Positions 1 to 64,000 of a DNA stretch of 64,000 nucleotides are shown in pieces. Made by a program: the position numbers and the translations under genes. Every line of letters starts with the position of its first letter. Position 1 is the stretch's first letter. The DNA lies in assembly GCF_002356295.1 (NCBI RefSeq), contig NZ_AP018042.1, positions 4,124,361-4,188,360 on the forward strand, in the 5' to 3' direction. The notes beneath the pieces were generated by a model that saw only the letters and a list, made by a program, of their open reading frames with translations, made no database searches and had not been told where the DNA came from. This stretch comes from Labilibaculum antarcticum. GTDB lineage: Bacteria > Bacteroidota > Bacteroidia > Bacteroidales > Marinifilaceae.

Positions 1-339
1 ATAGTACTGGCCTCCTTTTACAGGATATGGCATTTCTTTATCATCTTGGGTATCCGCATTTGCTACGCCAACATGGGCAAATAAAATTTTAGCCTTGTGC
101 TTGTCTGCATGTTGGATGATTTCCTCAGCAGCAGATGGTGAGAGTGAACCTACATCAGGATAGGTACTTGTTTTAACCACGATAAAATGCAAAGCATCGT
201 CTTTCTTAGCCAGAATTTGAGGATTCTTTTCAAATTCAATATTCACCGACAAGACTTCAAACTCATCTTTTATGTGTTTGTATACCCACTTGATTCCTAA
301 TTCATGTAGTTCCGAACCGCTCAGTCTATTTCCTATCAT
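1..339 (-). CDS. Hypothetical protein, C-terminus cut off by window edge
   Basis: An open frame of 113 codons runs from an ATG at 339 off the left edge without a stop. It begins MIGNRLSGSELHELGIKW and contains DDALHFIVVKTSTYPDVG. No signal peptide or membrane segment is visible in the part present. The frame stays open upstream to a stop at 382-384 but has no other ATG, so 339 is the best start. I do not recognise the family. It lies downstream of the multiheme cytochrome gene on the same strand with about 80 bases between them, so co-transcription is possible but not shown. Confidence 0.55.
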   Translation of the reverse strand, partial: MIGNRLSGSELHELGIKWVYKHIKDEFEVLSVNIEFEKNPQILAKKDDALHFIVVKTSTYPDVGSLSPSAAEEIIQHADKHKAKILFAHVGVANADTQDDKEMPYPVKGGQYY

Positions 340-422
340 TCTATGGTTTTGTTCTAATTCAGATACGAATATCTTCTTTAATTAAAACAATTCCAAATAG
401 AATGCTTTTGTTTGTTCTCTTT

Positions 423-1928
423 TTATGGATAAAGATAGGCGTGACAATCTACACAGGAGTAGTCTTTCCAGTCTGTACCAATATCCACAGGATGGATAAA
501 TTCCATTTTTTGAGTGGTAAAGGCCATTTGCAAAGAATCAGGTTTCCCTTGAGCAGTAATTGAGTGACACAGATTGCAATCTTTGGAGATAACCCGGCCA
601 TCCTTTGTACTGTGATTGTTGTCGTGACAGCGGAAGCAACCTTGTGTTTCCATATGACTCTTATGGTCGGGGTATGCATCCCAACGAACCTTCATCTCAG
701 GAAATGTATTTTCATGATAAGCAATTTTAATGCCTTCTATTGCTTTTAAGATATCGGCTTCGTGCTCTACTCCTTTATCAGGATAATTTTCTTTATAGAA
801 ATTAAGAACGCTTTGTTTGATCAGTAAATCGGCACTGTCTTTAGTGGAATAGGTTGGTGATAATGCTTCCATGGCAGCCAATTTTATGTATGGAATTTTC
901 GGATCAACTTCTTTCGAAGCCATCGCTATATCTATAAAATCGGGAGGCGATAAATAGCCGTGAGATGGGCGATTGTGGCAATCCATACAATCCATTTCAT
1001 GCAATTTTCCATCCGCAAAAAACGTACTGTCAGGTTCCATCATTGTATCTTCGTAAATGTGCTCTTCTCCTGTAGCCGAGTTAGTATATTTAACCCACTG
1101 AATGTATTCCGATTTATTATCTGCCGACATGAACTCGATTTTAACATCTGGGTTAATATGCCAATGAATTCCTTCACTTAGTTTTTGAGTGTGATGATCG
1201 GGACCAGTTTTCATTGTTAACTGAATGTTCCACTCTGTATTGTGTTCATCACCCAAAAAGTGTATCTCATTTTTAATACGGTTTGGGTAAAATTTTTCGG
1301 GCCAATGACAATGTTCGCATGTTTCTCTGGCTGGACGTAAATTAGCAAGAGGAGTAGGGATCGGACGAGGGAAATTACCTACTGTAACTGCATAAACCTG
1401 ATACAAGCCACTTAATTTAGAACGCATATACCAATCGGCTCCTTCGCCAACATGACATTCAACGCAGGCTACCTTCGCATGAGCCGATTTTTGATAGGTA
1501 ACATATTCCGGTTCCATAACCTCATGACATAAAGTACCACAAAAAGGCACCGACTCACTGTATACGAAAGCTTCGTAACTGCCAATTGATGAAAGAAATA
1601 GAAATATGAAACTTATTGCAACGAACAAGGTGAAAGCATTTCGGTGTTTTTGATCATTCAAATCTACTTTTGGCCAACGCATTCCCTCAGAAATAAATAT
1701 TTGTTTCTTTTTTCTGCGAATTTGAATTAACATCCCAATAGGAATAAGAAGCATTCCTATTACCATAAATATGGGTAGTACAATATAGATAATCAGACCC
1801 ATATAGGAACTTCCCTGATTGAAAAGGACAGAAATAACAAAGAAGAAGACGATCAGAAAAAAGGCAATTACCGCTATACTTGCTCCTAAAATGGAGATCC
1901 AATTGTACGAAGACTTGGGTAGTTTCAT
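423..1928 (-). CDS. NapC/NirT-type membrane multiheme cytochrome c
   Basis: A 501-residue membrane-anchored cytochrome c that probably passes electrons from the quinol pool to a periplasmic acceptor. There are three hydrophobic segments (about 13-35, 44-70 and 98-117), then a large periplasmic part. Heme motifs are visible at 155 (CVECH), 204 (CEHCH), 314 (CMDCH), 431 (CFRCH), 451 (CNLCH) and 492 (CVDCH). The first motif, at 130, is CGTLCH, with three residues between the cysteines instead of two, followed by Met138. NapC/NrfH proteins usually carry four hemes and one anchor helix, so this is an enlarged relative. No catalytic reductase subunit lies beside it in the window. The partner and the terminal acceptor are unknown. 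Confidence 0.85.
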   Translation of the reverse strand: MKLPKSSYNWISILGASIAVIAFFLIVFFFVISVLFNQGSSYMGLIIYIVLPIFMVIGMLLIPIGMLIQIRRKKKQIFISEGMRWPKVDLNDQKHRNAFTLFVAISFIFLFLSSIGSYEAFVYSESVPFCGTLCHEVMEPEYVTYQKSAHAKVACVECHVGEGADWYMRSKLSGLYQVYAVTVGNFPRPIPTPLANLRPARETCEHCHWPEKFYPNRIKNEIHFLGDEHNTEWNIQLTMKTGPDHHTQKLSEGIHWHINPDVKIEFMSADNKSEYIQWVKYTNSATGEEHIYEDTMMEPDSTFFADGKLHEMDCMDCHNRPSHGYLSPPDFIDIAMASKEVDPKIPYIKLAAMEALSPTYSTKDSADLLIKQSVLNFYKENYPDKGVEHEADILKAIEGIKIAYHENTFPEMKVRWDAYPDHKSHMETQGCFRCHDNNHSTKDGRVISKDCNLCHSITAQGKPDSLQMAFTTQKMEFIHPVDIGTDWKDYSCVDCHAYLYP

Positions 1929-2308
1929 TTCGAGTTGTTTTAGTTAATCAGCAATAATTTATACAAAACTCTGATAATAATCTACTTATATGATTAATTT
2001 AAAAGCTTTCTTATTTGTGCAATTAACTTGTATTTACAGAACTATTTATTTTTATTAAATAGCTGTAAAGTCTGCTTATGTTGGACTTTATAAGTTTTGT
2101 GAAGAATGAAAAAGTCTGTAAGGAATAATTACATCGACAATTATCGATATAAATACGACGAGTTCCTTTTGTACATATGGTATTCAAGTCTGATATTTTA
2201 AGAATAATTTAAGTGAAAAATTTATCACATTGGACAATAAATCTTGATCTTAATTGGTATAAGTATTACATTGTAGTAGAATCATGGCTTTTTAGATCGA
2301 CTTGACAA
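1929..2308. other. Intergenic region without a gene
   Basis: This is the divergent space between the cytochrome gene (minus) and the double adenylate kinase (plus). It is very AT-rich and every frame is interrupted. It must hold at least the cytochrome promoter, but I see no convincing TAnnTTTG element or activator site. A short inverted repeat, atcga-N6-tcgat, occurs near 2152. The rest of the space, from 2309, is occupied by a MITE-like element. Confidence 0.4.
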
Positions 2309-2437
2309 GTAATACCGATTGGCTATATTAGCGAGCTCCTTTTCGTCATGCTCAACATAGCTCCCTATTTTATTTCATCGGCATTAGACTGGTTTTTTCG
2401 CTCGCAATGGTTCGCGAATTATTCAAAATGGTATAAC
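2309..2437. repeat. MITE-like element with imperfect terminal inverted repeats
   Basis: About 129 bp bounded by gtaatacc at the left and ggtataac at the right. The left end and the reverse complement of the right end agree at roughly 18 of 28 positions, including GCGAGC/GCGAAC about 23 bases in. The interior is less AT-rich than its surroundings and has no reading frame. It ends 17 bases before the adenylate kinase start. A non-autonomous mobile element or dispersed palindrome is inferred; no second full copy was seen in this window. Confidence 0.35.
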
Positions 2438-2454
2438 AGCTAACTCAATTCTAT

Positions 2455-3624
2455 ATGCTAAACATCGCATTATTTGGACCTCCTGGTGCTGGTAAAGGAA
2501 CTCAATCTGAGTTTTTGATCAATAAGTACAATCTTTTTTATATCTCAACAGGTGATTTGTTGCGAAATGAAATAGCAAATAAAAGCAAATTAGGTCTCGA
2601 AGCACAAAGCATTATCGCTTCAGGAGGTTTGGTTTCTGATGAAATCATTGTTCAGATCATTGAGAAAACAATAACAGAAAATCCCGATTCCAATGGATTT
2701 TTGTTTGATGGCTTTCCCAGGACTTATATTCAAGCTTATATTTTGGAAGGCTTAATGATAAAGTTGAATACTTCGCTGAATTGCTTGATTAGTTTGGAGG
2801 TTGATGAGGAGGTTTCAGTTTCACGATTACTGAATAGAGGCAAAACTTCGGGCAGGGCAGATGATAATGAGGTGGTAATTCGAAACAGACTAAAAGAGTA
2901 CAATGATAAAACACTTCCTGTTTTGCAGTTTTATAAAGACAAAGGAGTTTATTTTGGATTAAAAGGTGATGAATCAATCGAGGAGGTAAATAAGAATATT
3001 CAGAAGATTATTAAGGAAGAATTGAGTAAGAGTTTGTTCAATTTGGTTTTGTTTGGCTATCCTGGTTCGGGAAGGGGCTCTCAAGGGATTGCTTTGGCAA
3101 AAAAATACGATTTGGAATACCTTGCTACCGGTCAAATGCTTGATCAGGAAATTCAGAAAAGTTCTGAAATTGGGAAACGAATTGTTGAGTTGTATGAAAA
3201 TGGAGAATTGGTGCCCGACGAAATTGTGGTGCAATTGATTGAAAAGAAAATCGCAAATTCGAATGGCGTAAAAGGATTCATTTTCAAGGGATTTCCACGC
3301 ACATTAGTTCAGTCTTATATTTTAGATGGTTTACTGAAAAAACATGGTTCGGCCATTTCTCAAATTATCGAAATTGAAGTGCCAACACTGGAATTAATTA
3401 GTCGATTGGATAAAAGAAGTAAAACCGATAGGTGCATGCCATACGATAACAACACCTCAAAAATTGTGAAACGCTTACAAGAGCATGAAATAAAAACGGT
3501 ACCGGTAATTGAAAAGTACAATCAATTGCATGGAGTGAAAAAAATAGATGGAGTCGGGGAATTTGATACTGTTTTAGAGCGAATATCAATTGAGCTTGAA
3601 TCAGCTTTAAAGCATTTAAGATAA
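2455..3624 (+). CDS. Tandem adenylate kinase fusion with a degenerate second domain
   Basis: A 389-residue protein made of two adenylate kinase-like domains head to tail. Adenylate kinase interconverts ATP+AMP and 2 ADP. Domain 1 (1-190) looks intact: P-loop GPPGAGKGT at 8-16, STGDLLR at 31, the FDGFPRT nucleotide motif at 84 and SGRADDN in the LID. Domain 2 (195-389) has GYPGSGRGS at 201, where the P-loop Lys is Arg, and FKGFPRT where the Asp of FDGFPRT is Lys. Its LID lacks the SGRxDD pattern. The second half is therefore likely non-catalytic, perhaps regulatory. Normal adenylate kinase is about 190-215 residues, so the length fits a duplication. The housekeeping adk is presumably elsewhere. 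Confidence 0.88.
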   Translation: MLNIALFGPPGAGKGTQSEFLINKYNLFYISTGDLLRNEIANKSKLGLEAQSIIASGGLVSDEIIVQIIEKTITENPDSNGFLFDGFPRTYIQAYILEGLMIKLNTSLNCLISLEVDEEVSVSRLLNRGKTSGRADDNEVVIRNRLKEYNDKTLPVLQFYKDKGVYFGLKGDESIEEVNKNIQKIIKEELSKSLFNLVLFGYPGSGRGSQGIALAKKYDLEYLATGQMLDQEIQKSSEIGKRIVELYENGELVPDEIVVQLIEKKIANSNGVKGFIFKGFPRTLVQSYILDGLLKKHGSAISQIIEIEVPTLELISRLDKRSKTDRCMPYDNNTSKIVKRLQEHEIKTVPVIEKYNQLHGVKKIDGVGEFDTVLERISIELESALKHLR

Positions 3625-3663
3625 TGGTTTGGTGAGAATGTAATTTCATTTAAAATAAACATC

Positions 3664-4032
3664 ATGGAAAATAGATCTAGTGGATGTGATGAGAAGAGTA
3701 CCAAAGTAGTTTTTGCGTGTTCTGGTGCTGCCGATGTGGGTGAGCTAACTGATTTAGTTGCCCGGAAACTTCAAAAAAAAGGAAATGCCCAAATGAAATG
3801 TTTAGCTTTTGTGGGAGCTGGGATTACTGATATGATAGATTCTGTTCGGGGAGCAAAAATTCTTGTTATTGATGGTTGCCCAAAGGATTGCGGCAAATTG
3901 GTTATGTGTAAAAATGAAATCTCAGATTTTACGCATTTACGTTTAACCGAATTAGGATATGCCAAGGGAAAAACTCCCGCCGACACACACAATGTTGATG
4001 CAGTTTACGAAGTGGCATGTACTCTTCTGTAA
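3664..4032 (+). CDS. DGC-domain putative zinc-binding protein
   Basis: A small cytosolic protein of 122 residues matching the DGC family (named for its Asp-Gly-Cys motif). Cysteines are visible in FACSGAADVGEL near residue 19, KCLAFVGAG, VIDGCPKDCGK (the DGC motif, about 76-81) and MCKNEIS. These cysteines are thought to bind zinc in the family, but no reaction has been established. It starts 39 bases after the double adenylate kinase on the same strand, so the two may share a transcript. There is no signal peptide. The family assignment is good; the function is open. Confidence 0.78.
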   Translation: MENRSSGCDEKSTKVVFACSGAADVGELTDLVARKLQKKGNAQMKCLAFVGAGITDMIDSVRGAKILVIDGCPKDCGKLVMCKNEISDFTHLRLTELGYAKGKTPADTHNVDAVYEVACTLL

Positions 4033-4095
4033 ATACGAATTTTACTTAGGAACACCATTTTAGGGAAGGTCAGTCACGTCGCTCCCCTGAGTTTT

Positions 4096-4200
4096 GTTGC
4101 CGCAAGTCTAGGTCTTGTCGTCGCAAGTCTGAAGTTTGTTGTCGCAAGTTTGAGATTTTCCGTCGCAAGTCTGAAGTATTCCGCCACAAGTCTGAGGCTT
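4096..4200. repeat. Five 21-bp tandem repeats (minisatellite)
   Basis: Five consecutive 21-bp units begin at 4096, 4117, 4138, 4159 and 4180, all built on a core like gtcgcaagtctgaag, with a sixth partial unit (tccgtcg) at 4201. Unit length is exactly constant despite base changes. Because 21 is a multiple of three, the minus strand stays open across the array and would encode a heptad like SDLRRxx. That frame (4070-4273) shows no other sign of being a gene. The array sits between the DGC gene and the end of the ABC permease gene. Confidence 0.8.
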
Positions 4201-4264
4201 TCCGTCGTCGGAAAAGCTTGTAAATGCTCAGGAAATAGATAAATGTGTTATACCCGATAATAAA

Positions 4265-4292
4265 GGAGCACAAGCCGAATAGGATGTGCTCC
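4265..4292 (-). terminator. Hairpin after ABC permease gene
   Basis: An 8-bp inverted repeat (ggagcaca / tgtgctcc) with a 12-base loop lies 29 bases past the permease stop. The U-run on the minus strand is short and interrupted, so termination strength is uncertain. Confidence 0.5.
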
Positions 4293-4320
4293 CTTATTGA
4301 ATAATTTCTAGAAATGACTG

Positions 4321-6693
4321 CTATTCACTTCTTAAGGATTCAACCGGATTTTGATTGGCTGCCTTCCAGGTTTGTCCGCCAACAACCAGCAGTGCAAAAA
4401 TTGCGGTTATCAATCCTGCAAATACAAACGGGAGCGGGCCTATAGTGATGTGATAGGCAAATTGTTCCAGCCAGTGTTGCATCATATAATATGAAATGGG
4501 GATTGATATGACAAAGGCTATTGCAATCCATTTTAAGAAATTAGAAAACAGCAATAATGAAATCTGGCTGATACCGGCACCTGTTACTTTCCGGATTCCT
4601 ATTTCCTTGGTGCGTTTTTGAACCATAAATAGAGTAAGGGAATACAATCCTAATAGCGCAAGAATGATAGAAAGTGCCGATGAGTAGCCTGTTAGTATTT
4701 GCGATCTTTCTTCAGTTTGATATCGATCGCGGCAGACATCATCAATAAACATATGGTAATTAACTCTTTCCGGATCAACTTTTTTGAATGTCTCTTTTAT
4801 TTTGCTCAGCAAATCAGTCATGTTATTGGTCTTAACTTTGAGTAATACAAATTGAATATTTCCATAGTGACTGAAGCAACTAAACATCAATGGAGCTATT
4901 TTTTCCTGCAATGATGCGTAATGAAAATCCTTAACAATGCCTTGGATTTCATACTTGGCTTCATGAAACCATACGATTCTCCCCAAAGGGTCATCAACTT
5001 CCAAATATTTAACGGCAGCTTCGTTTAGTATAATTCCTTTGCAGTTTTCAACCTGAGTCTCATTAAATTCATTTCCTTCAGCAACTTGGATTCCCAGAGT
5101 TTTGAAATAGTCCGGCCTTACACGATATTCATTAAAATTTTTCGTGTTTTTAATGTCAGCTCCATAAAGCCGCAATAGTTGACCGCTTCCGCTATAGCCG
5201 GGAAGATGATGACTGGCACTAACAAAAGAGATTTGAGGTATTTTTAAAAGTTCTTGTTTGATTGAGGAGTAAGCTTGTGTTTGTGTTTGGCTCAGATTGT
5301 TTATCGCAATTACTTGTTCCGTATCGAAACCCAAATCAGCATTTTTCATATAGTCAATCTGTTGCTGAGAAATGATAACTGCCGAGATTAAAACAATGGA
5401 TGCTGAGAATTGAAAAATAACCAGAATTCGAGAAAGTAAATTGGTGCCGTGATTACTTGGAAGCTTTCCTTTAATGATGGAAGCTGGAGTATATCGGGTA
5501 ATTGTGATGGCTGGATACAAGCCTGAGATAAGCCCAACAAGTAAAGCCATCACGGGAAGCCCTATAAATAGAAGGGGATTTGATAAATAATTAATAGGTA
5601 ATTCTCTGTTCATTAAATGACCAAAAAAAGGCATTAGGATTTCGGCGATTATTACAGCAAATAGAAGCGCAATGGCAGACATTAGTGTGGTTCGGCCTAA
5701 AAAATCTTTAATTAAATCGATGCGCTCTGCACCAATCGCTTTTTTGATACCAATTTGGTTTAATTTCCCATCGTATTGAACGGTAATAATATTGATGAAA
5801 TTAATTATGGCAATAATCAATATTAAAAAAGCCAGAAAAATATGTATGTAAATGGTATTGATATTTCCACCGGGTTTTAAGATTTGCTGATAGTTTGATC
5901 TTAAATGGATATCACATAAATTTTGTAAGTAAGATCCTGCTTTCCCACCATATTCACCAAATCTATCATCAAGCATTTTGGTGTATTTAGCTTCAATTTT
6001 CTTAATTGCTGTATTACGATCAACTCCTTGCTTTACTAAAATATAGGTTAAGTATTCCAAACTTTGGAGCCCTGCCTTTCTAGGGAAACCAGAAAATGGT
6101 AATAGCATGTCAAAATCGTAACTAGAGGTGAGGGGAAGATCTTCGACAACCGCACTAACAGTGCATAAATTACCACCAAACATTTCGAATTCTTTACCTT
6201 CTGCATTGGTGGTTCCAAACAGTTTTAATGCTGTTGTTGCATTAATAACAAACCCATTAGGTTTTGAAAATAAATTGGTTGATTGCCCTGAAATTGGTTT
6301 TAGGGTAAATATCTTGTAAAAATTTGTATCTACGTATTGGCAGCGAATTCCGTTGAAATGTTTATCGTTTACTGTCGCATTTTGTGTATACCCTCTATAC
6401 AATTGAGTAATTTCTTCTATTTCGGGTATTTGAGAAGCGAAGTTTTCATTGGTTAAACGCAGGCCGGTTTCGTATGGGGATAACTCTTTTCCAGTATCAT
6501 TAAGTAGGGTAATTAGCTTGTAAATCCGTTCCTGTTTCGTGTTGAATTTATCGTAGCTCAATTCGTGCTGAACGTAAATAGAAATAAGGATTACCGCAGC
6601 CATTCCAACAGCAAGACCAAAAATATTGATAATGGAATTGAGTTTGTCTTTTGCCAGACTTCGAAAAGAGAGTTTAAGTTTGTACCAAAGCAT
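4321..6693 (-). CDS. MacB-like ABC transporter permease
   Basis: A 790-residue inner-membrane permease of the MacB/FtsX type used for mechanotransmission or export across the envelope. It begins with a cytosolic stretch and a first helix (INIFGLAVGMAAVILISIY, about 24-42), followed by a periplasmic MacB_PCD-like domain. Three helices around 285-405 (first FtsX domain), a second helix and periplasmic domain from about 425, and three final helices form the duplicated layout. The motif TKEIGIRKVTGA near 690 is typical of FtsX-domain loops. The ATPase gene lies 48 bases upstream on the same strand. Regulation by the divergent NtrC-type system is inferred from position and promoter elements. The substrate is not indicated. 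Confidence 0.88.
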   Translation of the reverse strand: MLWYKLKLSFRSLAKDKLNSIINIFGLAVGMAAVILISIYVQHELSYDKFNTKQERIYKLITLLNDTGKELSPYETGLRLTNENFASQIPEIEEITQLYRGYTQNATVNDKHFNGIRCQYVDTNFYKIFTLKPISGQSTNLFSKPNGFVINATTALKLFGTTNAEGKEFEMFGGNLCTVSAVVEDLPLTSSYDFDMLLPFSGFPRKAGLQSLEYLTYILVKQGVDRNTAIKKIEAKYTKMLDDRFGEYGGKAGSYLQNLCDIHLRSNYQQILKPGGNINTIYIHIFLAFLILIIAIINFINIITVQYDGKLNQIGIKKAIGAERIDLIKDFLGRTTLMSAIALLFAVIIAEILMPFFGHLMNRELPINYLSNPLLFIGLPVMALLVGLISGLYPAITITRYTPASIIKGKLPSNHGTNLLSRILVIFQFSASIVLISAVIISQQQIDYMKNADLGFDTEQVIAINNLSQTQTQAYSSIKQELLKIPQISFVSASHHLPGYSGSGQLLRLYGADIKNTKNFNEYRVRPDYFKTLGIQVAEGNEFNETQVENCKGIILNEAAVKYLEVDDPLGRIVWFHEAKYEIQGIVKDFHYASLQEKIAPLMFSCFSHYGNIQFVLLKVKTNNMTDLLSKIKETFKKVDPERVNYHMFIDDVCRDRYQTEERSQILTGYSSALSIILALLGLYSLTLFMVQKRTKEIGIRKVTGAGISQISLLLFSNFLKWIAIAFVISIPISYYMMQHWLEQFAYHITIGPLPFVFAGLITAIFALLVVGGQTWKAANQNPVESLRSE

Positions 6694-6741
6694 TGAGTCG
6701 ATTTTATTAGGGGATTAAAAGTAATAAGATTGTTAGATATT

Positions 6742-7452
6742 TTATAATACTGCAGTTGCTCTGATTTGTGAATGAATATCTTTTTGGTTTTCCGAAACTA
6801 TTTTGCCATCAAACAAATTAATGGTACGGTGAGCATATTCGGCATCTGCCTGAGAATGGGTAACCATCACAATGGTAGTCCCTTCTTTGTTTAATTCTTC
6901 GAGTAATTGCATTACCTCTTTACCGTTTGTTGAATCTAAATTACCGGTTGGTTCATCAGCCAAAATTAGTTTCGGATTCGAAACCACAGCTCGTGCTATG
7001 GCAACTCTTTGCTGTTGTCCGCCCGAAAGTTGTTGTGGATAGTGTTTCGCGCGGTGCGAAATATTCATACGTTCCAATACTTCCAATACCTTTTCTTTCC
7101 TCTGTACCGATGGAATTCCCATGTATAGTAAAGGCAATTCTACATTTTCAAATACAGTAAGTTCATCAATCAGATTAAAACTCTGGAAAATAAAGCCGAT
7201 GTTTCCTTTTCGGTATTTTGTTCGTTGTTTTTCCGTTTTTTGAGATACATCTACATCATTAAAAATGTAATTTCCTTCGGTCAGATTGTCTAATAAGCCA
7301 ATGATATTTAAGAGAGTTGATTTGCCACATCCGGATGGTCCCATAATCGCAACAAATTCTCCTGTTTTAATGTGGATATTCACCTTGCTTAGAGCTGAGG
7401 TTTCAATCTCCTCAGTTCTAAATATTTTCGCCAGAGCTTCTGTTTTTATCAT
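6742..7452 (-). CDS. ABC transporter ATP-binding protein (MacB/LolD type)
   Basis: A 236-residue ATPase partner of the permease that follows it. Visible motifs: Walker A GPSGCGKST (about 39-47), Q-loop FIFQSFNLI, signature LSGGQQQR (about 142), Walker B LILADEPTGNLD and the H-loop MVTHS. Length and motif spacing match the MacB/LolD family. It is the first gene of a two-gene unit. A sigma-54-like element ends about 33 bases before its ATG, and an inverted repeat lies further upstream. Substrate unknown; export of a peptide, lipid or envelope-stress compound is possible but inferred only from the family. Confidence 0.92.
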   Translation of the reverse strand: MIKTEALAKIFRTEEIETSALSKVNIHIKTGEFVAIMGPSGCGKSTLLNIIGLLDNLTEGNYIFNDVDVSQKTEKQRTKYRKGNIGFIFQSFNLIDELTVFENVELPLLYMGIPSVQRKEKVLEVLERMNISHRAKHYPQQLSGGQQQRVAIARAVVSNPKLILADEPTGNLDSTNGKEVMQLLEELNKEGTTIVMVTHSQADAEYAHRTINLFDGKIVSENQKDIHSQIRATAVL

Positions 7453-7484
7453 TTTGTTTAATTTGTGTGTTTCGATTTGAATGA

Positions 7485-7500
7485 GCCAAGTATTGTGCCA
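7485..7500 (-). promoter_or_regulatory. Sigma-54-like -24/-12 promoter of the ABC exporter
   Basis: Read on the minus strand the bases are TGGCACAATACTTGGC. This is a perfect TGGCAC -24 box, five bases, then TTGGC where the -12 consensus is TTGCA. The GG-N10-GC rule is broken by one base (GG-N10-GG, with the C one position later). Predicted transcription would start near 7474, about 22 bases before the ATPase ATG. The adjacent divergent NtrC-type activator supports the call. Confidence 0.6.
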
Positions 7501-7551
7501 TTGTCAAATGATACAGAAATACAGGCATTTGTGTTCGTGATGAGAAAAATA

Positions 7552-7570
7552 GTGTTGGAAAATCCAACAC
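7552..7570. promoter_or_regulatory. Perfect inverted repeat, candidate activator site
   Basis: gtgttgga-aaa-tccaacac is a perfect 8-bp inverted repeat with a 3-bp spacer. Its centre is about 87 bases upstream of the predicted sigma-54 start site, a usual distance for an enhancer-binding protein. It is also 62 bases upstream of the regulator's own ATG, so it could serve autoregulation. That the neighbouring NtrC-type protein binds it is an inference. Confidence 0.6.
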
Positions 7571-7631
7571 GTGATGTCGATATTTACAACAATATGATTA
7601 TTTTAACCAATGAATTTAAATTGATAAAAGA

Positions 7632-9002
7632 ATGGCAGGAAAAGGAAAGCTTTTAATTATAGATGACAACGTGGAGCTATTATTTGCTTTGCAATTATTT
7701 CTTAAGCCTCATTTTGCAAAAATAGATACCATTAAGAATCCCAATCAATTGCTTTCACAGCTTGAAGTGGACGAGTATGATGTTTATTTGTTGGACATGA
7801 ATTTTAAGGCAGGAATAAATTCTGGAAATGAAGGTCTATATTGGTTAAATCGAATTTTAGATTTTGATTCGAATGCCTGCGTTGTTCTTATAACAGCTTA
7901 TGGTGATGTAGAATTGGCTGTTAAAGCGATGAAAGAGGGTGCCGTCGATTTTATTCAAAAATCATGGGATGAAAATAAGATTTTATCAACATTACTTTCT
8001 GCTTATAAATTGCGGAATTCGAAACTCGAAATAAAAGGATTAAAGGAAAAACAGAAACAAATCAATCATCAGATTAATAAAAATACTCAATTTGTTAGGG
8101 GGAATTCCAAAGGCATGCTGGACGTTTTTCGAACTGTCGAAAAAGTTGCTGCAACTGAGGCTAATGTTTTAATTACAGGTGAGAATGGAACAGGAAAAGA
8201 GGTAATTGCCAGGGAACTTCATCTGTTATCGCACCGCAAAGATCAGGTGTTTGTAAGTGTTGACTTGGGTTCTTTGAGCGAGAACTTATTCGAAAGTGAA
8301 TTGTTCGGCTCTAAAAAAGGTGCTTTTACCGACGCAAAAGAGGATCGAATGGGGAGATTTGAATTGGCATCAGGAGGGACGCTGTTTTTGGATGAAATCG
8401 GAAATGTTCCCATACATCTGCAAACAAAGTTATTGACAGCCATTCAAAACAAACAGATTGTTCCCGTGGGAGGAAATTCTCCTGTTGAAGTAGACGTTCG
8501 CATACTCGCGGCCACAAATTGTAATTTGCTTGAGATGGCTGCAGATGGTCTGTTTCGGGAAGATTTGTTGTATCGTTTGAATACAATTACGATTGAATTA
8601 CCAACACTGCGAGAACGAATTGATGATATTCCTGAATTGGCTGATTTTTTCCTGCAGAAATATGCCGATCAGTATAATAAAGGAGAATGTACTCTTGAGA
8701 AATCAGCAATAAAGAAACTTTCGCAATATTCATGGCCAGGAAATATTCGCGAATTTCAACACATTATCGAAAAATCAGTTATCTTATCGGACACTAAAAA
8801 ATTATCTGCTTCGGATGTTTTAATTGGAGAGGGATTTCAATTATCTAAAAAAATATTGGATAGTTTTAATTTGACAGATAATGAGAAGTTATTAATTGAG
8901 AAAGCAATAAAGCATACTGGTGGGAATATGAGTCTTGCGGCGAAGGAATTAGGGATAAACCGGTCTACATTATACGATAAAATTAAAAAGTATGATTTAT
9001 AA
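7632..9002 (+). CDS. NtrC-family sigma-54 response regulator
   Basis: A 456-residue response regulator with the full NtrC layout. The receiver domain (1-125) has DD at 11-12, phospho-acceptor Asp55 in LLDMNF and a conserved Lys near 110. The AAA+ domain (about 153-385) has Walker A GENGTGKE at 183, Walker B GGTLFLDEIGN near 248 and arginine-rich sensor motifs. The C-terminal Fis-type helix-turn-helix reads GNMSLAAKELGINRSTLY. The sigma-54 contact loop is GAFTDA (230-235) rather than GAFTGA. The kinase gene overlaps its end by 11 bases. The divergent ABC exporter with a -24/-12 element is the likely target. What it senses is unknown. Confidence 0.92.
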   Translation: MAGKGKLLIIDDNVELLFALQLFLKPHFAKIDTIKNPNQLLSQLEVDEYDVYLLDMNFKAGINSGNEGLYWLNRILDFDSNACVVLITAYGDVELAVKAMKEGAVDFIQKSWDENKILSTLLSAYKLRNSKLEIKGLKEKQKQINHQINKNTQFVRGNSKGMLDVFRTVEKVAATEANVLITGENGTGKEVIARELHLLSHRKDQVFVSVDLGSLSENLFESELFGSKKGAFTDAKEDRMGRFELASGGTLFLDEIGNVPIHLQTKLLTAIQNKQIVPVGGNSPVEVDVRILAATNCNLLEMAADGLFREDLLYRLNTITIELPTLRERIDDIPELADFFLQKYADQYNKGECTLEKSAIKKLSQYSWPGNIREFQHIIEKSVILSDTKKLSASDVLIGEGFQLSKKILDSFNLTDNEKLLIEKAIKHTGGNMSLAAKELGINRSTLYDKIKKYDL

Positions 9003-10341
9003 AAGATTTTATGTTTGGATGGTTGTTCAAATTATTTTGATATCCCTTACGCCGGTTTTGTTTTGGTTCACACTCTCAAAAGAGTACATGGTGGTAACGA
9101 CCTTTAGTCTTTTTGCTTTATGGATTTTACAAATTGGATATCTTATTTTTTATATCAATAAAACAAATCGCGATTTGTCCAGATTCTTTTCTGCCTTTCA
9201 GTATCAAGATTCTACATTGGTATTTAATGAGCAAAAACAAGACAAAGCATTCCAAAATCTGCATCACAGTTTCAATCGTATTATCAATGCATTTGGAAAG
9301 GTGAAGATTGAAAAAGAGAAGGATTTTATTTTCTTTCAAAACACGGTAGAGCTGGTGGGAGTTGGATTGTTGGCGTTTGATCACAACGGAAATGTGCGAT
9401 TGTGCAATAAGGCTTTTAAGGATCTGTTTTTGGTTAAAGAATTTCAGAACATTTCAGAATTGGATTGTATTGAAGAAGAGTTTCCTGATTTTTTACTTAG
9501 AGTAAAGACGGGAACACAAAACCTGAGGAGATATTTGGTGAAAAGTCGAATTTTGAAATTGGCAGTTAAGGCAGTCGATTTTCGATTGGAAGAGGATTGC
9601 ATAAAATTGATTGCTTTTCAGGATATAAAAAATGCAATTGACAAGGGGGAAATGGATGCGATGCATAAATTAATTCGGGTGTTCACACATGAAATTATGA
9701 ATTCGGTGAGTCCTATCTCTATGTTATCGGGAAGTTTAATTGATTTGTATGAGAAAAATGGTGATCAACCATGTAAGGAAATATTGAGCGATGGCGCTAT
9801 TTCAAATACTTTAATGGGATTGAAAACCATTCGCAAAAGGAGCAAAGGCTTAATGACTTTTGTTGATGGGTACAAAAATTTAACACAGCTACCTAAACCT
9901 CATTTTGAATTGCTCTCAGTTAAGAAATTGTTTTCGCATATCGATACTCTATTTAAGGAAGAGTTTAAATCAGAAAATATTGAGTTTACAACCCATTTGT
10001 ATGATTCTGAGCAGGAGCTAATTGCAGATGAGAAACTAATTTCACAAGTATTGATCAATTTGATTCGCAATTCGATAGAGGCACTAGAGAATACGGAATC
10101 TAAATCAATTTCTATTTCGACAGGACAAGGAAACCCCGTTAATTTTATTATTGTTCGGGATAATGGCAAGGGAATTCCTGATGATGTTATTGATACTGTT
10201 TTTACACCCTTTTTTACGACAAAGGAGAAAGGGTCGGGAATAGGATTAAATCTCTCCAGACAAATTATGAGCTTGCATGGTGGTACAGTATCTGTTCGGT
10301 CAAAACCAGATCGATTAACAGAGTTTTCTCTTCAGTTTTAG
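8992..10341 (+). CDS. Membrane sensor histidine kinase (NtrB-like)
   Basis: A 449-residue histidine kinase whose ATG lies inside the last codons of the response-regulator gene (11-base overlap), so the pair is translationally coupled. Two helices at about 8-28 and 34-54 have almost no periplasmic loop between them, suggesting sensing in the membrane or cytosol. A PAS-like region follows (about 115-215). The phospho-acceptor is His233 in FTHEIMNS. The ATPase domain shows the N-box INLIRNSIEAL, G1 DNGKGIP, F-box FTPFFTTK and G2 GSGIGLNLS. It should phosphorylate the adjacent NtrC-type regulator. The signal is not indicated by sequence; an envelope or membrane stress cue is a guess. Confidence 0.92.
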   Translation: MIYKRFYVWMVVQIILISLTPVLFWFTLSKEYMVVTTFSLFALWILQIGYLIFYINKTNRDLSRFFSAFQYQDSTLVFNEQKQDKAFQNLHHSFNRIINAFGKVKIEKEKDFIFFQNTVELVGVGLLAFDHNGNVRLCNKAFKDLFLVKEFQNISELDCIEEEFPDFLLRVKTGTQNLRRYLVKSRILKLAVKAVDFRLEEDCIKLIAFQDIKNAIDKGEMDAMHKLIRVFTHEIMNSVSPISMLSGSLIDLYEKNGDQPCKEILSDGAISNTLMGLKTIRKRSKGLMTFVDGYKNLTQLPKPHFELLSVKKLFSHIDTLFKEEFKSENIEFTTHLYDSEQELIADEKLISQVLINLIRNSIEALENTESKSISISTGQGNPVNFIIVRDNGKGIPDDVIDTVFTPFFTTKEKGSGIGLNLSRQIMSLHGGTVSVRSKPDRLTEFSLQF

Positions 10342-10392
10342 TCCTGTAAATCGAATAGTAAGAGTGTTTTAAAATTGGAAATGCCTGAAAAT

Positions 10393-10779
10393 TTATTGCG
10401 GAAAAAAAGCGGGATTTATATTGCTATACTTTAGTTCATCCAGATTTATTCGGCTAATCTTTTCATCCAAAGTTTGAAGTAGATCATTTAATTTGCTGCA
10501 AGGATATTCAGGACACTCTGCACAGGTAGTGTATGATTTCTTTCGGGCACAATCCCTAACCTGGCATTCTGCGCAATGTCGAAATTTTTTGCCCCATGGC
10601 TCATGACATCCCTTGCAGGTTATTTCGCAAGCTTCATACTTATTTTCTTTATCTGACCAAAGTTCTGCAATCTTTATTCGTACAATGGCCTGATTTTTTT
10701 TTGTTGCCACATAAGCAGGACAAGTTGAACAGTTAACTCCGCAGTAGGCTATTTTATCTTTCTCCTGAATTTTTCCCAT
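10393..10779 (-). CDS. DUF3795 cysteine-rich protein
   Basis: A 128-residue cytosolic protein with the DUF3795 pattern: YCGVNCSTCPAYVATKKN near the N-terminus, then CEITCKGCHEPWG, HCAECQVRDCARKK and TCAECPEYPCSKL. The twelve or so cysteines are in pairs and probably bind metal. No function is established for the family. It is convergent with the kinase gene (51 bases between stops) and stands alone on its strand. Confidence 0.8.
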   Translation of the reverse strand: MGKIQEKDKIAYCGVNCSTCPAYVATKKNQAIVRIKIAELWSDKENKYEACEITCKGCHEPWGKKFRHCAECQVRDCARKKSYTTCAECPEYPCSKLNDLLQTLDEKISRINLDELKYSNINPAFFPQ

Positions 10780-10991
10780 TTTAGCACTGAGGTTTTTTAC
10801 TTCATGATTCTCTTCACTCGATCTTCAATTACAGAATTATATCTTTAAATATAAGGAAGATATTGAAGTTTTCAAGATGTTTTAAAGCTTATTGATTATA
10901 AATTAAACGGGAGTGTTTTGCTCTTTGGGTCGAGAAAAAGAAATGCGGTTTTATGCATGTAGTTTCAACTTTTTGGTTGAAAAACAGGCAT

Positions 10992-11023
10992 CAAAAAATC
11001 CCCAAAGATTTCTCATTGGGGAT
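10992..11023 (-). terminator. Intrinsic terminator after DUF2892 gene
   Basis: On the minus strand ATCCCCAA and TTGGGGAT form an 8-bp stem around a short loop, followed by a run of six U. It lies 22 bases past the DUF2892 stop and probably ends the SRPBCC-SRPBCC-DUF2892 unit. Confidence 0.8.
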
Positions 11024-11044
11024 GTACTATTTTTAAAGATAATC

Positions 11045-11260
11045 TTATTTCTTTTGCTCTTTAACTTTGCATGTGTTAATGCCAAAAAGTCCGTAAGGAG
11101 GGCAGCTCCCAACAAGGCTTGTAATAAGGAACATGCCTGCAATTATTAAAGCTACAATTCCAATAGTTCCTGTAATGATATTCATAAAATAAAGGATTGC
11201 TAGAATAAGAGCTACAATTACTCTTAAAATACGATCAATCTTACCCATGTTTTTTTTCAT
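11045..11260 (-). CDS. YgaP-like DUF2892 membrane protein
   Basis: A 71-residue protein with two hydrophobic segments (about 13-29 and 32-50) and the sequence CPPYGLFGINTC, matching DUF2892, the small membrane module found in E. coli YgaP. In YgaP it is linked to a rhodanese domain; here it stands alone. It follows the SRPBCC gene by 12 bases on the same strand. Function unknown. Confidence 0.82.
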   Translation of the reverse strand: MKKNMGKIDRILRVIVALILAILYFMNIITGTIGIVALIIAGMFLITSLVGSCPPYGLFGINTCKVKEQKK

Positions 11261-11272
11261 AGTCTGTTACGT

Positions 11273-11830
11273 TTAGTTGACAATATCAATTTCGTTTATT
11301 GGTTCAATAAATATAGCTTGTTTTTCTGCAAAAGTTGTAAAGCGTGCTAAATTGGTTCCATCAACTTCCTGAAAGCTTTTGGTGAAAAATAGAAACAAGG
11401 ATTTAGCAAATGGATTGGTTCCTTCAATAGAATAGTGTGCAATTATTTTAGTGCCATTTTCTGATTCTGAGAATGTAAAATGGTTGTATTTGTGCATCCA
11501 TCCAGCTACGAATTCCGTTTCAACCATTTCGTTTTCTTTATAATCCGTCAGTGTTTCTATTAATTCGACAATTTTCCCATCATTGTCTACCATCATTTTG
11601 TATCTACTTCCAATTCTGTTCTCCGTTTCGGTGATTGGTTCAAAACTTTGAACTTCAGTAAGCCATTCCGAAAGTCGGTTGTGATCATTGAATAATTGAA
11701 AAACCTCTGCTAAGGGACGATTAATTGTGGTTTCAAGTTGATATTCTTGTTTGTTTAGGAAAAGACCAAGTGTAATGAAGGTTAGAATTGCAACAAGCAA
11801 TATAATACCCGATTTTTTTAAGGTTCTCAT
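11273..11830 (-). CDS. SRPBCC/polyketide-cyclase-like protein, membrane anchored
   Basis: About 185 residues with the helix-grip (START/Bet v 1-like) fold expected of SRPBCC proteins. The region YQLETTINRPLAEVFQLFND and the later ENGTKIIAHYSI support this. An N-terminal hydrophobic segment (GIILLVAILTFITLGLFL) suggests a signal anchor. The longer frame starting at 11902 would overlap the upstream gene by 68 bases. The ATG at 11830, four bases after the upstream stop, gives MRTLKKSG and the same architecture as the neighbour. Such proteins bind small hydrophobic ligands; the ligand is unknown. Confidence 0.78.
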   Translation of the reverse strand: MRTLKKSGIILLVAILTFITLGLFLNKQEYQLETTINRPLAEVFQLFNDHNRLSEWLTEVQSFEPITETENRIGSRYKMMVDNDGKIVELIETLTDYKENEMVETEFVAGWMHKYNHFTFSESENGTKIIAHYSIEGTNPFAKSLFLFFTKSFQEVDGTNLARFTTFAEKQAIFIEPINEIDIVN

Positions 11831-11834
11831 GAAT

Positions 11835-12359
11835 TTATTTTTCGATGAATGATTTAAAATCAGCCAATCCCTTTTCGAAATCTGGCCCAATGGCTTTATC
11901 AATATTCATAAATACCATCATTAAGGTTGTTGGAAATGTATTGTTTCCCTTGAATCCCCAGGTAACTTCGGTTCCTTCTGCAACTCGTTTGATTGCAAAA
12001 AAACCGGTACTGGTCGATTCAAATGGTTTTAAAAAACGAAGTTCTGTTTCAATATAAGAGGTGGGTTCTATTTTGGTAATTTCTTGTTCTCCTTCTCCAA
12101 CCTCCTTATTTCCTATCCAGTGTGAAGTCGAACCAAGCTCACCATCAGTTCCATTGTATTCAACAATCATATCTGGGTCTTTAGAACCCCATGGAGACCA
12201 AACCTGTTGGTCTTTTAGAGAGCAAAGACTTTTGAAGACTGTGTCGATATTGGCTGAAACTACAATTTTTCTTTCAACATGGTAAGTTTTAGGGGCAATA
12301 AAATGAATAATAGCCACCAAGAGGCCAAGTCCAAGTAGAATGTAAAGCAAAATTTTCAT
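11835..12359 (-). CDS. SRPBCC/polyketide-cyclase-like protein, membrane anchored
   Basis: A 174-residue SRPBCC protein: one N-terminal helix (ILLYILLGLGLLVAIIHFI), then HVERKIVVSANIDTVFKSLC and the conserved region VWSPWGSKDPDM. This is the pattern of the polyketide cyclase/dehydrase-like family. It precedes a second, divergent SRPBCC gene by four bases, so the pair is probably an old duplication with diverged ligand pockets. Pathway not known. Confidence 0.82.
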   Translation of the reverse strand: MKILLYILLGLGLLVAIIHFIAPKTYHVERKIVVSANIDTVFKSLCSLKDQQVWSPWGSKDPDMIVEYNGTDGELGSTSHWIGNKEVGEGEQEITKIEPTSYIETELRFLKPFESTSTGFFAIKRVAEGTEVTWGFKGNNTFPTTLMMVFMNIDKAIGPDFEKGLADFKSFIEK

Positions 12360-12472
12360 GGTGTAAGGTTTTGGTTAGTAGTTACCTGGTTAGTGTGGTA
12401 ATGCAATTTTATTAAGCTTTAAACATGATTTACTAAAGATAGGGAATTTTCATTTTTAATTTGGAATGATTC

Positions 12473-12506
12473 AAAAAAAAAGAGTCCTGTTCAAGAGGAC
12501 TCTTTT
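12473..12506 (-). terminator. Intrinsic terminator after asnA
   Basis: On the minus strand AGAGTCCT and AGGACTCT form an 8-bp stem with a 7-base loop, followed by a run of nine U. It lies 17 bases past the asnA stop. Confidence 0.9.
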
Positions 12507-12522
12507 GTAATTCGTATTGCTG

Positions 12523-13560
12523 TTATAGAAAGATAATGCCGGCTTTTTTACAGGCATCCCTTAATTCATCAGGCCAAATACTTGACTGCACTTCCCCAAT
12601 ATGAGCTTTTTGTAACAGGAACATACACAATCTTGATTGACCAATTCCACCGCCAATAGAATAAGGGAGTTTTCCTGCAAGAAGCTTTTTGTGGAACATA
12701 AGATCTTTTCTTTTTTCTTCGCCACAAATTTTTAATTGCAATTTTAATGCTTCTTCATCAACTCGAATTCCCATGGAAGAAATTTCAAATGATTGCTCAA
12801 GTATAGGATTCCAAAGTAAAATGTCACCATTCAAACCATGATATCCATTTGAGCTCGGTGTTGTCCAGTCATCATAGTCGGGAGCTCTGCCGTCATGAGG
12901 TTCTCCGTTTGCAAGCTCACCACCAATCCCGATAATAAATACAGCACCAAATTCTTTGCTTATTTTAGTTTCACGTTCTTTGGGTGTCAAATCAGGATAT
13001 TGCGCCAATAATTCCTCAGAATGAATGAATGTTATTTCTTCCGGAAGAATTGGCTGAAGAGGTGCATGATACTCGCTTAAAACATATTCTGTTCTTTTAA
13101 GCGAAGCATATATTTGCTTTACTGTTTGCTTCAGGAAATCTAACTTGCGGTCGGCTTTTGTTATTGATTTTTCCCAATCCCATTGATCTACATAAATGGA
13201 ATGAATATTAGTGAACTCTTCATCAGGACGAAGGGCATTCATGTCTGTGTATATCCCTTTGCCGGTAGGAATATCTAGTTCTCCCAACATAAAGCGTTTC
13301 CACTTTGCAAGAGAATGAACCACTTCCGCTGTCTGATCATCTAAGCCTTTAATTGGAAATGACACAGGGCGTTCAATACCATTCAAATCATCATTAAGTC
13401 CTGTTCCTTTCATTACAACCATAGGTGCTGTAACTCTTCGTAATTTTAATTCAGCAGCCAAATGCAATTGAAATTGATCTTTAATAAATTTAATGGCTTT
13501 TTCTGTTGCATCAAGATCCAATGTGCTTTGGTAATCTTTTGGGATAAATAAGTTTTTCAT
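12523..13560 (-). CDS. asnA: Aspartate--ammonia ligase (asparagine synthetase A)
   Basis: A 345-residue AsnA, making asparagine from aspartate, ammonia and ATP in the cytosol. It resembles class II tRNA synthetases. Diagnostic stretches include LRRVTAPMVVMKGTGLNDDL, FPIKGLDDQTAEVVHSLAKW, MNALRPDEEFTNIHSIYVDQ and the C-terminal PYSIGGGIGQSRLCMFLL. The longest frame begins at a GTG at 13671, but this adds 37 residues not expected in AsnA and crosses a terminator-like hairpin. The ATG at 13560 (MKNLFIPKDYQ) fits the family. A leader of about 320 bases upstream contains two asparagine-rich peptides and two terminators, so the gene is very likely controlled by asparagine-dependent attenuation. Confidence 0.95.
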   Translation of the reverse strand: MKNLFIPKDYQSTLDLDATEKAIKFIKDQFQLHLAAELKLRRVTAPMVVMKGTGLNDDLNGIERPVSFPIKGLDDQTAEVVHSLAKWKRFMLGELDIPTGKGIYTDMNALRPDEEFTNIHSIYVDQWDWEKSITKADRKLDFLKQTVKQIYASLKRTEYVLSEYHAPLQPILPEEITFIHSEELLAQYPDLTPKERETKISKEFGAVFIIGIGGELANGEPHDGRAPDYDDWTTPSSNGYHGLNGDILLWNPILEQSFEISSMGIRVDEEALKLQLKICGEEKRKDLMFHKKLLAGKLPYSIGGGIGQSRLCMFLLQKAHIGEVQSSIWPDELRDACKKAGIIFL

Positions 13561-13609
13561 TTGTGGTAAATTTTGATAATGAGGAGTTTTCCTCAAGTTA
13601 GATTGATTC

Positions 13610-13640
13610 AAAAAAAAACCTTTCTCGTTGATAAGAAGGG
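13610..13640 (-). terminator. Leader terminator 2 (attenuator) of asnA
   Basis: On the minus strand a stem of CCTTCTT with GAGAAAGG (one bulged A, one G-U pair) is followed by nine U, 50 bases before the asnA ATG. It is weaker than terminator 1. The 3' arm GAGAAAGG occurs again at 13662-13669, overlapping the stop of leader peptide 2. That copy could capture the 5' arm and prevent termination. Confidence 0.65.
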
Positions 13641-13667
13641 CTGATATATGTATAACAATATCCTTTC

Positions 13668-13721
13668 TCACCCAAGAGGAGAAATATTATTGATGTTATT
13701 ATTTTGAAATTGCTTGTTCAT
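13668..13721 (-). CDS. Asparagine-rich leader peptide 2 of asnA
   Basis: A 17-codon frame from ATG 13721 to TGA 13668 encodes MNKQFQNNNINNISPLG, with 6 Asn in 17 residues, five of them in the cluster NNNINN. It begins nine bases past the U-run of terminator 1, so it is transcribed only if that terminator is read through. Its last bases and stop overlap a GAGAAAGG copy that matches the 3' arm of terminator 2. The last Asn codon ends about 16 bases before that segment, as attenuation needs. No function other than sensing charged tRNA-Asn is likely. Confidence 0.75.
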   Translation of the reverse strand: MNKQFQNNNINNISPLG

Positions 13722-13729
13722 GTACAGGT

Positions 13730-13761
13730 AAAAAAAAAGCCTTCCCGAATTGGGAAGGCTT
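13730..13761 (-). terminator. Leader terminator 1 (attenuator) of asnA
   Basis: On the minus strand AAGCCTTCCC and GGGAAGGCTT form a perfect 10-bp stem with a 5-base loop, followed by a run of U. It lies in the untranslated leader of asnA, not at the end of any gene, about 25 bases after leader peptide 1. The 5' arm can instead pair with GGGAAGCTT at 13790-13798 inside leader peptide 1, giving an antiterminator with one bulged base. Confidence 0.85.
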
Positions 13762-13785
13762 GGTAATTGAATATTTTTATTTATT

Positions 13786-13863
13786 CTATAAGCTTCCCGA
13801 TTTCAATGAATAATTATTCATCAAATTATTGAAAAGATTATTGAAATTAAATTTTTGGTTCAT
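13786..13863 (-). CDS. Asparagine-rich leader peptide 1 of asnA
   Basis: A 25-codon frame from ATG 13863 to TAG 13786 begins MNQKFNFNNLFNNLMNNY. It has 8 Asn in 25 residues (positions 2, 6, 8, 9, 12, 13, 16 and 17), including three Asn pairs. It is downstream of a good promoter match and upstream of a perfect terminator. Codons 21-25 contain GGGAAGCTT, a near copy of the terminator 3' arm. A ribosome stalled on Asn codons would leave that segment free to form the antiterminator; one reaching the stop would cover it. This is the classic arrangement of amino-acid attenuation. Confidence 0.85.
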   Translation of the reverse strand: MNQKFNFNNLFNNLMNNYSLKSGSL

Positions 13864-13884
13864 TTTGGATGAGTTTTACTTTGG

Positions 13885-13915
13885 CTAAAGTAGAAATTTT
13901 AATTGAATCAGCAAA
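13885..13915 (-). promoter_or_regulatory. Promoter of the asnA leader
   Basis: On the minus strand TTTG at 13915-13912, a 19-base spacer and TACTTTAG at 13892-13885 match the Bacteroidota -33/-7 pattern (TTTG, TAnnTTTG) with one mismatch. Transcription would begin near 13879, about 16 bases before leader peptide 1. Confidence 0.65.
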
Positions 13916-14090
13916 AAATTCTTGTTTTTCTTACGGTTAAATGAATTTTGGCAGGATAAGGTTTTGTTTTACACCTTTTTAATTAGTCTGATGTGCAAAT
14001 GAAAATATCTTTTAAATTTTTCATGGAATTATTTTGAGATCAATTCAAAATAAGTAAATTTACTTCATAATAATTTAAATTTCTTAAGTA

Positions 14091-14282
14091 ATGCCTACAG
14101 GTACAGTAAAATTTTTTAACGAATCCAAGGGATTCGGATTCATTAAGAACAGCGAAACAGGAGAAGATCTCTTTGTTCATGTAACAGGATTAATTGACAA
14201 AATTAATGAGGATGACGAAGTAACTTTTGACCTTGTTGAAGGAAAAAAAGGAATGAACGCGGTTAATGTAAAAATTAACTAA
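14091..14282 (+). CDS. Cold-shock domain protein
   Basis: A 63-residue single cold-shock domain, a cytosolic RNA/ssDNA-binding protein. RNP1 is KGFGFIKN (about residues 14-21) and RNP2 is DLFVHVTG. Length and start (MPTGTVKFFNESKGFGF) are those of the CspA family. It is transcribed away from asnA; about 227 bases separate its ATG from leader peptide 1. It has its own terminator, so it is probably monocistronic. Confidence 0.95.
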   Translation: MPTGTVKFFNESKGFGFIKNSETGEDLFVHVTGLIDKINEDDEVTFDLVEGKKGMNAVNVKIN

Positions 14283-14308
14283 GTCGGAATAAAATATTTT
14301 TCCTTAGT

Positions 14309-14337
14309 AAAGCTCAATGTAATGTTGAGCTTTTTTT
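14309..14337 (+). terminator. Intrinsic terminator after cold-shock gene
   Basis: agctcaa and ttgagct form a stem around a 7-base loop, followed by seven T. It lies 27 bases past the stop. Confidence 0.88.
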
Positions 14338-14422
14338 GTGCACTACATTTCACCTTTACGGGTAATAAAGAATATTAATCAAGGAAACTTTTCCTTTGAC
14401 TTTTTCTAATTGCAGATTATAT

Positions 14423-14430
14423 TAATTTTG
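14423..14430 (+). promoter_or_regulatory. -7 element before the menaquinone operon
   Basis: TAATTTTG matches TAnnTTTG and ends four bases before the ATG at 14435. No clear -33 TTG lies at the right distance. If used, the transcript would start at or next to the start codon. Confidence 0.4.
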
Positions 14431-14434
14431 TAGG

Positions 14435-14851
14435 ATGATCAATGAAATAGAAACACTGGTTGGGCTAAATAAGATGTGCTCGGATACATTAATGGAGCAC
14501 TTGGGTATTGTTTACACTGAAGTAGGAGAAAACTACTTAGTTGCAGAAATGCAGGTAACACCTAATCATTGGCAACCGATGAAAATTTTACACGGTGGTG
14601 CAATACTTGCATTGGCCGAATCTGTTGGGAGTGCTTTATCAGTAATTAAGACCGATGTGGAAAAATTCGATGTGAAAGGAATGGAGATTAATGCCAATCA
14701 CATTAGAAGCACACGAACCGGGATTATAACAGCAAAGGCACATTTCATTCATAAAGGAAGCTTGACTCACGTTGTTGAAGTGAATATCCTAAATGAAGAT
14801 GAAAAGTTGATTTCGGTGTGCCGAATAACCAATGTGATATTAAAAAAATAA
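14435..14851 (+). CDS. menI: Hotdog-fold thioesterase, likely DHNA-CoA thioesterase
   Basis: A 138-residue hotdog thioesterase of the PaaI/YdiI type. The catalytic region is HWQPMKILHGGAILALAESV, with the HGG loop and the conserved Glu of the family. As first gene of a menaquinone operon it most likely hydrolyses 1,4-dihydroxy-2-naphthoyl-CoA to DHNA, the step before MenA. The next gene, menF, starts two bases after its stop. An internal ATG at 14474 (MCSDTLMEHLGI) is an alternative start, since the best-conserved part of the family begins there. The symbol rests on operon context as much as on sequence. Confidence 0.75.
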   Translation: MINEIETLVGLNKMCSDTLMEHLGIVYTEVGENYLVAEMQVTPNHWQPMKILHGGAILALAESVGSALSVIKTDVEKFDVKGMEINANHIRSTRTGIITAKAHFIHKGSLTHVVEVNILNEDEKLISVCRITNVILKK

Positions 14852-14852
14852 A

Positions 14853-15974
14853 ATGGTGGAAAATAGAAATGAATTGTCTTCTTTCTTGTGCTGCTGTTTG
14901 CAGAATAATTTCCCCTTTTTCGCTTATCAGTTGCCTAAATCAGGGATGATTCAGATAGGAGTTCAAACCGATCTGGATTTGAAGGATTATCATTCTTTGT
15001 CAGAATTGGATGAGCAGAATGGCTTTGTGTTTTCTCCATTCGATATAGAAAGTTGCCATAAATCATGGTTCATACGCAGTGATATTAATTTGGCTGCGAC
15101 TGAAATTGATTCTGGTTCGATTCAATTACTGCGATCAGCTGATATTAAGATGGATGAGGCATATCCTTTAGGTCGGATTTTTGAAAGTCCGCATGAATTG
15201 TATTTTGATCAGGTCACCAAAATGATCAATGATTTAAAACAATTCAAGTTGGAAAAGGCAATTTTATCTAGAATTCAAATGTTAGATGGGATGGGGATGA
15301 ATTGCGCCGTTGATTCATTCTTGAAATTATCAGAATCTTACGATTCTGCATTTGTGTTTTTGGTTTCGATACCCAAAGTTGGAACATGGATTGGTGCAAG
15401 TCCGGAAACTTTATTGTCATCAAAAAATAATGCAATTGAAACTGTTGCTTTAGCAGGAACTCAAAAACTTGCAGGTAGAATAGTCGATCAAATTAAATGG
15501 GAACAAAAAGAGGTGTACGAACAGGCTTTGGTAAGTTCGTATGTTGAAAAGGTGCTGGAAAATCACAATGTAAGCGACTATCATCGAACTGGCCCGGTAA
15601 CAGCTCAGGCTGGGAATGTTGTTCACCTAAAAACAACTTATATGCTCCCAAATGGCATGAATTTTCATCAATTGTCAAACTTAGTTCAAGATCTTCACCC
15701 AACTCCTGCAGTTTGTGGATTACCCAAAAGCAAGGCTATGGATTTAATCAGGGAGATTGAACGGCACGACAGGGAGTATTATGCCGGTTATTTGGGGCCA
15801 ATTGAATCGAACGGATCGATTTCCCTTTTCGTAAATCTCCGCAGTATGAAAGTGCTTGAAAATCAGATGGCTCTTTTTGTTGGAGGTGGAATAACGGCTG
15901 ATTCAATTCCTGAAAAAGAATGGGAGGAAACCTGTTTAAAAGCTCAAACCTTACTGAATGTGATTCGTTCGTAA
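14853..15974 (+). CDS. menF: Isochorismate synthase
   Basis: A 373-residue chorismate-binding enzyme, converting chorismate to isochorismate as the first step of menaquinone synthesis. The C-terminal catalytic domain contains FLVSIPKVGTWIGASPETLL, VALAGTQKLAG, HLKTTYMLP, HPTPAVCGLPKSKAMDLI and RHDREYYAGYLGPI, all typical of the isochorismate/anthranilate/salicylate synthase family. The HPTPAVCG and GYLGP stretches favour isochorismate synthase. The N-terminal part is divergent, as usual in Bacteroidota. It sits between menI and menD in one operon. Confidence 0.9.
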   Translation: MVENRNELSSFLCCCLQNNFPFFAYQLPKSGMIQIGVQTDLDLKDYHSLSELDEQNGFVFSPFDIESCHKSWFIRSDINLAATEIDSGSIQLLRSADIKMDEAYPLGRIFESPHELYFDQVTKMINDLKQFKLEKAILSRIQMLDGMGMNCAVDSFLKLSESYDSAFVFLVSIPKVGTWIGASPETLLSSKNNAIETVALAGTQKLAGRIVDQIKWEQKEVYEQALVSSYVEKVLENHNVSDYHRTGPVTAQAGNVVHLKTTYMLPNGMNFHQLSNLVQDLHPTPAVCGLPKSKAMDLIREIERHDREYYAGYLGPIESNGSISLFVNLRSMKVLENQMALFVGGGITADSIPEKEWEETCLKAQTLLNVIRS

Positions 15975-16013
15975 GGCAAGCCCAATAAATTATTATAAAT
16001 TTGAGCAAACATA

Positions 16014-16045
16014 CATTCAAAATGCAATCTTTTGCATTTTGAATG
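16014..16045. repeat. Perfect 14-bp inverted repeat between menF and menD
   Basis: cattcaaaatgcaa and ttgcattttgaatg flank a 4-base loop. The stem is perfect but AT-rich and is not followed by a T-run, so it is not a standard terminator. It lies 30 bases before the menD ATG. An mRNA-stabilising or regulatory hairpin inside the operon is the likeliest role. Confidence 0.7.
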
Positions 16046-16074
16046 CTCGTATCGATTAAAGAAAAATAGATTAT

Positions 16075-17772
16075 ATGCAACGGACTTATTCGGATATTAA
16101 AGGGATTAAAGAATTAATTGATATCTGTTGGGCCAAAGGGATGGAATACGTAATTGTTTCGCCTGGTTCTCGTAACGCACCTTTAAGTATTTCTTTTGCT
16201 AAAGATGATCGAATTAAGAGTTTGGTGATTGTTGATGAAAGAAGCGCAGGTTTTTTTGCACTTGGCATTGCTCAGCAAACAAGAAAACCGGTTGGCTTGG
16301 TTTGTACATCGGGTACCGCATTGTTGAACTACGGACCTGCGGTTGCCGAAGCTTTTTATCAGAGATTGCCTTTGGTGGTTATTTCAGCTGACCGCCCGGT
16401 AGAGTGGATTGGGCAGGATGATTCGCAGGCATTGCCACAGGTCAATGTTTTCGGACAATTTGTTAAGGCGAGCTATCAGTTGCCATTGGATGCAAATAAT
16501 CAGGATGACTGCTGGTATCTGAACCGAATGGTGAATGAAGCATTATCGAAAGCTCAAAGTGGAAGATTAGGACCTGTTCATATCAATTTTCCTTTGCGGG
16601 AACCGCTATATGGCGTGAAAAGCTATCCGAATTCGATTGAGCGGGTGATTGGAAAAATCAATTCGGTTGATCAGTTAAGTTCCAATACAATTGATTCTAT
16701 TGCTGATATTATCAATTCCAATCAGAAAATTGTAATTGTAGTTGGTTTGCTGCATCAGCAAATCGAATTGAATGAATTGCTTGCCGAATTGGCTCAAAAC
16801 AAGAATGTTGTAGTTCTTACCGAATCGGTGTCGAACCTCCACAATAAACAATTTTTGCCTTGTATCGATCGGGTGATTTGCTCGATAAAAGAGGAGGAAT
16901 TAGATGATTTTAAGCCAGACTTGCTGATTAATTTTGGCGGGCCATTGGTTTCGAAAATGATTAAAACATTTTTAAGAGATAACAAGCCAACAGAGCATTG
17001 GTTTATTGGAAAAGAGGATCATTTTATCGATACATTTAAAAACCTTACTTCTCATATTGATGTATCGCCATTGGCTTTTTTCAAGCAACTATTGCCATTG
17101 ATAAAACCATCTGATAGTTCCTTTTTAGAACATTGGAAAGGCAGAGATGCTGAGGTTTCTGAAATTCATGCCGAATATCTTAAAGGGATAGAGTGGAGTG
17201 ATTTAAAAGCTTTTGAGCAAATCCTAAATGGGATTCCTGAAGATGGAAATCTTCAGTTGGCCAATAGTTCAGTTGTGCGTTACGCACAATTATTCAAAAT
17301 ATCAGGTACACATACTTATAATTCGAATCGTGGAACCAGTGGTATCGATGGCTGCACATCAACCGCAGCAGGTGCCGCTTTGGTGAACGAAAAAACAACA
17401 ACTTTAATTACGGGTGATATCAGTTTTTTCTACGATTCGAATGCATTGTGGAATAAATATTTGCAGTCTAATTTTAAAATTATTCTGATTAATAATGGAG
17501 GAGGAGGAATCTTTCGTTTTATATCCGGTCCTTCGGGAGTTGAGGAATTGGAAGAATATTTTGAGACTGTGCAGGATTATAAAGCCGATAAATTGGCTGA
17601 AACATTTGGTTTGGATTATTTTCATGCCGAAAATGAAGAGGAAGTGAACAATGTGCTTCCTGATTTCTATGCCTCAAACAAACGTGCGGCAATATTGGAA
17701 ATTAAAACGCCCAGAACGGTGAACGATCAAGTATTAATAAATTATTTTAAAACCATAAAATCAAAGGTATGA
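16075..17772 (+). CDS. menD: SEPHCHC synthase (MenD), thiamine-diphosphate enzyme
   Basis: A 565-residue ThDP enzyme that joins 2-oxoglutarate and isochorismate to give SEPHCHC, the second committed step of menaquinone synthesis. Features: the N-terminal region [39 protein letters not shown] (Pyr domain), [20 protein letters not shown], and the C-terminal ThDP motif [14 protein letters not shown] with [29 protein letters not shown] is typical of MenD. Length is normal. Its last bases overlap the menB ATG (ATGA). Confidence 0.96.
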
Positions 17773-18593
17773 CAACCAGAGCCTGGACTACCATTAAAGA
17801 ATACGAAGACATTAAATTCGATTTTTTCGAAGGGATTGCAAAGATAACAATCAACCGACCAGAGGTCTATAATGCATTTCGTCCGCAAACCAATTTTGAT
17901 ATGTTGGATGCGATGGAAATATGTCGCGAACGCAGCGATATTGGTGTAATTGTGTTTACCGGAACGGGAGATAAAGCGTTTTGTTCAGGTGGCGACCAAA
18001 ATGTAAAAGGGGTAGGTGGTTATATTGATGAGCACGGTGTACCTCGTTTAAATGTATTGGACTTGCACAAAGCAATTCGCTCTATGCCCAAGCCGGTTAT
18101 TGCCATGGTAAATGGGTATGCAATTGGTGGCGGACACGTACTCCACGTTGTTTGTGATTTAACGATTGCTTCTGATAATGCGAAGTTCGGACAAACAGGA
18201 CCAAAAGTAGGTAGTTTCGATGCTGGTTTTGGTTCTTCCTTTTTGGCTCGTCACGTAGGTCAGAAAAAGGCCCGCGAAATCTGGTTCCTTTGCAAGCAAT
18301 ATACCGCTAAAGAAGCCGAAGAAATGGGAATGGTGAACAAAGTGGTTCCTTTAGAGCAATTGGAAGATGAAACTGTAGACTGGTGTAAAACCATGTTAAT
18401 GCGCAGCCCAATGGCATTGCGAATGATCAAACGAGGTTTAAACGCTGAGTTGGACGGACAACGTGGATTAATGGAATTTGCTGGTGATGCAACCATGATG
18501 TATTACTTGATGGAGGAAGCACAGGAAGGAAAAAATGCTTTCCTTGAAAAACGTGATCCTGACTTTCAGAAATTCCCTAAATTTCCAGGTTAA
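17769..18593 (+). CDS. menB: 1,4-dihydroxy-2-naphthoyl-CoA synthase
   Basis: A 274-residue crotonase-fold enzyme that closes the second ring of the naphthoquinone head group from OSB-CoA. Recognisable are [27 protein letters not shown] (oxyanion hole), [38 protein letters not shown] and the C-terminal REKRDPDF-like end ([15 protein letters not shown]), all MenB hallmarks. The ATG overlaps the menD stop, so translation is coupled. A palindrome 13 bases after the stop probably ends the operon. Confidence 0.97.
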
Positions 18594-18605
18594 AGAATAT
18601 AACTG

Positions 18606-18631
18606 TAGGGACACGCCATGGCGTGTCCCTA
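18606..18631. repeat. 26-bp perfect palindrome, REP-like, probable terminator
   Basis: tagggacacgcca followed directly by its exact reverse complement, then an AT-rich stretch with short T-runs. It lies 13 bases past the menB stop and may terminate the operon. GC content is well above its surroundings. The form resembles dispersed palindromic repeats (REP-like); no second copy is in the window. Confidence 0.75.
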
Positions 18632-18676
18632 TTTCATTTCGGACAATGACTGTCATGTCCCTTACGATAACCTAAA

Positions 18677-18731
18677 ATGAAGATCCTCCTAGCCACTTCA
18701 TCGAATCTTCCCGCGATCAAATATCTACACC
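18677..18731 (+). pseudogene. Remnant copy of the start of a GNAT acetyltransferase gene
   Basis: The ATG at 18677 opens MKILLATSSNLPAIKYLH, which matches the first residues of the intact acetyltransferase at 19724 (MKIRLATSSDLPAIND). The DNA agrees at most positions over about 55 bases, including agccacttcatc. After about residue 18 the similarity disappears. This is a truncated duplicate, about 1.05 kb from its parent, separated by a palindrome, one gene and a dispersed repeat. Confidence 0.7.
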
Positions 18732-18833
18732 CCTGCCACCGACATTACACTTTAGAATTAAGAGGAAATGAATATCTGTTTACTATTCTAGAGGTTTTTA
18801 CTTTCTTTGCATCTCAATAAAAATATTGAATAT

Positions 18834-19493
18834 ATGGACGAAAATGTTAGAGTAGAATACCGTTTTTCGCATTTGTTAGATGTAGATTATGCTTCTCATC
18901 CCAATATGACGACTTATGAGGGGAAGATCTTAATCCATTCATATGATGAATTTGATAATTATGATCTGGATGAGGTCGAGATTGGTACGATCTGTTTAGA
19001 GATGTACGACTTGAATTTCGAAGCCGAGCATTGTAGCTTAATGGACGCATTTGATCATTCTGCCTCATCTCTTGCGGTGGGAACAGCTATATTAGACGAT
19101 ACCTATTCTACTATTAATGATCAGATTTTAGACTTGGTGGGCGATAGTTTCAATACGAATATTTTGCTTGTCAATAGATTGGAGATAAAAGAAAAATACA
19201 GAGCTAAAGGATATGGTAAATATGTCTTAAATAGTTTAGATATCTATTTTAAATCGACCTGTGCTTATGTGGTTCTTAAAAGCTTTCCTCTAGGTTTCGA
19301 AGGAATCACCGACGATAAAAATTACGATAAAGCACAAGAAAGGCTCAACTCATTTTATTCCAGATGTGGCTATAAGAAGATACCTCAGGTTGCAGAAAAA
19401 AATACTGAAGAAGATGAGTTTAACGAAGACATTGAATACTTACAGGATGATGAAATAAATCACATTTTTGTTAAAAATATTGCTCCTGTATAG
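18834..19493 (+). CDS. Putative GNAT-like protein
   Basis: A 219-residue protein whose central part, NRLEIKEKYRAKGYGKYVLN, resembles motif A of GNAT acetyltransferases (R-x-x-G-x-G for acetyl-CoA binding). The following FYSRCGYKKI is like the C-terminal GNAT strand. The N-terminal 100 residues are acidic and not recognisable. The longer frame from a TTG at 18807 is less likely than the ATG at 18834. It is flanked by a truncated GNAT copy and a dispersed repeat, so it may sit in a rearranged segment. Substrate unknown. Confidence 0.62.
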   Translation: MDENVRVEYRFSHLLDVDYASHPNMTTYEGKILIHSYDEFDNYDLDEVEIGTICLEMYDLNFEAEHCSLMDAFDHSASSLAVGTAILDDTYSTINDQILDLVGDSFNTNILLVNRLEIKEKYRAKGYGKYVLNSLDIYFKSTCAYVVLKSFPLGFEGITDDKNYDKAQERLNSFYSRCGYKKIPQVAEKNTEEDEFNEDIEYLQDDEINHIFVKNIAPV

Positions 19494-19597
19494 AGATCCG
19501 GTATAAAGTATATAGACAAGCCTTGCTCTCGAACGATTACATCTTGTGTTTTGTAGGCAGTCTAGTACTAAACAAAACTTGTCTTGGTTGCAGAGGA

Positions 19598-19672
19598 GAA
19601 CCCCAAACCCCTACAGGGGCTTACTGACAGGAGTTTTGGGAAGAAGTTATCTTTTGGGGAATTTAGGGGTTC
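19598..19672. repeat. Dispersed palindromic element
   Basis: A 75-bp segment with ends gaaccccaaa and ttta-ggggttc that pair almost fully, an internal hairpin (cccctacagggg) and G/C-runs unlike the surrounding DNA. Elements built on runs of CCCC/GGGG with this outline are frequent between genes in Bacteroidota genomes (recollection, not checked). It lies 52 bases before the acetyltransferase ATG. Confidence 0.55.
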
Positions 19673-19723
19673 ATGAATCCATTTTTTCATTATCTTGATC
19701 ACTCAAAATAAAAAAGAAATACA

Positions 19724-20215
19724 ATGAAAATCCGCCTAGCCACTTCATCAGATCTTCCTGCCATTAATGATATTTACAATCAAGCTGTACGTAAAAAATA
19801 TTGTACTGCCGATTTGGATGAAATTAGTTTGGCGCAGCGTACAAAATGGTTTGAAAGGCATCAATCTGATCAATATCCAGTATTTGTAGCAGTTGAAGAT
19901 GATCGGGTAGTGGGATGGATTTGTTATAGTGCATACAGGGCAGGGCGCAGGGCTTTGCAATCTGCTGCTGAGGTGAGTTACTACATAGATGAGGAGAATT
20001 TGCAGAAAGGAATTGGCTCTCAGTTATTGCAGTTTTCTATTGACGAAGCTTCCAAATATAAATTTAAAAGCCTCTTTGCGATTTTATTGGCGGCAAATTT
20101 GGCAAGCCTAAAACTTCTTGAGAAATTTGGTTTCGAACGCTGGGGCTTAATGCCTCATGTAGCCGATATCGACGGTGAAATCTGCGATCATTTATATTAT
20201 GGAAGAAAAATCTGA
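19724..20215 (+). CDS. GNAT family N-acetyltransferase
   Basis: A 163-residue single-domain GNAT enzyme, transferring acetyl from acetyl-CoA to an amine. The acetyl-CoA loop is YYIDEENLQKGIGSQLLQF (Q-x-x-G-x-G). AAEVSYYIDEE and LKLLEKFGFERWGLMPHVAD match the phosphinothricin acetyltransferase-like branch, whose members acetylate various small amines or amino-acid analogues. Length is usual. The 5' end has a degraded duplicate at 18677. It is convergent with the sensor kinase gene (stops seven bases apart). Confidence 0.88.
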   Translation: MKIRLATSSDLPAINDIYNQAVRKKYCTADLDEISLAQRTKWFERHQSDQYPVFVAVEDDRVVGWICYSAYRAGRRALQSAAEVSYYIDEENLQKGIGSQLLQFSIDEASKYKFKSLFAILLAANLASLKLLEKFGFERWGLMPHVADIDGEICDHLYYGRKI

Positions 20216-20221
20216 GGTTTT

Positions 20222-22102
20222 TTAAACTTGTTCTGATTCTTCATGGCTTCTCAAAACAATGGTAAAGGTTGATCCTTTGCCTGTTTCACTTTCTATTAAG
20301 AGTTGTCCTTCCAAAATATCCAAATAATCAAGAACAGTGGGCAAGCCCATACCTGTTGTTTTTTGTCCTGATAAACCTTCAATTCGAATCGGATTTTTTT
20401 GATAGATACTCTCAATAATTTCCTTCGACATACCTAATCCTTGATCTTTAACTTCAATATAGAATAGGTTATTGGCAGAGTAGGATCGAATTGTGATTTT
20501 TCCTCCTTTGTAACTATATTTAATTGCATTTTGAATGATGTTCCGAAATAGGAATTTACAAATGTTAAGATCACTTGTTATTCTTAGTTCTCCAGTAAAA
20601 TCAATTTCAAAACTAACTTCGCTAAGATTTATACGAAAGGTTTTGGTCATTTCAGTTAATACCTCATTGATATCAAATTCAGTATAGGTTAATTTCGGAC
20701 CGTCTTTTAGTTGATTTGTCCCCCAATAAAATAAATCTTCCAATAGGCCATTTGTTCTTGTGGCAACATGAAAAATATCTTTATTGAATTCGTCTTTTTC
20801 TTCTTCGCTAATCTCAAAATCATCATTGTTTATAAAAGTAGATAAGTTTAAAAGCACTCCGATGGAACCACGTAAATCGTGAGCGAGAATCGAAAAAAAC
20901 TTATTTTTATTTTGAATCACCTTTTCGAGCTCTATATTGGTTTCGTTTAATTTTGATGTTTTTTCAAGAACGAGCTGTTGCAGAGCTTTGGCTCTGTTTT
21001 GTTTTATTTTCAGCCAGATGATTAATATTAATACAAGAACAATTAATATAATGATGCTGATAACGCCGATTTTTAGAATTAAATCAAAATCTTTTGGCTC
21101 ATTTAGTATGATACTGTTTTTAGGCAATTGACTTTTGGAAACATTAAAATAAATCAATTCATTGTAATCGAAAACATATGAGCTTGGAAGATTGTTGAAT
21201 TGCGGGATGTCATTAGTAAAAGGTTCCTGTATCAATTTTAAGGCAAGCATTCCAGCTCTTTCACCTTGTTCATAGCCTCTTGTAATTTTTCCGCCAAATA
21301 AGCCTTTGTTGAGGTAAAAATCCCAGGATCCAAATATTGGAACATGTGCAACCTCTTTAATTTGTGTTATGCCTTTTTGGTAGGATATAAATTTTCCATT
21401 CTTATCGCGATTAAGTACAAGCAAATAAATTACGTAGGAGTCATCTAAATTCCTGATTGTTTGCTGTAGGCTTTCCATTGTGAATTCAGAAATCGACTCA
21501 AAATTAAGGCCTTTAAATTGAGGTGTAATTTTTTTTAATTCTTTTTGAATAGCTTGTCCTGTTTCGGTATTGTCATTAATAATGAAAATATTTTTTCTAT
21601 TTGGAAATATGCGCTTTATGGCCGAGATGGTTCCGTAATGATCGGCCTTTTCTCCATAGCCAAAAAAATTGGGATAATCTTTGAGAATGTCTGGATCCAT
21701 ATTATTCACACCGCAATAAATTACAGGGATATTTGGATAGAATTTACTCCCATAATCTTTCATGAAATCAAAAGCCGCATTATCGCTGGTAATTATAGCT
21801 TTAAACGGCATTTGTTTAGCCTTAACTTTATAAATATTTTGCAAAGCTTTGAAGTATTCTTCATTATAATTACGCTTAGTGTCCAGATATTCAAAAATCA
21901 AATTAATATCTGGTCTGTCTTTAAAAACGCTTCGTATTCCGTTGGTTATACTATCAGTCCATGCTAATCCTTGGTGGTAGCTATGAAGAACCAAAACATT
22001 TGTCTCATTTTTAGATGAGGGTTGAGCAAAGATTGGTGAGCTTCCAATAGTTGAAATGGTAAGAAGAAAAGAGATGATGCAGAAAGCTAATAATTTTCGC
22101 AT
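20222..22102 (-). CDS. Sensor histidine kinase with ABC-type substrate-binding sensor domain
   Basis: A 626-residue orphan kinase. After a signal peptide (residues 1-26) comes a periplasmic domain (about 33-325) of the ABC substrate-binding type: VLVLHSYHQGLAWTDSITNG, KAIITSDNAAFDFM, PVIYCGVNN and KRIFPNRKNIFIINDNTE. A helix (about 343-365) leads to a coiled linker and the kinase core. His408 lies in FSILAHDLRGS; the N-box is RNIIQNAIKYS, then DQGLGM and TTGMGLPTVL. It probably senses a small ligand in the periplasm. No response regulator is adjacent, so the partner is unknown. Binding-protein-derived sensors of this type are known from other bacteria. Confidence 0.88.
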   Translation of the reverse strand: MRKLLAFCIISFLLTISTIGSSPIFAQPSSKNETNVLVLHSYHQGLAWTDSITNGIRSVFKDRPDINLIFEYLDTKRNYNEEYFKALQNIYKVKAKQMPFKAIITSDNAAFDFMKDYGSKFYPNIPVIYCGVNNMDPDILKDYPNFFGYGEKADHYGTISAIKRIFPNRKNIFIINDNTETGQAIQKELKKITPQFKGLNFESISEFTMESLQQTIRNLDDSYVIYLLVLNRDKNGKFISYQKGITQIKEVAHVPIFGSWDFYLNKGLFGGKITRGYEQGERAGMLALKLIQEPFTNDIPQFNNLPSSYVFDYNELIYFNVSKSQLPKNSIILNEPKDFDLILKIGVISIIILIVLVLILIIWLKIKQNRAKALQQLVLEKTSKLNETNIELEKVIQNKNKFFSILAHDLRGSIGVLLNLSTFINNDDFEISEEEKDEFNKDIFHVATRTNGLLEDLFYWGTNQLKDGPKLTYTEFDINEVLTEMTKTFRINLSEVSFEIDFTGELRITSDLNICKFLFRNIIQNAIKYSYKGGKITIRSYSANNLFYIEVKDQGLGMSKEIIESIYQKNPIRIEGLSGQKTTGMGLPTVLDYLDILEGQLLIESETGKGSTFTIVLRSHEESEQV

Positions 22103-22198
22103 GTTTTCATGTTTAAATTAATGATGCCATTAAATTCTTTACGTTACAATGCTGCATTTGTTGGCGTTTAGCGCTATTTACATTGGATAAAAATAAGT

Positions 22199-22783
22199 TT
22201 ATGATGTCTGATCAATCCCCTTTAATCCCAATTCATCTGAAATATTCTGCATTCCCTCAATACATCCTTGTATTAAATCGGAAAGTTCCATATTAAGCAT
22301 TTCGGCCCCCCTTGCAATCACAGTTCTATCTACACCGGCAGCAAATCGCTTGTTCTTCCAATTTCTCTTTACGGATTTCACTTTAAGGTCTAGTAGCGAT
22401 TTCGACGGCCGAATTAGAGCTGTGGTAGTAACCAAACCAGTTAACTCATCAACAGCATAAAGTGTTTTTTCAAGTATTGTTTTAGGCTCAACCTCTGTGC
22501 AGGTCAACCATGCATGACTCTCAACAGCTCTGATGTATTCTTCGGGCCAATTCTCCGATTCTAATATTTCTCTGGTTTTTTGACAGTGCTCTTCCGGATA
22601 TTGATCCCAATCCAAATCGTGAACGAGTCCTATAATTCCCCATTTATTTTCATCTTCGTTGTGCTTTTTAGCGTAATATCTCATTACTGCCTCTACGGCT
22701 AATCCATGTCTGATAAGACTCTCCGATTTGGTGTGTTTCTTTAAAAGTTCGAATGCTTCCTCGCGGGTAGGGATGTGTTTCAT
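22199..22783 (-). CDS. HD-domain (HDIG) protein
   Basis: A 194-residue cytosolic protein with an HD-domain metal-dependent phosphohydrolase core: SLIRHGLAVEAVMRYYA, GLVHDLDWDQYPEEH (HD pair), AVESHAWL and AVDELTGLVTTTALIRP. HDIG proteins hydrolyse phosphate esters, often of nucleotides; the substrate here is not evident. It stands alone, 96 bases upstream of the sensor kinase gene on the same strand. Confidence 0.82.
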   Translation of the reverse strand: MKHIPTREEAFELLKKHTKSESLIRHGLAVEAVMRYYAKKHNEDENKWGIIGLVHDLDWDQYPEEHCQKTREILESENWPEEYIRAVESHAWLTCTEVEPKTILEKTLYAVDELTGLVTTTALIRPSKSLLDLKVKSVKRNWKNKRFAAGVDRTVIARGAEMLNMELSDLIQGCIEGMQNISDELGLKGIDQTS

Positions 22784-23037
22784 GACTTAGGAATTAAAAA
22801 TTATAAATAATGCTACTCATATTGAAAAATTAGGATTACGAGAATCCGTATTTAATAACAGCATTGAATTTAAGGAAGAATTAAATATGATGAGGTATGA
22901 ATTGGGATAAATGAGTAAGATTATCATCTTTAATCTTATGAAATCAGAAAGATCAGCGTCTTAATTTTGCGTACTATTCTTTTATAACCTAAATTTAAAT
23001 AGTAAGTTTAAGATCTTAAAGTCTTAATTTGAATGGT

Positions 23038-23406
23038 ATGAGTAATCAAAATAGTACAAGAAGAAGTTTTTTTCAGAAACTGGGGCTAACAATAGGGGCT
23101 GCTGCATTAATTGAAACGGAAGCTTTAGCTGATATTAACTTAAATCGTTTTTCATCAGAACAGGATCGTGAGATTTTTTTGCAGAAGTATGAAACCTGGG
23201 TAAATAACTATATTGAAGTGGTTGAGAAGGAGAAGTTATCTAAATCAGACATTTCTAATAAGCACCGAATCATGGAATTATCAGAACAAGCCAGTGGGTG
23301 GCGGGAGCAGATTAAAGAATATCTGAAGCATGATGATTTTAAAAATAGATACATTTCACTTTCAAATAAATTTGCCGAATCAATAACTCCTGAATTGGAG
23401 GCATAG
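23038..23406 (+). CDS. Small exported protein with a twin-arginine signal
   Basis: About 122 residues from the ATG at 23038 (a TTG nine bases earlier is in frame but less likely). The start NSTRRSFFQKLGLTIGAAAL is a twin-arginine (Tat) signal with RR-x-F-x-K. The mature part is short, charged and probably helical, without cofactor motifs. It has its own terminator. I do not recognise the family. Confidence 0.65.
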   Translation: MSNQNSTRRSFFQKLGLTIGAAALIETEALADINLNRFSSEQDREIFLQKYETWVNNYIEVVEKEKLSKSDISNKHRIMELSEQASGWREQIKEYLKHDDFKNRYISLSNKFAESITPELEA

Positions 23407-23444
23407 ATATCGTTTTTTACATCAATTATTTTATCCGAATTCAG

Positions 23445-23475
23445 AAAGAGTGATGTATTGCATCACTCTTTTTTT
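23445..23475 (+). terminator. Intrinsic terminator after Tat-signal gene
   Basis: aaagagtgatg and catcactcttt form an 11-bp stem with loop tattg, then a run of T. Confidence 0.92.
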
Positions 23476-23673
23476 GATTTTGAATCAATAGCGTCTTGCA
23501 CTAAAATAAGGATTAGCTTGCATTTGTTTTGTAATTACAGGGTTGGGATGTGTATTTGTTTTGTCGGGGTCGTTTTTATGCGCCATGCTTTTTAGGCCTT
23601 TTTTAAATAGCAATAATGGAGTTTCTATCTACGTAAATCATAAATATCACAAACAATCTGCGTCTAATTTTAC

Positions 23674-23681
23674 TAACTTTG
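23674..23681 (+). promoter_or_regulatory. -7 promoter element of menA-menC-menE
   Basis: TAACTTTG is a perfect TAnnTTTG match 22 bases before the menA ATG. The -33 region is not a clear TTG. Confidence 0.45.
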
Positions 23682-23703
23682 ACTTTCAAATTTGGTTAGA
23701 CCT

Positions 23704-24606
23704 ATGAACAAAACAGAAGCATGGATTCATGCATTTCGATTACGCACATTACCTCTGGCACTCTCAAGTATTTTTTTGGGGAGTTTTTTAGCTGCTGCTG
23801 ATCATGCATTCAGTCTTAAAATATTCATTTTATCAACCCTAACTACCTTATTTTTACAGGTATTGTCAAATTTGGCTAATGATCTGGGCGATTCTATTTC
23901 AGGAGCTGATAATAAGGAGAGGGTTGGGCCAGAAAGAGCTGTGCAGAGTGGTGTTATCAGCAAGAAAGAGATGAAACGAATGCTTGCCTTTTTTGTTTTA
24001 CTTTCATTAAGTTCTGGTTTATGGCTTTTGTATGAGGGGATGCAGTTAATAAGCCTCAAGCAAGGAGGTGTTATGCTGTTTATTGGTCTTTTAGCTATTG
24101 GTGCTGCAATAAATTATACGGTTGGGAAAAATCCATATGGATATACTGGCTTTGGTGATTTATTTGTCTTCCTTTTTTTTGGTTTGGTTGGTGTTTTAGG
24201 CACTTATTTTCTTCATACAGGAAGTATGTCATGGAGTCTTTTTTTACCTGCTATTTCAGTCGGTTTACTTAGTGTGGGAGTTCTGAATTTGAACAACCTG
24301 CGTGACGTGACTAATGATGCAAAAACCGGGAAAATGACTCTTGTTGTGAAGATGGGGGTTGCTAATGCAAAGAGATATCATTTAATGCTTCTTTCCATAG
24401 CCATGATTCTTCCTTGTTTGTATACATTACTTCATTGGGGTTCAGTATTTCAGTTTTTGTTTTTACTGAGCTTTCCGTTTATTGTGCGAAATGTTTTGCA
24501 CGTATTTAAAAATGAAAATGCACGAGATTTGGATCCGGAATTAAAACGTCTGGCAATTTCTACATTACTATTCAGTCTTAGTTTTGGATTAGGATTGGTA
24601 CTTTAA
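23704..24606 (+). CDS. menA: 1,4-dihydroxy-2-naphthoate polyprenyltransferase
   Basis: A 300-residue integral membrane prenyltransferase (UbiA superfamily) that attaches the isoprenoid tail to DHNA to give demethylmenaquinone. The Asp-rich motif NLANDLGDSISGADN (about 60-74) and the second motif NLRDVTNDAKTGK are the Mg-diphosphate sites. About eight or nine hydrophobic helices follow the usual pattern. The ATG at 23704 (MNKTEAWIHAFRLRTLPLA) is preferred over an upstream TTG. It heads a second menaquinone cluster with menC and menE. Confidence 0.95.
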   Translation: MNKTEAWIHAFRLRTLPLALSSIFLGSFLAAADHAFSLKIFILSTLTTLFLQVLSNLANDLGDSISGADNKERVGPERAVQSGVISKKEMKRMLAFFVLLSLSSGLWLLYEGMQLISLKQGGVMLFIGLLAIGAAINYTVGKNPYGYTGFGDLFVFLFFGLVGVLGTYFLHTGSMSWSLFLPAISVGLLSVGVLNLNNLRDVTNDAKTGKMTLVVKMGVANAKRYHLMLLSIAMILPCLYTLLHWGSVFQFLFLLSFPFIVRNVLHVFKNENARDLDPELKRLAISTLLFSLSFGLGLVL

Positions 24607-24671
24607 ACTCGATTTGATAAGTTGGAACTGAGATTTTACGACTTATCTCACATCTCATATCTATAAAAAAT

Positions 24672-25712
24672 ATGCTTAAAGCAGATTATCAATATTATCC
24701 TCTGATTTTTAAACAAGCGAGCGGAACCTCTCGGGGTGTTTTAACTCAAAAAGATTCATGGTTCATTCGAATTTGGGATGATAAAAATCCAAATGTGATT
24801 GGCATAGGTGAATGTTCCATCATTAAAGGATTGAGTTCTGATGACAGGGAAGGTTATGAGGATAAAATCAAAGAAATTTGCGAGAGTATTGATGACTATT
24901 GGTATTATTTGGAGGATGGATTAATAGAATGGCCTTCAATATATTTTGGATTGGAAACGGCATTTTTAGATTTTCAGTCGAAAGGAAGTAAAGTGCTTTT
25001 CCCTTCTGATTTTACAGCAGGAAAAGCACAAATTGCAATTAATGGGCTTGTTTGGATGGGTGATTCGGGTTTTATGAAAGAACAGATTCAGCAAAAACTA
25101 GAAGATGGATTTGATTGTTTAAAGCTTAAGATTGGAGCTATCAATTTTGATGAGGAAATTAAACTTTTACAGGCCATCCGTAAAGATTTTGGATCCGATA
25201 AAATAGAATTGCGTGTTGATGCCAATGGCGCATTTTTACCCGCAAATGCTTTGGGTAAGTTGAAGATCTTATCCGAATTTCAAATTCATTCTATCGAGCA
25301 ACCAATAAAAGCCGGACAATGGAATGATATGGCAGATTTGTGTTTGTCTAGTCCACTGCCTATCGCTTTGGATGAGGAATTGATTGGAGTGTCTGATTTA
25401 AGTTTGAAGAATGAACTTTTAAATACAATTAAGCCTCAATACATTATTCTGAAACCAAGTTTATTGGGTGGAATAAAAGGAAGCAAAGAATGGATTGATT
25501 TGGCTGAAGAACGAAAAATACCTTGGTGGATAACTTCGGCATTAGAATCTAATGTAGGACTGAATGCCATCGCGCAATGGACTTACACTCTTAATAATCC
25601 AATGCCACAAGGCCTGGGCACCGGACAAATCTATAGCAATAACATAGTGTCGCCTCTCTATATGAGTAAAGGCTTTTTAGCCTACGATACTTCGGCAAAA
25701 TGGGAGATTTAA
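24672..25712 (+). CDS. menC: o-Succinylbenzoate synthase
   Basis: A 346-residue enolase-superfamily enzyme that dehydrates SHCHC to o-succinylbenzoate. Barrel-domain residues are visible: KLKIG (catalytic Lys pair), LRVDANGAF (metal Asp), SIEQPI (metal Glu), ALDEELIG (metal Asp/Glu) and LKPSLLGG (catalytic Lys). The N-terminal capping domain covers about 1-110. It lies between menA and menE in the same direction, consistent with the pathway. Confidence 0.93.
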   Translation: MLKADYQYYPLIFKQASGTSRGVLTQKDSWFIRIWDDKNPNVIGIGECSIIKGLSSDDREGYEDKIKEICESIDDYWYYLEDGLIEWPSIYFGLETAFLDFQSKGSKVLFPSDFTAGKAQIAINGLVWMGDSGFMKEQIQQKLEDGFDCLKLKIGAINFDEEIKLLQAIRKDFGSDKIELRVDANGAFLPANALGKLKILSEFQIHSIEQPIKAGQWNDMADLCLSSPLPIALDEELIGVSDLSLKNELLNTIKPQYIILKPSLLGGIKGSKEWIDLAEERKIPWWITSALESNVGLNAIAQWTYTLNNPMPQGLGTGQIYSNNIVSPLYMSKGFLAYDTSAKWEI

Positions 25713-25727
25713 TTGATAGAAACAGAT

Positions 25728-26792
25728 ATGCGGGAACTCACTATAAATGGTAAATTATATTCGGAAGAAGAATTGCCTAAACACTGTGCCAGTCAATTGT
25801 CGATAAGTGATTTTCAATGGGAGCGCGATGTTTATTCTTTTATATTGGAATGGTTGGATTCAAAAGAAACCATTGTTGCTCATACTTCCGGATCAACAGG
25901 AGAACCTAAATTGATGGATTTATCGAAGGGGCGCATGATAAATTCGGCTCAATTAACAGGCGAATATTTTAAATTTGAAAAAGGACAGACTGCTTTGCTC
26001 TGTTTATCCACAAATTTTATAGCAGGTAAGATGATGGTTGTTCGTGCCTTTCTGTGGCAGTTAAACTTGATTCTTGTGGATCCAAACGGACACCCATTGA
26101 ATAATTTGAAGGATAAAATTGATTTTGCAGCTATGGTTCCACTTCAAGTGATTAATTGTTTAAAAGATGGGGTTGACTTTGGCTTAATCGCTAATCTTTT
26201 AATAGGAGGAGGTGCAGTAGATGCTAATTTGGAAGATCAGTTACAAGAATTGCCCACCAAATGTTTCTCAAGTTATGGAATGACTGAAACCGTTTCTCAT
26301 GTTGCCATTAAACCTTTAAATGGAAATAGTAAATCGGAGTATTACCAAGGATTGGGGAATGTTACTTTTTCTCTTGATAAGCGAGCTTGTTTACAGATTA
26401 CTGCGCCACAAATTATTTCAAAAGTAATTTGCACGAATGATGTAGTGGAACTTGTTGATGAAAAGCACTTTGTCTGGCTTGGGCGATATGATAATGTTGT
26501 GAATTCAGGAGGGGTTAAGTTGTTCCCCGAGAAAATAGAGGAAAAGCTTAGAGATGTTATTTCTGACCCTTTTTTCATCACCGGGATTAGGGATGAATTG
26601 CTTGGACAAAAGCTAGTGCTGATTATTGAAAAGGACAATCAATCCTCCGAATATGTATCCAATTTATTGGCAAAAATAAAAGGCTTGCTCGGAAAATACG
26701 AACAAGCCCGAGCTATTATTTTTATTCAAGAATTTAAACGAACTCCAAATGGCAAACTTCAGCGTGAAGCAACAGCGTCTATGCTTAAATGA
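25728..26792 (+). CDS. menE: o-Succinylbenzoate--CoA ligase
   Basis: A 354-residue adenylate-forming ligase that activates o-succinylbenzoate to its CoA ester for MenB. The P-loop is AHTSGSTGEPKLM (about residues 55-67); the A5 region is CFSSYGMTETVSH; then WLGRYDNVVNSGGVKLFPE and the C-terminal TPNGKLQR with the catalytic Lys. It is about 100-130 residues shorter than E. coli or B. subtilis MenE at the N-terminus, a form I believe is common in Bacteroidota. I start it at ATG 25728; a TTG at 25713 directly after the menC stop is in frame. Its 3' end overlaps the next gene on the opposite strand by 34 bases. Confidence 0.92.
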   Translation: MRELTINGKLYSEEELPKHCASQLSISDFQWERDVYSFILEWLDSKETIVAHTSGSTGEPKLMDLSKGRMINSAQLTGEYFKFEKGQTALLCLSTNFIAGKMMVVRAFLWQLNLILVDPNGHPLNNLKDKIDFAAMVPLQVINCLKDGVDFGLIANLLIGGGAVDANLEDQLQELPTKCFSSYGMTETVSHVAIKPLNGNSKSEYYQGLGNVTFSLDKRACLQITAPQIISKVICTNDVVELVDEKHFVWLGRYDNVVNSGGVKLFPEKIEEKLRDVISDPFFITGIRDELLGQKLVLIIEKDNQSSEYVSNLLAKIKGLLGKYEQARAIIFIQEFKRTPNGKLQREATASMLK

Positions 26793-27430
26793 TCAAGGTA
26801 AGCAAGTAATCTTTTAAAGTCTTGCGGTCTGTTTAAATCCAATTGATTGTTCCTCTCAAATTTTTTGGCTTCTTTCAGAAAGGATTTGAAATATTTTGAA
26901 ATTAAGTGATTTGCAGAATTTAATTTTCTTGGTATTTCACCCTTAGTCTGAACTAAATAGTAAGATTTTGGTTTTTTAAAATCCAATTTGCTTTTAGTTG
27001 ATAGTATGTAATATCTAGCATAGATTTTTTGCCCCCCACCGTATAGTTTTTGAAGATATCCGCTGGTAGTATCTTTTTTAACCAAATATTTTTTGTACTC
27101 ATAGCACTCACCATTTATAGTAATCTCTTTTAATTTTTCAGGAGATTTAATAACACTGTGTTGCGTCCCAATTTTACATTCCATTACATCTGTTTTCACA
27201 TTGTAACGAATTTTAATCGAATTTAATTCTGTGTTTTTTGTTGTTATTAGTTTAGATGTCTCGAATATCGAGTTTTGATAGTTAGATTGGACTTCAAAAT
27301 TATCATCTAAAATAACTGAGTAATGCATAATTCCAAAATTTGGATATTCTTTCCAAATGGAGCTTTTTTGTGAGAATGCCAGAATTGACATGGCGTTAAT
27401 TATGAGTAACGAGAGTAGCAGTTTAATCAT
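26759..27430 (-). CDS. Secreted hypothetical protein
   Basis: A 223-residue protein with a signal peptide (MIKLLLSLLIINAMSILAFS, cleavage likely after FSQ). The mature part is rich in Lys, Tyr and beta-prone stretches such as GGGQKIYARYYILS and ends in a charged helical segment. No family recognised. It is convergent with menE and overlaps its 3' end by 34 bases. Confidence 0.65.
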   Translation of the reverse strand: MIKLLLSLLIINAMSILAFSQKSSIWKEYPNFGIMHYSVILDDNFEVQSNYQNSIFETSKLITTKNTELNSIKIRYNVKTDVMECKIGTQHSVIKSPEKLKEITINGECYEYKKYLVKKDTTSGYLQKLYGGGQKIYARYYILSTKSKLDFKKPKSYYLVQTKGEIPRKLNSANHLISKYFKSFLKEAKKFERNNQLDLNRPQDFKRLLAYLDHLSIDAVASR

Positions 27431-27590
27431 TTTTATAATTTTGGTTGAATAGTCAATTCAAAAATACTATAAAGGAAAATTAATGCATATTTTTATTGTT
27501 AAGCCACAGTTAGGATTTGATTAATCGAAGTAAATTCCAGTTGAAAAATGCCTTAACTTAAAGGAAGATAAGGATTTATTTGGTGAATGA

Positions 27591-27617
27591 AAAAAATGCC
27601 ACTTTAAAAGTGGCATT
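27591..27617 (-). terminator. Intrinsic terminator after msrA
   Basis: On the minus strand AATGCCACTTT / AAGTGGCATT forms a strong stem followed by a U-run. It ends five bases from the msrA stop. Confidence 0.88.
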
Positions 27618-27621
27618 ATAT

Positions 27622-28242
27622 TTATTCCTGTTTCAATTTATCTTTAAAGGCTTTTTTGAATTTTTCCTGTTTCGGTTTAATAACAAACGAACAGTAGGGC
27701 TGATTTGAGTTATTATTAAAATAATCCTGGTGATAATTTTCTGCCGGATAAAAGATTGACGAAGGCGATACCTCTGTGATTACCGGATTATCCCAAGCTC
27801 CAGATTCGTTTAATCTCTTCTTAAGAGTCTCTGCAATATTTTTTTGCTCGTCGTTATTGTAAAAAACGACTGAACGATATTGTGAACCCACATCAGCACC
27901 TTGTCGGTTTAAGGTAGTTGGGTCGTGAACTTGCCAAAAGACTTCAAGAAGTTCTTTAAAGCTAATTACAGTTGGATCATATGAAATTTGACAAACTTCG
28001 GCATGTCCTGTTTGTCCTGAGCAAACCTGCTCATAGGTTGATTCTTCTTTACCTCCCATGTAGCCCGATACAACTTTATCAACTCCTTTTAGTTCCTGAA
28101 AAATTGCTTCAACACACCAAAAACACCCTGCTCCTAATGTTATTGTTTGTAATTCCTTATTTTGTTTCATTTCACGCATAGTTGTATTTCCGAATAATAA
28201 GCCGGAAATTAATACAAAGACGATACATATTGACTTTTTCAT
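27622..28242 (-). CDS. msrA: Peptide-methionine (S)-S-oxide reductase, exported
   Basis: A 206-residue MsrA that reduces methionine-S-sulfoxide in oxidised proteins. The catalytic motif GAGCFWCVEAIFQEL (about 37-51) holds the nucleophilic Cys. VVSGYMGGKEESTYEQVCSGQTGHAEVCQI and YHQDYF near the C-terminus are family hallmarks. The N-terminal KSICIVFVLISGLLFG is a signal peptide, so the enzyme probably acts outside the cytosol. Only MsrA is present; no MsrB partner lies beside it. Divergent from mobA. Confidence 0.95.
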   Translation of the reverse strand: MKKSICIVFVLISGLLFGNTTMREMKQNKELQTITLGAGCFWCVEAIFQELKGVDKVVSGYMGGKEESTYEQVCSGQTGHAEVCQISYDPTVISFKELLEVFWQVHDPTTLNRQGADVGSQYRSVVFYNNDEQKNIAETLKKRLNESGAWDNPVITEVSPSSIFYPAENYHQDYFNNNSNQPYCSFVIKPKQEKFKKAFKDKLKQE

Positions 28243-28330
28243 GTTTTCCGGTTTTGGTTCTTATTTAAAATCGTTCTAAAAATAATCGATTCGACTATTA
28301 TATCAAAATTAAAAGAGCTTAAAGTCTTAA

Positions 28331-28361
28331 TTTGGCTTCAAATAATTCTTCATTATATTTG
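28331..28361 (+). promoter_or_regulatory. Promoter of mobA
   Basis: TTTG at 28331, a 19-base spacer and TATATTTG at 28354-28361 fit the Bacteroidota -33/-7 pattern exactly. The -7 box ends three bases before the ATG at 28365, so the mRNA would be leaderless or nearly so. Confidence 0.65.
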
Positions 28362-28364
28362 AGT

Positions 28365-28943
28365 ATGATAGAAAACAAACAAATAGTAGGTATTGTTTTG
28401 TCTGGAGGGAAAAGCTCTCGCATGGGCACAGAGAAGGGGCTGGTAAAATGGAAAGGAAAGTCTTTGATTGAGTATTCTGTTGACTGTTTGCGAAATACTT
28501 GCAAAAATATTGTTGTGAGTTCTAATAAAGATTGTTACGACTACCTTAGTTTGCCTGTTGTAGCTGATGAGATTAAAGATTGTGGCCCTATTGGAGGGAT
28601 TTATTCTTGTATGAAAGCGGTAAAGGCAGATTATTATCTTGTTTTAGCTTGTGATGTGCCTAATGTTCCTTTTCAGTTATTTAACGATTTACTTTTAAAT
28701 ATTGGAAATGCAGACGCAATTTTCCCTACTGATAAAGGAGAGAGAGGACAACCTTTGATCTCTGTTTATAAAGCATCATGTTTTAAAGTGATAGAAGAGG
28801 AATTATTAAAAGGGAATTATAAGATGATGAAGCTTCTAGGTTTACTAACTACTAAAACATTTTCTGTAAGCGAGGAATTGACTTATTTCAATCCCAAAAT
28901 GTTATCCAATGCTAATTCTCTCCATGATATAAATTTTTTATAA
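28365..28943 (+). CDS. mobA: Molybdenum cofactor guanylyltransferase
   Basis: A 192-residue nucleotidyltransferase that adds GMP to molybdopterin, giving the MGD/bis-MGD cofactor needed by DMSO-reductase-family enzymes. VGIVLSGGKSSRMGTEKGLV is the GTP-binding signature; CGPIGGIYSCMKAV and LACDVPNVPF (metal-binding Asp) follow. The ATG at 28365 is chosen over an in-frame TTG at 28332. The next operon encodes a bis-MGD enzyme, so the position makes sense. Confidence 0.92.
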   Translation: MIENKQIVGIVLSGGKSSRMGTEKGLVKWKGKSLIEYSVDCLRNTCKNIVVSSNKDCYDYLSLPVVADEIKDCGPIGGIYSCMKAVKADYYLVLACDVPNVPFQLFNDLLLNIGNADAIFPTDKGERGQPLISVYKASCFKVIEEELLKGNYKMMKLLGLLTTKTFSVSEELTYFNPKMLSNANSLHDINFL

Positions 28944-28986
28944 TAAAATCAGAGTATTAACGAATTTTATCCTTAATTTAAAAAGG

Positions 28987-29015
28987 TATTCTCGTAATGA
29001 GAATATTCTCAATAC
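28987..29015. promoter_or_regulatory. Overlapping inverted repeats upstream of the sulfur reductase operon
   Basis: ATTCTC-gtaat-GAGAAT directly followed by ATTCTC, so that GAGAAT can pair on either side; gtatt and aatac enclose the whole. The arrangement looks like a double operator or a switchable hairpin. It begins 44 bases after mobA stops, so it could also act on the mobA transcript end. Confidence 0.45.
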
Positions 29016-29105
29016 TCTTAACTGAGGGGTTTTGAGAGCTGGATTTCAATACAAATAAAGAAAAATTACAATAAATCTAATTTAGTAAAGATCTAAATAG
29101 TTGCA

Positions 29106-29119
29106 TATTTGTTTGTATC
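29106..29119 (+). promoter_or_regulatory. 14-bp motif shared with the FadL-like gene upstream region
   Basis: TATTTGTTTGTATC occurs here, 154 bases before the reductase ATG, and identically at 35079, 189 bases before the FadL-like gene. A shared regulator or promoter element is inferred. Confidence 0.35.
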
Positions 29120-29212
29120 AGTGTCTTCGGTGATGTTTCTTTTTTTAGACTAATTCCAAAGTGGGTTTTTATGCTCTACAACACATTTCCGAATCATCTT
29201 TTTAGATATGTT

Positions 29213-29228
29213 TACATCCATAGATGTA
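29213..29228. promoter_or_regulatory. Inverted repeat upstream of the molybdoenzyme gene
   Basis: TACATC-cata-GATGTA, a 6-bp perfect inverted repeat with a 4-base spacer, lies 45 bases before the ATG. It is followed by gtttctacatgtg, a partial further copy. Candidate operator for a two-fold symmetric regulator. Confidence 0.4.
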
Positions 29229-29273
29229 TGTTTCTACATGTGTTTATGTGTATAAGTTTAAAGTATTCACAAC

Positions 29274-31511
29274 ATGAAAAGCAGAAGACAGTTTTTGAAA
29301 ATTAGTTCCTTAAGTGCAGCCGGATTGGTTTTTGGAGGAGGTTTATTGGAAACGTTTGCCGATAATCTATTGAAAAGCAATCAGTCTTATTTTAAAGGAC
29401 CTTACGATTTTACCCGCACTCCGACTTATTGTGAAGTGTGTTTTTGGAAGTGTGCCGGATGGGTTCATAAGGATGAAAATGGTAGAATTAAGAAAATAAT
29501 CGGAAACGATGACGACCCAAATTGTAACGGTAGGTTTTGTCCTAGAGGTACTGGAGGAGTTGGAATGTATTTCGATGAGGATCGTTTGAAAACTCCTTTA
29601 ATTAGGACCGATGAAAGAGGAAAGCAATCTTTTAGGGAAGCCACCTGGGATGAAGCATTCGATTACATTGCCGCTAAAATGAACAAAATTAAAGAGGAAC
29701 ATGGTCCTGAATGTACGGCTTTGTTCACTCATGGTTCAGGAGGGAAATATTTTGGTAATCTACTAAAAGGTTTTGGTTCTAATAATATAGCTGCACCATC
29801 CTATGCACAATGTCGTGGTCCTCGTGAAGTCGCTTTTATAGCGACTTTTGGACAAGGGATAAACTCTCCTGAAAATACTGATATTCGTGATACAAAATGT
29901 TTGGTTTTAATCGGATCGCACCTGGGTGAAAACATGCACAATGGGCAGGTTCAGGAAATGTCTGATGCGATTGATAAAGGGACTACTATTATAACTGTTG
30001 ATCCTCGTTTTTCAACTGTTGCAAGTAAATCAAAATATTGGTTGCCAATTAAACCATCTACCGATATGGCACTTCTGCTTTCGTGGATGAATGTGATAAT
30101 AAGCGAAGGTTTATATGACAAAGAATACATCGAAAAGTATGCTTTTGGTTTTGAGGAGCTCAAAGCTCATGTTCAATCCTTTACTCCAGAGTGGGCCTAT
30201 GGAATTACTACAATAAAGCCTCAGCAAATACGCGATACTGCTCGCGAAATGGCACATGCTGCTCCTGCAGTAATTGTTCATCCAGGGCGGCACGTAACAT
30301 GGTATGGCGACGACACACAAAGATTGCGTGCAGTTGCTATTTTGAATGCTCTATTAGGAAGTTGGGGACGAAGAGGTGGATTTTATAATCCAGCGAAAGC
30401 TTCGGTACCTCATTTTCATTTACCTGATTTTCCAACGCCAAATAAGGACTGGCGAGCTGCCATGGGAGGAAAATACAAGCTTGCTGATTTAGCACTCGCT
30501 TCCGGTGTATGTGAGGCAACGATACCAAGTCCGGAAATGAGTTGTTCTATTAAAGGATGGATTGTAAATGGAACCAATCTGATTAATACTTTGCCGGATC
30601 AGAAAAAAACGATTGCTGCTATTCAAGCACTTGATTTGCTCGTGGTAGTTGACACGATGCCAATGGAGATCACTGGATATGCTGATGTGGTTCTTCCAGA
30701 GTGTACTTATTTGGAAAGATATGATTCTTTGCGGATATCGCAGGGTAGAGTCCCAAGTATTGCTCTAAGAATGCCCGCGGTTGATCCTTTGTACAATACG
30801 AAGCCAGCCTTTTGGATGGCTCGTGAATTAGCCAAAAAACTTGATTTACTTCAATATTTCCCATTTGAAACTATCGAAGAGGAAATTGATTGGGAATTGA
30901 AACAAGTCGGTTCTTCATTGGAAGAAATGCAACGCATAGGTGTTAAACTTATGGATCGTGAAGTTGATGACTTGTATTTTGGTGAAGATGAGGATGTAGA
31001 ATTCTATACAAATACAGGGAAAATAGAATTGTACTCAACAGCCTTAGAGGGAGAAGGATTCGACCCAATGCCTGTATTTACTCAACATCCTGAACCAAGC
31101 GAAGGATTTTATCGATTAATATATGGTCGCGCCCCAATGCATACTTTTAGCCGGACTGCCAATAATCCAAATCTTACCGATTTAATGGACGAAAACACAG
31201 TATGGGTGAATCCGAAAGTGGCAAAAGAATGGGGTTTGAAAAACGATCAGTACGTATATTTAGAAAATCAGGATGGAGTAATTTCAGACTTTAAAATAAA
31301 AGTACGAGTAACGGAACGTATCCGTTGGGATTCTGTTTATATGGTTCATGGCTTTGGACATGCAGATAAACGTTTGACAAGAGCTTTTGGGAAAGGCGTA
31401 AGCGATACTCAGATGATTACTAATGTAATGCTCGATCCTATAATGGGAGGAACAGGAATGCGTGGCAATTTTGTGACGTTTCGATTTGATAACAAAAAAA
31501 CGGAGGTGTAA
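29274..31511 (+). CDS. PsrA/PhsA-type molybdopterin oxidoreductase, catalytic subunit
   Basis: A 745-residue bis-MGD enzyme of the polysulfide/thiosulfate reductase branch, exported by the Tat pathway (KSRRQFLKISSLSAAGLVFGG). A [4Fe-4S] site is formed by C53, C56, C60 and C89 (YCEVCFWKC and NGRFCPRG). The probable Mo ligand is Cys180 in YAQCRGPRE. LIGSHLGEN, TVDPRFS, IVHPGRHVTWYG and the C-terminal FGHADKRLTRAF region match the family. With the Fe-S and NrfD subunits it forms a quinol-linked reductase. The sulfur transporters downstream favour polysulfide, thiosulfate or sulfur as substrate; tetrathionate or arsenate are less likely alternatives. Confidence 0.88.
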   Translation: MKSRRQFLKISSLSAAGLVFGGGLLETFADNLLKSNQSYFKGPYDFTRTPTYCEVCFWKCAGWVHKDENGRIKKIIGNDDDPNCNGRFCPRGTGGVGMYFDEDRLKTPLIRTDERGKQSFREATWDEAFDYIAAKMNKIKEEHGPECTALFTHGSGGKYFGNLLKGFGSNNIAAPSYAQCRGPREVAFIATFGQGINSPENTDIRDTKCLVLIGSHLGENMHNGQVQEMSDAIDKGTTIITVDPRFSTVASKSKYWLPIKPSTDMALLLSWMNVIISEGLYDKEYIEKYAFGFEELKAHVQSFTPEWAYGITTIKPQQIRDTAREMAHAAPAVIVHPGRHVTWYGDDTQRLRAVAILNALLGSWGRRGGFYNPAKASVPHFHLPDFPTPNKDWRAAMGGKYKLADLALASGVCEATIPSPEMSCSIKGWIVNGTNLINTLPDQKKTIAAIQALDLLVVVDTMPMEITGYADVVLPECTYLERYDSLRISQGRVPSIALRMPAVDPLYNTKPAFWMARELAKKLDLLQYFPFETIEEEIDWELKQVGSSLEEMQRIGVKLMDREVDDLYFGEDEDVEFYTNTGKIELYSTALEGEGFDPMPVFTQHPEPSEGFYRLIYGRAPMHTFSRTANNPNLTDLMDENTVWVNPKVAKEWGLKNDQYVYLENQDGVISDFKIKVRVTERIRWDSVYMVHGFGHADKRLTRAFGKGVSDTQMITNVMLDPIMGGTGMRGNFVTFRFDNKKTEV

Positions 31512-31514
31512 GCT

Positions 31515-32048
31515 ATGAGATATGCAATGGCGATTGATACAAAAAAGTGTGTAGGTTGCAGCGACTGTGTAGTAGCTTGCCAAACCGAAAACGATGTTCC
31601 TATTGGACACTGCCGCGATTGGGTCGTGGAAGTAATGGATGGAACCTACCCTGAGCTGGAAATGGAATTGCGGTCTGAACGATGTAATCATTGTGAAAAT
31701 TCACCTTGTGTACGTTGTTGTCCGACTGGTGCAAGCCATTATTCCGATGGTGGAATTGTTCTGGTAACAAAAAATGAATGTATAGGCTGTAGTGCTTGTA
31801 TCACATCATGTCCTTATGATGCCAGATATGTTCATCCCGATGGATATGTAGATAAATGTACATTTTGTTTGCACAGAGTGAAAAAAGGAATGCAACCTGC
31901 TTGTGTGGCAGTATGTCCTACCAAATGCATGTATTTTGGAGACTTAGACGATCCAAGAAGTGAGGTTTCAGAAGTGTTGAAAAAACGAAAGTACAAGACT
32001 TTAATTCCTGAAGCCGGAACAAAACCTCAATTGTATTTCCTAATCTGA
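31515..32048 (+). CDS. 4Fe-4S ferredoxin-type subunit (PsrB/PhsB-like)
   Basis: A 177-residue electron-transfer subunit with four cysteine clusters for [4Fe-4S] centres: CVGCSDCVVAC, CNHCENSPCVRCCP, CIGCSACITSCP and the CTFCLHR...CVAVCPTKC set. It has no signal of its own and should be exported with the catalytic subunit by the Tat route. The gene begins three bases after the catalytic subunit stop. It passes electrons from the NrfD membrane subunit to the molybdenum subunit. Confidence 0.93.
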   Translation: MRYAMAIDTKKCVGCSDCVVACQTENDVPIGHCRDWVVEVMDGTYPELEMELRSERCNHCENSPCVRCCPTGASHYSDGGIVLVTKNECIGCSACITSCPYDARYVHPDGYVDKCTFCLHRVKKGMQPACVAVCPTKCMYFGDLDDPRSEVSEVLKKRKYKTLIPEAGTKPQLYFLI

Positions 32049-32061
32049 TAAAATTAACAAA

Positions 32062-33003
32062 ATGAGAGAAGAAATAATTGTAAGTGGAAGAAATAACCCA
32101 CTCATCGATCCTCAGTTACACGTTTGGCACTGGGAAATACCAACTTATTTGTTTTTGGGTGGTTTGGCTGCAGGCTTGATGTTTTTTGCGGCTTTGTATT
32201 ACCTAAGAGGGAAAGAAAATGATTATCGGACAGCGGTGAAACTTGCGCCAATGATTGCTCCAATTGCTTTAGCTTTAGGACTTGTCGCTTTGTTTTTGGA
32301 CTTACATCACAAACTTTATTTTTGGAGATTATATACCACGATAAGATTAGAATCACCAATGTCTTGGGGAGCGTGGACTTTAATGGTTGTTACTCCTGTT
32401 TCTATAATCTGGAGTGCACTTCATATAAAGGAGCTCTTTCCAAATTGGGATTGGAAGTTTGATTTTGCAAAAGAACTCATTGATTTTTTTCAGAAAAAGA
32501 AGAAAGTTTTGGCTTGGATCATGTTGATTTCATCAGCGATTCTGGGAATTTATACCGGAATTTTATTTTCTGCATTTAATGCAAGACCATTATGGAATAC
32601 TTCTATCATGGGGCCTTTATTTTTAGCTTCGGGTTTGTCAGCAGGGGCGGCAGTTGTAATTTGGATGTCTAAAGATCATGCAGAACGAAAGCGGTTTGCT
32701 CAACTTGACCTGATGATAATTGGAATTGAACTATTTTTAATTATTCACATGTTTATGGGGTTTTTAGCAAGCACTCAAGTTCAAATTGATGCTGTAAATC
32801 TGTTTCTAGGGGGGCCTTATACTGCTCAATTCTGGGGATTTGTTGTCATTTTAGGTATGATCGTTCCTGCAATTTTGGAAGGTCTTGAATTGAAAGGTTA
32901 TAAAATACCAGTTGCTATTCCAGTGGTATTGGTTTTGTTTGGAAGCATAATGTTACGTTTCATCATCTCGAATGCAGGACAGGCAAGTAGATGGCTTTAT
33001 TAA
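32062..33003 (+). CDS. NrfD/PsrC-family membrane subunit
   Basis: A 313-residue integral membrane protein of the NrfD/PsrC family, the quinol-oxidising anchor of the reductase. About eight helices are visible, beginning WEIPTYLFLGGLAAGLMFFAALYY. Family marks include HVWHWEIPTYLFLGGLAAG and LYFWRLYTTIRLESPMSWGAW. It starts 13 bases after the Fe-S subunit. Menaquinol is the expected donor, as men genes are in the same region. Confidence 0.92.
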   Translation: MREEIIVSGRNNPLIDPQLHVWHWEIPTYLFLGGLAAGLMFFAALYYLRGKENDYRTAVKLAPMIAPIALALGLVALFLDLHHKLYFWRLYTTIRLESPMSWGAWTLMVVTPVSIIWSALHIKELFPNWDWKFDFAKELIDFFQKKKKVLAWIMLISSAILGIYTGILFSAFNARPLWNTSIMGPLFLASGLSAGAAVVIWMSKDHAERKRFAQLDLMIIGIELFLIIHMFMGFLASTQVQIDAVNLFLGGPYTAQFWGFVVILGMIVPAILEGLELKGYKIPVAIPVVLVLFGSIMLRFIISNAGQASRWLY

Positions 33004-33094
33004 AGAAAATTAATGATTGGCAAATGATTAAATATTAGGATATTAAAGCTTATTCCTAAACTCAAACTCTAAGAAAAAACAAAAAAATATAATT

Positions 33095-33619
33095 ATGAGC
33101 GAAGTGAAAACAACAAAATACCTAAATCCATATGTTGGAGGGGTATTGCTAGGTCTCGTACTTTTGACCGCTAATTTTGTCTCTGGTCGTGGACTTGGAG
33201 CAAGTGGAGCTATAAAAAGTGCAGTGGTAACCACAGTGAAGACGGTAATGCCTTCTCATGCTGAAAACTCTGCATTTTATAATGAATACAATGAATCTCA
33301 TCCTGGAAATCCAATGAAATCATGGTTGGTTTTTGAAATGCTAGGTGTTTTAATTGGCGGATTTCTATCAGGTGCTTTTGCAAAACGATTGAAATTTAAG
33401 GTTGAGCATTCTCCTAAAATTACTTCTAAGCGAAGAATAATGTTTGCTGTTTTGGGAGGTATCCTATTTGGTTTTGGTTCCCAGTTGGGAAGAGGTTGTA
33501 CTAGTGGATCAGCCTTAAGTGGTATGGCTGTTTTATCCGTTGGCGGATTTATTACGATGGCGTTTATTTTTGGAACAGCATTCGCTTTGGCTTACTTTTT
33601 CCGTAAAAATTGGATCTAA
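33095..33619 (+). CDS. YeeE/YedE-family sulfur transporter, N-terminal half
   Basis: A 174-residue membrane protein matching half of a YeeE/YedE (TsuA-like) transporter, a family shown to take up thiosulfate. The sequence GFGSQLGRGCTSGSALSGMAVLS contains the conserved GxGC/SG motif with the Cys proposed to handle sulfur. Four or five helices are seen, with a charged loop at about 108-118. The second half is a separate gene 28 bases downstream. Together they make the length of one full transporter. Confidence 0.88.
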   Translation: MSEVKTTKYLNPYVGGVLLGLVLLTANFVSGRGLGASGAIKSAVVTTVKTVMPSHAENSAFYNEYNESHPGNPMKSWLVFEMLGVLIGGFLSGAFAKRLKFKVEHSPKITSKRRIMFAVLGGILFGFGSQLGRGCTSGSALSGMAVLSVGGFITMAFIFGTAFALAYFFRKNWI

Positions 33620-33647
33620 ATTTTAAACGTATTTAAACTTATTTATT

Positions 33648-34238
33648 ATGGGACCATTAATAGTTAACGAAATAATTTCACCGGATACCAATTTATTAAT
33701 TGCATTATTAATTGGAATTGGATTTGGTTTTGTGTTGGAATCCAGCGGATTCTCATCGAGTCGTAAGTTAGCAGGAATGTTTTATGGCTACGATACAACT
33801 GTATTAAAAGTGTTTTTTACCGCCGCTATTACAGCAATGGTTGGTATGTTGTTTTTTAGCCTTTTTGGTTGGATGGATTTGAGTTATATCTATATTAATC
33901 CTACCTATTTAACTTCAGCTATAGTTGGAGGCACAATAATGGGAGTTGGTTTTATTGTTGGAGGATTTTGTCCAGGAACAGCATTTTGTGCCTTATCGAT
34001 TGGAAAATTAGATGCACTTGCATTTGTAGGTGGATTAGTCTTGGGTATCATCATTTTTACAGAAGGATATCCTTTATGGGAAGATATGTACAAAGCTGAT
34101 TTTCTTGGAGCACCAACCATGAATGAAATACTAGATATCCCTAGAGGTGTGTTCGCACTTGGAATGATACTAGTTGCTTTCGCAATGTTTTGGGTAGGGG
34201 AATGGGCTGAAAAGAAATTTCCTCGTGAAGAATATTAA
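33648..34238 (+). CDS. YeeE/YedE-family sulfur transporter, C-terminal half
   Basis: A 196-residue membrane protein complementing the preceding half-transporter. GFGFVLESSGFSSSRKLAGMF at the start and VGFIVGGFCPGTAFCALSIG hold the conserved cysteines and glycines of the family. It has about five helices. Following a sulfur-compound reductase, the pair probably brings in thiosulfate or another sulfur species, or moves sulfur out; direction is not evident. Confidence 0.88.
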   Translation: MGPLIVNEIISPDTNLLIALLIGIGFGFVLESSGFSSSRKLAGMFYGYDTTVLKVFFTAAITAMVGMLFFSLFGWMDLSYIYINPTYLTSAIVGGTIMGVGFIVGGFCPGTAFCALSIGKLDALAFVGGLVLGIIIFTEGYPLWEDMYKADFLGAPTMNEILDIPRGVFALGMILVAFAMFWVGEWAEKKFPREEY

Positions 34239-34318
34239 ATTATGAAGAGAAATCTTGACAAAAGAAAATCTTTAATTTAACTTGATGTAAGGTCAGATAA
34301 CTTAAAAAAAACAATCAG

Positions 34319-34939
34319 ATGAAAATGAGATTGATAATAGCTTCAGTTTTGATTCCTTTAGGAATTATTATAGCTGCAGTGCCAGAAAATAAGACCAAAC
34401 AGTTTCGTTTAACTGCTGGTGAATTGCTAAACGAGGTACGTGAAGGAACTCAATTTATAAGCACCGATCAAATCGCTGATATGTTGGTGCAAAAAGATCC
34501 AAGTCTTCAATTAATTGATGTTCGTACTCAGGATGAATATGAAAAATATAGTCTTCCGGGATCTGTCAATGTCCCTCTTTCCGATCTTCTTTCTGAAGAA
34601 TGGAAAGATTTTCTCGATCAAGGAGTAAAAATGAATGTATTTTATTCCAATGGAAATCTTAAGGCAAACGAAGCCTGGATGCTTACTCGTCAGTTGGGCT
34701 TTAAGAACAATTACGTTCTTCAGGGTGGTTTAAATTACTGGGCCGAAACTATTATGAATCCAACAGCTCCAAAATCGGTTCTTGCTGATGATGAAATCGC
34801 AAAATACGATTTCAGAAAAGGGGCAAGTATGGCTCTTGGAGGAGGGAGTTCTGTAGTGTCGAGTAGTAATGAAACCAAGTCTGTTAAACCACCTATCGTG
34901 AGAAAGAAAAAGAAGAAAAGAGTCGCTGGAGGATGCTAA
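34319..34939 (+). CDS. Exported rhodanese-like protein lacking the catalytic Cys
   Basis: A 206-residue protein with an N-terminal signal or anchor (MRLIIASVLIPLGIIIAAV) and one rhodanese domain (about 45-150): LIDVRTQDEYEKYSLPGSVNVP and the active-site loop. In active rhodaneses this loop begins with Cys; here it reads VFYSNGNLKAN, with Ser. The tail is unusual: a basic run (RKKKKKR) followed by VAGGC at the very end, so the only Cys near the C-terminus is the last residue. It closes the sulfur operon and has its own terminator. A sulfur-binding or scaffolding role is inferred. Confidence 0.85.
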   Translation: MKMRLIIASVLIPLGIIIAAVPENKTKQFRLTAGELLNEVREGTQFISTDQIADMLVQKDPSLQLIDVRTQDEYEKYSLPGSVNVPLSDLLSEEWKDFLDQGVKMNVFYSNGNLKANEAWMLTRQLGFKNNYVLQGGLNYWAETIMNPTAPKSVLADDEIAKYDFRKGASMALGGGSSVVSSSNETKSVKPPIVRKKKKKRVAGGC

Positions 34940-34955
34940 TTATTTCATCCTTACT

Positions 34956-34994
34956 AAAAAGCCTTTTCGATTAGTTTCGGAGAGGCTTTTTTTT
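34956..34994 (+). terminator. Intrinsic terminator of the sulfur operon
   Basis: aaaaagcct and aggcttttt form the stem with a loop of about 20 bases, then a T-run. It lies 17 bases past the rhodanese-like stop. Confidence 0.75.
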
Positions 34995-35078
34995 GAATTC
35001 ACATTTCAGATGGATGTTAGAATAAAGAGATATGTCGACGGGATCATTGGATAAAATAGATTGGGTTTTTGATATACG

Positions 35079-35092
35079 TATTTGTTTGTATC
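35079..35092 (+). promoter_or_regulatory. Second copy of the 14-bp motif
   Basis: TATTTGTTTGTATC, identical to 29106-29119, within the 290-base gene-free stretch before the FadL-like gene. The rest of this stretch is AT-rich with alternating gatat/atatc runs and no clear promoter match. Confidence 0.35.
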
Positions 35093-35281
35093 TCCCTTAT
35101 TTACATTGAGTTAAAATAGGAAAGTTATTGAGGTTTGTTCTTTTGTAAATCCTTAGTATTTAGATAGTTTGAGATGTGATTGAATTGATATGTAGATATA
35201 TGATATATAACATGTATGGATAAATGTAGAGTTTGTATTTTGTTTGTGAATCCTAATTATAAAACCTAATTAAAACAGAAA

Positions 35282-36586
35282 ATGAAAAATACGACTAAGA
35301 TTATTTTTTCGGCTCTAATTGTGTTGGCTGGAATTTTTTCGACTCAGCCTGTTAAAGCAACAGATGGGTATTTTGGCGTTGGTTACGGTGCTCAAAATAA
35401 AGGTTTAGCTGGAGCAGGTATTGCATGGTATCAAAATTCACTAATCAGTGGTAATCCTGCTGGTCATGTGTTCTTGGGAACACAATATCAGGTTGGTGTT
35501 GGTTTTTTTAATCCAAATCGTGAGTATACAGTTACAGGAAATCCTTCTGGAATGGATGGTACTTTTGGTTTAATGCCAGGAAATGTTGAAAGTGATTCAA
35601 AATTATTTTTGATGCCTAGTATGGGTGCCAATTGGATGATCAATGAAAATAGTAGTTTTTCTGCTACCGTTTTTGGAAATGGTGGTATGAATACAGACTA
35701 TCCAACAATGACTTTTGGAGATACCAGTTCAGAAACTACAGGTGTTGATTTGGGTCAAATGTTTGTAGGGCTTACTTATTCTAGAAAAATAACTGAAAAG
35801 CATAGTTTTGGTGTAACAGCATTATTGGCTTATCAATATTTCGAGGCCAAGGGTCTAGCTAATTTTGGTCAAATGTCTAGTGACGCGACTAAATTGACAG
35901 GTAATGGTCATGATAATGCATTTGGCTACGGTGTTAAGTTTGGTTATCTGGGAGAATTGGCCAAGGGATTACATCTTGGAGCTAGTTACCAAACCATGTT
36001 GTACATGAGTGAGTTTGATGATTATGCCGGTCTTTTTGCGGAGCAGGGAGATTTCAATATTCCATCTACATGGACAGTTGGTTTGGCTTATGAAATCAAC
36101 GAAGATTGGGCTGTAATGGCAGATTATAAAGCAATCAATTATACTGATGTCGCTTCTGTTTCAAATAAAATGCGTACGCCAATGGATCCGGCATTTGCTC
36201 CCCTTGGAACAGATAATGGTTCTGGTTTTGGATGGGAAGATATTAATGTATGGAAATTTGGTGTTGAATATGCCGGCATTGAAGGATGGACTTTAAGAGG
36301 AGGTTATTCGCATTGCGATCAACCAGTTCCTGATACTGAAGTAATGTTTAATATTTTAGCTCCAGGTATTATCGAAGATCATATCACATTGGGTTGTTCA
36401 AAAACTCTTGGTGATTCAGGTAAAGCTCTTCACTTGGCATTGGTTTATGCATTGCCGGCAAGTGTAAAAGGATATAATCCTATGGATTTCGATGCAGCCC
36501 AGGCTATGCAAGGAAATATGGTTCCTAATCAAACAATTGAATTGGAAATGAATCAAATTGAAGTAGAAATAGCTTTTACTTTCTAG
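35282..36586 (+). CDS. OmpP1/FadL-type outer-membrane channel
   Basis: A 434-residue outer-membrane beta-barrel of the OmpP1/FadL/TodX family. A signal peptide (IIFSALIVLAGIFSTQPVKA) precedes the mature start TDGYFGVGYGAQNKGLAGAG, the hatch region typical of the family. Alternating hydrophobic strands and a terminal aromatic residue (EVEIAFTF) fit insertion by the Bam machinery. Family members admit hydrophobic solutes. Just downstream of a sulfur-reduction operon, it might admit elemental or poly-sulfur; this is an inference from position and a shared upstream motif. Confidence 0.85.
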   Translation: MKNTTKIIFSALIVLAGIFSTQPVKATDGYFGVGYGAQNKGLAGAGIAWYQNSLISGNPAGHVFLGTQYQVGVGFFNPNREYTVTGNPSGMDGTFGLMPGNVESDSKLFLMPSMGANWMINENSSFSATVFGNGGMNTDYPTMTFGDTSSETTGVDLGQMFVGLTYSRKITEKHSFGVTALLAYQYFEAKGLANFGQMSSDATKLTGNGHDNAFGYGVKFGYLGELAKGLHLGASYQTMLYMSEFDDYAGLFAEQGDFNIPSTWTVGLAYEINEDWAVMADYKAINYTDVASVSNKMRTPMDPAFAPLGTDNGSGFGWEDINVWKFGVEYAGIEGWTLRGGYSHCDQPVPDTEVMFNILAPGIIEDHITLGCSKTLGDSGKALHLALVYALPASVKGYNPMDFDAAQAMQGNMVPNQTIELEMNQIEVEIAFTF

Positions 36587-36603
36587 AAAATATACAATGA
36601 ATA

Positions 36604-36639
36604 AAAAAGAGGTTTTCCCTAAGGTAAACCTCTTTTTTT
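36604..36639. terminator. Bidirectional intrinsic terminator
   Basis: aaaaagaggttt and aaacctcttttttt form a stem with T-runs on both strands. It serves the FadL-like gene and probably the convergent ATP-grasp gene. Confidence 0.85.
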
Positions 36640-36667
36640 ATGTGCAAATATGAGTTCTGAAGAGAAT

Positions 36668-37708
36668 TTATTTTTTTATTTTACTTGGAAATAAATGATC
36701 ATATAATCCACGCAATACATCTTTAAATGGATCTGGGCTAACTCCAAATTTCCTGTTTTCCTGGCTTATCTCAAACACCAACCTCATGTGTTTAGTTACT
36801 TCTTTATAGGCTTTTAGAATAGGGTAGTCAGGGTCGTAAATATGTGCAGGTTCCGAATTAGTGCCGTTCAGTTCAATGATTTTTATTTTATCTCCCTCGT
36901 AAAGATCCTCTATACTATTTACTTTAAGATCAAAACGTCCATAATAATAACCATCTAAGGGTTTCGCGATCTTGCGAAAAACATTCACTAATTGATCATT
37001 AATTAAATAATTCCCATCTATGAATTTAGTGCCCCTGTTGTGGTTGCCAATTGGCTCAATCTTATAGGTTATACCAGAAGGTACAATTTGGTTCCATTTC
37101 GTTTTGTATTTCTTTTTTAAGTAGGAAATCCTGCTTTTTGCTCTTACATTTTCATTTACAAGATCTCCGAATTTGGCCTTTCCATTCCCTGTTATTTTCA
37201 AAAAATCTTTTCTCACAACAGAAGTAATTCCATCTTTTGTTGAAGAAGGGAATCGGTGATAAAACACTCCCAATTCAATAGGATAGTCTATAAATTCCTG
37301 AACAAGGATATCCTCATTTTGTGTTTGTAAAAACAGGTTTAAATCTTCTTCATTATCTATCTTTTCAACACCAATACCTCTTTCGCCTACATTGGGTTTA
37401 CATACAATAGGAAAGTTAAATTCAAACTTTTGCATTTTTTCACAAATACTTGCTCCATCTTCTTCATTCTTCGATAAAAAACCTTTTGGAAGGTATTTTT
37501 TGTCGATAAATTCAAGCATTTTCATTTTATCCATTCCAAATGCACCTCCAAATTTCATACTTGGATTAGTCGCTGTGAAGTAGGAAAAGGAACGGGCTTT
37601 AATAGCCAAATAAATACCATAGCCATATACCGGAAAGTAAAAAATCCAGAACGGCCAAAATTCAAAATGAAACCATTTTGAGAGGAAAAAGGGTAGCTTT
37701 ATTTTCAT
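36668..37708 (-). CDS. ATP-grasp family protein, membrane anchored
   Basis: About 346 residues. An N-terminal hydrophobic stretch (WFHFEFWPFWIFYFPVYGYG) is followed by an ATP-grasp fold: FPIVCKPNVGERGIGVEKI (phosphate-binding lysine loop), ILVQEFIDYPIELGVFYHR, and YGRFDLKVN with IIELNGTNSEP for metal binding. This resembles D-Ala-D-Ala ligase-like enzymes, which join a carboxylate to an amine, but the acceptor is unknown. The ATG at 37708 is preferred to TTG codons just upstream. Confidence 0.75.
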   Translation of the reverse strand: MKIKLPFFLSKWFHFEFWPFWIFYFPVYGYGIYLAIKARSFSYFTATNPSMKFGGAFGMDKMKMLEFIDKKYLPKGFLSKNEEDGASICEKMQKFEFNFPIVCKPNVGERGIGVEKIDNEEDLNLFLQTQNEDILVQEFIDYPIELGVFYHRFPSSTKDGITSVVRKDFLKITGNGKAKFGDLVNENVRAKSRISYLKKKYKTKWNQIVPSGITYKIEPIGNHNRGTKFIDGNYLINDQLVNVFRKIAKPLDGYYYGRFDLKVNSIEDLYEGDKIKIIELNGTNSEPAHIYDPDYPILKAYKEVTKHMRLVFEISQENRKFGVSPDPFKDVLRGLYDHLFPSKIKK

Positions 37709-37931
37709 ACGCAACAAGTAAGTTAATTTTGTATTTCTATGTAATTATTCTGTTAGTGCTTTAAAGATGATTAACAGATAAGAGGATACATGAAGTTAGT
37801 ATTACAACTTAAAATTACAGATTAATGTAATTCATCCGACATTGACTCATTTATAAAACTGTTTTCTATGAATTATTTTGATAATTTGATATCTTACCAC
37901 TGTTTTCTTTTACCCATTGAAATTTAATTTT

Positions 37932-38447
37932 ATGCAAGTTTTATCTGTCTCTAAAATAATTATTAATCAACTTATTACTCTTTGTGAAGAGCTATCTTTA
38001 CAGCAGTATTCGGCATCTTTAAATCTATTAATGAACAACTCAATAGGCAAACATATAAGACATATTGTTGAGTTTTATGATATTCTTAAAGATAGTTGTC
38101 AAGGAAACTGTGTATTGAGCTACGATAAGCGAAAACATTGCAATAGAACCGAAACGGAGATTAAAGTGGCCGTTGATAGATTTATAGCCATTCTGAAATG
38201 GCTTGACGAAATAGATAATGACGTCGTTCTTAAATTGAAGGTAAGCTATGAGAAGACACCAGAGGAAGGATTTGAAATTCATACCAGCTTGGAAAGGGAA
38301 TTAGTGTACAATATTGAACATGCAATTCACCATATGGCGATTATTAGAATTGCTATTGAACGGGAATTCCCTGACATTAAATTAGATAAACATTTTGGGC
38401 TTGCCTTTTCCACAATCAGATTTAGAGATGACTTATGTGCACATTAA
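37932..38447 (+). CDS. DinB-like four-helix protein
   Basis: About 171 residues with the DinB four-helix pattern. IGKHIRHIVEFYDIL, near the N-terminus, and HAIHHMAIIRIAI, near the C-terminus, carry the histidines that bind metal in the family. A cysteine-containing loop (GNCVLSYDKRKHCN) lies between. The ATG at 37932 is chosen over an in-frame TTG 15 bases earlier. Its end overlaps the next gene by 13 bases, so the two are coupled. DinB proteins are often thiol-dependent transferases; no substrate is indicated. Confidence 0.7.
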   Translation: MQVLSVSKIIINQLITLCEELSLQQYSASLNLLMNNSIGKHIRHIVEFYDILKDSCQGNCVLSYDKRKHCNRTETEIKVAVDRFIAILKWLDEIDNDVVLKLKVSYEKTPEEGFEIHTSLERELVYNIEHAIHHMAIIRIAIEREFPDIKLDKHFGLAFSTIRFRDDLCAH

Positions 38448-39163
38448 CATATATACCTTTGGGATCTGATGATTTTTTCTTTACTACAAATAGGGATGAA
38501 AATCCAATTCGTGTGGCCGAGTTTCCCAAAATTTATCCTGTTAAAGAATCTTTTGCTATTTACCCTAAAGATAAATTGGCTCAAGGAACATGGATGATGT
38601 GTCATGAAAATGATTTATCTCTTTGTTTGCTGAATGGAGCATTTGAGAAACACACACCTGAGCCACCTTATAAGAAAAGTAGAGGCTTAATGGTTCTTGA
38701 GTTTGCAGATTTTTCTTCAATCAGAGATTTAATTTTACATTATAATTTTAGTGGAATGGAACCATTCACACTTCTTGTTTTAAGCTATAAACAAAAGCGA
38801 AATCTGGAGGAAGTTCGTTGGGATGGAGAAACAATACATTATCGAAAATTAGATGCTTCAAAACTACATATTTGGTCATCGTCAACTTTGTATAATAAAG
38901 ATGCTCGAGAAATGCGTCAGAATTGGTTTACAAATTGGCTGAAAGAACAACGTGATTTCTCTCAAGAGAATATTCTCTCATTTCATAAAACAACAGGAGC
39001 CGATGATGCTTTTAACGGTTTGGTGATGAATAGGAAAGGGAAGGTGAAAACCCTAAGTATAACGCAAATTATACGAAAGAATAAGGAAGTGTCTATGTAT
39101 TATGAAGATCTGGTAAAAGATGAATCAATTGATATAAGTCTAAGTAAAAAGAGCCTCTTCTGA
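38435..39163 (+). CDS. NRDE-family (TANGO2-like) protein
   Basis: A 242-residue protein of the NRDE/TANGO2 family: MCTLTYIPLGSDDFFFTTNRDENP shows the N-terminal Cys (after Met removal) and the TTNRDE motif that name the family, an Ntn-hydrolase-like fold. Later LAQGTWMM and VWSSSTLYN-like segments also fit. TANGO2 relatives are linked to heme or lipid handling in eukaryotes; no bacterial role is settled. It overlaps the DinB-like gene. A terminator begins within its last codons. Confidence 0.85.
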   Translation: MCTLTYIPLGSDDFFFTTNRDENPIRVAEFPKIYPVKESFAIYPKDKLAQGTWMMCHENDLSLCLLNGAFEKHTPEPPYKKSRGLMVLEFADFSSIRDLILHYNFSGMEPFTLLVLSYKQKRNLEEVRWDGETIHYRKLDASKLHIWSSSTLYNKDAREMRQNWFTNWLKEQRDFSQENILSFHKTTGADDAFNGLVMNRKGKVKTLSITQIIRKNKEVSMYYEDLVKDESIDISLSKKSLF

Positions 39164-39173
39164 GGCTCTTTTA
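39146..39173. terminator. Bidirectional terminator overlapping the NRDE gene end
   Basis: aaaaagagcctc and gaggctctttt form a 9-bp-plus stem with loop ttct; the NRDE stop codon is inside it. A and T runs flank both sides, so it can also end pckA on the minus strand. Confidence 0.88.
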
Positions 39174-39181
39174 AATTTTAT

Positions 39182-40840
39182 CTACTTTCCTGGACATTGA
39201 GAAATAACAGCTGGGTCGATATCTTGTTCTCCATAAGATTTATCAAATTCATCAGAGAATTTTTTAGCGAGATTTTCAGCGGTTCTCTTATAGTCTTCTT
39301 TATTTTTCCATGTATTAATAGGATTTAAGATTTCTGTAGGAACGTTTTCACAAAATTGAGGAACACTTAGATGGAATAAATCATTTTGTACAGACTCAAC
39401 ATTATTTAATTTTCCACTAAGAGCTGCATCAACCATAGCCCTTGTAAATTTCAGTTTAATTCTTGAACCTGTACCATAAGAGCCACCGCTCCACCCCGTA
39501 TTAATTAAGAATACATTTGTGTTATGCAATTCCATTTTGTCGCCTAGCATTTTAGCATAGATACTTGGATTACATGGCATAAATGGTTGACCAAAAAAGC
39601 GAGAAAAAGTAGCTTGAGGTTCAGTTACTCCTGTTTCTGTACCTGCCAATTTTGAGGTGTATCCCATCAAGAACCAAAGCATAGCTTGTTCTTTGCTTAA
39701 TTTAGAAATTGGAGGTAATACTCCGGATGCATCCGCAGTTAAAAATAAAATTGTATGTGGATTTCCAGAAGTAGAACTTTTTTTGATGTTTTTTAGGAAT
39801 CTAAGAGGATAGCTGGCTCTTGAATTAGGAGTATACCTGGTATCGAAGAAGTCAATCTTACCGCTCGGATAAATCATTGCATTTTCAATAATAGCACCGT
39901 GCTTTGTGTATTCGGCTTTATGCATTACCGCGTCGAAGATTTCTGGCTCATTTTCTGCTTTGAGGTCAATCATCTTTGCGTAACATCCATTTTCTAAATT
40001 GAAAATGCCATCCTTACTCCATCCATGTTCATCATCTCCTAGTAAGGCTCTTTTTGGATCAGCCGAAAGAGTAGTCTTTCCTGTACCAGATAAGCCCAGT
40101 AGTAGTGCCGAATCGCCATCTGAACCTTCGTTTGCAGAACAATGTAAAGGAAGAACACCATTTAATGGAAGATAGTAGTTCATTACAGTAAACATCAACT
40201 TTTTCATACTTCCCATATAGGCCGAACCATAAACAATGCCAATTTTTTTATCAAAATCAGCGACTACGCAAATATCTGATGTCTCACCGTTGGGCAGATC
40301 TCTTAGAAGTCCTTTGTAGCGGTCTTTGTCTAATTTATCTTTAGGGAGAGAAATTAAAATAAATTCCTCATCGGCAAAAATAGATTTATCGATGTCCTTA
40401 GGAATGGGTCTAAACATATTGTCAACAAAAACTTGACATAAGGCTTGATCGGTAACAGTTTTTACGGGAAGTGCATATTTTGAATCGGCTCCAATTACTC
40501 TGTCCGTCGTAAATATTGTTTGCTTTTCAGCGATTGCTTTTAAAGCATCTTCAAAAATTAATCCAAAAGTTTTTGGATCCATTTCGATATTGTTTGGTGA
40601 AGACCAGTCAATATTTAATTGACTTTCAGGATTTCTTACAAGATAAGTATCCTTTGGACTTCTTCCTGTCGAATCGACTGGTGTCCAGGTGGCTAATGCA
40701 CCATTCGGGGTCAATATGGCCTCTTTGTTAACTACAGCTTCTGTAATAAGAATCTCTCTTGATAGATTTTCCTTAAGGTTAGAATGTAGTTGTATTGATT
40801 TTATTAAATCTTCAGTCATTCCAATTTGAATATCGTTCAT
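39182..40840 (-). CDS. pckA: Phosphoenolpyruvate carboxykinase (ATP)
   Basis: A 552-residue ATP-dependent PEPCK, interconverting oxaloacetate+ATP and PEP+CO2+ADP. Motifs: the kinase P-loop GLSGTGKTTLS (about 249-259), LLGDDEHGWS (metal-binding Asp pair), NGCYAKMIDL, YTPNSRASYPL and the C-terminal GWSGGSYGTGSRIKL. Length is slightly above the E. coli enzyme (540). In anaerobic Bacteroidota PEPCK often runs toward oxaloacetate, feeding the fumarate branch. It stands alone between terminators. Confidence 0.97.
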   Translation of the reverse strand: MNDIQIGMTEDLIKSIQLHSNLKENLSREILITEAVVNKEAILTPNGALATWTPVDSTGRSPKDTYLVRNPESQLNIDWSSPNNIEMDPKTFGLIFEDALKAIAEKQTIFTTDRVIGADSKYALPVKTVTDQALCQVFVDNMFRPIPKDIDKSIFADEEFILISLPKDKLDKDRYKGLLRDLPNGETSDICVVADFDKKIGIVYGSAYMGSMKKLMFTVMNYYLPLNGVLPLHCSANEGSDGDSALLLGLSGTGKTTLSADPKRALLGDDEHGWSKDGIFNLENGCYAKMIDLKAENEPEIFDAVMHKAEYTKHGAIIENAMIYPSGKIDFFDTRYTPNSRASYPLRFLKNIKKSSTSGNPHTILFLTADASGVLPPISKLSKEQAMLWFLMGYTSKLAGTETGVTEPQATFSRFFGQPFMPCNPSIYAKMLGDKMELHNTNVFLINTGWSGGSYGTGSRIKLKFTRAMVDAALSGKLNNVESVQNDLFHLSVPQFCENVPTEILNPINTWKNKEDYKRTAENLAKKFSDEFDKSYGEQDIDPAVISQCPGK

Positions 40841-41875
40841 ACAACATTTTTTAAAATTTGGTAGTTAAAAGTATGACTATATATAGAGTAATCCTATTAT
40901 GTTGATATTATTTTTACATTTTTGTTGTGTTATTTCTCAATAAGATTTTGTAGTTTTATCGTGGCGAAGATTGGTTCAAACTAGTTCATTAACAATAGGT
41001 TTCGTTAACCTTTTGATTTGTAATGTTAACTAGATTCATCCTCACTGCCTGTCATACAATCGTTTGCGATGATGATATTATAATAAATAAGACTCCTTTT
41101 ATCTTCCAAATTGCACCTAAAAACCATGGTTCAAGCAAAAAACTTGGGGACTCTATTCAGATTATCATATATTTTGATTCGCTTGAGAGATCGCTTGCTG
41201 ATGATAGGCAATATGAACATCTTGAACTGCTTAAAGTGCAAATTTTTGGACATAAAATCGCTTTATGACCTTCAGTGCTTTTGGAAAACTTTTTTTGTGA
41301 TTTTATTCATTGGACTGCCATGTCTAAACTAACGGTCTCTGAGAGTACATCGATCTGGGTAAGATCTTTTGCTTAAGGATATAAGAAGTTCTTTTTAAAA
41401 GCCTTAAATTCATTCGTGAACCGAGTCCCTTTGCTACCAAGAACCAATTTTGGCTAATGATTTTGCTACTCCTGCTCACTGTTCATTTTCATTACTTAAT
41501 AAAACAGAAACAAACCCTTGTCTCAAATTGGGGAATTCGGAATACAAATTTAAAGTAGAAGTCCTTGAGAAAGTAATTCCAGATCAGAATATTCCTTAGA
41601 AATTATATTTTGTTACTCGAGTGAACAGCTAGTTTATCTTTATCGGTTAATTCTGAGCTAATTTCAGAATAATAGAGTAAATCTGATGGGAGTAGAGAGC
41701 TTACAATACTTTCTAGGTGTTTATTCTCTGATATAGGTATTGCTTATAAACTCAAATGAAATGTGGATAAATCGCTCCATTACTAAATGTCCACTTTTAT
41801 TTATTTCCCCTAAATTTTCTGCTTGAACCCAAACCATTCCTAATATTATTAGAGAACTGAATTGATTAAATAAAT
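40841..41875. other. 1.0-kb region without a recognisable gene
   Basis: Short open frames exist (for example plus strand 41023-41268, 81 codons, ending QYEHLELLKVQIFGHKIAL) but none shows a family motif, signal peptide or good start. Stops are frequent in all frames after 41270. The part nearest pckA must hold its promoter. Sequence complexity is like coding DNA in places, so a decayed gene is possible. No terminal repeats, tRNA or IS motif was seen. Confidence 0.45.
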
Positions 41876-41907
41876 AAAACCTCCAAAAGCACGCTTCTGA
41901 AGGTTTT
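41876..41907 (-). terminator. Probable terminator after xerD
   Basis: On the minus strand AAAACCT and AGGTTTT pair around a long loop, followed by an AU-rich stretch. It lies 62 bases past the xerD stop. Confidence 0.55.
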
Positions 41908-41969
41908 AAAAATATGTATTTTACATTTAACCACTACCTGTTGTCAATAATGGTCATTTTTGATACAAT

Positions 41970-42875
41970 TTAGTCTTTTGAACGAGGATGGAAATTTTTA
42001 ATTGTTTCCTTTAAGTATTCTCTATCCAAATGAGTATAAATTTCTGTAGTAAGAATTGATTCGTGTCCTAACATTTCCTGCACAGCTCTTAAGTCAGCAC
42101 CACCCTCAACTAAATGAGAAGCGAAAGAGTGACGGAATGTGTGAGGAGAAACATTTTTCTTCAATCCAACTTTTTTCGATAGATTCTTAATGATAGTAAA
42201 AATCATAACACGAGAAAGTTTACGACCTCTACGGTTTAAGAAAAGAATATCTTCACTTTCCTTATCGATATTTAATTTTCCTCGAAAGCTCTTAAGATAT
42301 ATCTTGATTTCTTTTTTCGCTTTTTTCCCGATTGGAATCAAACGCTCTTTGTTACCTTTTCCATGAATTTTAATAAAACCCATTCTGAAATGAAGATTCG
42401 AAACACGTAGGTCAATTAATTCTGACACACGTAATCCACAAGAATAAAGTGTTTCAAGAATTGCTCTGTTTCTTTGACCTTCAGCTTTATTCATGTCAAC
42501 AGCCTTAACTAAAATATCAATTTCGTCAGTTGTTAAGGTGTCTGGTAGTTTACGTCCAATTTTTGGAGCCTCTAATAATGCTGTAGGATTCTTTTCAATA
42601 ATTTCCTCTAGTAATAAGTATTTGAAAAATGCTTTAATACCAGAAATTACACGAGCTTGAGTTCTAGGACTTGTACCTGCATCATTAATCCAGGCAACAA
42701 AGTCTTTTAAGTGCTGAAGAATTACTTCTTCAGGAGCAACCTCCATGTTTTTTTCTCTAAAGAAGGTTGTTAGTTTTGTAATGTCGTTGATGTAAGCATC
42801 TACTGAGTTCTTGGAAAGATTCTTCTCCAAGGTTAAGTAGGTCTTAAAATTTTCAATTGTTGTTGTCCATTTCAT
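41970..42875 (-). CDS. xerD: Site-specific tyrosine recombinase XerD
   Basis: A 301-residue tyrosine recombinase that resolves chromosome dimers at dif together with a partner and FtsK. The N-terminal SAM-like domain covers about 1-95. Catalytic residues are visible: Arg in YSCGLRVSEL, Lys in GKGNKERLIP, HTFRHSFASHLVEGG (His and Arg), His in LGHESILTTEIY and the nucleophile Tyr in IYTHLD. Length and motifs fit XerC/XerD; an ancestral integrase use is unlikely because there is no mobile element nearby. Divergent from aroQ. ftsK is also in this window. Confidence 0.93.
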   Translation of the reverse strand: MKWTTTIENFKTYLTLEKNLSKNSVDAYINDITKLTTFFREKNMEVAPEEVILQHLKDFVAWINDAGTSPRTQARVISGIKAFFKYLLLEEIIEKNPTALLEAPKIGRKLPDTLTTDEIDILVKAVDMNKAEGQRNRAILETLYSCGLRVSELIDLRVSNLHFRMGFIKIHGKGNKERLIPIGKKAKKEIKIYLKSFRGKLNIDKESEDILFLNRRGRKLSRVMIFTIIKNLSKKVGLKKNVSPHTFRHSFASHLVEGGADLRAVQEMLGHESILTTEIYTHLDREYLKETIKNFHPRSKD

Positions 42876-43059
42876 TTTATTCAGTTTTTAGTATGTAGTT
42901 TAGTTGTAAGTAATACCATTTTATTGTTAGTTTTACTCAAGTACTAATAATATACGAATTCTTTATGATAAAACATGTCTGCAATTTAAAAAAATATTAC
43001 GTAAGCCCGCACTTTTTAATAGACCTCTTTATGTTTAACCTTAAAATACTTTAGATAAG

Positions 43060-43491
43060 ATGAATTTTTTGATTATTAATGGACCGAACCTCAATTTGCT
43101 TGGAACCCGCGAAAAATCTATATATGGAGAGCTTTCGTTCGAAATTTATTTTGAGCAGTTAAGAGCGTTATATAGTAAAGTTGAACTAGAGTATTTTCAG
43201 TCAAACATTGAAGGTGAATTGATAAATGAAATTCATCGTGTGGGATTTAGTTATGATGGAATTGTGCTCAATGCAGGAGCATATACCCATACCTCTCTAG
43301 CCCTTGCGGATGCTATATCTGCAATAAATATTCCTGTTCTAGAAGTTCATATTTCTAATGTACATAAAAGAGAAGAGATAAGGCATGCTACCATGATTGG
43401 AAAGGCTTGTTTAGGTACTATATCTGGTTTTGGACTTGATTCATATCGATTGGGAATTGAGGGTTTATTAAATTATTGTGACAAAAGGTGA
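43060..43491 (+). CDS. aroQ: Type II 3-dehydroquinate dehydratase
   Basis: A 143-residue type II dehydroquinase, third step of the shikimate pathway. Marks: IINGPNLNLLGTREKSIYG (catalytic Tyr follows Arg), YFQSNIEGELINEIH, GIVLNAGAYTHTSLALADA and VLEVHISNVHKREEIRHA (catalytic His). Normal length. It precedes pyk by 130 bases, but pyk has its own promoter match, so they are probably separate. Confidence 0.96.
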   Translation: MNFLIINGPNLNLLGTREKSIYGELSFEIYFEQLRALYSKVELEYFQSNIEGELINEIHRVGFSYDGIVLNAGAYTHTSLALADAISAINIPVLEVHISNVHKREEIRHATMIGKACLGTISGFGLDSYRLGIEGLLNYCDKR

Positions 43492-43579
43492 TATTTTTTT
43501 GACAAATGGTTTTTTTCGTACCTTTTAATAATAAGAGTAAGTAGTTGAGCGCTTATTTAATTGCTTGAGAGAAATTGAG

Positions 43580-43587
43580 TACCTTTG
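43580..43587 (+). promoter_or_regulatory. -7 promoter element of pyk
   Basis: TACCTTTG matches TAnnTTTG and lies 33 bases before the pyk ATG. A TTG at 43561 gives a 16-base spacer, shorter than usual. Confidence 0.5.
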
Positions 43588-43620
43588 CCCTGCCAAAACT
43601 ATAATAGAAAGAATTACTCG

Positions 43621-45036
43621 ATGAAGAAGCACACGAAAATTATTGCGACTATTTCTGACAAAAAATGTGATGTTGAATTTTTAACACAGTTGTTTGAAGA
43701 AGGAATGAATGTAGTTCGACTTAACACTGCTCATCAAACTCATGATGATGCATTAAAGGTTATTAGGAATGTAAGAAAAGTATCTGATAGGATAGCTTTA
43801 CTTGTAGACACTAAAGGACCTGAGATTAGAACTGTTGATGTTGATGAGGAAATTTATCTTAAGAAGGGTGATTTAATTAAGATGAAAGGGAACGATAACC
43901 TTCCTTGCACGGATTTGTGCATAAAGGTTAGTTATGAAGATTTTGTTAAAGACTTAAAAGTTGGAAAGAAAATCTTAATTGATGATGGTGAATTGGAGTT
44001 GTTAGTTGTTAGTAAGGACAAGGGATTTTTAACTGTAGAAGCACAAAATGGTGGACCTGTTAAAAATCGTAAAAGTGTAAATGTTCCTGGTGTATCAATA
44101 AATTTACCTTCTTTGAGCCCTAAGGATATTGACTTTATTCACTTTGCAATTGAGCAGGATATTGATTTTATTGCGCATTCATTTGTTCGAAATAAAGATG
44201 ATGTAATGCAAATTCAAGGAATTCTTGATCAGCAGAATTCGGATATTAAAATTATTGCAAAAATAGAGAATCAGGAAGGAGTTGACCATATTGATGAAAT
44301 ATTGGAGCATGCATATGGTATCATGGTTGCCAGAGGTGATTTGGCTATTGAGATTCCAGCTCAGAAGATTCCTGTGATTCAACGTAAAATTGTTGGTAAA
44401 TGTATTGAAAGCAAGAAGCCTGTTATTATAGCGACACAAATGCTTCACTCAATGATTAGTAATCCCAGACCTACACGAGCAGAAGTTAGTGATATTGCAA
44501 ATGCAGTATACAGCAGAACCGATGCAATCATGTTAAGTGGAGAGACTGCATACGGTGATTATCCTGTTGAGGCTGTTCGAGTAATGAAATCTGTAGCGAT
44601 GGAGGTAGAGAAGGAGCTTTATCCAGATACAAAACAAAATTTTGTGAGAAGTAACCGTGAGCTTTCGGCTATTCTTGCTCGTTCTGCTGTAAAAGCATCG
44701 CAATTATTACCTGTAAAAGCAATTGTAACAGATACGTTAACTGGAAGAACCGGAAGATATTTATCTGCATACAGAGGAACACTTCCTGTTTACGCATTGT
44801 GCTATTCAAAACGTGTAATGAGAGAATTAGCTCTTTCCTATGGTGTTGAGGCTGGTTATCGTAAATTGCTTGTAAGTCGTGATGAATACGTAAAGCAAAC
44901 TATGTTCTCGTTAATGGATAAAGGATGTTTTACAAGTGAGGATATGGTTATCATTATTGGTGGTAGTTTTGGTCCTTCGAAAGGAGTTTCATTTATGGAG
45001 ATCAGTGTTGTTGATCAATTAACACATAAAGTGTAA
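43621..45036 (+). CDS. pyk: Pyruvate kinase
   Basis: A 471-residue pyruvate kinase, converting PEP and ADP to pyruvate and ATP. Visible: MKKHTKIIATISDKKCDVEF, NVVRLNTAHQTHDDAL, LLVDTKGPEIRT, KIENQEGVDHIDEIL, GIMVARGDLAIEIP (metal and substrate loop), IATQMLHSM and AVYSRTDAIMLSGETAYG. The open frame extends 12 codons upstream but ATG 43621 matches the family start and follows the promoter by a sensible distance. In the canonical substrate loop, MVARGDLG is usual; here the residue after DL is Ala. Confidence 0.96.
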   Translation: MKKHTKIIATISDKKCDVEFLTQLFEEGMNVVRLNTAHQTHDDALKVIRNVRKVSDRIALLVDTKGPEIRTVDVDEEIYLKKGDLIKMKGNDNLPCTDLCIKVSYEDFVKDLKVGKKILIDDGELELLVVSKDKGFLTVEAQNGGPVKNRKSVNVPGVSINLPSLSPKDIDFIHFAIEQDIDFIAHSFVRNKDDVMQIQGILDQQNSDIKIIAKIENQEGVDHIDEILEHAYGIMVARGDLAIEIPAQKIPVIQRKIVGKCIESKKPVIIATQMLHSMISNPRPTRAEVSDIANAVYSRTDAIMLSGETAYGDYPVEAVRVMKSVAMEVEKELYPDTKQNFVRSNRELSAILARSAVKASQLLPVKAIVTDTLTGRTGRYLSAYRGTLPVYALCYSKRVMRELALSYGVEAGYRKLLVSRDEYVKQTMFSLMDKGCFTSEDMVIIIGGSFGPSKGVSFMEISVVDQLTHKV

Positions 45037-45048
45037 GGATATATTTAT

Positions 45049-45087
45049 AAAAAAAAAATGCGAATCATAACGATTCGCATTTTTTTT
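45049..45087. terminator. Bidirectional terminator between pyk and HupE-like gene
   Basis: aaaaaatgcgaatc and gattcgcatttttt form a 14-bp stem around ataac, with A and T runs on both sides. It serves pyk (plus) and the convergent membrane-protein gene (minus). Confidence 0.92.
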
Positions 45088-45089
45088 AT

Positions 45090-45653
45090 CTAATAGCGTA
45101 AGTAGATTAGAACGAGGGCTATTCCAATGCCTATACCTGTAATTACCAAATTAAAGCTTCTTCGGTCTGTTTTAAAAACCAACATGAGTAATGATGATAC
45201 AAGTAGGCTACTAAAGGAAATCAAAAAGTAGGAGACAGTCGCGCCCAGATTATATCCTGTAAATGGATAAAAAGAGAATGAGCTTCCGTAAACATTTTTA
45301 TAATGTAAGTTGATTCCTATTCCAAGAATAATCCCGATTAAGGCAAAGAAATTATATTTTACTGTTGAAGCAGAACTCTGATTGGTAAGTAGATTTTGTA
45401 TGCCAACCAGAAGTATAGAGAAAGCCATAATTAATTTGACGGTGGAATGTGAGAAATTTATAACCGTGAAATTACAAAGCAAAAGTCCAACAATTGAACC
45501 AATTACCAAAGCTAGTAGTAATGAAGAATATGCTTTCCAATCTTTTAATTGGAAAGTGATTCCAAATAAAACCAATAGCATAAAGGGCTCAAATGAGGAA
45601 AAAGATATTAAATGATAAAATGCTGATTCGAAACTTGCTAGAATTGTGTTCAT
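45090..45653 (-). CDS. HupE/UreJ-like membrane protein
   Basis: A 187-residue protein with about six hydrophobic helices, short loops and a pattern resembling the HupE/UreJ family (nickel or metal permease-like). The stretch FSHSTVKLIMAFSILLVGIQNL is the best match to the family. It lacks the usual N-terminal metal-binding motif, so the assignment is tentative. It follows the acyl-ACP thioesterase gene by eight bases and may be co-transcribed. Confidence 0.5.
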   Translation of the reverse strand: MNTILASFESAFYHLISFSSFEPFMLLVLFGITFQLKDWKAYSSLLLALVIGSIVGLLLCNFTVINFSHSTVKLIMAFSILLVGIQNLLTNQSSASTVKYNFFALIGIILGIGINLHYKNVYGSSFSFYPFTGYNLGATVSYFLISFSSLLVSSLLMLVFKTDRRSFNLVITGIGIGIALVLIYLRY

Positions 45654-45661
45654 ATATTATT

Positions 45662-46411
45662 TTATTTCCATTTTATAATTGCACGACAATTTTCGATGTC
45701 CGTGTTCTTCGTTTTTATAAAAATTTCGGAGGTGTTATCATTGGTTGTATTGAATACCTCCAATGTTTCACCCAATTTTGCTTCGTGTATGTAATTTATC
45801 TCAAGCTCTTGAATTCTTTTTTTTGATAAAATCTCAGTAAGGCAAGAGTCAATAGCCCATTTTACGTATTTTACATTGTTTACATGCCGGTAGATATCCA
45901 AATCACTATAATGAATGTGCAGATCTTCGATATACTTCGGATCTTTGATTTGGGGCAATTTCGTTAATGTGTGAGCAAAAATAGGATCTTCCTGGTTTAT
46001 TGGTAGGTTGGCAACTATTTTCTGAGGTCTAACCAATCTTTTTGTATTCGTATTAATTACCAGCCACGAAGATAGTGCCTGACCAATAACCTGATCTTTT
46101 GAATCATAAATTTTAAATTCCCGATTTCCAAATATTCCATCGGTTCCAACCGACCAAGTCTCGATACTAATTTTATCTTTCCAATTGGGCGTTTCAAAAA
46201 TTTGAAGTTTTAGTCGGGATAAAACCCACGCCATGTTATTGTCTTTTAGGTCATTAATTCCTTTATGGATTAAATCCACGTGTTTCCCTGCAATCTCCTG
46301 AAAATAATTGCAGATACTTGTGAGTTTTGCTTTTCCGTGTAAATCGGCATCAAAAGAGCCAATTTGAAAAGTTTCCCGGTATTTCGTTATGTCGATATTT
46401 GACGTATTCAT
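45662..46411 (-). CDS. Acyl-ACP thioesterase
   Basis: A 249-residue double-hotdog thioesterase of the FatA/FatB-like family, releasing fatty acids from acyl-carrier protein. Features: KLTSICNYFQEIAGKH, MAWVLSRLKLQIFETPNWKD, IETWSVGTDGIFGNREFKIY and, in the second hotdog, HYSDLDIYRHVNNVKYVKWA with the Asn/His pair of the active site. Its ATG overlaps the stop of the DUF4105 gene by one base. Confidence 0.9.
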   Translation of the reverse strand: MNTSNIDITKYRETFQIGSFDADLHGKAKLTSICNYFQEIAGKHVDLIHKGINDLKDNNMAWVLSRLKLQIFETPNWKDKISIETWSVGTDGIFGNREFKIYDSKDQVIGQALSSWLVINTNTKRLVRPQKIVANLPINQEDPIFAHTLTKLPQIKDPKYIEDLHIHYSDLDIYRHVNNVKYVKWAIDSCLTEILSKKRIQELEINYIHEAKLGETLEVFNTTNDNTSEIFIKTKNTDIENCRAIIKWK

Positions 46412-47607
46412 TAAAATAGGTATGTTCTGAGTTTTTTAACTATGTATAGTGATCTTATTAATAGAAGAACTACAAATGGTAGTATTTCATTAGGAAAAGA
46501 TTGTGGTATAAATGTCCAACAGCCTAACACAAGTATCAGTATTACTGAATGGAGTAGAAAGTAGTAGTAGGCAAACGAACTGGATTTCTTTCTGAGCAAT
46601 GCAAAAACCATTGGAAAGTGAAGAGGGAAGGCCCAAATAATATTCCAATTAGGTCCCGTGGCCTGATGATCAGTAAAAAACCATAAGAAAATAATAAGCC
46701 AGCCAAGTAATCCACAGACACCAAAAATAAAGAGGTCGAAAACAAAGAAGTTCTTTTCTTTTTTAAGATGTACAAAACTGAGGATGAGTCCCAATGTTGC
46801 AATAATTCCAAAAATGAATACAGGTCTTTTATACCAGCTGGTAATTTTAAGATCAAGAGCTGGCTTAAGTATAACTTCAGTTGATTTCACCAAAGGTTTA
46901 GTTGCTTCGCTCGACTTAATTTGCGCATTTTCAAATCCCAACATCATATTGTCAGGCAAAAACATGTATTGGTAAGGAGTGGCCTCCACGTCGCAAGGTA
47001 TTCCTAAGGCCAAATGGATTCCTAAAAAAATCCAACGGCTTTTATCCATGAATGGATCTAACAAATTCCAAAATGATTTTGGATGATCAACGATCGTATC
47101 GAAAAGAATTGTTCCAGAAGTGCTTGCTTTCACGATGTCTCTAATCCTTGTAGAACAGTTATCAAAAAGGAAATCGTATCGGTAATATCGATTCTCTGGT
47201 TTGTAATTTATAATTAAAGCATTGAATAGCTTTTGTCTTTCAATACTGTCCAAATTTAGTTTTTGTTCAGTAATCCCTCTCTTTTCATAAATGTACCCAT
47301 TCTTAAATCGATCAAAATCGTTGTAAGATAGCATGTAGTCCAGTTTGCCTCGGGCAAATTTAGGATAGAAATTTGGCGTGTTAAAATTGAACGCGCCATA
47401 CCCAAAAACAAGATCTAATTTTTTATCTTCATCTTTTATTCGCAAAGCAGAATGTCCAAATTGGGAGTACAATTCATCTCCTGGGGAACAGGTAAGAAGA
47501 CTGATTTCTGCATTCGCTGATAAGTTTTGTCCTTTTGCATGATTGCAAATTGATAATGAAAAAAATGCAATTAATAAGATTTGAAAAGAGATGATTTTTA
47601 ATGCCAT
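46411..47607 (-). CDS. DUF4105 (Lnb N-terminal domain) membrane protein
   Basis: A 398-residue protein with a signal peptide (about 1-26) and a periplasmic DUF4105 domain: LLTCSPGDELYSQFGHSALRI, DLVFGYGAFNF and YRYDFLFDNCSTRIRDIV, the conserved His/Cys set of the Lnb N-terminal family. Lnb proteins are linked to N-acyltransfer on lipoproteins, but this full-length family is of unknown activity. Four or five helices occupy about 265-395. Coupled to the acyl-ACP thioesterase gene, which would fit a lipid-related role. Confidence 0.85.
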   Translation of the reverse strand: MALKIISFQILLIAFFSLSICNHAKGQNLSANAEISLLTCSPGDELYSQFGHSALRIKDEDKKLDLVFGYGAFNFNTPNFYPKFARGKLDYMLSYNDFDRFKNGYIYEKRGITEQKLNLDSIERQKLFNALIINYKPENRYYRYDFLFDNCSTRIRDIVKASTSGTILFDTIVDHPKSFWNLLDPFMDKSRWIFLGIHLALGIPCDVEATPYQYMFLPDNMMLGFENAQIKSSEATKPLVKSTEVILKPALDLKITSWYKRPVFIFGIIATLGLILSFVHLKKEKNFFVFDLFIFGVCGLLGWLIIFLWFFTDHQATGPNWNIIWAFPLHFPMVFALLRKKSSSFAYYYFLLHSVILILVLGCWTFIPQSFPNEILPFVVLLLIRSLYIVKKLRTYLF

Positions 47608-47913
47608 AATAGTAAATGTTTACCCTTCGAAGATAGCTATTTTATGAATATTTTGAATGTTTTGATTTTATAAAATATAGCAGATTATTGTTCTAAATGG
47701 AAGTCGCTTAAACAAGTTTAAGTTGCTGTTGATTAATCTGCCGATTACATCACAAATTTGTATTTTTTAATATGTTGTTGAGTAGTGGTTTACAGGACAT
47801 CGTTTCTAGACTTGTTTTTAGTTGCTTCGTCAAAAATAGTGTATATTACTTATCAGATTTAATATTATTTAACATCTTTATAAGCTGTATTAAACTAACC
47901 TAACCCCTACAAA
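47608..47913. other. Divergent intergenic region
   Basis: A 306-base AT-rich gap between the DUF4105 gene and the TPR kinase. It should contain promoters for both directions. I see no hairpin, repeat or clear TAnnTTTG element with a matching -33 box. Confidence 0.35.
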
Positions 47914-49971
47914 GTGAGAAGACTTCTTTTCGTTATCCTTTTAGTTCCCCAATTTTTCTTCGCATACTCGTTGAAATCAAATCCCGATAGTCTAAAATTA
48001 TCGATGAATCTTGCTGTTTTTTGTCAGTTGAGTGAGAATTATCTTCCTGATTTTCCTGATTCGACAATTTATTATGCGGATCAAGTTTTGAAATCTGCAA
48101 AGTTAGTTCATGATTCAACTTTTATTGTGAAGGCGTATTACCTAAAGGGGAAAGCATCTTACCGAAATAGTGATTATTCAAATTCTATCAATTATTTTGA
48201 AAAGGCAATATCTTATTGTGTTAATTCGCAACAAAAAGAAAAGGCCGATTGTTATAATGGTTTAGGTAATTCGCTTATCGGAATTGATAAATACAAACTT
48301 TCTCTTAGTTCTTATTTCACAAGTTTAAATATTCGAAATACTTTGGGTGATAGTTTGCTTATTTCGGCTTCCTTAAATAATATTGGCAATGTTTATTTTC
48401 AAATGGGTGATTATTCTAATGCCTTAGATTATTACAATCAATCATTGGTTTTAAAAGAAAACGCGAATAGTTTGGTTGGAGTCGCTATAATGCTTAATAA
48501 TATAGCAAATGTGTATCATAAATTGGATGATGGGGCCAAGGCTCTTTCTTCATACTTTAAAGCTTTAGAGATCATCGGAGCCGAAAAAGAAGTTGTTTGG
48601 AAGTCAATTCTGCTTGAAAATATAGGACAACTATACTTAGATCGGGGTGAAATTTCCAAATGTTTGATTTATTACCATCGGGCTTTGCTCGAATCCGAAA
48701 AAAGAGGTGATAGAATATCTATTTCGAGTGTAAAGTCATCATTAGCGATTGCTTATTTGAAGAACGAAGAATACGGTGTTGCATTAGGTTTGTTCGAGGA
48801 GGCTTTGGAAATTGCGAAAGAAATTGGTGTTCTCAGACTTGAGCAGGATTGTTATTATTACATGTCGGGCTTATATGAGAAGAAAAATAATTACGAGAAG
48901 AGTATAATCTATTTTAAAAAGTACGATAAAATAAGAGAGAAGATTAATAAGCAAAATAGTAGTAAGGAAATTGCGGAAATTCAGGCGAAGTTTCAATTGG
49001 AAAAAATAGATTCTGAAAATGAAATTCTGAAGCAACGAAATACAATTCAAAAATTAGAAATAGATAAACAAAAGACTCGAAACATATTGTTATTTAGTTT
49101 GGCTGTTTTGGTTTTATCTTTAGTGATCTATTCGAATTACATTAGTAGATTTCGGAAGCGACATAATAAGATTCTAACCGAGAAAAATAGAATAATCTCT
49201 GAGAAAAATAATAGTTTGACAAGTTTAAATGCCATGAAGGATAAGTTTTTATCCATTGTTGCTCATGATCTAAAGAATCCGTTTAATGCGGTTCTAGGTT
49301 TTACTGATTTGTTAATAGACCGATATGCTGAACTGGAGGATTCAACGAGACAGGAATACATCGAGATCATTCATAAATCAGCACTTCATGGATCATTATT
49401 ACTTGATACATTATTGACTTGGTCGAGATCCCAAATGGGGGTGATGAAGTATACTCCAATCATTTTTAATGTAAATCAAATTATAAAAGAAGAAATGGAG
49501 GGGCTTGAGGATAAGGCTTTTGCGAAAAGGATTTCTCTTGAGTTTGATGAAAGGAATGTGTTGTTGGTTTATGCTGATTCGGATATGGTTAGGACTGTGG
49601 TGCGGAATTTAGGAAACAACTCGATTAAATTTACTGAGGAAAGGGGGAAAATCATCTTTTCAATTGAAAAATATGATGGAAAAGCTGTTGTAGGTGTTCA
49701 GGATAATGGTATTGGAATCAAACTTGAGGATAAAGCAAAATTATTTAATCTTGACTCGAACTATTCAAGGCCAGGAACTTCAAATGAAAAAGGGACAGGT
49801 TTGGGCTTAATATTGTGTAAGGATTTTGTTGAGAAAAATGGAGGCGAAATAGGAGTGGAAAGTCAAGAAGGAATAGGAAGTAAATTCTGGTTTACGCTAT
49901 CATTACACACTGAAGAGATAGAAAAAAAATCCTCTACCCATTATAGAGTAGAGGAAGAATGTCTTATTTAA
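47914..49971 (+). CDS. TPR-containing sensor histidine kinase
   Basis: A 685-residue kinase. The GTG at 47914 opens a signal peptide (MRRLLFVILLVPQFFFAYS); the next ATG would remove it. Periplasmic residues 30-350 are a run of tetratricopeptide repeats, for example LNNIGNVYFQMGDYSNALDY. After a coiled stretch, a helix at about 391-407 leads to the kinase core with His451 in LSIVAHDLKNPFN, N-box RNLGNNSIKFTE, DNGIGI and GTGLGLILC. There is no receiver domain or adjacent regulator, so it is an orphan kinase. Its last codons also contain the terminator of the opposite-strand lolA. Confidence 0.9.
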   Translation: MRRLLFVILLVPQFFFAYSLKSNPDSLKLSMNLAVFCQLSENYLPDFPDSTIYYADQVLKSAKLVHDSTFIVKAYYLKGKASYRNSDYSNSINYFEKAISYCVNSQQKEKADCYNGLGNSLIGIDKYKLSLSSYFTSLNIRNTLGDSLLISASLNNIGNVYFQMGDYSNALDYYNQSLVLKENANSLVGVAIMLNNIANVYHKLDDGAKALSSYFKALEIIGAEKEVVWKSILLENIGQLYLDRGEISKCLIYYHRALLESEKRGDRISISSVKSSLAIAYLKNEEYGVALGLFEEALEIAKEIGVLRLEQDCYYYMSGLYEKKNNYEKSIIYFKKYDKIREKINKQNSSKEIAEIQAKFQLEKIDSENEILKQRNTIQKLEIDKQKTRNILLFSLAVLVLSLVIYSNYISRFRKRHNKILTEKNRIISEKNNSLTSLNAMKDKFLSIVAHDLKNPFNAVLGFTDLLIDRYAELEDSTRQEYIEIIHKSALHGSLLLDTLLTWSRSQMGVMKYTPIIFNVNQIIKEEMEGLEDKAFAKRISLEFDERNVLLVYADSDMVRTVVRNLGNNSIKFTEERGKIIFSIEKYDGKAVVGVQDNGIGIKLEDKAKLFNLDSNYSRPGTSNEKGTGLGLILCKDFVEKNGGEIGVESQEGIGSKFWFTLSLHTEEIEKKSSTHYRVEEECLI
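49922..49955 (-). terminator. Terminator of ftsK-lolA, inside the convergent kinase gene
   Basis: On the minus strand TCCTCTAC and GTAGAGGA pair around a short loop, then a run of eight U. It lies within the last 50 bases of the TPR kinase coding sequence and 21 bases beyond the lolA stop. Confidence 0.85.
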
Positions 49972-49975
49972 TATT

Positions 49976-50617
49976 TTATCGCAAATCGTTTATTTCTACG
50001 TCCGGATTTAACTTCTTATCAAAAACAAAATAACTATCAGGATAAGTAAGATTTGGAGTTAGGTTTTTAAGTATTATACTCACGTTATTACCATCTTTAC
50101 CAATCGATTTTAACGATTCAATTTGATCGTTAGCTTTACTGATCTTTAATCGGATTAAAGTGAATTCTCGTTCAGTATTTTTTGGAAATAGATCAATAAT
50201 GTGATAAGTTGAATTGTTACTAGTTTCTTCTTTAATGTACTTATAAGTATATCCTTTTTCGTAAATCGAGAAAATGGCAGCAGGATTTAATCCTTCTTCA
50301 TCACCTTTTTCTGGCTCGCTAATATTTACTTCGTCAACGTCAACTATATGGGAATATAGCGTAGTTCCATCAAAATAAGTATCCACACCCATAAGTTTAA
50401 GACGATATTTATCACCAACAAGAGTAATGCTTCCTTCAGATATTTCGTGAATATCTTCTTCTGCATTATCCATTGAAAACGTAAATTCAGCTTTTAAACT
50501 TTTAAATTCTTTATTTTTTGCAGAAACTTTATCTAGAACAGCTTTGGCTTTAATATCCTGGGCTGGTAGGTTAAAACATAGAATTCCAAATAGGAGGAAA
50601 CAAAAGATTTTTTTCAT
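49976..50617 (-). CDS. lolA: LolA-like outer-membrane lipoprotein carrier
   Basis: A 213-residue periplasmic chaperone that carries lipoproteins from the inner to the outer membrane. Signal peptide MKKIFCFLLFGILCFNLPAQ, then AKAVLDKVSAKNKEFKSLKAEFTF, YRLKLMGVDTYFDGTTLYSH and DLFPKN, which match the LolA fold. It follows ftsK on the same strand by 54 bases; an ftsK-lolA order is also known in other bacteria. Its terminator is inside the convergent gene. Confidence 0.85.
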   Translation of the reverse strand: MKKIFCFLLFGILCFNLPAQDIKAKAVLDKVSAKNKEFKSLKAEFTFSMDNAEEDIHEISEGSITLVGDKYRLKLMGVDTYFDGTTLYSHIVDVDEVNISEPEKGDEEGLNPAAIFSIYEKGYTYKYIKEETSNNSTYHIIDLFPKNTEREFTLIRLKISKANDQIESLKSIGKDGNNVSIILKNLTPNLTYPDSYFVFDKKLNPDVEINDLR

Positions 50618-50671
50618 TTTATATGATTTTATTAATATTTACTTATTCTTAATCAATAATTGTGCCATGCC

Positions 50672-53071
50672 TTACTTTAGAACATCGCTTAACAGTTTTT
50701 CCAGCGAATATTCATCTTGCACGAGTACTTGCCTTGCTTTACTTCCTTCAAAAGGGCCAACAATTCCAGCAGCTTCTAATTGATCAACTATTCTGCCAGC
50801 TCTATTATATCCAATGGAAAATCGTCTTTGAATTCCAGATGTAGAACCTTGTTGAGACCCTACAACCAATCTTGCTGCATCTTCAAAAAGGGTATCTCTT
50901 TTTTTCAGATCGATATCCAATGAAGTATTTTCAGATGATTCTCCTGTATATTCTGGCAAATACATTGCCGTAGGGTAGGATTGTTGTTTTTGTATAAATT
51001 CGGTTACTGCTTCTACCTCCGGAGTGTCAACAAAAGCACATTGTACCCTTACCAGCTCACTGGTTAACGAAATTAGCATATCTCCACGACCAATCAAATG
51101 ATTAGCTCCAGGGCTATCAAGAATTGTTCTTGAATCGATCATAGATGCTACTTTAAAGGCAATTCGAGCAGGGAAATTGGCCTTAATAATTCCTGTGATG
51201 ATATTGGTTGATGGTCGTTGTGTTGCTATAATCATATGTATGCCAATAGCACGAGCTAGCTGAGCGATACGAGCAATCGGAGTTTCTACTTCTTTCCCGG
51301 CAGTCATTATTAAATCAGCAAACTCATCAATAATTACGACAATATAGGGTAGATAACGATGACCGTTTTCCGGATTTAAACCTCGTTTAACAAACTTGGT
51401 ATTGTATTCTTTTATATTTCGGGCATGTGCTTTTTTCAACAAATCATATCTGGAATCCATTTCAATACATAAGGAGTTTAATGTTGCAATAACCTTATGG
51501 ATATCAGTGATAATTGCTTCCTCTTCACCCGGAAGTTTTGCTAGAAAATGCTTCTCGATCGTGGAATAAATACTTAATTCTACTTTCTTCGGATCAATTA
51601 GGACAAATTTAAGCTGAGATGGATGCATCTTATATAAAAGGGACGTGATAATTGCATTCAAACCAACAGACTTTCCTTGTCCTGTTGCACCAGCGACCAA
51701 CAAGTGAGGCATTTTGGTTAAATCAAGGGTATAGGTCTCATTCGATATTGTTTTCCCTAGAGCAACAGGAAGTGCATGTGTTGATTCCTGGAATTTTTTA
51801 GATGAAATAATGTTTTTCATGGACACTATTTCAGGTGTACGATTCGGAACCTCAATACCAATAGTTCCTTTCCCTGGAATAGGAGCGATAATTCTAATTC
51901 CTAATGCAGACAGACTAAGGGCAATATCATCTTCCAAATTCTTTATTTTGGAAATACGTATTCCCGGAGCAGGCACAATTTCATATAGAGTGATTGTTGG
52001 ACCAATCGTAGCTTTAATCTGAGTTATTTCAATTTTGTATTGACGTAGAGTCTCTACAATTTTATCTTTATTTGATTCAAGCTCCTCTTTGCTAACACTC
52101 GAATTGTTGGAATGGTGTGCCTCTAATAAATTAATAGGAGGGTATTGGTAGTTGGAAAGATCAAGAGTAGGATCGAAATCTTCCATTGATGTATGCTTAA
52201 TGCTAACGATTTCCTCTTTCTCTGATACTGTCTCTATTTTTAGTTCTAAGTCTTTTTTGACAGCTTCGGCCTCGGAAGCTTTAGTTTTCTTAATACTTTC
52301 TTCTTTAGGAAGGAACTCGGATTCTAAAATAACTCCTGTATCTTCAATATCTTGCTCATGACTTATTGAATGTGGTGGTTGAATGATTGATTCAGTTTCA
52401 TTTTCGACTTTTTCAGCTTTGGAAAGGTCGTTGTCTGCTATAGGATCAGTTTTAGGTTTGGACTTAACTATTTTTTTGAAAAAAGAAATTGAGTTTTGAA
52501 AGCCAAAAGTAACGAGTGTCAAAAAGCTAAGAACGACTAGAAATAAAGTGCCAATATTCCCAATTAGAGATATCAGCCATTCACTAATAAAGTAACCATG
52601 AACACCTCCTAAAAATAAAAATGAATGGGATGTTGATTGAACAAATAAAAATGACATTAAAACTGAAAACCAAATACAGAATAGTAAGGTATAGATAATC
52701 GTTTTTCGTAATGATTGAATTTTTACTCCCCAGATTCGTAGAGTAAGGACTACAAGTACATAAAGAAAAGAAAATGAAGCTATTCCAAAGCCTTTGTTTA
52801 TTACCAAATTTGAAATGTAAGCTCCCGTTTTACCTGTCCAGTTTTCAACCCGTACTTTTGAGTCTGTAATTAATTCAAGCCATTTAATATCTAATTTACT
52901 CTGGTCAGCCCCTCCTGTAAAAAAGAAGGATACAAATGCCAATCCTATGTATATAGTGAATAATGAAAGTGTAATACCAAATAGGAATTTAATTCTTTCA
53001 TCAGCAAGAAACTTTGGGGTTGAGAAGCGCGGTTTTGCTTTTGTATTGTTTGTTATTTTCTTTTTAGCCAT
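50672..53071 (-). CDS. ftsK: DNA translocase FtsK
   Basis: A 799-residue FtsK/SpoIIIE translocase that pumps chromosome ends through the septum. Four helices lie in the N-terminal 200 residues, then an acidic linker (about 210-330). The motor follows: ALSLSALGIRIIAPIPGKGTIGIEVPN, Walker A VAGATGQGKSVGLNA, FVLIDPKKVEL (Walker B), PYIVVIIDEFADLIM and ATQRPSTNIITGIIKANFP. A C-terminal gamma domain (RRFSIGYNRAGRIVDQLEAAGI) reads DNA polarity. Shorter than E. coli FtsK because the linker is short. xerD, its usual partner, is also in the window. Confidence 0.96.
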   Translation of the reverse strand: MAKKKITNNTKAKPRFSTPKFLADERIKFLFGITLSLFTIYIGLAFVSFFFTGGADQSKLDIKWLELITDSKVRVENWTGKTGAYISNLVINKGFGIASFSFLYVLVVLTLRIWGVKIQSLRKTIIYTLLFCIWFSVLMSFLFVQSTSHSFLFLGGVHGYFISEWLISLIGNIGTLFLVVLSFLTLVTFGFQNSISFFKKIVKSKPKTDPIADNDLSKAEKVENETESIIQPPHSISHEQDIEDTGVILESEFLPKEESIKKTKASEAEAVKKDLELKIETVSEKEEIVSIKHTSMEDFDPTLDLSNYQYPPINLLEAHHSNNSSVSKEELESNKDKIVETLRQYKIEITQIKATIGPTITLYEIVPAPGIRISKIKNLEDDIALSLSALGIRIIAPIPGKGTIGIEVPNRTPEIVSMKNIISSKKFQESTHALPVALGKTISNETYTLDLTKMPHLLVAGATGQGKSVGLNAIITSLLYKMHPSQLKFVLIDPKKVELSIYSTIEKHFLAKLPGEEEAIITDIHKVIATLNSLCIEMDSRYDLLKKAHARNIKEYNTKFVKRGLNPENGHRYLPYIVVIIDEFADLIMTAGKEVETPIARIAQLARAIGIHMIIATQRPSTNIITGIIKANFPARIAFKVASMIDSRTILDSPGANHLIGRGDMLISLTSELVRVQCAFVDTPEVEAVTEFIQKQQSYPTAMYLPEYTGESSENTSLDIDLKKRDTLFEDAARLVVGSQQGSTSGIQRRFSIGYNRAGRIVDQLEAAGIVGPFEGSKARQVLVQDEYSLEKLLSDVLK

Positions 53072-53196
53072 TGACTATATTTTCAATTTTCACAAAATTC
53101 GAGTAGTTCTGGAATTTATGTAAAAGTAATAAAAATGGCATTTAAAACCACAGGAATATCGGCTTACAAAAAGATAAGTTTTAAAGTGGGTAATAA

Positions 53197-53877
53197 CTAG
53201 TTGAAATCTACGATGTACTTTTTTAAAGTTTTTAGATCGGATAGAACATACTCCTCAGGAATATTGAAATCTTCTTCACTAACGCTTATTAGATTTACTG
53301 ATTGTGCTGTGAATTTTGTTTTTACTTGATTCATTGTAGTCTCAAATTCCATGAGTACGCCAGGAATACCATATAAAGGAGTGTTTCGGTTGGGATCCTT
53401 TAATCCTATATCTATTGTATAAAATACATCCACTTTAGTTTTTGACTGGTCATCTAAATAAATTGTTGCTTGTTTGCATTCATAGCCAGCGATATGTTTG
53501 GTTGAGTCTTGGTATTCTATTTTGGTAGGAGGAAGTTGACTATAGACAAAAGCAACTTCATCTTTAGGAAATTCATAGTTGAGCTTATTGCTCAAAACTT
53601 TTAATAAAATATTACTGCTTTTATTCTCGTATCTGGAAATGAATTTTGTGCTGAAAAAACCAAGATAACCTTCCGATATAAGACAGATGTTATTATCCTT
53701 AAAACGCAATTCTACTTTGTTGGGCAAGAGAGCAATTATAGGATTGTCTTTTTCTGAGGTGAAATAACTAACATCATAGGTAATTATCCCTTCATTTATT
53801 TTATTATCTGTTTCGGATTTTAATTTGCAACCCGTGACTAGTAATAAAATTAGAATTATAGATAATCCTTGTTTCAT
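53197..53877 (-). CDS. Lipoprotein of unknown function
   Basis: A 226-residue lipoprotein: LSIILILLLVTGCKLKSETD has a lipobox (VTGC) with the acylated Cys at 16. The mature part has a GxITYDVSYF start and beta-rich sequence such as YGIPGVLMEFETTM, which resembles the GLPGLI/DUF4412 group of Bacteroidota envelope proteins. Function unknown. It stands alone upstream of ftsK. Confidence 0.7.
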   Translation of the reverse strand: MKQGLSIILILLLVTGCKLKSETDNKINEGIITYDVSYFTSEKDNPIIALLPNKVELRFKDNNICLISEGYLGFFSTKFISRYENKSSNILLKVLSNKLNYEFPKDEVAFVYSQLPPTKIEYQDSTKHIAGYECKQATIYLDDQSKTKVDVFYTIDIGLKDPNRNTPLYGIPGVLMEFETTMNQVKTKFTAQSVNLISVSEEDFNIPEEYVLSDLKTLKKYIVDFN

Positions 53878-54367
53878 AAAATTATATGTGTTGGTTGTGA
53901 ATGTTTATTGATATAGATTATTGCCCATGCTAATAGTAATTCAAACGATTTCGATATTCAATAAATAGCATTTACTAAAAGTATGAAAACATTGGGGAAT
54001 ACAATATTAAAATTTGACATCTTACATGAAATCTTTTTATATTTTTACGAATGACACATAATTGGCCTATTAAATTCCACTTTTAGTGATACGCAGAAAA
54101 ATCGTTCAGGTTTTGTGAAAGATAAGAATAACCTGAATTAAATTTTTTCCTTAAAATTCGTTTTGGATGTCAAATTAAAGTAAAAGGGTTTGATTATAAA
54201 CATAACAGCACTGTTTAACTGGCTTTTGCAAACGAGTGTATTTCAATTGATTGTTCGCTTTGAATTTCATGCAATTAGCAAATTGGATAGTGAACAGTAA
54301 ATTACAGAATGGTCTAATGTGTTGAAAAACAGAGAGTGAAAAATATTATAAATAAAAAAGTTTTTCA
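53878..54367. other. Intergenic region between lipoprotein and arcC
   Basis: About 490 AT-rich bases with no frame worth calling. It holds the lipoprotein promoter on one side and leads to the arcC promoter on the other. A tgaatttcatgcaat-like stretch near 54261 vaguely resembles an ARG box but is too weak to call. Confidence 0.35.
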
Positions 54368-54396
54368 TTGTATTGATATTATTTTTTTTAGATTTG
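54368..54396 (+). promoter_or_regulatory. Promoter of arcC-arcB
   Basis: TTG at 54368, an 18-base spacer and TAGATTTG at 54389-54396 match the Bacteroidota pattern. The start site would be near 54402, about 28 bases before the arcC ATG. Confidence 0.6.
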
Positions 54397-54429
54397 CAAA
54401 GCGGAAAGAAAAACATAAATAGAAAAATA

Positions 54430-55410
54430 ATGAAAAATAAATTAGCAGTTGTAGCATTAGGCGGAAATGCCTTGTTGAGAGGGAATCAAAAAGGGACTGT
54501 GGAGGAACAGATTCAAAATACGGTTGATACTCTTGAAAATCTTATTTTTCTTGTAAAAGAAGGGTATGATGTTATTATTGCTCATGGTAATGGCCCTCAG
54601 GTAGGTAATATCTTAATGAGAAACGATGCGGGTGAGCAACTTTATAATATTCCTCAGATGCCTTTGGATATTGATGTGGCAGATTCTCAAGGTGGAATTG
54701 GTTATATGATTGAGAGAAATTTGCGTAATATATTAAAGCAAAATGGTATTGAAAAAGATGTGGTAACTTTGGTAACTCAAGTTGTTGTTGATAAGAATGA
54801 TCCTGCTTTTGCTAATCCTTTAAAACGTGTTGGTAAGATTTATAACAAAGAACAAGCTGATAAGTTGACTGTTGAAAAAGGTTGGATTTTCAAAGAAGAG
54901 GTAAAAACAGATGGGGGATGGAGACGTGTTGTCCCTTCGCCAAAGCCAATTCGAGTATTGAATGAGAAGGTGATTGAAAGCTTAGCTCGACAAGGAAATA
55001 TCGTAATTACTGTTGGTGGTGGAGGAATTCCTGTTTCAGAAGATGAAAACGGTAACTTATGTCCGGTTGAGGCTGTGATTGACAAGGATCTTGCTTCGGC
55101 ATTGATTGGAGCTCGAATTAAGGCAGATGAATTCTATATTCTTACGGATGTATCTTTTGTTTATCATGATTTTAGAGGACCAAACGAGAAGAAACTCGAA
55201 TTCCTGAATCATGCAGATACAATGAAATATATGGAAGATGGTACCTTTGCTGAAGGATCAATGGCTCCAAAAATTCGTGCTTGTTTAAGTTTTATCGAAA
55301 ATGGTGGTGGTAAATCAGTTATTACTGAGGCAACTAAGCTGGTAGATAGGTCTTATGGTACTAAGATAACAATGGAGTACGACAAAAATGATGTAGAGCA
55401 TAATGCTTAA
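54430..55410 (+). CDS. arcC: Carbamate kinase
   Basis: A 326-residue carbamate kinase, making ATP from carbamoyl phosphate and ADP. Motifs: VALGGNALLRGNQKGTVEEQ, IIAHGNGPQVGNILMRND, SQGGIGYMIERNL, ITVGGGGIPV and VIDKDLASALIG. The longer frame starts at 54373, but ATG 54430 gives the conserved start and follows the promoter. With the adjacent ornithine carbamoyltransferase it forms the energy-yielding half of arginine/citrulline breakdown. No arginine deiminase is present in the window. Confidence 0.95.
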   Translation: MKNKLAVVALGGNALLRGNQKGTVEEQIQNTVDTLENLIFLVKEGYDVIIAHGNGPQVGNILMRNDAGEQLYNIPQMPLDIDVADSQGGIGYMIERNLRNILKQNGIEKDVVTLVTQVVVDKNDPAFANPLKRVGKIYNKEQADKLTVEKGWIFKEEVKTDGGWRRVVPSPKPIRVLNEKVIESLARQGNIVITVGGGGIPVSEDENGNLCPVEAVIDKDLASALIGARIKADEFYILTDVSFVYHDFRGPNEKKLEFLNHADTMKYMEDGTFAEGSMAPKIRACLSFIENGGGKSVITEATKLVDRSYGTKITMEYDKNDVEHNA

Positions 55411-55473
55411 ATAAATATTGTTAATATCAGATTATAGTTACTTTTGTGATTGTAATTTATAAAAATACATATT

Positions 55474-56475
55474 ATGGCTTTTAATTTAAGAAACAGAAAT
55501 TTTTTGAAGTTGTTGGATTTTACTCCAAAGGAAATGCAATATATGTTGGATCTTGCAAGAGATCTTAAAAGAGCAAAATATGCTGGTACTGAAGTGCAAA
55601 CTATGAAGGGGAAGAATATCGCTTTGATTTTCGAGAAATCTTCTACTCGTACTCGTTGTGCATTTGAAGCAGCAGCTTACGATCAAGGAGCTCACGTAAC
55701 TTATTTGGGGCCTTCTGGATCTCAGATTGGTGTTAAAGAGTCAATGGCAGACACCGCTCGTGTTTTGGGACGTATGTATGATGGTATTGAATACCGTGGA
55801 TACGGACAGGCGATTGTTGAGGAATTGGGTAAATTTGCTGGTGTTCCAGTTTGGAATGGCTTAACAGATGAGTTTCATCCGACTCAGATTTTAGCGGACT
55901 TTTTAACTATGACGGAGCATTCTGATAAGCCATTGAATCAAGTTTCTTTTGCATATTTAGGTGATGCTCGTAATAACATGGCTAACTCTCTAATGGTTGG
56001 TGCTGCTAAAATGGGTATGGATGTGAGAATTGTTGGACCCGCTAATCTTCAGCCAGAAGAAGAGTTGGTTGCTCAATGTATGGAGATTGCTAAAGAAACA
56101 GGTGCTGTTATCACAATTACTGATGATGCTAAAGCAGGTGTTAAGGGATGTGATTTCCTTTATACTGATGTTTGGGTGTCAATGGGTGAGCCAGATAAAG
56201 TATGGGAAGAAAGAATAAGTATTCTTAAGCCATATCAAATTAATGCTGATTTGATGGGCGCGACAGGAAACGATAAGTGTAAATTTATGCATTGTTTACC
56301 TGCTTACCACAATAGACAAACTAAGGTTGGAGAAGAAGTTTTTCAGAAGTTTGGTATGGATGGCGTTGAGGTTACTGAAGAAGTTTTTGAGTCTCCTGCG
56401 TCTATTGTATTTGATGAAGCTGAGAATCGTTTGCATACTATTAAAGCGGTAATGGTTGCTACTTTAGGAGCATAG
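55474..56475 (+). CDS. arcB: Ornithine carbamoyltransferase, catabolic type
   Basis: A 333-residue transcarbamylase. The carbamoyl-phosphate loop is [73 protein letters not shown] and [10 protein letters not shown] are the family marks. The sequence is closest to ArcB-type enzymes that cleave citrulline to carbamoyl phosphate and ornithine. Many Bacteroidota use an acetyl- or succinyl-ornithine transcarbamylase for synthesis; this is not that form. It follows arcC by 63 bases and ends at a terminator. Confidence 0.92.
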
Positions 56476-56491
56476 GTATAAAATAATCACT

Positions 56492-56522
56492 AAAAAGGGC
56501 GACTTCTTAGTCGCCATTTTTG
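56492..56522 (+). terminator. Intrinsic terminator after arcB
   Basis: ggcgact and agtcgcc pair around a short loop, followed by a T-run; an A-run on the other side makes some bidirectional activity possible. Confidence 0.88.
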
Positions 56523-56582
56523 TTGTTGTTATGTGTTTTAGATTCACGTCATTACTCTGATTGGATACTGTTTGTATCTTTT

Positions 56583-56789
56583 CTAGTTTTTGATGTATGT
56601 TAAGTTTTGTGTTTTTGTGAAGGCTTTTGAGGAAATATTGCGTTTGTTGAGTTCTCTTTTGAAATCACAACCGCCACAGCTTCCGCCACAGCTTGATTTT
56701 TGCTTCAGAAACAACTTTAAGAACTGATAAAAGGTATATCCGAATGCAAAAAATACAATAATATAAGTTGATACTAATTGAAAGCTCAT
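56583..56789 (-). CDS. FeoB-associated Cys-rich membrane protein
   Basis: A 68-residue protein with one helix (about 5-27) and the motif SCGGSCGGCDFKRE just after it, as in the FeoB-associated Cys-rich family. It follows feoAB by four bases on the same strand. It probably assists iron(II) uptake, taking the place of FeoC in some Bacteroidota; the mechanism is not known. Confidence 0.85.
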   Translation of the reverse strand: MSFQLVSTYIIVFFAFGYTFYQFLKLFLKQKSSCGGSCGGCDFKRELNKRNISSKAFTKTQNLTYIKN

Positions 56790-56793
56790 AGTC

Positions 56794-59307
56794 TTAAAGT
56801 ATTAAATTACCGGTTTGATAGATAATGAATGAAACTAACCAAGCCAATCCTGTAGTATAGAACACTACAAAAGCGGCCCATTTCCAATTTGCTTCTTTAA
56901 CGATAGTGACTATTACGGCCACGCAAGGGAAATATATCAGTATAAATAAAAGGAATGAGAGAGCAGATAGACTGGAAAAGACATTTTCTCCTGTTCGATA
57001 ACTACCAATAAATTTCTGTTCTTTTAATTTTGTTCGTAAACCTTCACTGGTTTCGCTTGCACCTTCTCCTTCCTGATACAAAACACCCATAGTACTTACA
57101 ACAACCTCTTTAGCGGCAATCCCAGTTAGTATACTTACTGTCATCTTCCAGTCGAAACCTAATGGATGAAATGCAGGTGCAACAAATTGACCAATTTGAC
57201 CGATATAGGATTTTTGTTGTTTTTCTTCAAGTTTAAGATTTTTGAGTTTTAGAACCTCCGACTTTTTTTCAACTAATAACTGATTTGTGTAGGTTTCGTC
57301 ATTTTGTTGAGAGTTGTTTATCTGATTGTCGTATTCCTGAGAGGTTTCAATAATCATTTTATCGTAATCTTTCGAGAAGTTAACCTCTCTTGGGAAATAT
57401 CCTAAAGCCCAAATCAGAATCGAAGCCAAGAGGATAACTCCTCCCATTTTCTGTAAATACTGAGCTCCTTTATTCCACATGTGAATTAAGGTTGACTTCA
57501 ATGTCGGAAGTCGATATGGCGGTAGTTCCATCACGAATGGAGCTTCCTTGGATCTGAAAAAACTTGCCTTAAATACCTTTGCAAAGATAATAGCAAGAGC
57601 TATTCCAAAAGTGTAAATACCAAATAGTACTAGAGTTGCATTTTCAGGGAAAAATGTTCCAATAATCAATATGTAAATGGGTAGTCTGGCACTGCAGGAC
57701 ATGAATGGGGTAATCAGCATTGTAAGTATTCTGTCATTCCTGTTTTCGAGTGTTCGTGTTGCCATTAGGGCCGGCACATTACATCCAAATCCCATTATTA
57801 ATGGAATGAAAGATTTTCCATGCAATCCTATTTTATGCATTAGCTTATCCATGATAAAGGCAGCCCTGGCCATATATCCTGTGTCTTCCATAAACGAAAT
57901 AAAGAAGAATAAAATCAGAATGTTTGGGAGAAAAACAATAACTCCTCCAACACCACCAATTATTCCGTCTACGAATAAATCTTTTAACGGACCTTCGGGC
58001 ATGAATTGTTCAATTAATCCTGCGAAAGCATTTACACCCATATCTATCCAATGCATTGGGTATTCGCCCAAATTAAAAGTAGCATAGAATGTTAAAAACA
58101 TAAACACGAAAAAAATCGGAAAACTAAATAATTTGTGAGTGATAAATGTATCTATTATTGTGGTTTTCCGTCTTCTTTTTATTGGACTCTCTTTGTAAGT
58201 TTCTTTTAACGCTCCATCAATAAATCCGTACTTTGAATCGGTGATAACTGTTTCGCATACCTCTCCAAATTCTTTTTCAATTTTTTGAATTTCTTCTTTT
58301 ACTGTCTTTTTTATATTGAAATGATGATCACTTTCCTGAACCAAATGCCGAGCACTCTTATCTCCTTCTAATAGCTTGATTGATAGAAATCTTGGGGAGG
58401 TTTTTGTGCAGATCTTAGGATCTTTTTTCATTTCTTGTTGGATCCTGGCAAGGGATCTTTCAACAAACTTGCCATAATTAACGTGAATGTGACGTACGAT
58501 TGGATCTTTGTCTTCGTACACATTAATCACTTTGTCGAATAGTTTTTTTATACCAGTACCTTTGGGGCTTACTGTTGGGATAATTGGGATGCCAAGCATT
58601 TTCGCAAGAGCCTTGAACTTGAGTACAGCACCTTTTTGTTCCAGTTCATCGTACATGTTAAGGGCAATAATCACCTTTATATCCATGTCGATTAACTGTG
58701 TTGTTAGATATAGATTTCTCTCCAGATTAGATGCATCAATCACGTTAATTACCACATCCGGCTTTTCGTTCATGATGTATTTTCGCACAAATAATTCTTC
58801 AGGAGAGTAAGCTGTTAAGGAGTATGTGCCCGGAAGATCGGTAATGTTAAAGTGATAACCATTCTGTTTTACTTTGGCTTGTTTCGCATCTACCGTTACT
58901 CCACTGTAATTACCTACATGCTCTTTCGATCCGGAAGCATAATTAAAGAGAGTTGTTTTTCCCGAATTTGGATTTCCAACCAAAGCAATGTGTATTTTTT
59001 TCCCTTTTTCTTTTGCTGATGTTTTAAGGATATCGTCACCAATAGTTCCTTCGAATCCATTTATTTTGATGCTTTTAGCCTCTTCTTTAGTGATCACTTC
59101 AATTAATGAGGCTTCGCTTCTTCTTAATGAAACTTCGTAGCCCATTATTTGATATTCCACAGGATCTTTGAGAGGTGCATTTTTAATAACAGTCACCTTC
59201 TTGCCCTTTACGAATCCCATTTCGGTAATTCTTTTCCGAAAGGCACCATGTCCCTGAACTTTTATAATAATTCCTTCTTGAGTATCAGATAATTCGGAAA
59301 GCTTCAT
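56794..59307 (-). CDS. feoB: FeoA-FeoB fusion ferrous iron transporter
   Basis: An 837-residue ferrous iron transporter with FeoA fused to its N-terminus (SH3-like, about 1-75: RKRITEMGFVKGKKVTVI). The G domain (about 105-270) has GNPNSGKTTLFNYASG (G1), TDLPGTYSLTAYSPEE (G3) and LNMYDELEQ (G4, N-x-x-D). The membrane part has about eight to eleven helices, with GFGCNVPALMATRTLENRND and SFMEDTGYMARAAFIMD as family hallmarks. Fusion of FeoA and FeoB is common in Bacteroidota. Palindromes at 59327 and 59488 lie in the promoter region. Confidence 0.96.
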   Translation of the reverse strand: MKLSELSDTQEGIIIKVQGHGAFRKRITEMGFVKGKKVTVIKNAPLKDPVEYQIMGYEVSLRRSEASLIEVITKEEAKSIKINGFEGTIGDDILKTSAKEKGKKIHIALVGNPNSGKTTLFNYASGSKEHVGNYSGVTVDAKQAKVKQNGYHFNITDLPGTYSLTAYSPEELFVRKYIMNEKPDVVINVIDASNLERNLYLTTQLIDMDIKVIIALNMYDELEQKGAVLKFKALAKMLGIPIIPTVSPKGTGIKKLFDKVINVYEDKDPIVRHIHVNYGKFVERSLARIQQEMKKDPKICTKTSPRFLSIKLLEGDKSARHLVQESDHHFNIKKTVKEEIQKIEKEFGEVCETVITDSKYGFIDGALKETYKESPIKRRRKTTIIDTFITHKLFSFPIFFVFMFLTFYATFNLGEYPMHWIDMGVNAFAGLIEQFMPEGPLKDLFVDGIIGGVGGVIVFLPNILILFFFISFMEDTGYMARAAFIMDKLMHKIGLHGKSFIPLIMGFGCNVPALMATRTLENRNDRILTMLITPFMSCSARLPIYILIIGTFFPENATLVLFGIYTFGIALAIIFAKVFKASFFRSKEAPFVMELPPYRLPTLKSTLIHMWNKGAQYLQKMGGVILLASILIWALGYFPREVNFSKDYDKMIIETSQEYDNQINNSQQNDETYTNQLLVEKKSEVLKLKNLKLEEKQQKSYIGQIGQFVAPAFHPLGFDWKMTVSILTGIAAKEVVVSTMGVLYQEGEGASETSEGLRTKLKEQKFIGSYRTGENVFSSLSALSFLLFILIYFPCVAVIVTIVKEANWKWAAFVVFYTTGLAWLVSFIIYQTGNLIL

Positions 59308-59326
59308 TCTTAGTTATATAATAAAT

Positions 59327-59342
59327 GATACCATATGGTATC
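59327..59342. promoter_or_regulatory. Perfect 16-bp palindrome before feoAB
   Basis: gataccatatggtatc is a perfect palindrome 20 bases before the feoAB ATG. It would lie at the end of the mRNA leader; it may be a repressor site or block ribosome access. Confidence 0.5.
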
Positions 59343-59487
59343 TGCTTATTGCAATTTGATAATACTTTAATTCTTGTTTTTCTTTACACATGTCAAACGT
59401 ATAGGAAAAACAGATGATTTACAATCGCTATTAGTAGGTATTTTGATCTGCTAATAGGGACTAGTCTTGATTTATTATTTTCTACAT

Positions 59488-59508
59488 TTAATTTAATCTA
59501 AATTAAAG
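59488..59508. promoter_or_regulatory. Inverted repeat over the feoAB start site, candidate iron operator
   Basis: TTTAATTTA-atc-TAAATTAAA, a perfect 9-bp inverted repeat with a 3-base spacer, directly adjoins the feoAB -7 element and covers the predicted start site. Size and symmetry suit a Fur- or DtxR-family repressor. The identity of the regulator is not shown by the sequence. Confidence 0.55.
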
Positions 59509-59509
59509 C

Positions 59510-59517
59510 AAAAGTAA
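59510..59517 (-). promoter_or_regulatory. -7 promoter element of feoAB
   Basis: On the minus strand TACTTTTG matches TAnnTTTG. Transcription would start near 59503, inside the inverted repeat at 59488-59508, leaving a leader of about 195 bases. The -33 box is not clear. Confidence 0.5.
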
Positions 59518-59579
59518 ATATTTTGGGGTAAACTGTGGCTAATTAGTTTTCTTTTTACTGATATAAATTAAATTTGGAC

Positions 59580-59609
59580 AAAAAAAAAGCTGCCACAAAG
59601 GACAGCTTT
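59580..59609 (-). terminator. Intrinsic terminator after DUF3276 gene
   Basis: On the minus strand AAAGCTG and CAGCTTT form the core stem, followed by an eight-U run. It lies 18 bases past the DUF3276 stop. Confidence 0.85.
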
Positions 59610-59626
59610 AAAATGTATTGGAACTA

Positions 59627-60022
59627 TTATTCGGTTAAATCTTCAAATTCTACATTTGTGAAGGATTCTGATTCAACACCCTCGAGTATATTTTCTGGCA
59701 CCATATATTCTGAATCCAAGAAAGTTTCTTCATTATTTTCTTTTTCTGCATTCGCAGATTTGATAAATTCAATTGCTCCTAAGAGACCTCCAGAGAATTT
59801 ATCAAAGTCTTCTTTATATAGGAAGATTTTATGCTTTTCGAAGGAGAAATTCCCTTCCTTGTCGTAACGTTTTTTACTTTCAGTGATTGTTAAGTAATAG
59901 TCGTTTTTTTTTGTTGCTTTAACATCAAAAAAATAAGTCCTTTTCCCCGCTCTAACCGCTTCAGTATAGATTTCATCGCGATTATGTTTTTCAAATCCTT
60001 CCTTTTTTTCGTAACCTTCCAT
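59627..60022 (-). CDS. DUF3276 / PUR-family nucleic-acid-binding protein
   Basis: A 131-residue protein of the DUF3276 (PUR-alpha-like) family, common in Bacteroidota. A PUR repeat is seen in EIYTEAVRAGKRTYFFDVKATKKNDYY and the following KHKIFLYKEDFDKFSGGLLG. PUR proteins bind single-stranded DNA or RNA. The C-terminus (about 95-131) is acidic and probably disordered. Monocistronic, between feoAB and nusB. Confidence 0.85.
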   Translation of the reverse strand: MEGYEKKEGFEKHNRDEIYTEAVRAGKRTYFFDVKATKKNDYYLTITESKKRYDKEGNFSFEKHKIFLYKEDFDKFSGGLLGAIEFIKSANAEKENNEETFLDSEYMVPENILEGVESESFTNVEFEDLTE

Positions 60023-60240
60023 TTGAAATAATTTGTTATTTATTTTGATTTTATATATTCAAAAATAAAAAAATATACCTACTAATTATAATAAATATGT
60101 ATTTTATTGAGGAAAATGTGGTTATTTAAAATGAGTATGCAAACCTTTTCAGACTATGTGTATTTATTTCACTTACTATTAATATGTAAAGTCTTTTTAT
60201 TTGGGGTGTTAAATATTTTATTCAAATTGTTGATTTTCTC

Positions 60241-60270
60241 TTGTTCGCAAGTAAAAAAAGCCTATTTTTG
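60241..60270 (+). promoter_or_regulatory. Promoter of nusB
   Basis: TTG at 60241, a 19-base spacer and TATTTTTG at 60263-60270 fit the -33/-7 pattern. The start site near 60277 lies 31 bases before the nusB ATG chosen here and rules out the much longer frame. Confidence 0.7.
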
Positions 60271-60307
60271 CGGCGAGATTAATATAATTGATAAGTTCTT
60301 TAAACGT

Positions 60308-61258
60308 ATGATTAGTAGAAGATTGCTTCGTGTTAAGGTGTTACAAATTCTGTATGCCTATTATAAAAATCAAGATCGCACAATAGCTAAAGCCGAAAAG
60401 GAATTGTTCTTTAGTGTCGGGAAAGCTTACGATTTGTATCATTATTTACTTCTACTTATTGTGGATGTTGCTTTTGTTTCTGAAAAGAAGATTGATAAAT
60501 TAAGAGACAAAATTGTTCCATCTCATGAGGATCTAAATCCCAACACAAGATTTATTGACAATGCTGTAATAAAGCAGTTAGCGAATAACATTCAGTTGAG
60601 TAGCTATTCTAATACGAACACCATAAATTGGGATGATCAGGAGGATTACGTTCGGATTTTGCGCGAAAAATTGATTAGCTCAGACTTGTATCAGGAATAT
60701 ATGAACGCACCTGAATGTACCTATGCAAGAGATAAGAAATTTGTTGAGAAATTTTATACTCATATTATTGCTGCAGATGAGGATTTTTATGGTGTGATGG
60801 AAGAAAAGAGCATCTATTGGAATGATGAGATCGAGTTCATTATTAGTATGGTTGCAAGAACAATAAAAGGTTTCACTAAAGATGACGATACTCATACTTC
60901 ATTAATGCCTTTGTTTAAAGATCGTGACGATGAGGAGTTTATGAAAACTTTGTTCCGCAAGGCTATTATAAATCATCCTGAACATCAGGGATTAATTGAG
61001 GCTAATACTAAAAATTGGGATTTGGAGCGTATTGCATACATGGATATTTTAATCATGGAGTTAGCTCTTACTGAAATAAAAGAATTCTCAAGTGTTCCGG
61101 TTAAAGTGAGTTTTAACGAATATCTTGAAATTGCGAAGTTCTATAGTACAGCTAATAGTAGTACTTTTATTAATGGTATTCTGGATAAAATGGTACAGGA
61201 ACTAAAAGCCAATGGTACCGTTAAAAAAGTAGGTAGAGGCTTAATTGAAGGGAAATAG
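60308..61258 (+). CDS. nusB: Transcription antitermination protein NusB
   Basis: A 316-residue NusB. The RNA-binding helical domain is at the C-terminus: EHQGLIEANTKNWDLERIAYMDILIMELAL and VSFNEYLEIAKFYSTANSSTFINGILDKM are the family signatures. The start MISRRLLRVKVLQILYAYY is also typical. It is about twice the size of E. coli NusB because of a middle insertion, as is usual in Bacteroidota. The open frame extends 67 codons upstream, but that part includes the promoter. It is part of rRNA antitermination complexes. Confidence 0.93.
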   Translation: MISRRLLRVKVLQILYAYYKNQDRTIAKAEKELFFSVGKAYDLYHYLLLLIVDVAFVSEKKIDKLRDKIVPSHEDLNPNTRFIDNAVIKQLANNIQLSSYSNTNTINWDDQEDYVRILREKLISSDLYQEYMNAPECTYARDKKFVEKFYTHIIAADEDFYGVMEEKSIYWNDEIEFIISMVARTIKGFTKDDDTHTSLMPLFKDRDDEEFMKTLFRKAIINHPEHQGLIEANTKNWDLERIAYMDILIMELALTEIKEFSSVPVKVSFNEYLEIAKFYSTANSSTFINGILDKMVQELKANGTVKKVGRGLIEGK

Positions 61259-61280
61259 AATTAAACGGACTATTATATAG

Positions 61281-61313
61281 AATGCGCTTATCTTAGGGTA
61301 ATGCGCATTTTTT
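61281..61313 (+). terminator. Probable terminator after nusB
   Basis: aatgcgc and gcgcatt pair across a 15-base loop, then a T-rich stretch. It lies 23 bases past the stop. Confidence 0.6.
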
Positions 61314-61385
61314 ATTTTATTGCACTTCGCAAATATTCTTCCATTAAAATTCACTACTTTCGAAAATCAATATGTTTGAAAAATA

Positions 61386-61859
61386 ATGAAGAAAATAATT
61401 CTTTTTAAAATTCTCAATTATCTTTATTACACTGTTTATTTGTTGGTGCTGGCAATATTTTTGATCCAATGTTCCTCTGATAAAAAAACAAAGATTGAAA
61501 ATAAAGTGATTGATGGAAAAGCTTCGGAACAAATTATTATGACGAAAGGCTTTCCTAAGTTTGAGTTTACTAAAGAATTGCATAAATTTGGGGAGATTTC
61601 CGCAGGGGAAATAGTTGTTTGTGATTTCTTTTTTAAGAATATAGGATCAAAAGATTTAGTAATTAAGAACATTGAAACAAGTTGTGGGTGCACTGCCGTT
61701 AAATGGGATAAGAAACCAGTAGCAATTGGAGAAGAATCTCATATTACTGTAGAGTTCGACTCAAAAGGAAGATATGGAAAACAATATAAGGTGATTACTG
61801 TTTTTTGCAATACTTTATATGGAACAAAGGAGTTGGTAATTACTGCTCAAGTGAAATAG
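61386..61859 (+). CDS. DUF1573 lipoprotein-like protein
   Basis: A 157-residue exported protein. The N-terminal segment YTVYLLVLAIFLIQCSSDKK is a lipoprotein signal with a lipobox ending in Cys. The mature part is a DUF1573 immunoglobulin-like domain: FEFTKELHKFGEISAGEIVVCDFFFKN, SCGCTAVKWDKKP and VEFDSKGRYGKQYK. Function unknown; such proteins are widespread in Bacteroidota. It lies between nusB and yajC on the same strand. Confidence 0.88.
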   Translation: MKKIILFKILNYLYYTVYLLVLAIFLIQCSSDKKTKIENKVIDGKASEQIIMTKGFPKFEFTKELHKFGEISAGEIVVCDFFFKNIGSKDLVIKNIETSCGCTAVKWDKKPVAIGEESHITVEFDSKGRYGKQYKVITVFCNTLYGTKELVITAQVK

Positions 61860-61913
61860 AATAATTAGTATTTATATAATAATATGGCCTTAGGCCTTAA
61901 AACTCAGGATTGA

Positions 61914-62234
61914 ATGGATAATTTATTGAACATCTTATTGATGACGCAACCTCAAGAAGGCGCAAACCCGATTATGCAATTTGTACCTCTAATTCTAATC
62001 GTAGTGGTATTTTATTTTTTCATGATTCGTCCGCAAATGAAAAAGCAGAAGGATTTGAAGAAATTCCGTGAAGATTTGAAAAAAGGTGATAAGGTTGTAA
62101 CTACAGGTGGTATTTACGGGAAAGTTATTGAGATTCAAGAGACTGTAATTATCATGGAAGTTGAAGGACAAAATCGTTTGAAAATTGACAAAGCAGCGGT
62201 GGTTAAAGATATGAGTGATGTCGCTCAAAAATAA
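61914..62234 (+). CDS. yajC: Preprotein translocase subunit YajC
   Basis: A 106-residue single-helix membrane protein of the Sec translocon accessory complex (SecDF-YajC). [29 protein letters not shown] is the helix and its conserved basic exit. [21 protein letters not shown] is the YajC core. Normal length. secD and secF are not in the window. It ends with a strong terminator. Confidence 0.95.
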
Positions 62235-62241
62235 TTGTTTT

Positions 62242-62271
62242 GACTGTGCTCTTTGAGCACAGTCTCTTTTT
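62242..62271 (+). terminator. Intrinsic terminator after yajC
   Basis: gactgtgctc and gagcacagtc form a perfect 10-bp stem with loop ttt, then a T-rich run. It ends 15 bases before the next gene's start. Confidence 0.9.
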
Positions 62272-62285
62272 AAACTTTCCAAACA

Positions 62286-63299
62286 TTGGGTATTCCAGAT
62301 CTTCAAAAGGTAAAGGCGTTTTTTAATACAGGAAAAATCGCTTCGAATAAGAAACTACTTGTGTATGTTTTTTTTGTTGGGATTGCTACAATATTTTGGT
62401 TCTTAAATGCTCTGGGTAAAGAATATACAACTACGGTAAACTACCCGGTACGTTACATTAATTTGCCACAGAATAAGGTTCTTACCAATAAGCTACCTGA
62501 ACATTTTGCCTTAAAAGTTAATGCGTATGGTTTCGATTTGCTACGCTATAAGCTAAGTTCAGCTTTTCTATCTAATCCATTTGATGTTGGCCTTTATACT
62601 AACAATCGCATGGAAAATAGCTCCCTTCGCAACTATTCTCTTACTACTTCTCAAATAGTGAACCTGTTCGAGAAGGATTTATCCTCAAGTATCAAATTGA
62701 TAAGTATTTTACCGGATACGATCATGTTTGAGTTTTCTCCGATCGTAGAAAAGAAAGTTCCAATTAAGAGCATGGTTTCAATTAGCTTTGAACAACAATA
62801 CATGCTTGATGAAGCAATCTCATTGGAAATGGACAGTGTGGTTTTGAAAGGCCCGAGTTCGAAGCTGGATAGTGTTTATTTTGTTGAGACCGAGAGACTT
62901 GTTTTAAAAGATTTAAATAAGACAGCTAAAAGGAATGTTAGTTTAAAGCAGATTAAGGGGATTAAATTTTCTCAACGGAAAATTGAGATCACTGTCCCGG
63001 TAGAACAGTTTACCGAAGAGAAAATGAACGTTCCTGTGAAAGTAAGTAATTTGCCCGATTCTCTTTTACTTAGATTGTTTCCAGGGGATGTTAAGGTGTC
63101 TTATTTTGTAGGATTTAAAAAGCACGATAAGGTTTCTGCGGATTTGTTCGATATAAGAGTAGATTATAATCAGACCTCTGAGGAGGGGAGCAATAAGTTA
63201 AAGATAAGGTTGTTGAGTAATCCTAGTTTTGTAACGAATGTTCGTTTTCATCCTCAGGAAGTTACTTACCTAATAGAGAAGAAGAAATCATTCAAATAA
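62286..63299 (+). CDS. YbbR-like domain protein
   Basis: A 337-residue protein with one N-terminal helix (LLVYVFFVGIATIFWFLNAL) and extracytoplasmic YbbR-like beta domains, beginning KEYTTTVNYPVRYINLP. In Firmicutes the YbbR protein CdaR regulates the cyclic-di-AMP cyclase, but in Bacteroidota the role is unsettled. The best start is a TTG at 62286 (MGIPDLQKVKAFF); no ATG is available before the helix. It starts just after the yajC terminator and precedes coaE by 46 bases. Confidence 0.82.
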   Translation: MGIPDLQKVKAFFNTGKIASNKKLLVYVFFVGIATIFWFLNALGKEYTTTVNYPVRYINLPQNKVLTNKLPEHFALKVNAYGFDLLRYKLSSAFLSNPFDVGLYTNNRMENSSLRNYSLTTSQIVNLFEKDLSSSIKLISILPDTIMFEFSPIVEKKVPIKSMVSISFEQQYMLDEAISLEMDSVVLKGPSSKLDSVYFVETERLVLKDLNKTAKRNVSLKQIKGIKFSQRKIEITVPVEQFTEEKMNVPVKVSNLPDSLLLRLFPGDVKVSYFVGFKKHDKVSADLFDIRVDYNQTSEEGSNKLKIRLLSNPSFVTNVRFHPQEVTYLIEKKKSFK

Positions 63300-63345
63300 A
63301 CCAGTATTACCTTCTGGTGAAAAGGAATATAAATAGGAACCAGTA

Positions 63346-63939
63346 ATGTTGAAAATTGGCTTAACAGGAGGCATCGGATCAGGAAAATCAATTGTTGGGA
63401 AAGCATTTGAGATGATGGGAGTTCCTGTTTATGTTGCCGATATTGAGGCGAAAAGATTAATGGTTTCAAATGAGGAAGTGCGGAAATTAATAATTTCCCG
63501 TTTTGGACATGGAATTTATGATTCCAATTTAAATTTAAATCGAAAATTATTAGCCGAAATTGTATTCAATGACTCAGAATCATTAAAAGCTATTAATTCA
63601 ATTGTTCATCCTGCTGTTAGAGCTGATTTTAAAAGATGGAGTAATCAATATTCTCAAATCGCCTATGTGATACAAGAATCTGCTATTCTTTTTGATACGG
63701 GTTTATATCGGGATTTCGATAAAATTATTACGGTTACTGCTGAAGAAGAGATAAGAATTCAAAGAGTAGTTGATCGAGATTCGGCGGGTAGAGAACAAAT
63801 CGTGGAAAGAATGAGAAATCAACTTTCGGAATCTGAAAGGATTGCAAGAGCAGATTTTGTAATTTACAACAGCACGGAGTTGATCCTTCCTCAAATTGAC
63901 CTGATTGATAAGCAAATTAGGTTTCTGGCCAGCAGATAA
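63346..63939 (+). CDS. coaE: Dephospho-CoA kinase
   Basis: A 197-residue P-loop kinase, the last step of coenzyme A synthesis (ATP + dephospho-CoA). Motifs: LKIGLTGGIGSGKSIVGKAF (Walker A GGIGSGKS), VPVYVADIEAKRLM, NSIVHPAVRADF, VIQESAILFDTGL and the lid RVVDRDSAGREQIVERMRNQ. Normal length. It ends about 60 bases before the window edge. Confidence 0.96.
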   Translation: MLKIGLTGGIGSGKSIVGKAFEMMGVPVYVADIEAKRLMVSNEEVRKLIISRFGHGIYDSNLNLNRKLLAEIVFNDSESLKAINSIVHPAVRADFKRWSNQYSQIAYVIQESAILFDTGLYRDFDKIITVTAEEEIRIQRVVDRDSAGREQIVERMRNQLSESERIARADFVIYNSTELILPQIDLIDKQIRFLASR

Positions 63940-64000
63940 ATTCAATACATGTTAAACTTTGTTAATAGAATCGCTTTTTTAGAAGTGCGATTTATAAATA

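Follow-up and report, generated by a model that had tools for sequence, protein, structure and literature searches.

The gene asnA of Labilibaculum antarcticum is preceded by a short, asparagine-rich reading frame and a terminator, which raises the question whether ribosomes translating such a frame decide on the transcription of the gene. A single leader-peptide attenuator had been described in the original prediction for this locus. The window analysed here, i.e., the whole stretch of 64,000 nucleotides of contig NZ_AP018042.1, was compared with related genomes. Leader-peptide attenuation was supported, but the single unit was incomplete: asnA is very probably under the control of two ribosome-read transcription attenuators in series. 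This reading is based on the anatomy, conservation, covariation and folding logic of the two units, all established on the sequence.

Anatomy of the asnA upstream region

The downstream gene had been predicted to make asparagine, and its identity as asnA is borne out by a TIGR00669 score of 430.6 bits, the cut-off for an asnA call being 292.8 bits. The start is probably the ATG at 13560; the reading frame is open to 13671. The upstream neighbour, a cold-shock gene, is located on the plus strand with its start at 14091 and is directed away from asnA, so the minus-strand terminators (Table 1) do not serve it, and a role of these terminators for an upstream gene was ruled out.

Table 1. Features of the asnA locus and its two leader units in the window
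Feature	Position	Strand	Support
Promoter-like site, TTTG-N19-TACTTTAG	13885..13915	-	9/10 matches to consensus
Leader peptide 1, 25 residues, 8 Asn	13786..13863	-	ORF; conserved at family loci
Possible 1:2 hairpin hiding unit 1 segment 2	13788..13841	-	free full-length fold
Segment 2 of unit 1 (GGGAAGCTT), antiterminator arm	13790..13798	-	pairs with terminator 5' arm
Terminator 1 (segments 3 + 4) with T run	13730..13761	-	stem -17.0 kcal/mol
Leader peptide 2, 17 residues, 6 Asn (MNKQFQNNNINNISPLG)	13668..13721	-	ORF; conserved at family loci
Segment 2 of unit 2 (TGAGAAAGG), overlaps leader 2 stop codon	13662..13670	-	pairs with terminator 2 5' arm
Terminator 2 with T run (to 13610), weak stem here	13610..13642	-	stem 13617-13642
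asnA, aspartate-ammonia ligase	12523..13560	-	TIGR00669 430.6 bits, PF03590 345 bits, ORF
Terminator-like site 3' of asnA	12478..12506	-	11 pairs, T run

Unit 1 was located as predicted, with the promoter match, the 25-residue frame of eight Asn codons and three NN pairs, the antiterminator segment in the last codons of this frame, 14 bases between Asn codon 17 and this segment, and the perfect 10-bp terminator stem. Promoters of the Bacteroidota type follow the consensus TTTG-N19-TAnnTTTG. The candidate promoter has TTTG at 13912-13915 and, after 19 bases, TACTTTAG at 13885-13892, one mismatch from the consensus. Such promoters, scoring 9 or more out of 10, preceded the first leader at 35 of the 45 attenuator loci described below versus 80 of 2250 shuffled sequences. 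Leader 1 reads MNQKFNFNNLFNNLMNNYSLKSGSL up to its stop codon, with NN at codons 8-9, 12-13 and 16-17. The stem of terminator 1, AAGCCTTCCC-AATTC-GGGAAGGCTT, spans 13737-13761 and is followed by seven T. Segment 2 pairs with the 5' arm of this terminator at -12.2 kcal/mol (p 0.01 against shuffles). The upstream pairing of segment 2 exceeds all but one of 40 shuffles, and the free full-length RNA of unit 1 folds into a 1:2 hairpin which hides the segment.

A second unit (13610-13721, minus strand), overlooked in the original prediction, is located between terminator 1 and asnA, and the sequence comparison supports the presence of two putative leader-peptide attenuators in series ahead of the gene. 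Leader 2 starts with the ATG at 13721, reads MNKQFQNNNINNISPLG and ends with TGA at 13668-13670. TGAGAAAGG begins with this stop codon and contains GAGAAAGG, a repeat of the 3' arm of terminator 2; the pairing of segment 2 with the 5' arm of terminator 2 is better than in shuffles (p 0.015). Terminator 2 of L. antarcticum has one mismatch and two wobbles and a stability of -6.9 kcal/mol, versus -10.2 to -17.9 kcal/mol in folds of 18 second terminators from other family loci. With a terminator so much weaker than in these relatives, unit 2 may be decaying in the window genome.

Conservation in the family and spread beyond it

The gene asnA was present in 29 of 56 genomes of the family, at 28 loci above the cut-off. 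An Asn leader followed by a terminator was found at 26 of the 28 family loci scanned, and the tandem of both leaders at 20 of the 28, the window included in both counts; L006, whose leaders are the same as those of L005, is part of the locus counts and was left out of the alignments and the hairpin test. The scan detected no Asn leader with terminator at L010 and L013. Five family loci (L025-L029) have a single unit with a different leader, e.g., MALFNNNNINLNNNCNDRLLQRGGYY, and at L018 leader 2 is out of frame. Conservation of the Asn codons in relatives had been named as a test of the prediction, which it passed: in the columns with an Asn majority, Asn occupied 162 of 195 cells in 20 leader-1 sequences and 136 of 165 cells in 19 leader-2 sequences. 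Both AAT and AAC occurred in five of ten such columns of leader 1 and in seven of nine of leader 2; the interchange of the two codons means that the residue rather than the exact bases is kept. The same scan yielded no Asn leader with terminator at the asnB-type genes (0/30) or the asnS genes (0/30) of the family; the second asnB of the window genome (G000:C1:5663977) lies outside the 30 asnB loci scanned.

The complete scan set comprised 173 asnA loci of 60 families, i.e., 28 loci of the family, 129 more of the order and 16 from the whole class. The order was sampled through 158 genomes with asnA, with 30 loci from the search and 100 further regions; duplicates (L001, L303, L309, L312, L316, L317, L323) were excluded, and a gene fragment (L030) was not counted. 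The scan flagged 46 loci in 14 families. One of these (L218) was dropped as a likely chance case on account of its distant terminator, leaving 45 loci in 13 families and in more than one order. Outside the family, an Asn leader with terminator was thus present at 19 of 145 loci and missing at 126, and outside the order L300, L304, L313 and L314 carried the element, among 11 loci. Shuffled sequences in which the dinucleotides were kept gave an Asn leader with terminator in 0 of 560 cases for the family regions and in 7 of 2900 cases for the others. Tandem pairs were observed at 27 loci in six families, and in none of 3460 shuffles. Unit 2 of the window did not pass the terminator scan and was added by hand to this count and to the pairing test, so that 26 of the 27 tandem loci depend on the scan alone. 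Among 80 named asnA loci, mostly from Bacteroidota metagenome genomes and four of them with less than 500 bases upstream, the scan had no match. Judged from these sequences, the predicted element of Asn leader and terminator is real but patchy; across families, the leaders have little in common besides their Asn runs.

Alternative structures and the proposed switch

The stretch behind the last Asn codon paired with the 5' arm of the terminator better than its own shuffles (p < 0.05) in 61 of 65 units. This test took 65 of 66 units; the downstream unit of L231 was left out, as the stretch was too short, for which reason it also scored +2.1 in the swap test. The four failures were unit 1 of L009, unit 2 of L020, unit 2 of L021 and L224; the last has a divergent terminator arm and a matching leader end (TTGTATCG), with a shuffle p of only 0.07. 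The paired stretch begins 3 to 16 bases past the last Asn codon, in 55 of the 65 units 8 to 13 bases. Measured from the last base of the stop codon, it stops short in type 1 and extends 4 to 16 bases further in type 2. At L138, L145, L195 and L219 it stops 14 to 20 bases short of this base, and the masking by a ribosome on the stop codon would be partial. In a leader-peptide attenuator, a 1:2 hairpin would bring back termination if the leader is not translated; a 1:2 pairing above that of shuffles was obtained for 22 of 43 type-1 units and 2 of 27 type-2 units.

Within the family (alignments A1 and A2) the stems show little variation, and in one genus they are displaced; covariation was therefore assessed by a swap of partners across loci rather than by counting pairs within the family. 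For hand-picked representatives, own pairs had a mean of -13.95 kcal/mol versus -10.81 kcal/mol for swapped pairs in type 1 (26 units) and -13.10 versus -8.60 kcal/mol in type 2 (15 units), and none of 10,000 permutations was as low as the own pairs in either type. Without the family, p was 1e-4 for 16 type-1 units and 1e-3 for 8 type-2 units. The two alternative stems, whose persistence in relatives was the other test named with the prediction, are thus maintained by covariation across divergent loci. In unit 1 of the window the motif is so widely shared that many foreign partners do as well as its own, which takes only rank 16 of 26; the covariation accordingly rests on the divergent loci.

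Stalling at Asn codons had been predicted to free segment 2, and a ribosome on the stop codon to hide it. Both were reproduced in constrained folds, i.e., in models in which a ribosome footprint of roughly chosen size was blocked. When the RNA was truncated in the terminator loop, a ribosome placed on any of the Asn codons tested (9, 13 and 17 in unit 1; 8, 9 and 12 in unit 2) allowed the antiterminator to form, and a ribosome on the stop codon abolished it in both units. The antiterminator formed also with no ribosome; as free RNA takes this shape as long as the 3' arm is missing, an untranslated leader might read through. When the RNA of unit 1 was folded in its finished form, the terminator won in every state tested, which requires the choice to be kinetic and made before segment 4 exists. 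The finished RNA of unit 2 kept the antiterminator with the ribosome on Asn codon 12 and formed the terminator with the ribosome on the stop codon. The hallmarks of an attenuator were found together: a short ORF rich in cognate codons, an intrinsic terminator before the gene and a computed antiterminator that excludes it.

We propose that transcription begins just upstream of leader 1, presumably at the promoter-like site, and that both leaders are translated. With charged Asn-tRNA at hand, the ribosome would advance to the stop codon and cover segment 2, segments 3 and 4 would pair, and transcription would end at the predicted terminator. If charged Asn-tRNA is scarce, the ribosome would stall on an Asn codon and segment 2 would stay free to pair with segment 3 before the synthesis of segment 4, allowing transcription to continue. 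The read-through transcript would then meet unit 2 with its own Asn leader and the same logic, and asnA would be reached only if this unit is passed too; the two decisions would probably multiply. The net effect would be a switch that turns on asnA when asparagine runs short.

A reduced version of this scheme, in which only unit 1 regulates asnA in L. antarcticum and unit 2 is the decaying relic of a tandem still working in relatives, is a possible though rather unlikely reading. The low stability of terminator 2 in comparison to its 18 counterparts fits a relic, and the out-of-frame leader 2 of L018 indicates that unit 2 can be lost; however, the window retains leader 2 with its Asn run as well as segment 2 and the T run, and the antiterminator still pairs better than shuffles. 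Other explanations take the reading frames out of the regulation. A structured leader with terminators may be controlled by a riboswitch, a T-box or a binding protein, the ORFs being incidental. The hallmarks of a T-box are a Stem I with a specifier and the T-box sequence. In a search with 391 bases, the Rfam model Phe_leader (RF01859) matched unit 1 over its whole length (13731-13842, minus strand, 36.8 bits, E 1.1e-4), below its gathering score of 55. Throughout the window, no Rfam family reached its gathering score, and the hits for the leader stretch, followed up to E 5, included no T-box; a T-box or riboswitch was rejected on these results. The conservation of the Asn codons with synonymous change also speaks against incidental ORFs, which makes this kind of control very improbable.

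Slightly less probable still are functional small Asn-rich proteins encoded by the frames beside ordinary terminators. The peptide sequence of leader 1 is recognisable through one family, but the likeness across families hardly goes beyond Asn runs, and the leader ends covary with the terminator arms. AAT triplets are frequent in AT-rich DNA, and Asn-rich frames may arise by chance near unrelated terminators; the shuffle counts (0/560 and 7/2900 versus 26/28 and 19/145 loci) and the covariation of the arms contradict a chance origin, which was rejected and is given hardly any weight. Two attenuators in series remain the preferred reading.

Leaders before other genes and comparison with known attenuators

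In the same genome, two successive leaders rich in Ile, Val and Leu, each with a terminator, precede ilvD (L325, upstream of ilvD at G000:C1:1025244-1027016, minus strand), therefore tandem leaders are not peculiar to asnA here. Two leaders were found at 23 of the 30 ilvD loci of the family, one at four and none at three, a count made with no shuffle control. A leader with five His (MTFTATHHHHHYTYQSVS) lies before hisG (L324), where the ORF and a terminator-like stem were read by eye, and a leader with three Trp (MINKYWWWHSYELSKPEQR) and a terminator lies before a chorismate-binding gene (L327); the latter is likely a trp attenuator, and leaders of the his and ilv type are apparent in the window genome. 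The two leaders of the asnA tandems differ in a proline after the last Asn cluster, present in the downstream leader at 26 of 27 tandem loci and in the upstream leader at 5 of 27. It was counted by leader position, as the rule separating type 1 and type 2 partly uses proline. This proline could provide C-rich codons pairing with segment 2, or cause a slow release at proline-stop. The chances are about even that two non-equivalent serial attenuators are a standing control device of Bacteroidia, present before asnA and, with Ile/Val/Leu leaders, before ilvD, and work as an AND gate, with lower basal expression and a sharper response; the proline of the downstream leader may then keep the terminating ribosome at the stop codon, on top of segment 2.

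If the proposed control holds true, asparagine joins the amino acids sensed by leader peptides, two such sensors are wired serially on one gene and kept across families, and ribosomes trail the RNA polymerase in these Bacteroidota closely enough for a ribosome-timed termination. Relatives with two units, one or none present a natural series for comparison.

A literature search covering few subscription papers revealed neither an Asn leader peptide nor a biosynthetic gene with tandem leader-peptide attenuators; the accessible parts of PMC8632094 and PMC1262725 hold no asparagine case. Leader-like short ORFs have been noted in Bacteroides thetaiotaomicron, and Bacteroidetes have been named for leader-gene distances, according to the accessible text of the respective papers (PMC7366714; PMC4833913). 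In the available part of a study on Flavobacterium psychrophilum, leader-peptide attenuation is claimed before amino-acid operons, and 5' elements upstream of pheA and hisG are named among those conserved in other genera (PMC9723704); the main text, as far as available, contains no asparagine case. The original prediction had stated that no Asn leader attenuator was known in Bacteroidota. This needs to be narrowed to the amino acid, of which no case was found in the literature searched: the mechanism had already been claimed in the flavobacterium (PMC9723704), and apparent his, trp and ilv leaders are present in the genome.

Among these systems, the F. psychrophilum case, as far as its description is available, resembles asnA in the phylum and in attenuation before amino-acid biosynthesis operons. 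The ilvD tandem of the same genome and family shares the two leaders, each with a terminator, on one biosynthetic gene; it differs in its Ile/Val/Leu leaders, and the literature search yielded no printed description of it. Phe_leader differs from unit 1 in the codons, which are Asn and not Phe in the latter, and the resemblance is likely one of shared shape. Leader-peptide transcription attenuators of the trp/his type are known from Proteobacteria and Actinobacteria (cf. PMC2965389; PMC1262725). Like these, the asnA units have codons for the product amino acid in a short ORF, an intrinsic terminator before the gene and a competing antiterminator arm that would be covered by a ribosome on the stop codon. 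Unlike these, they use Asn as amino acid, form two complete units in series, place segment 2 within the final codons (leader 1) or over the stop codon (leader 2), and are preceded by a promoter of the Bacteroidota type; a 1:2 hairpin is unsupported for unit 2. The finding on asnA is real, and the mechanism is very probably right; the class of mechanism is known, and the apparent novelty lies in Asn as the amino acid, in the tandem arrangement and in how widely this occurs.
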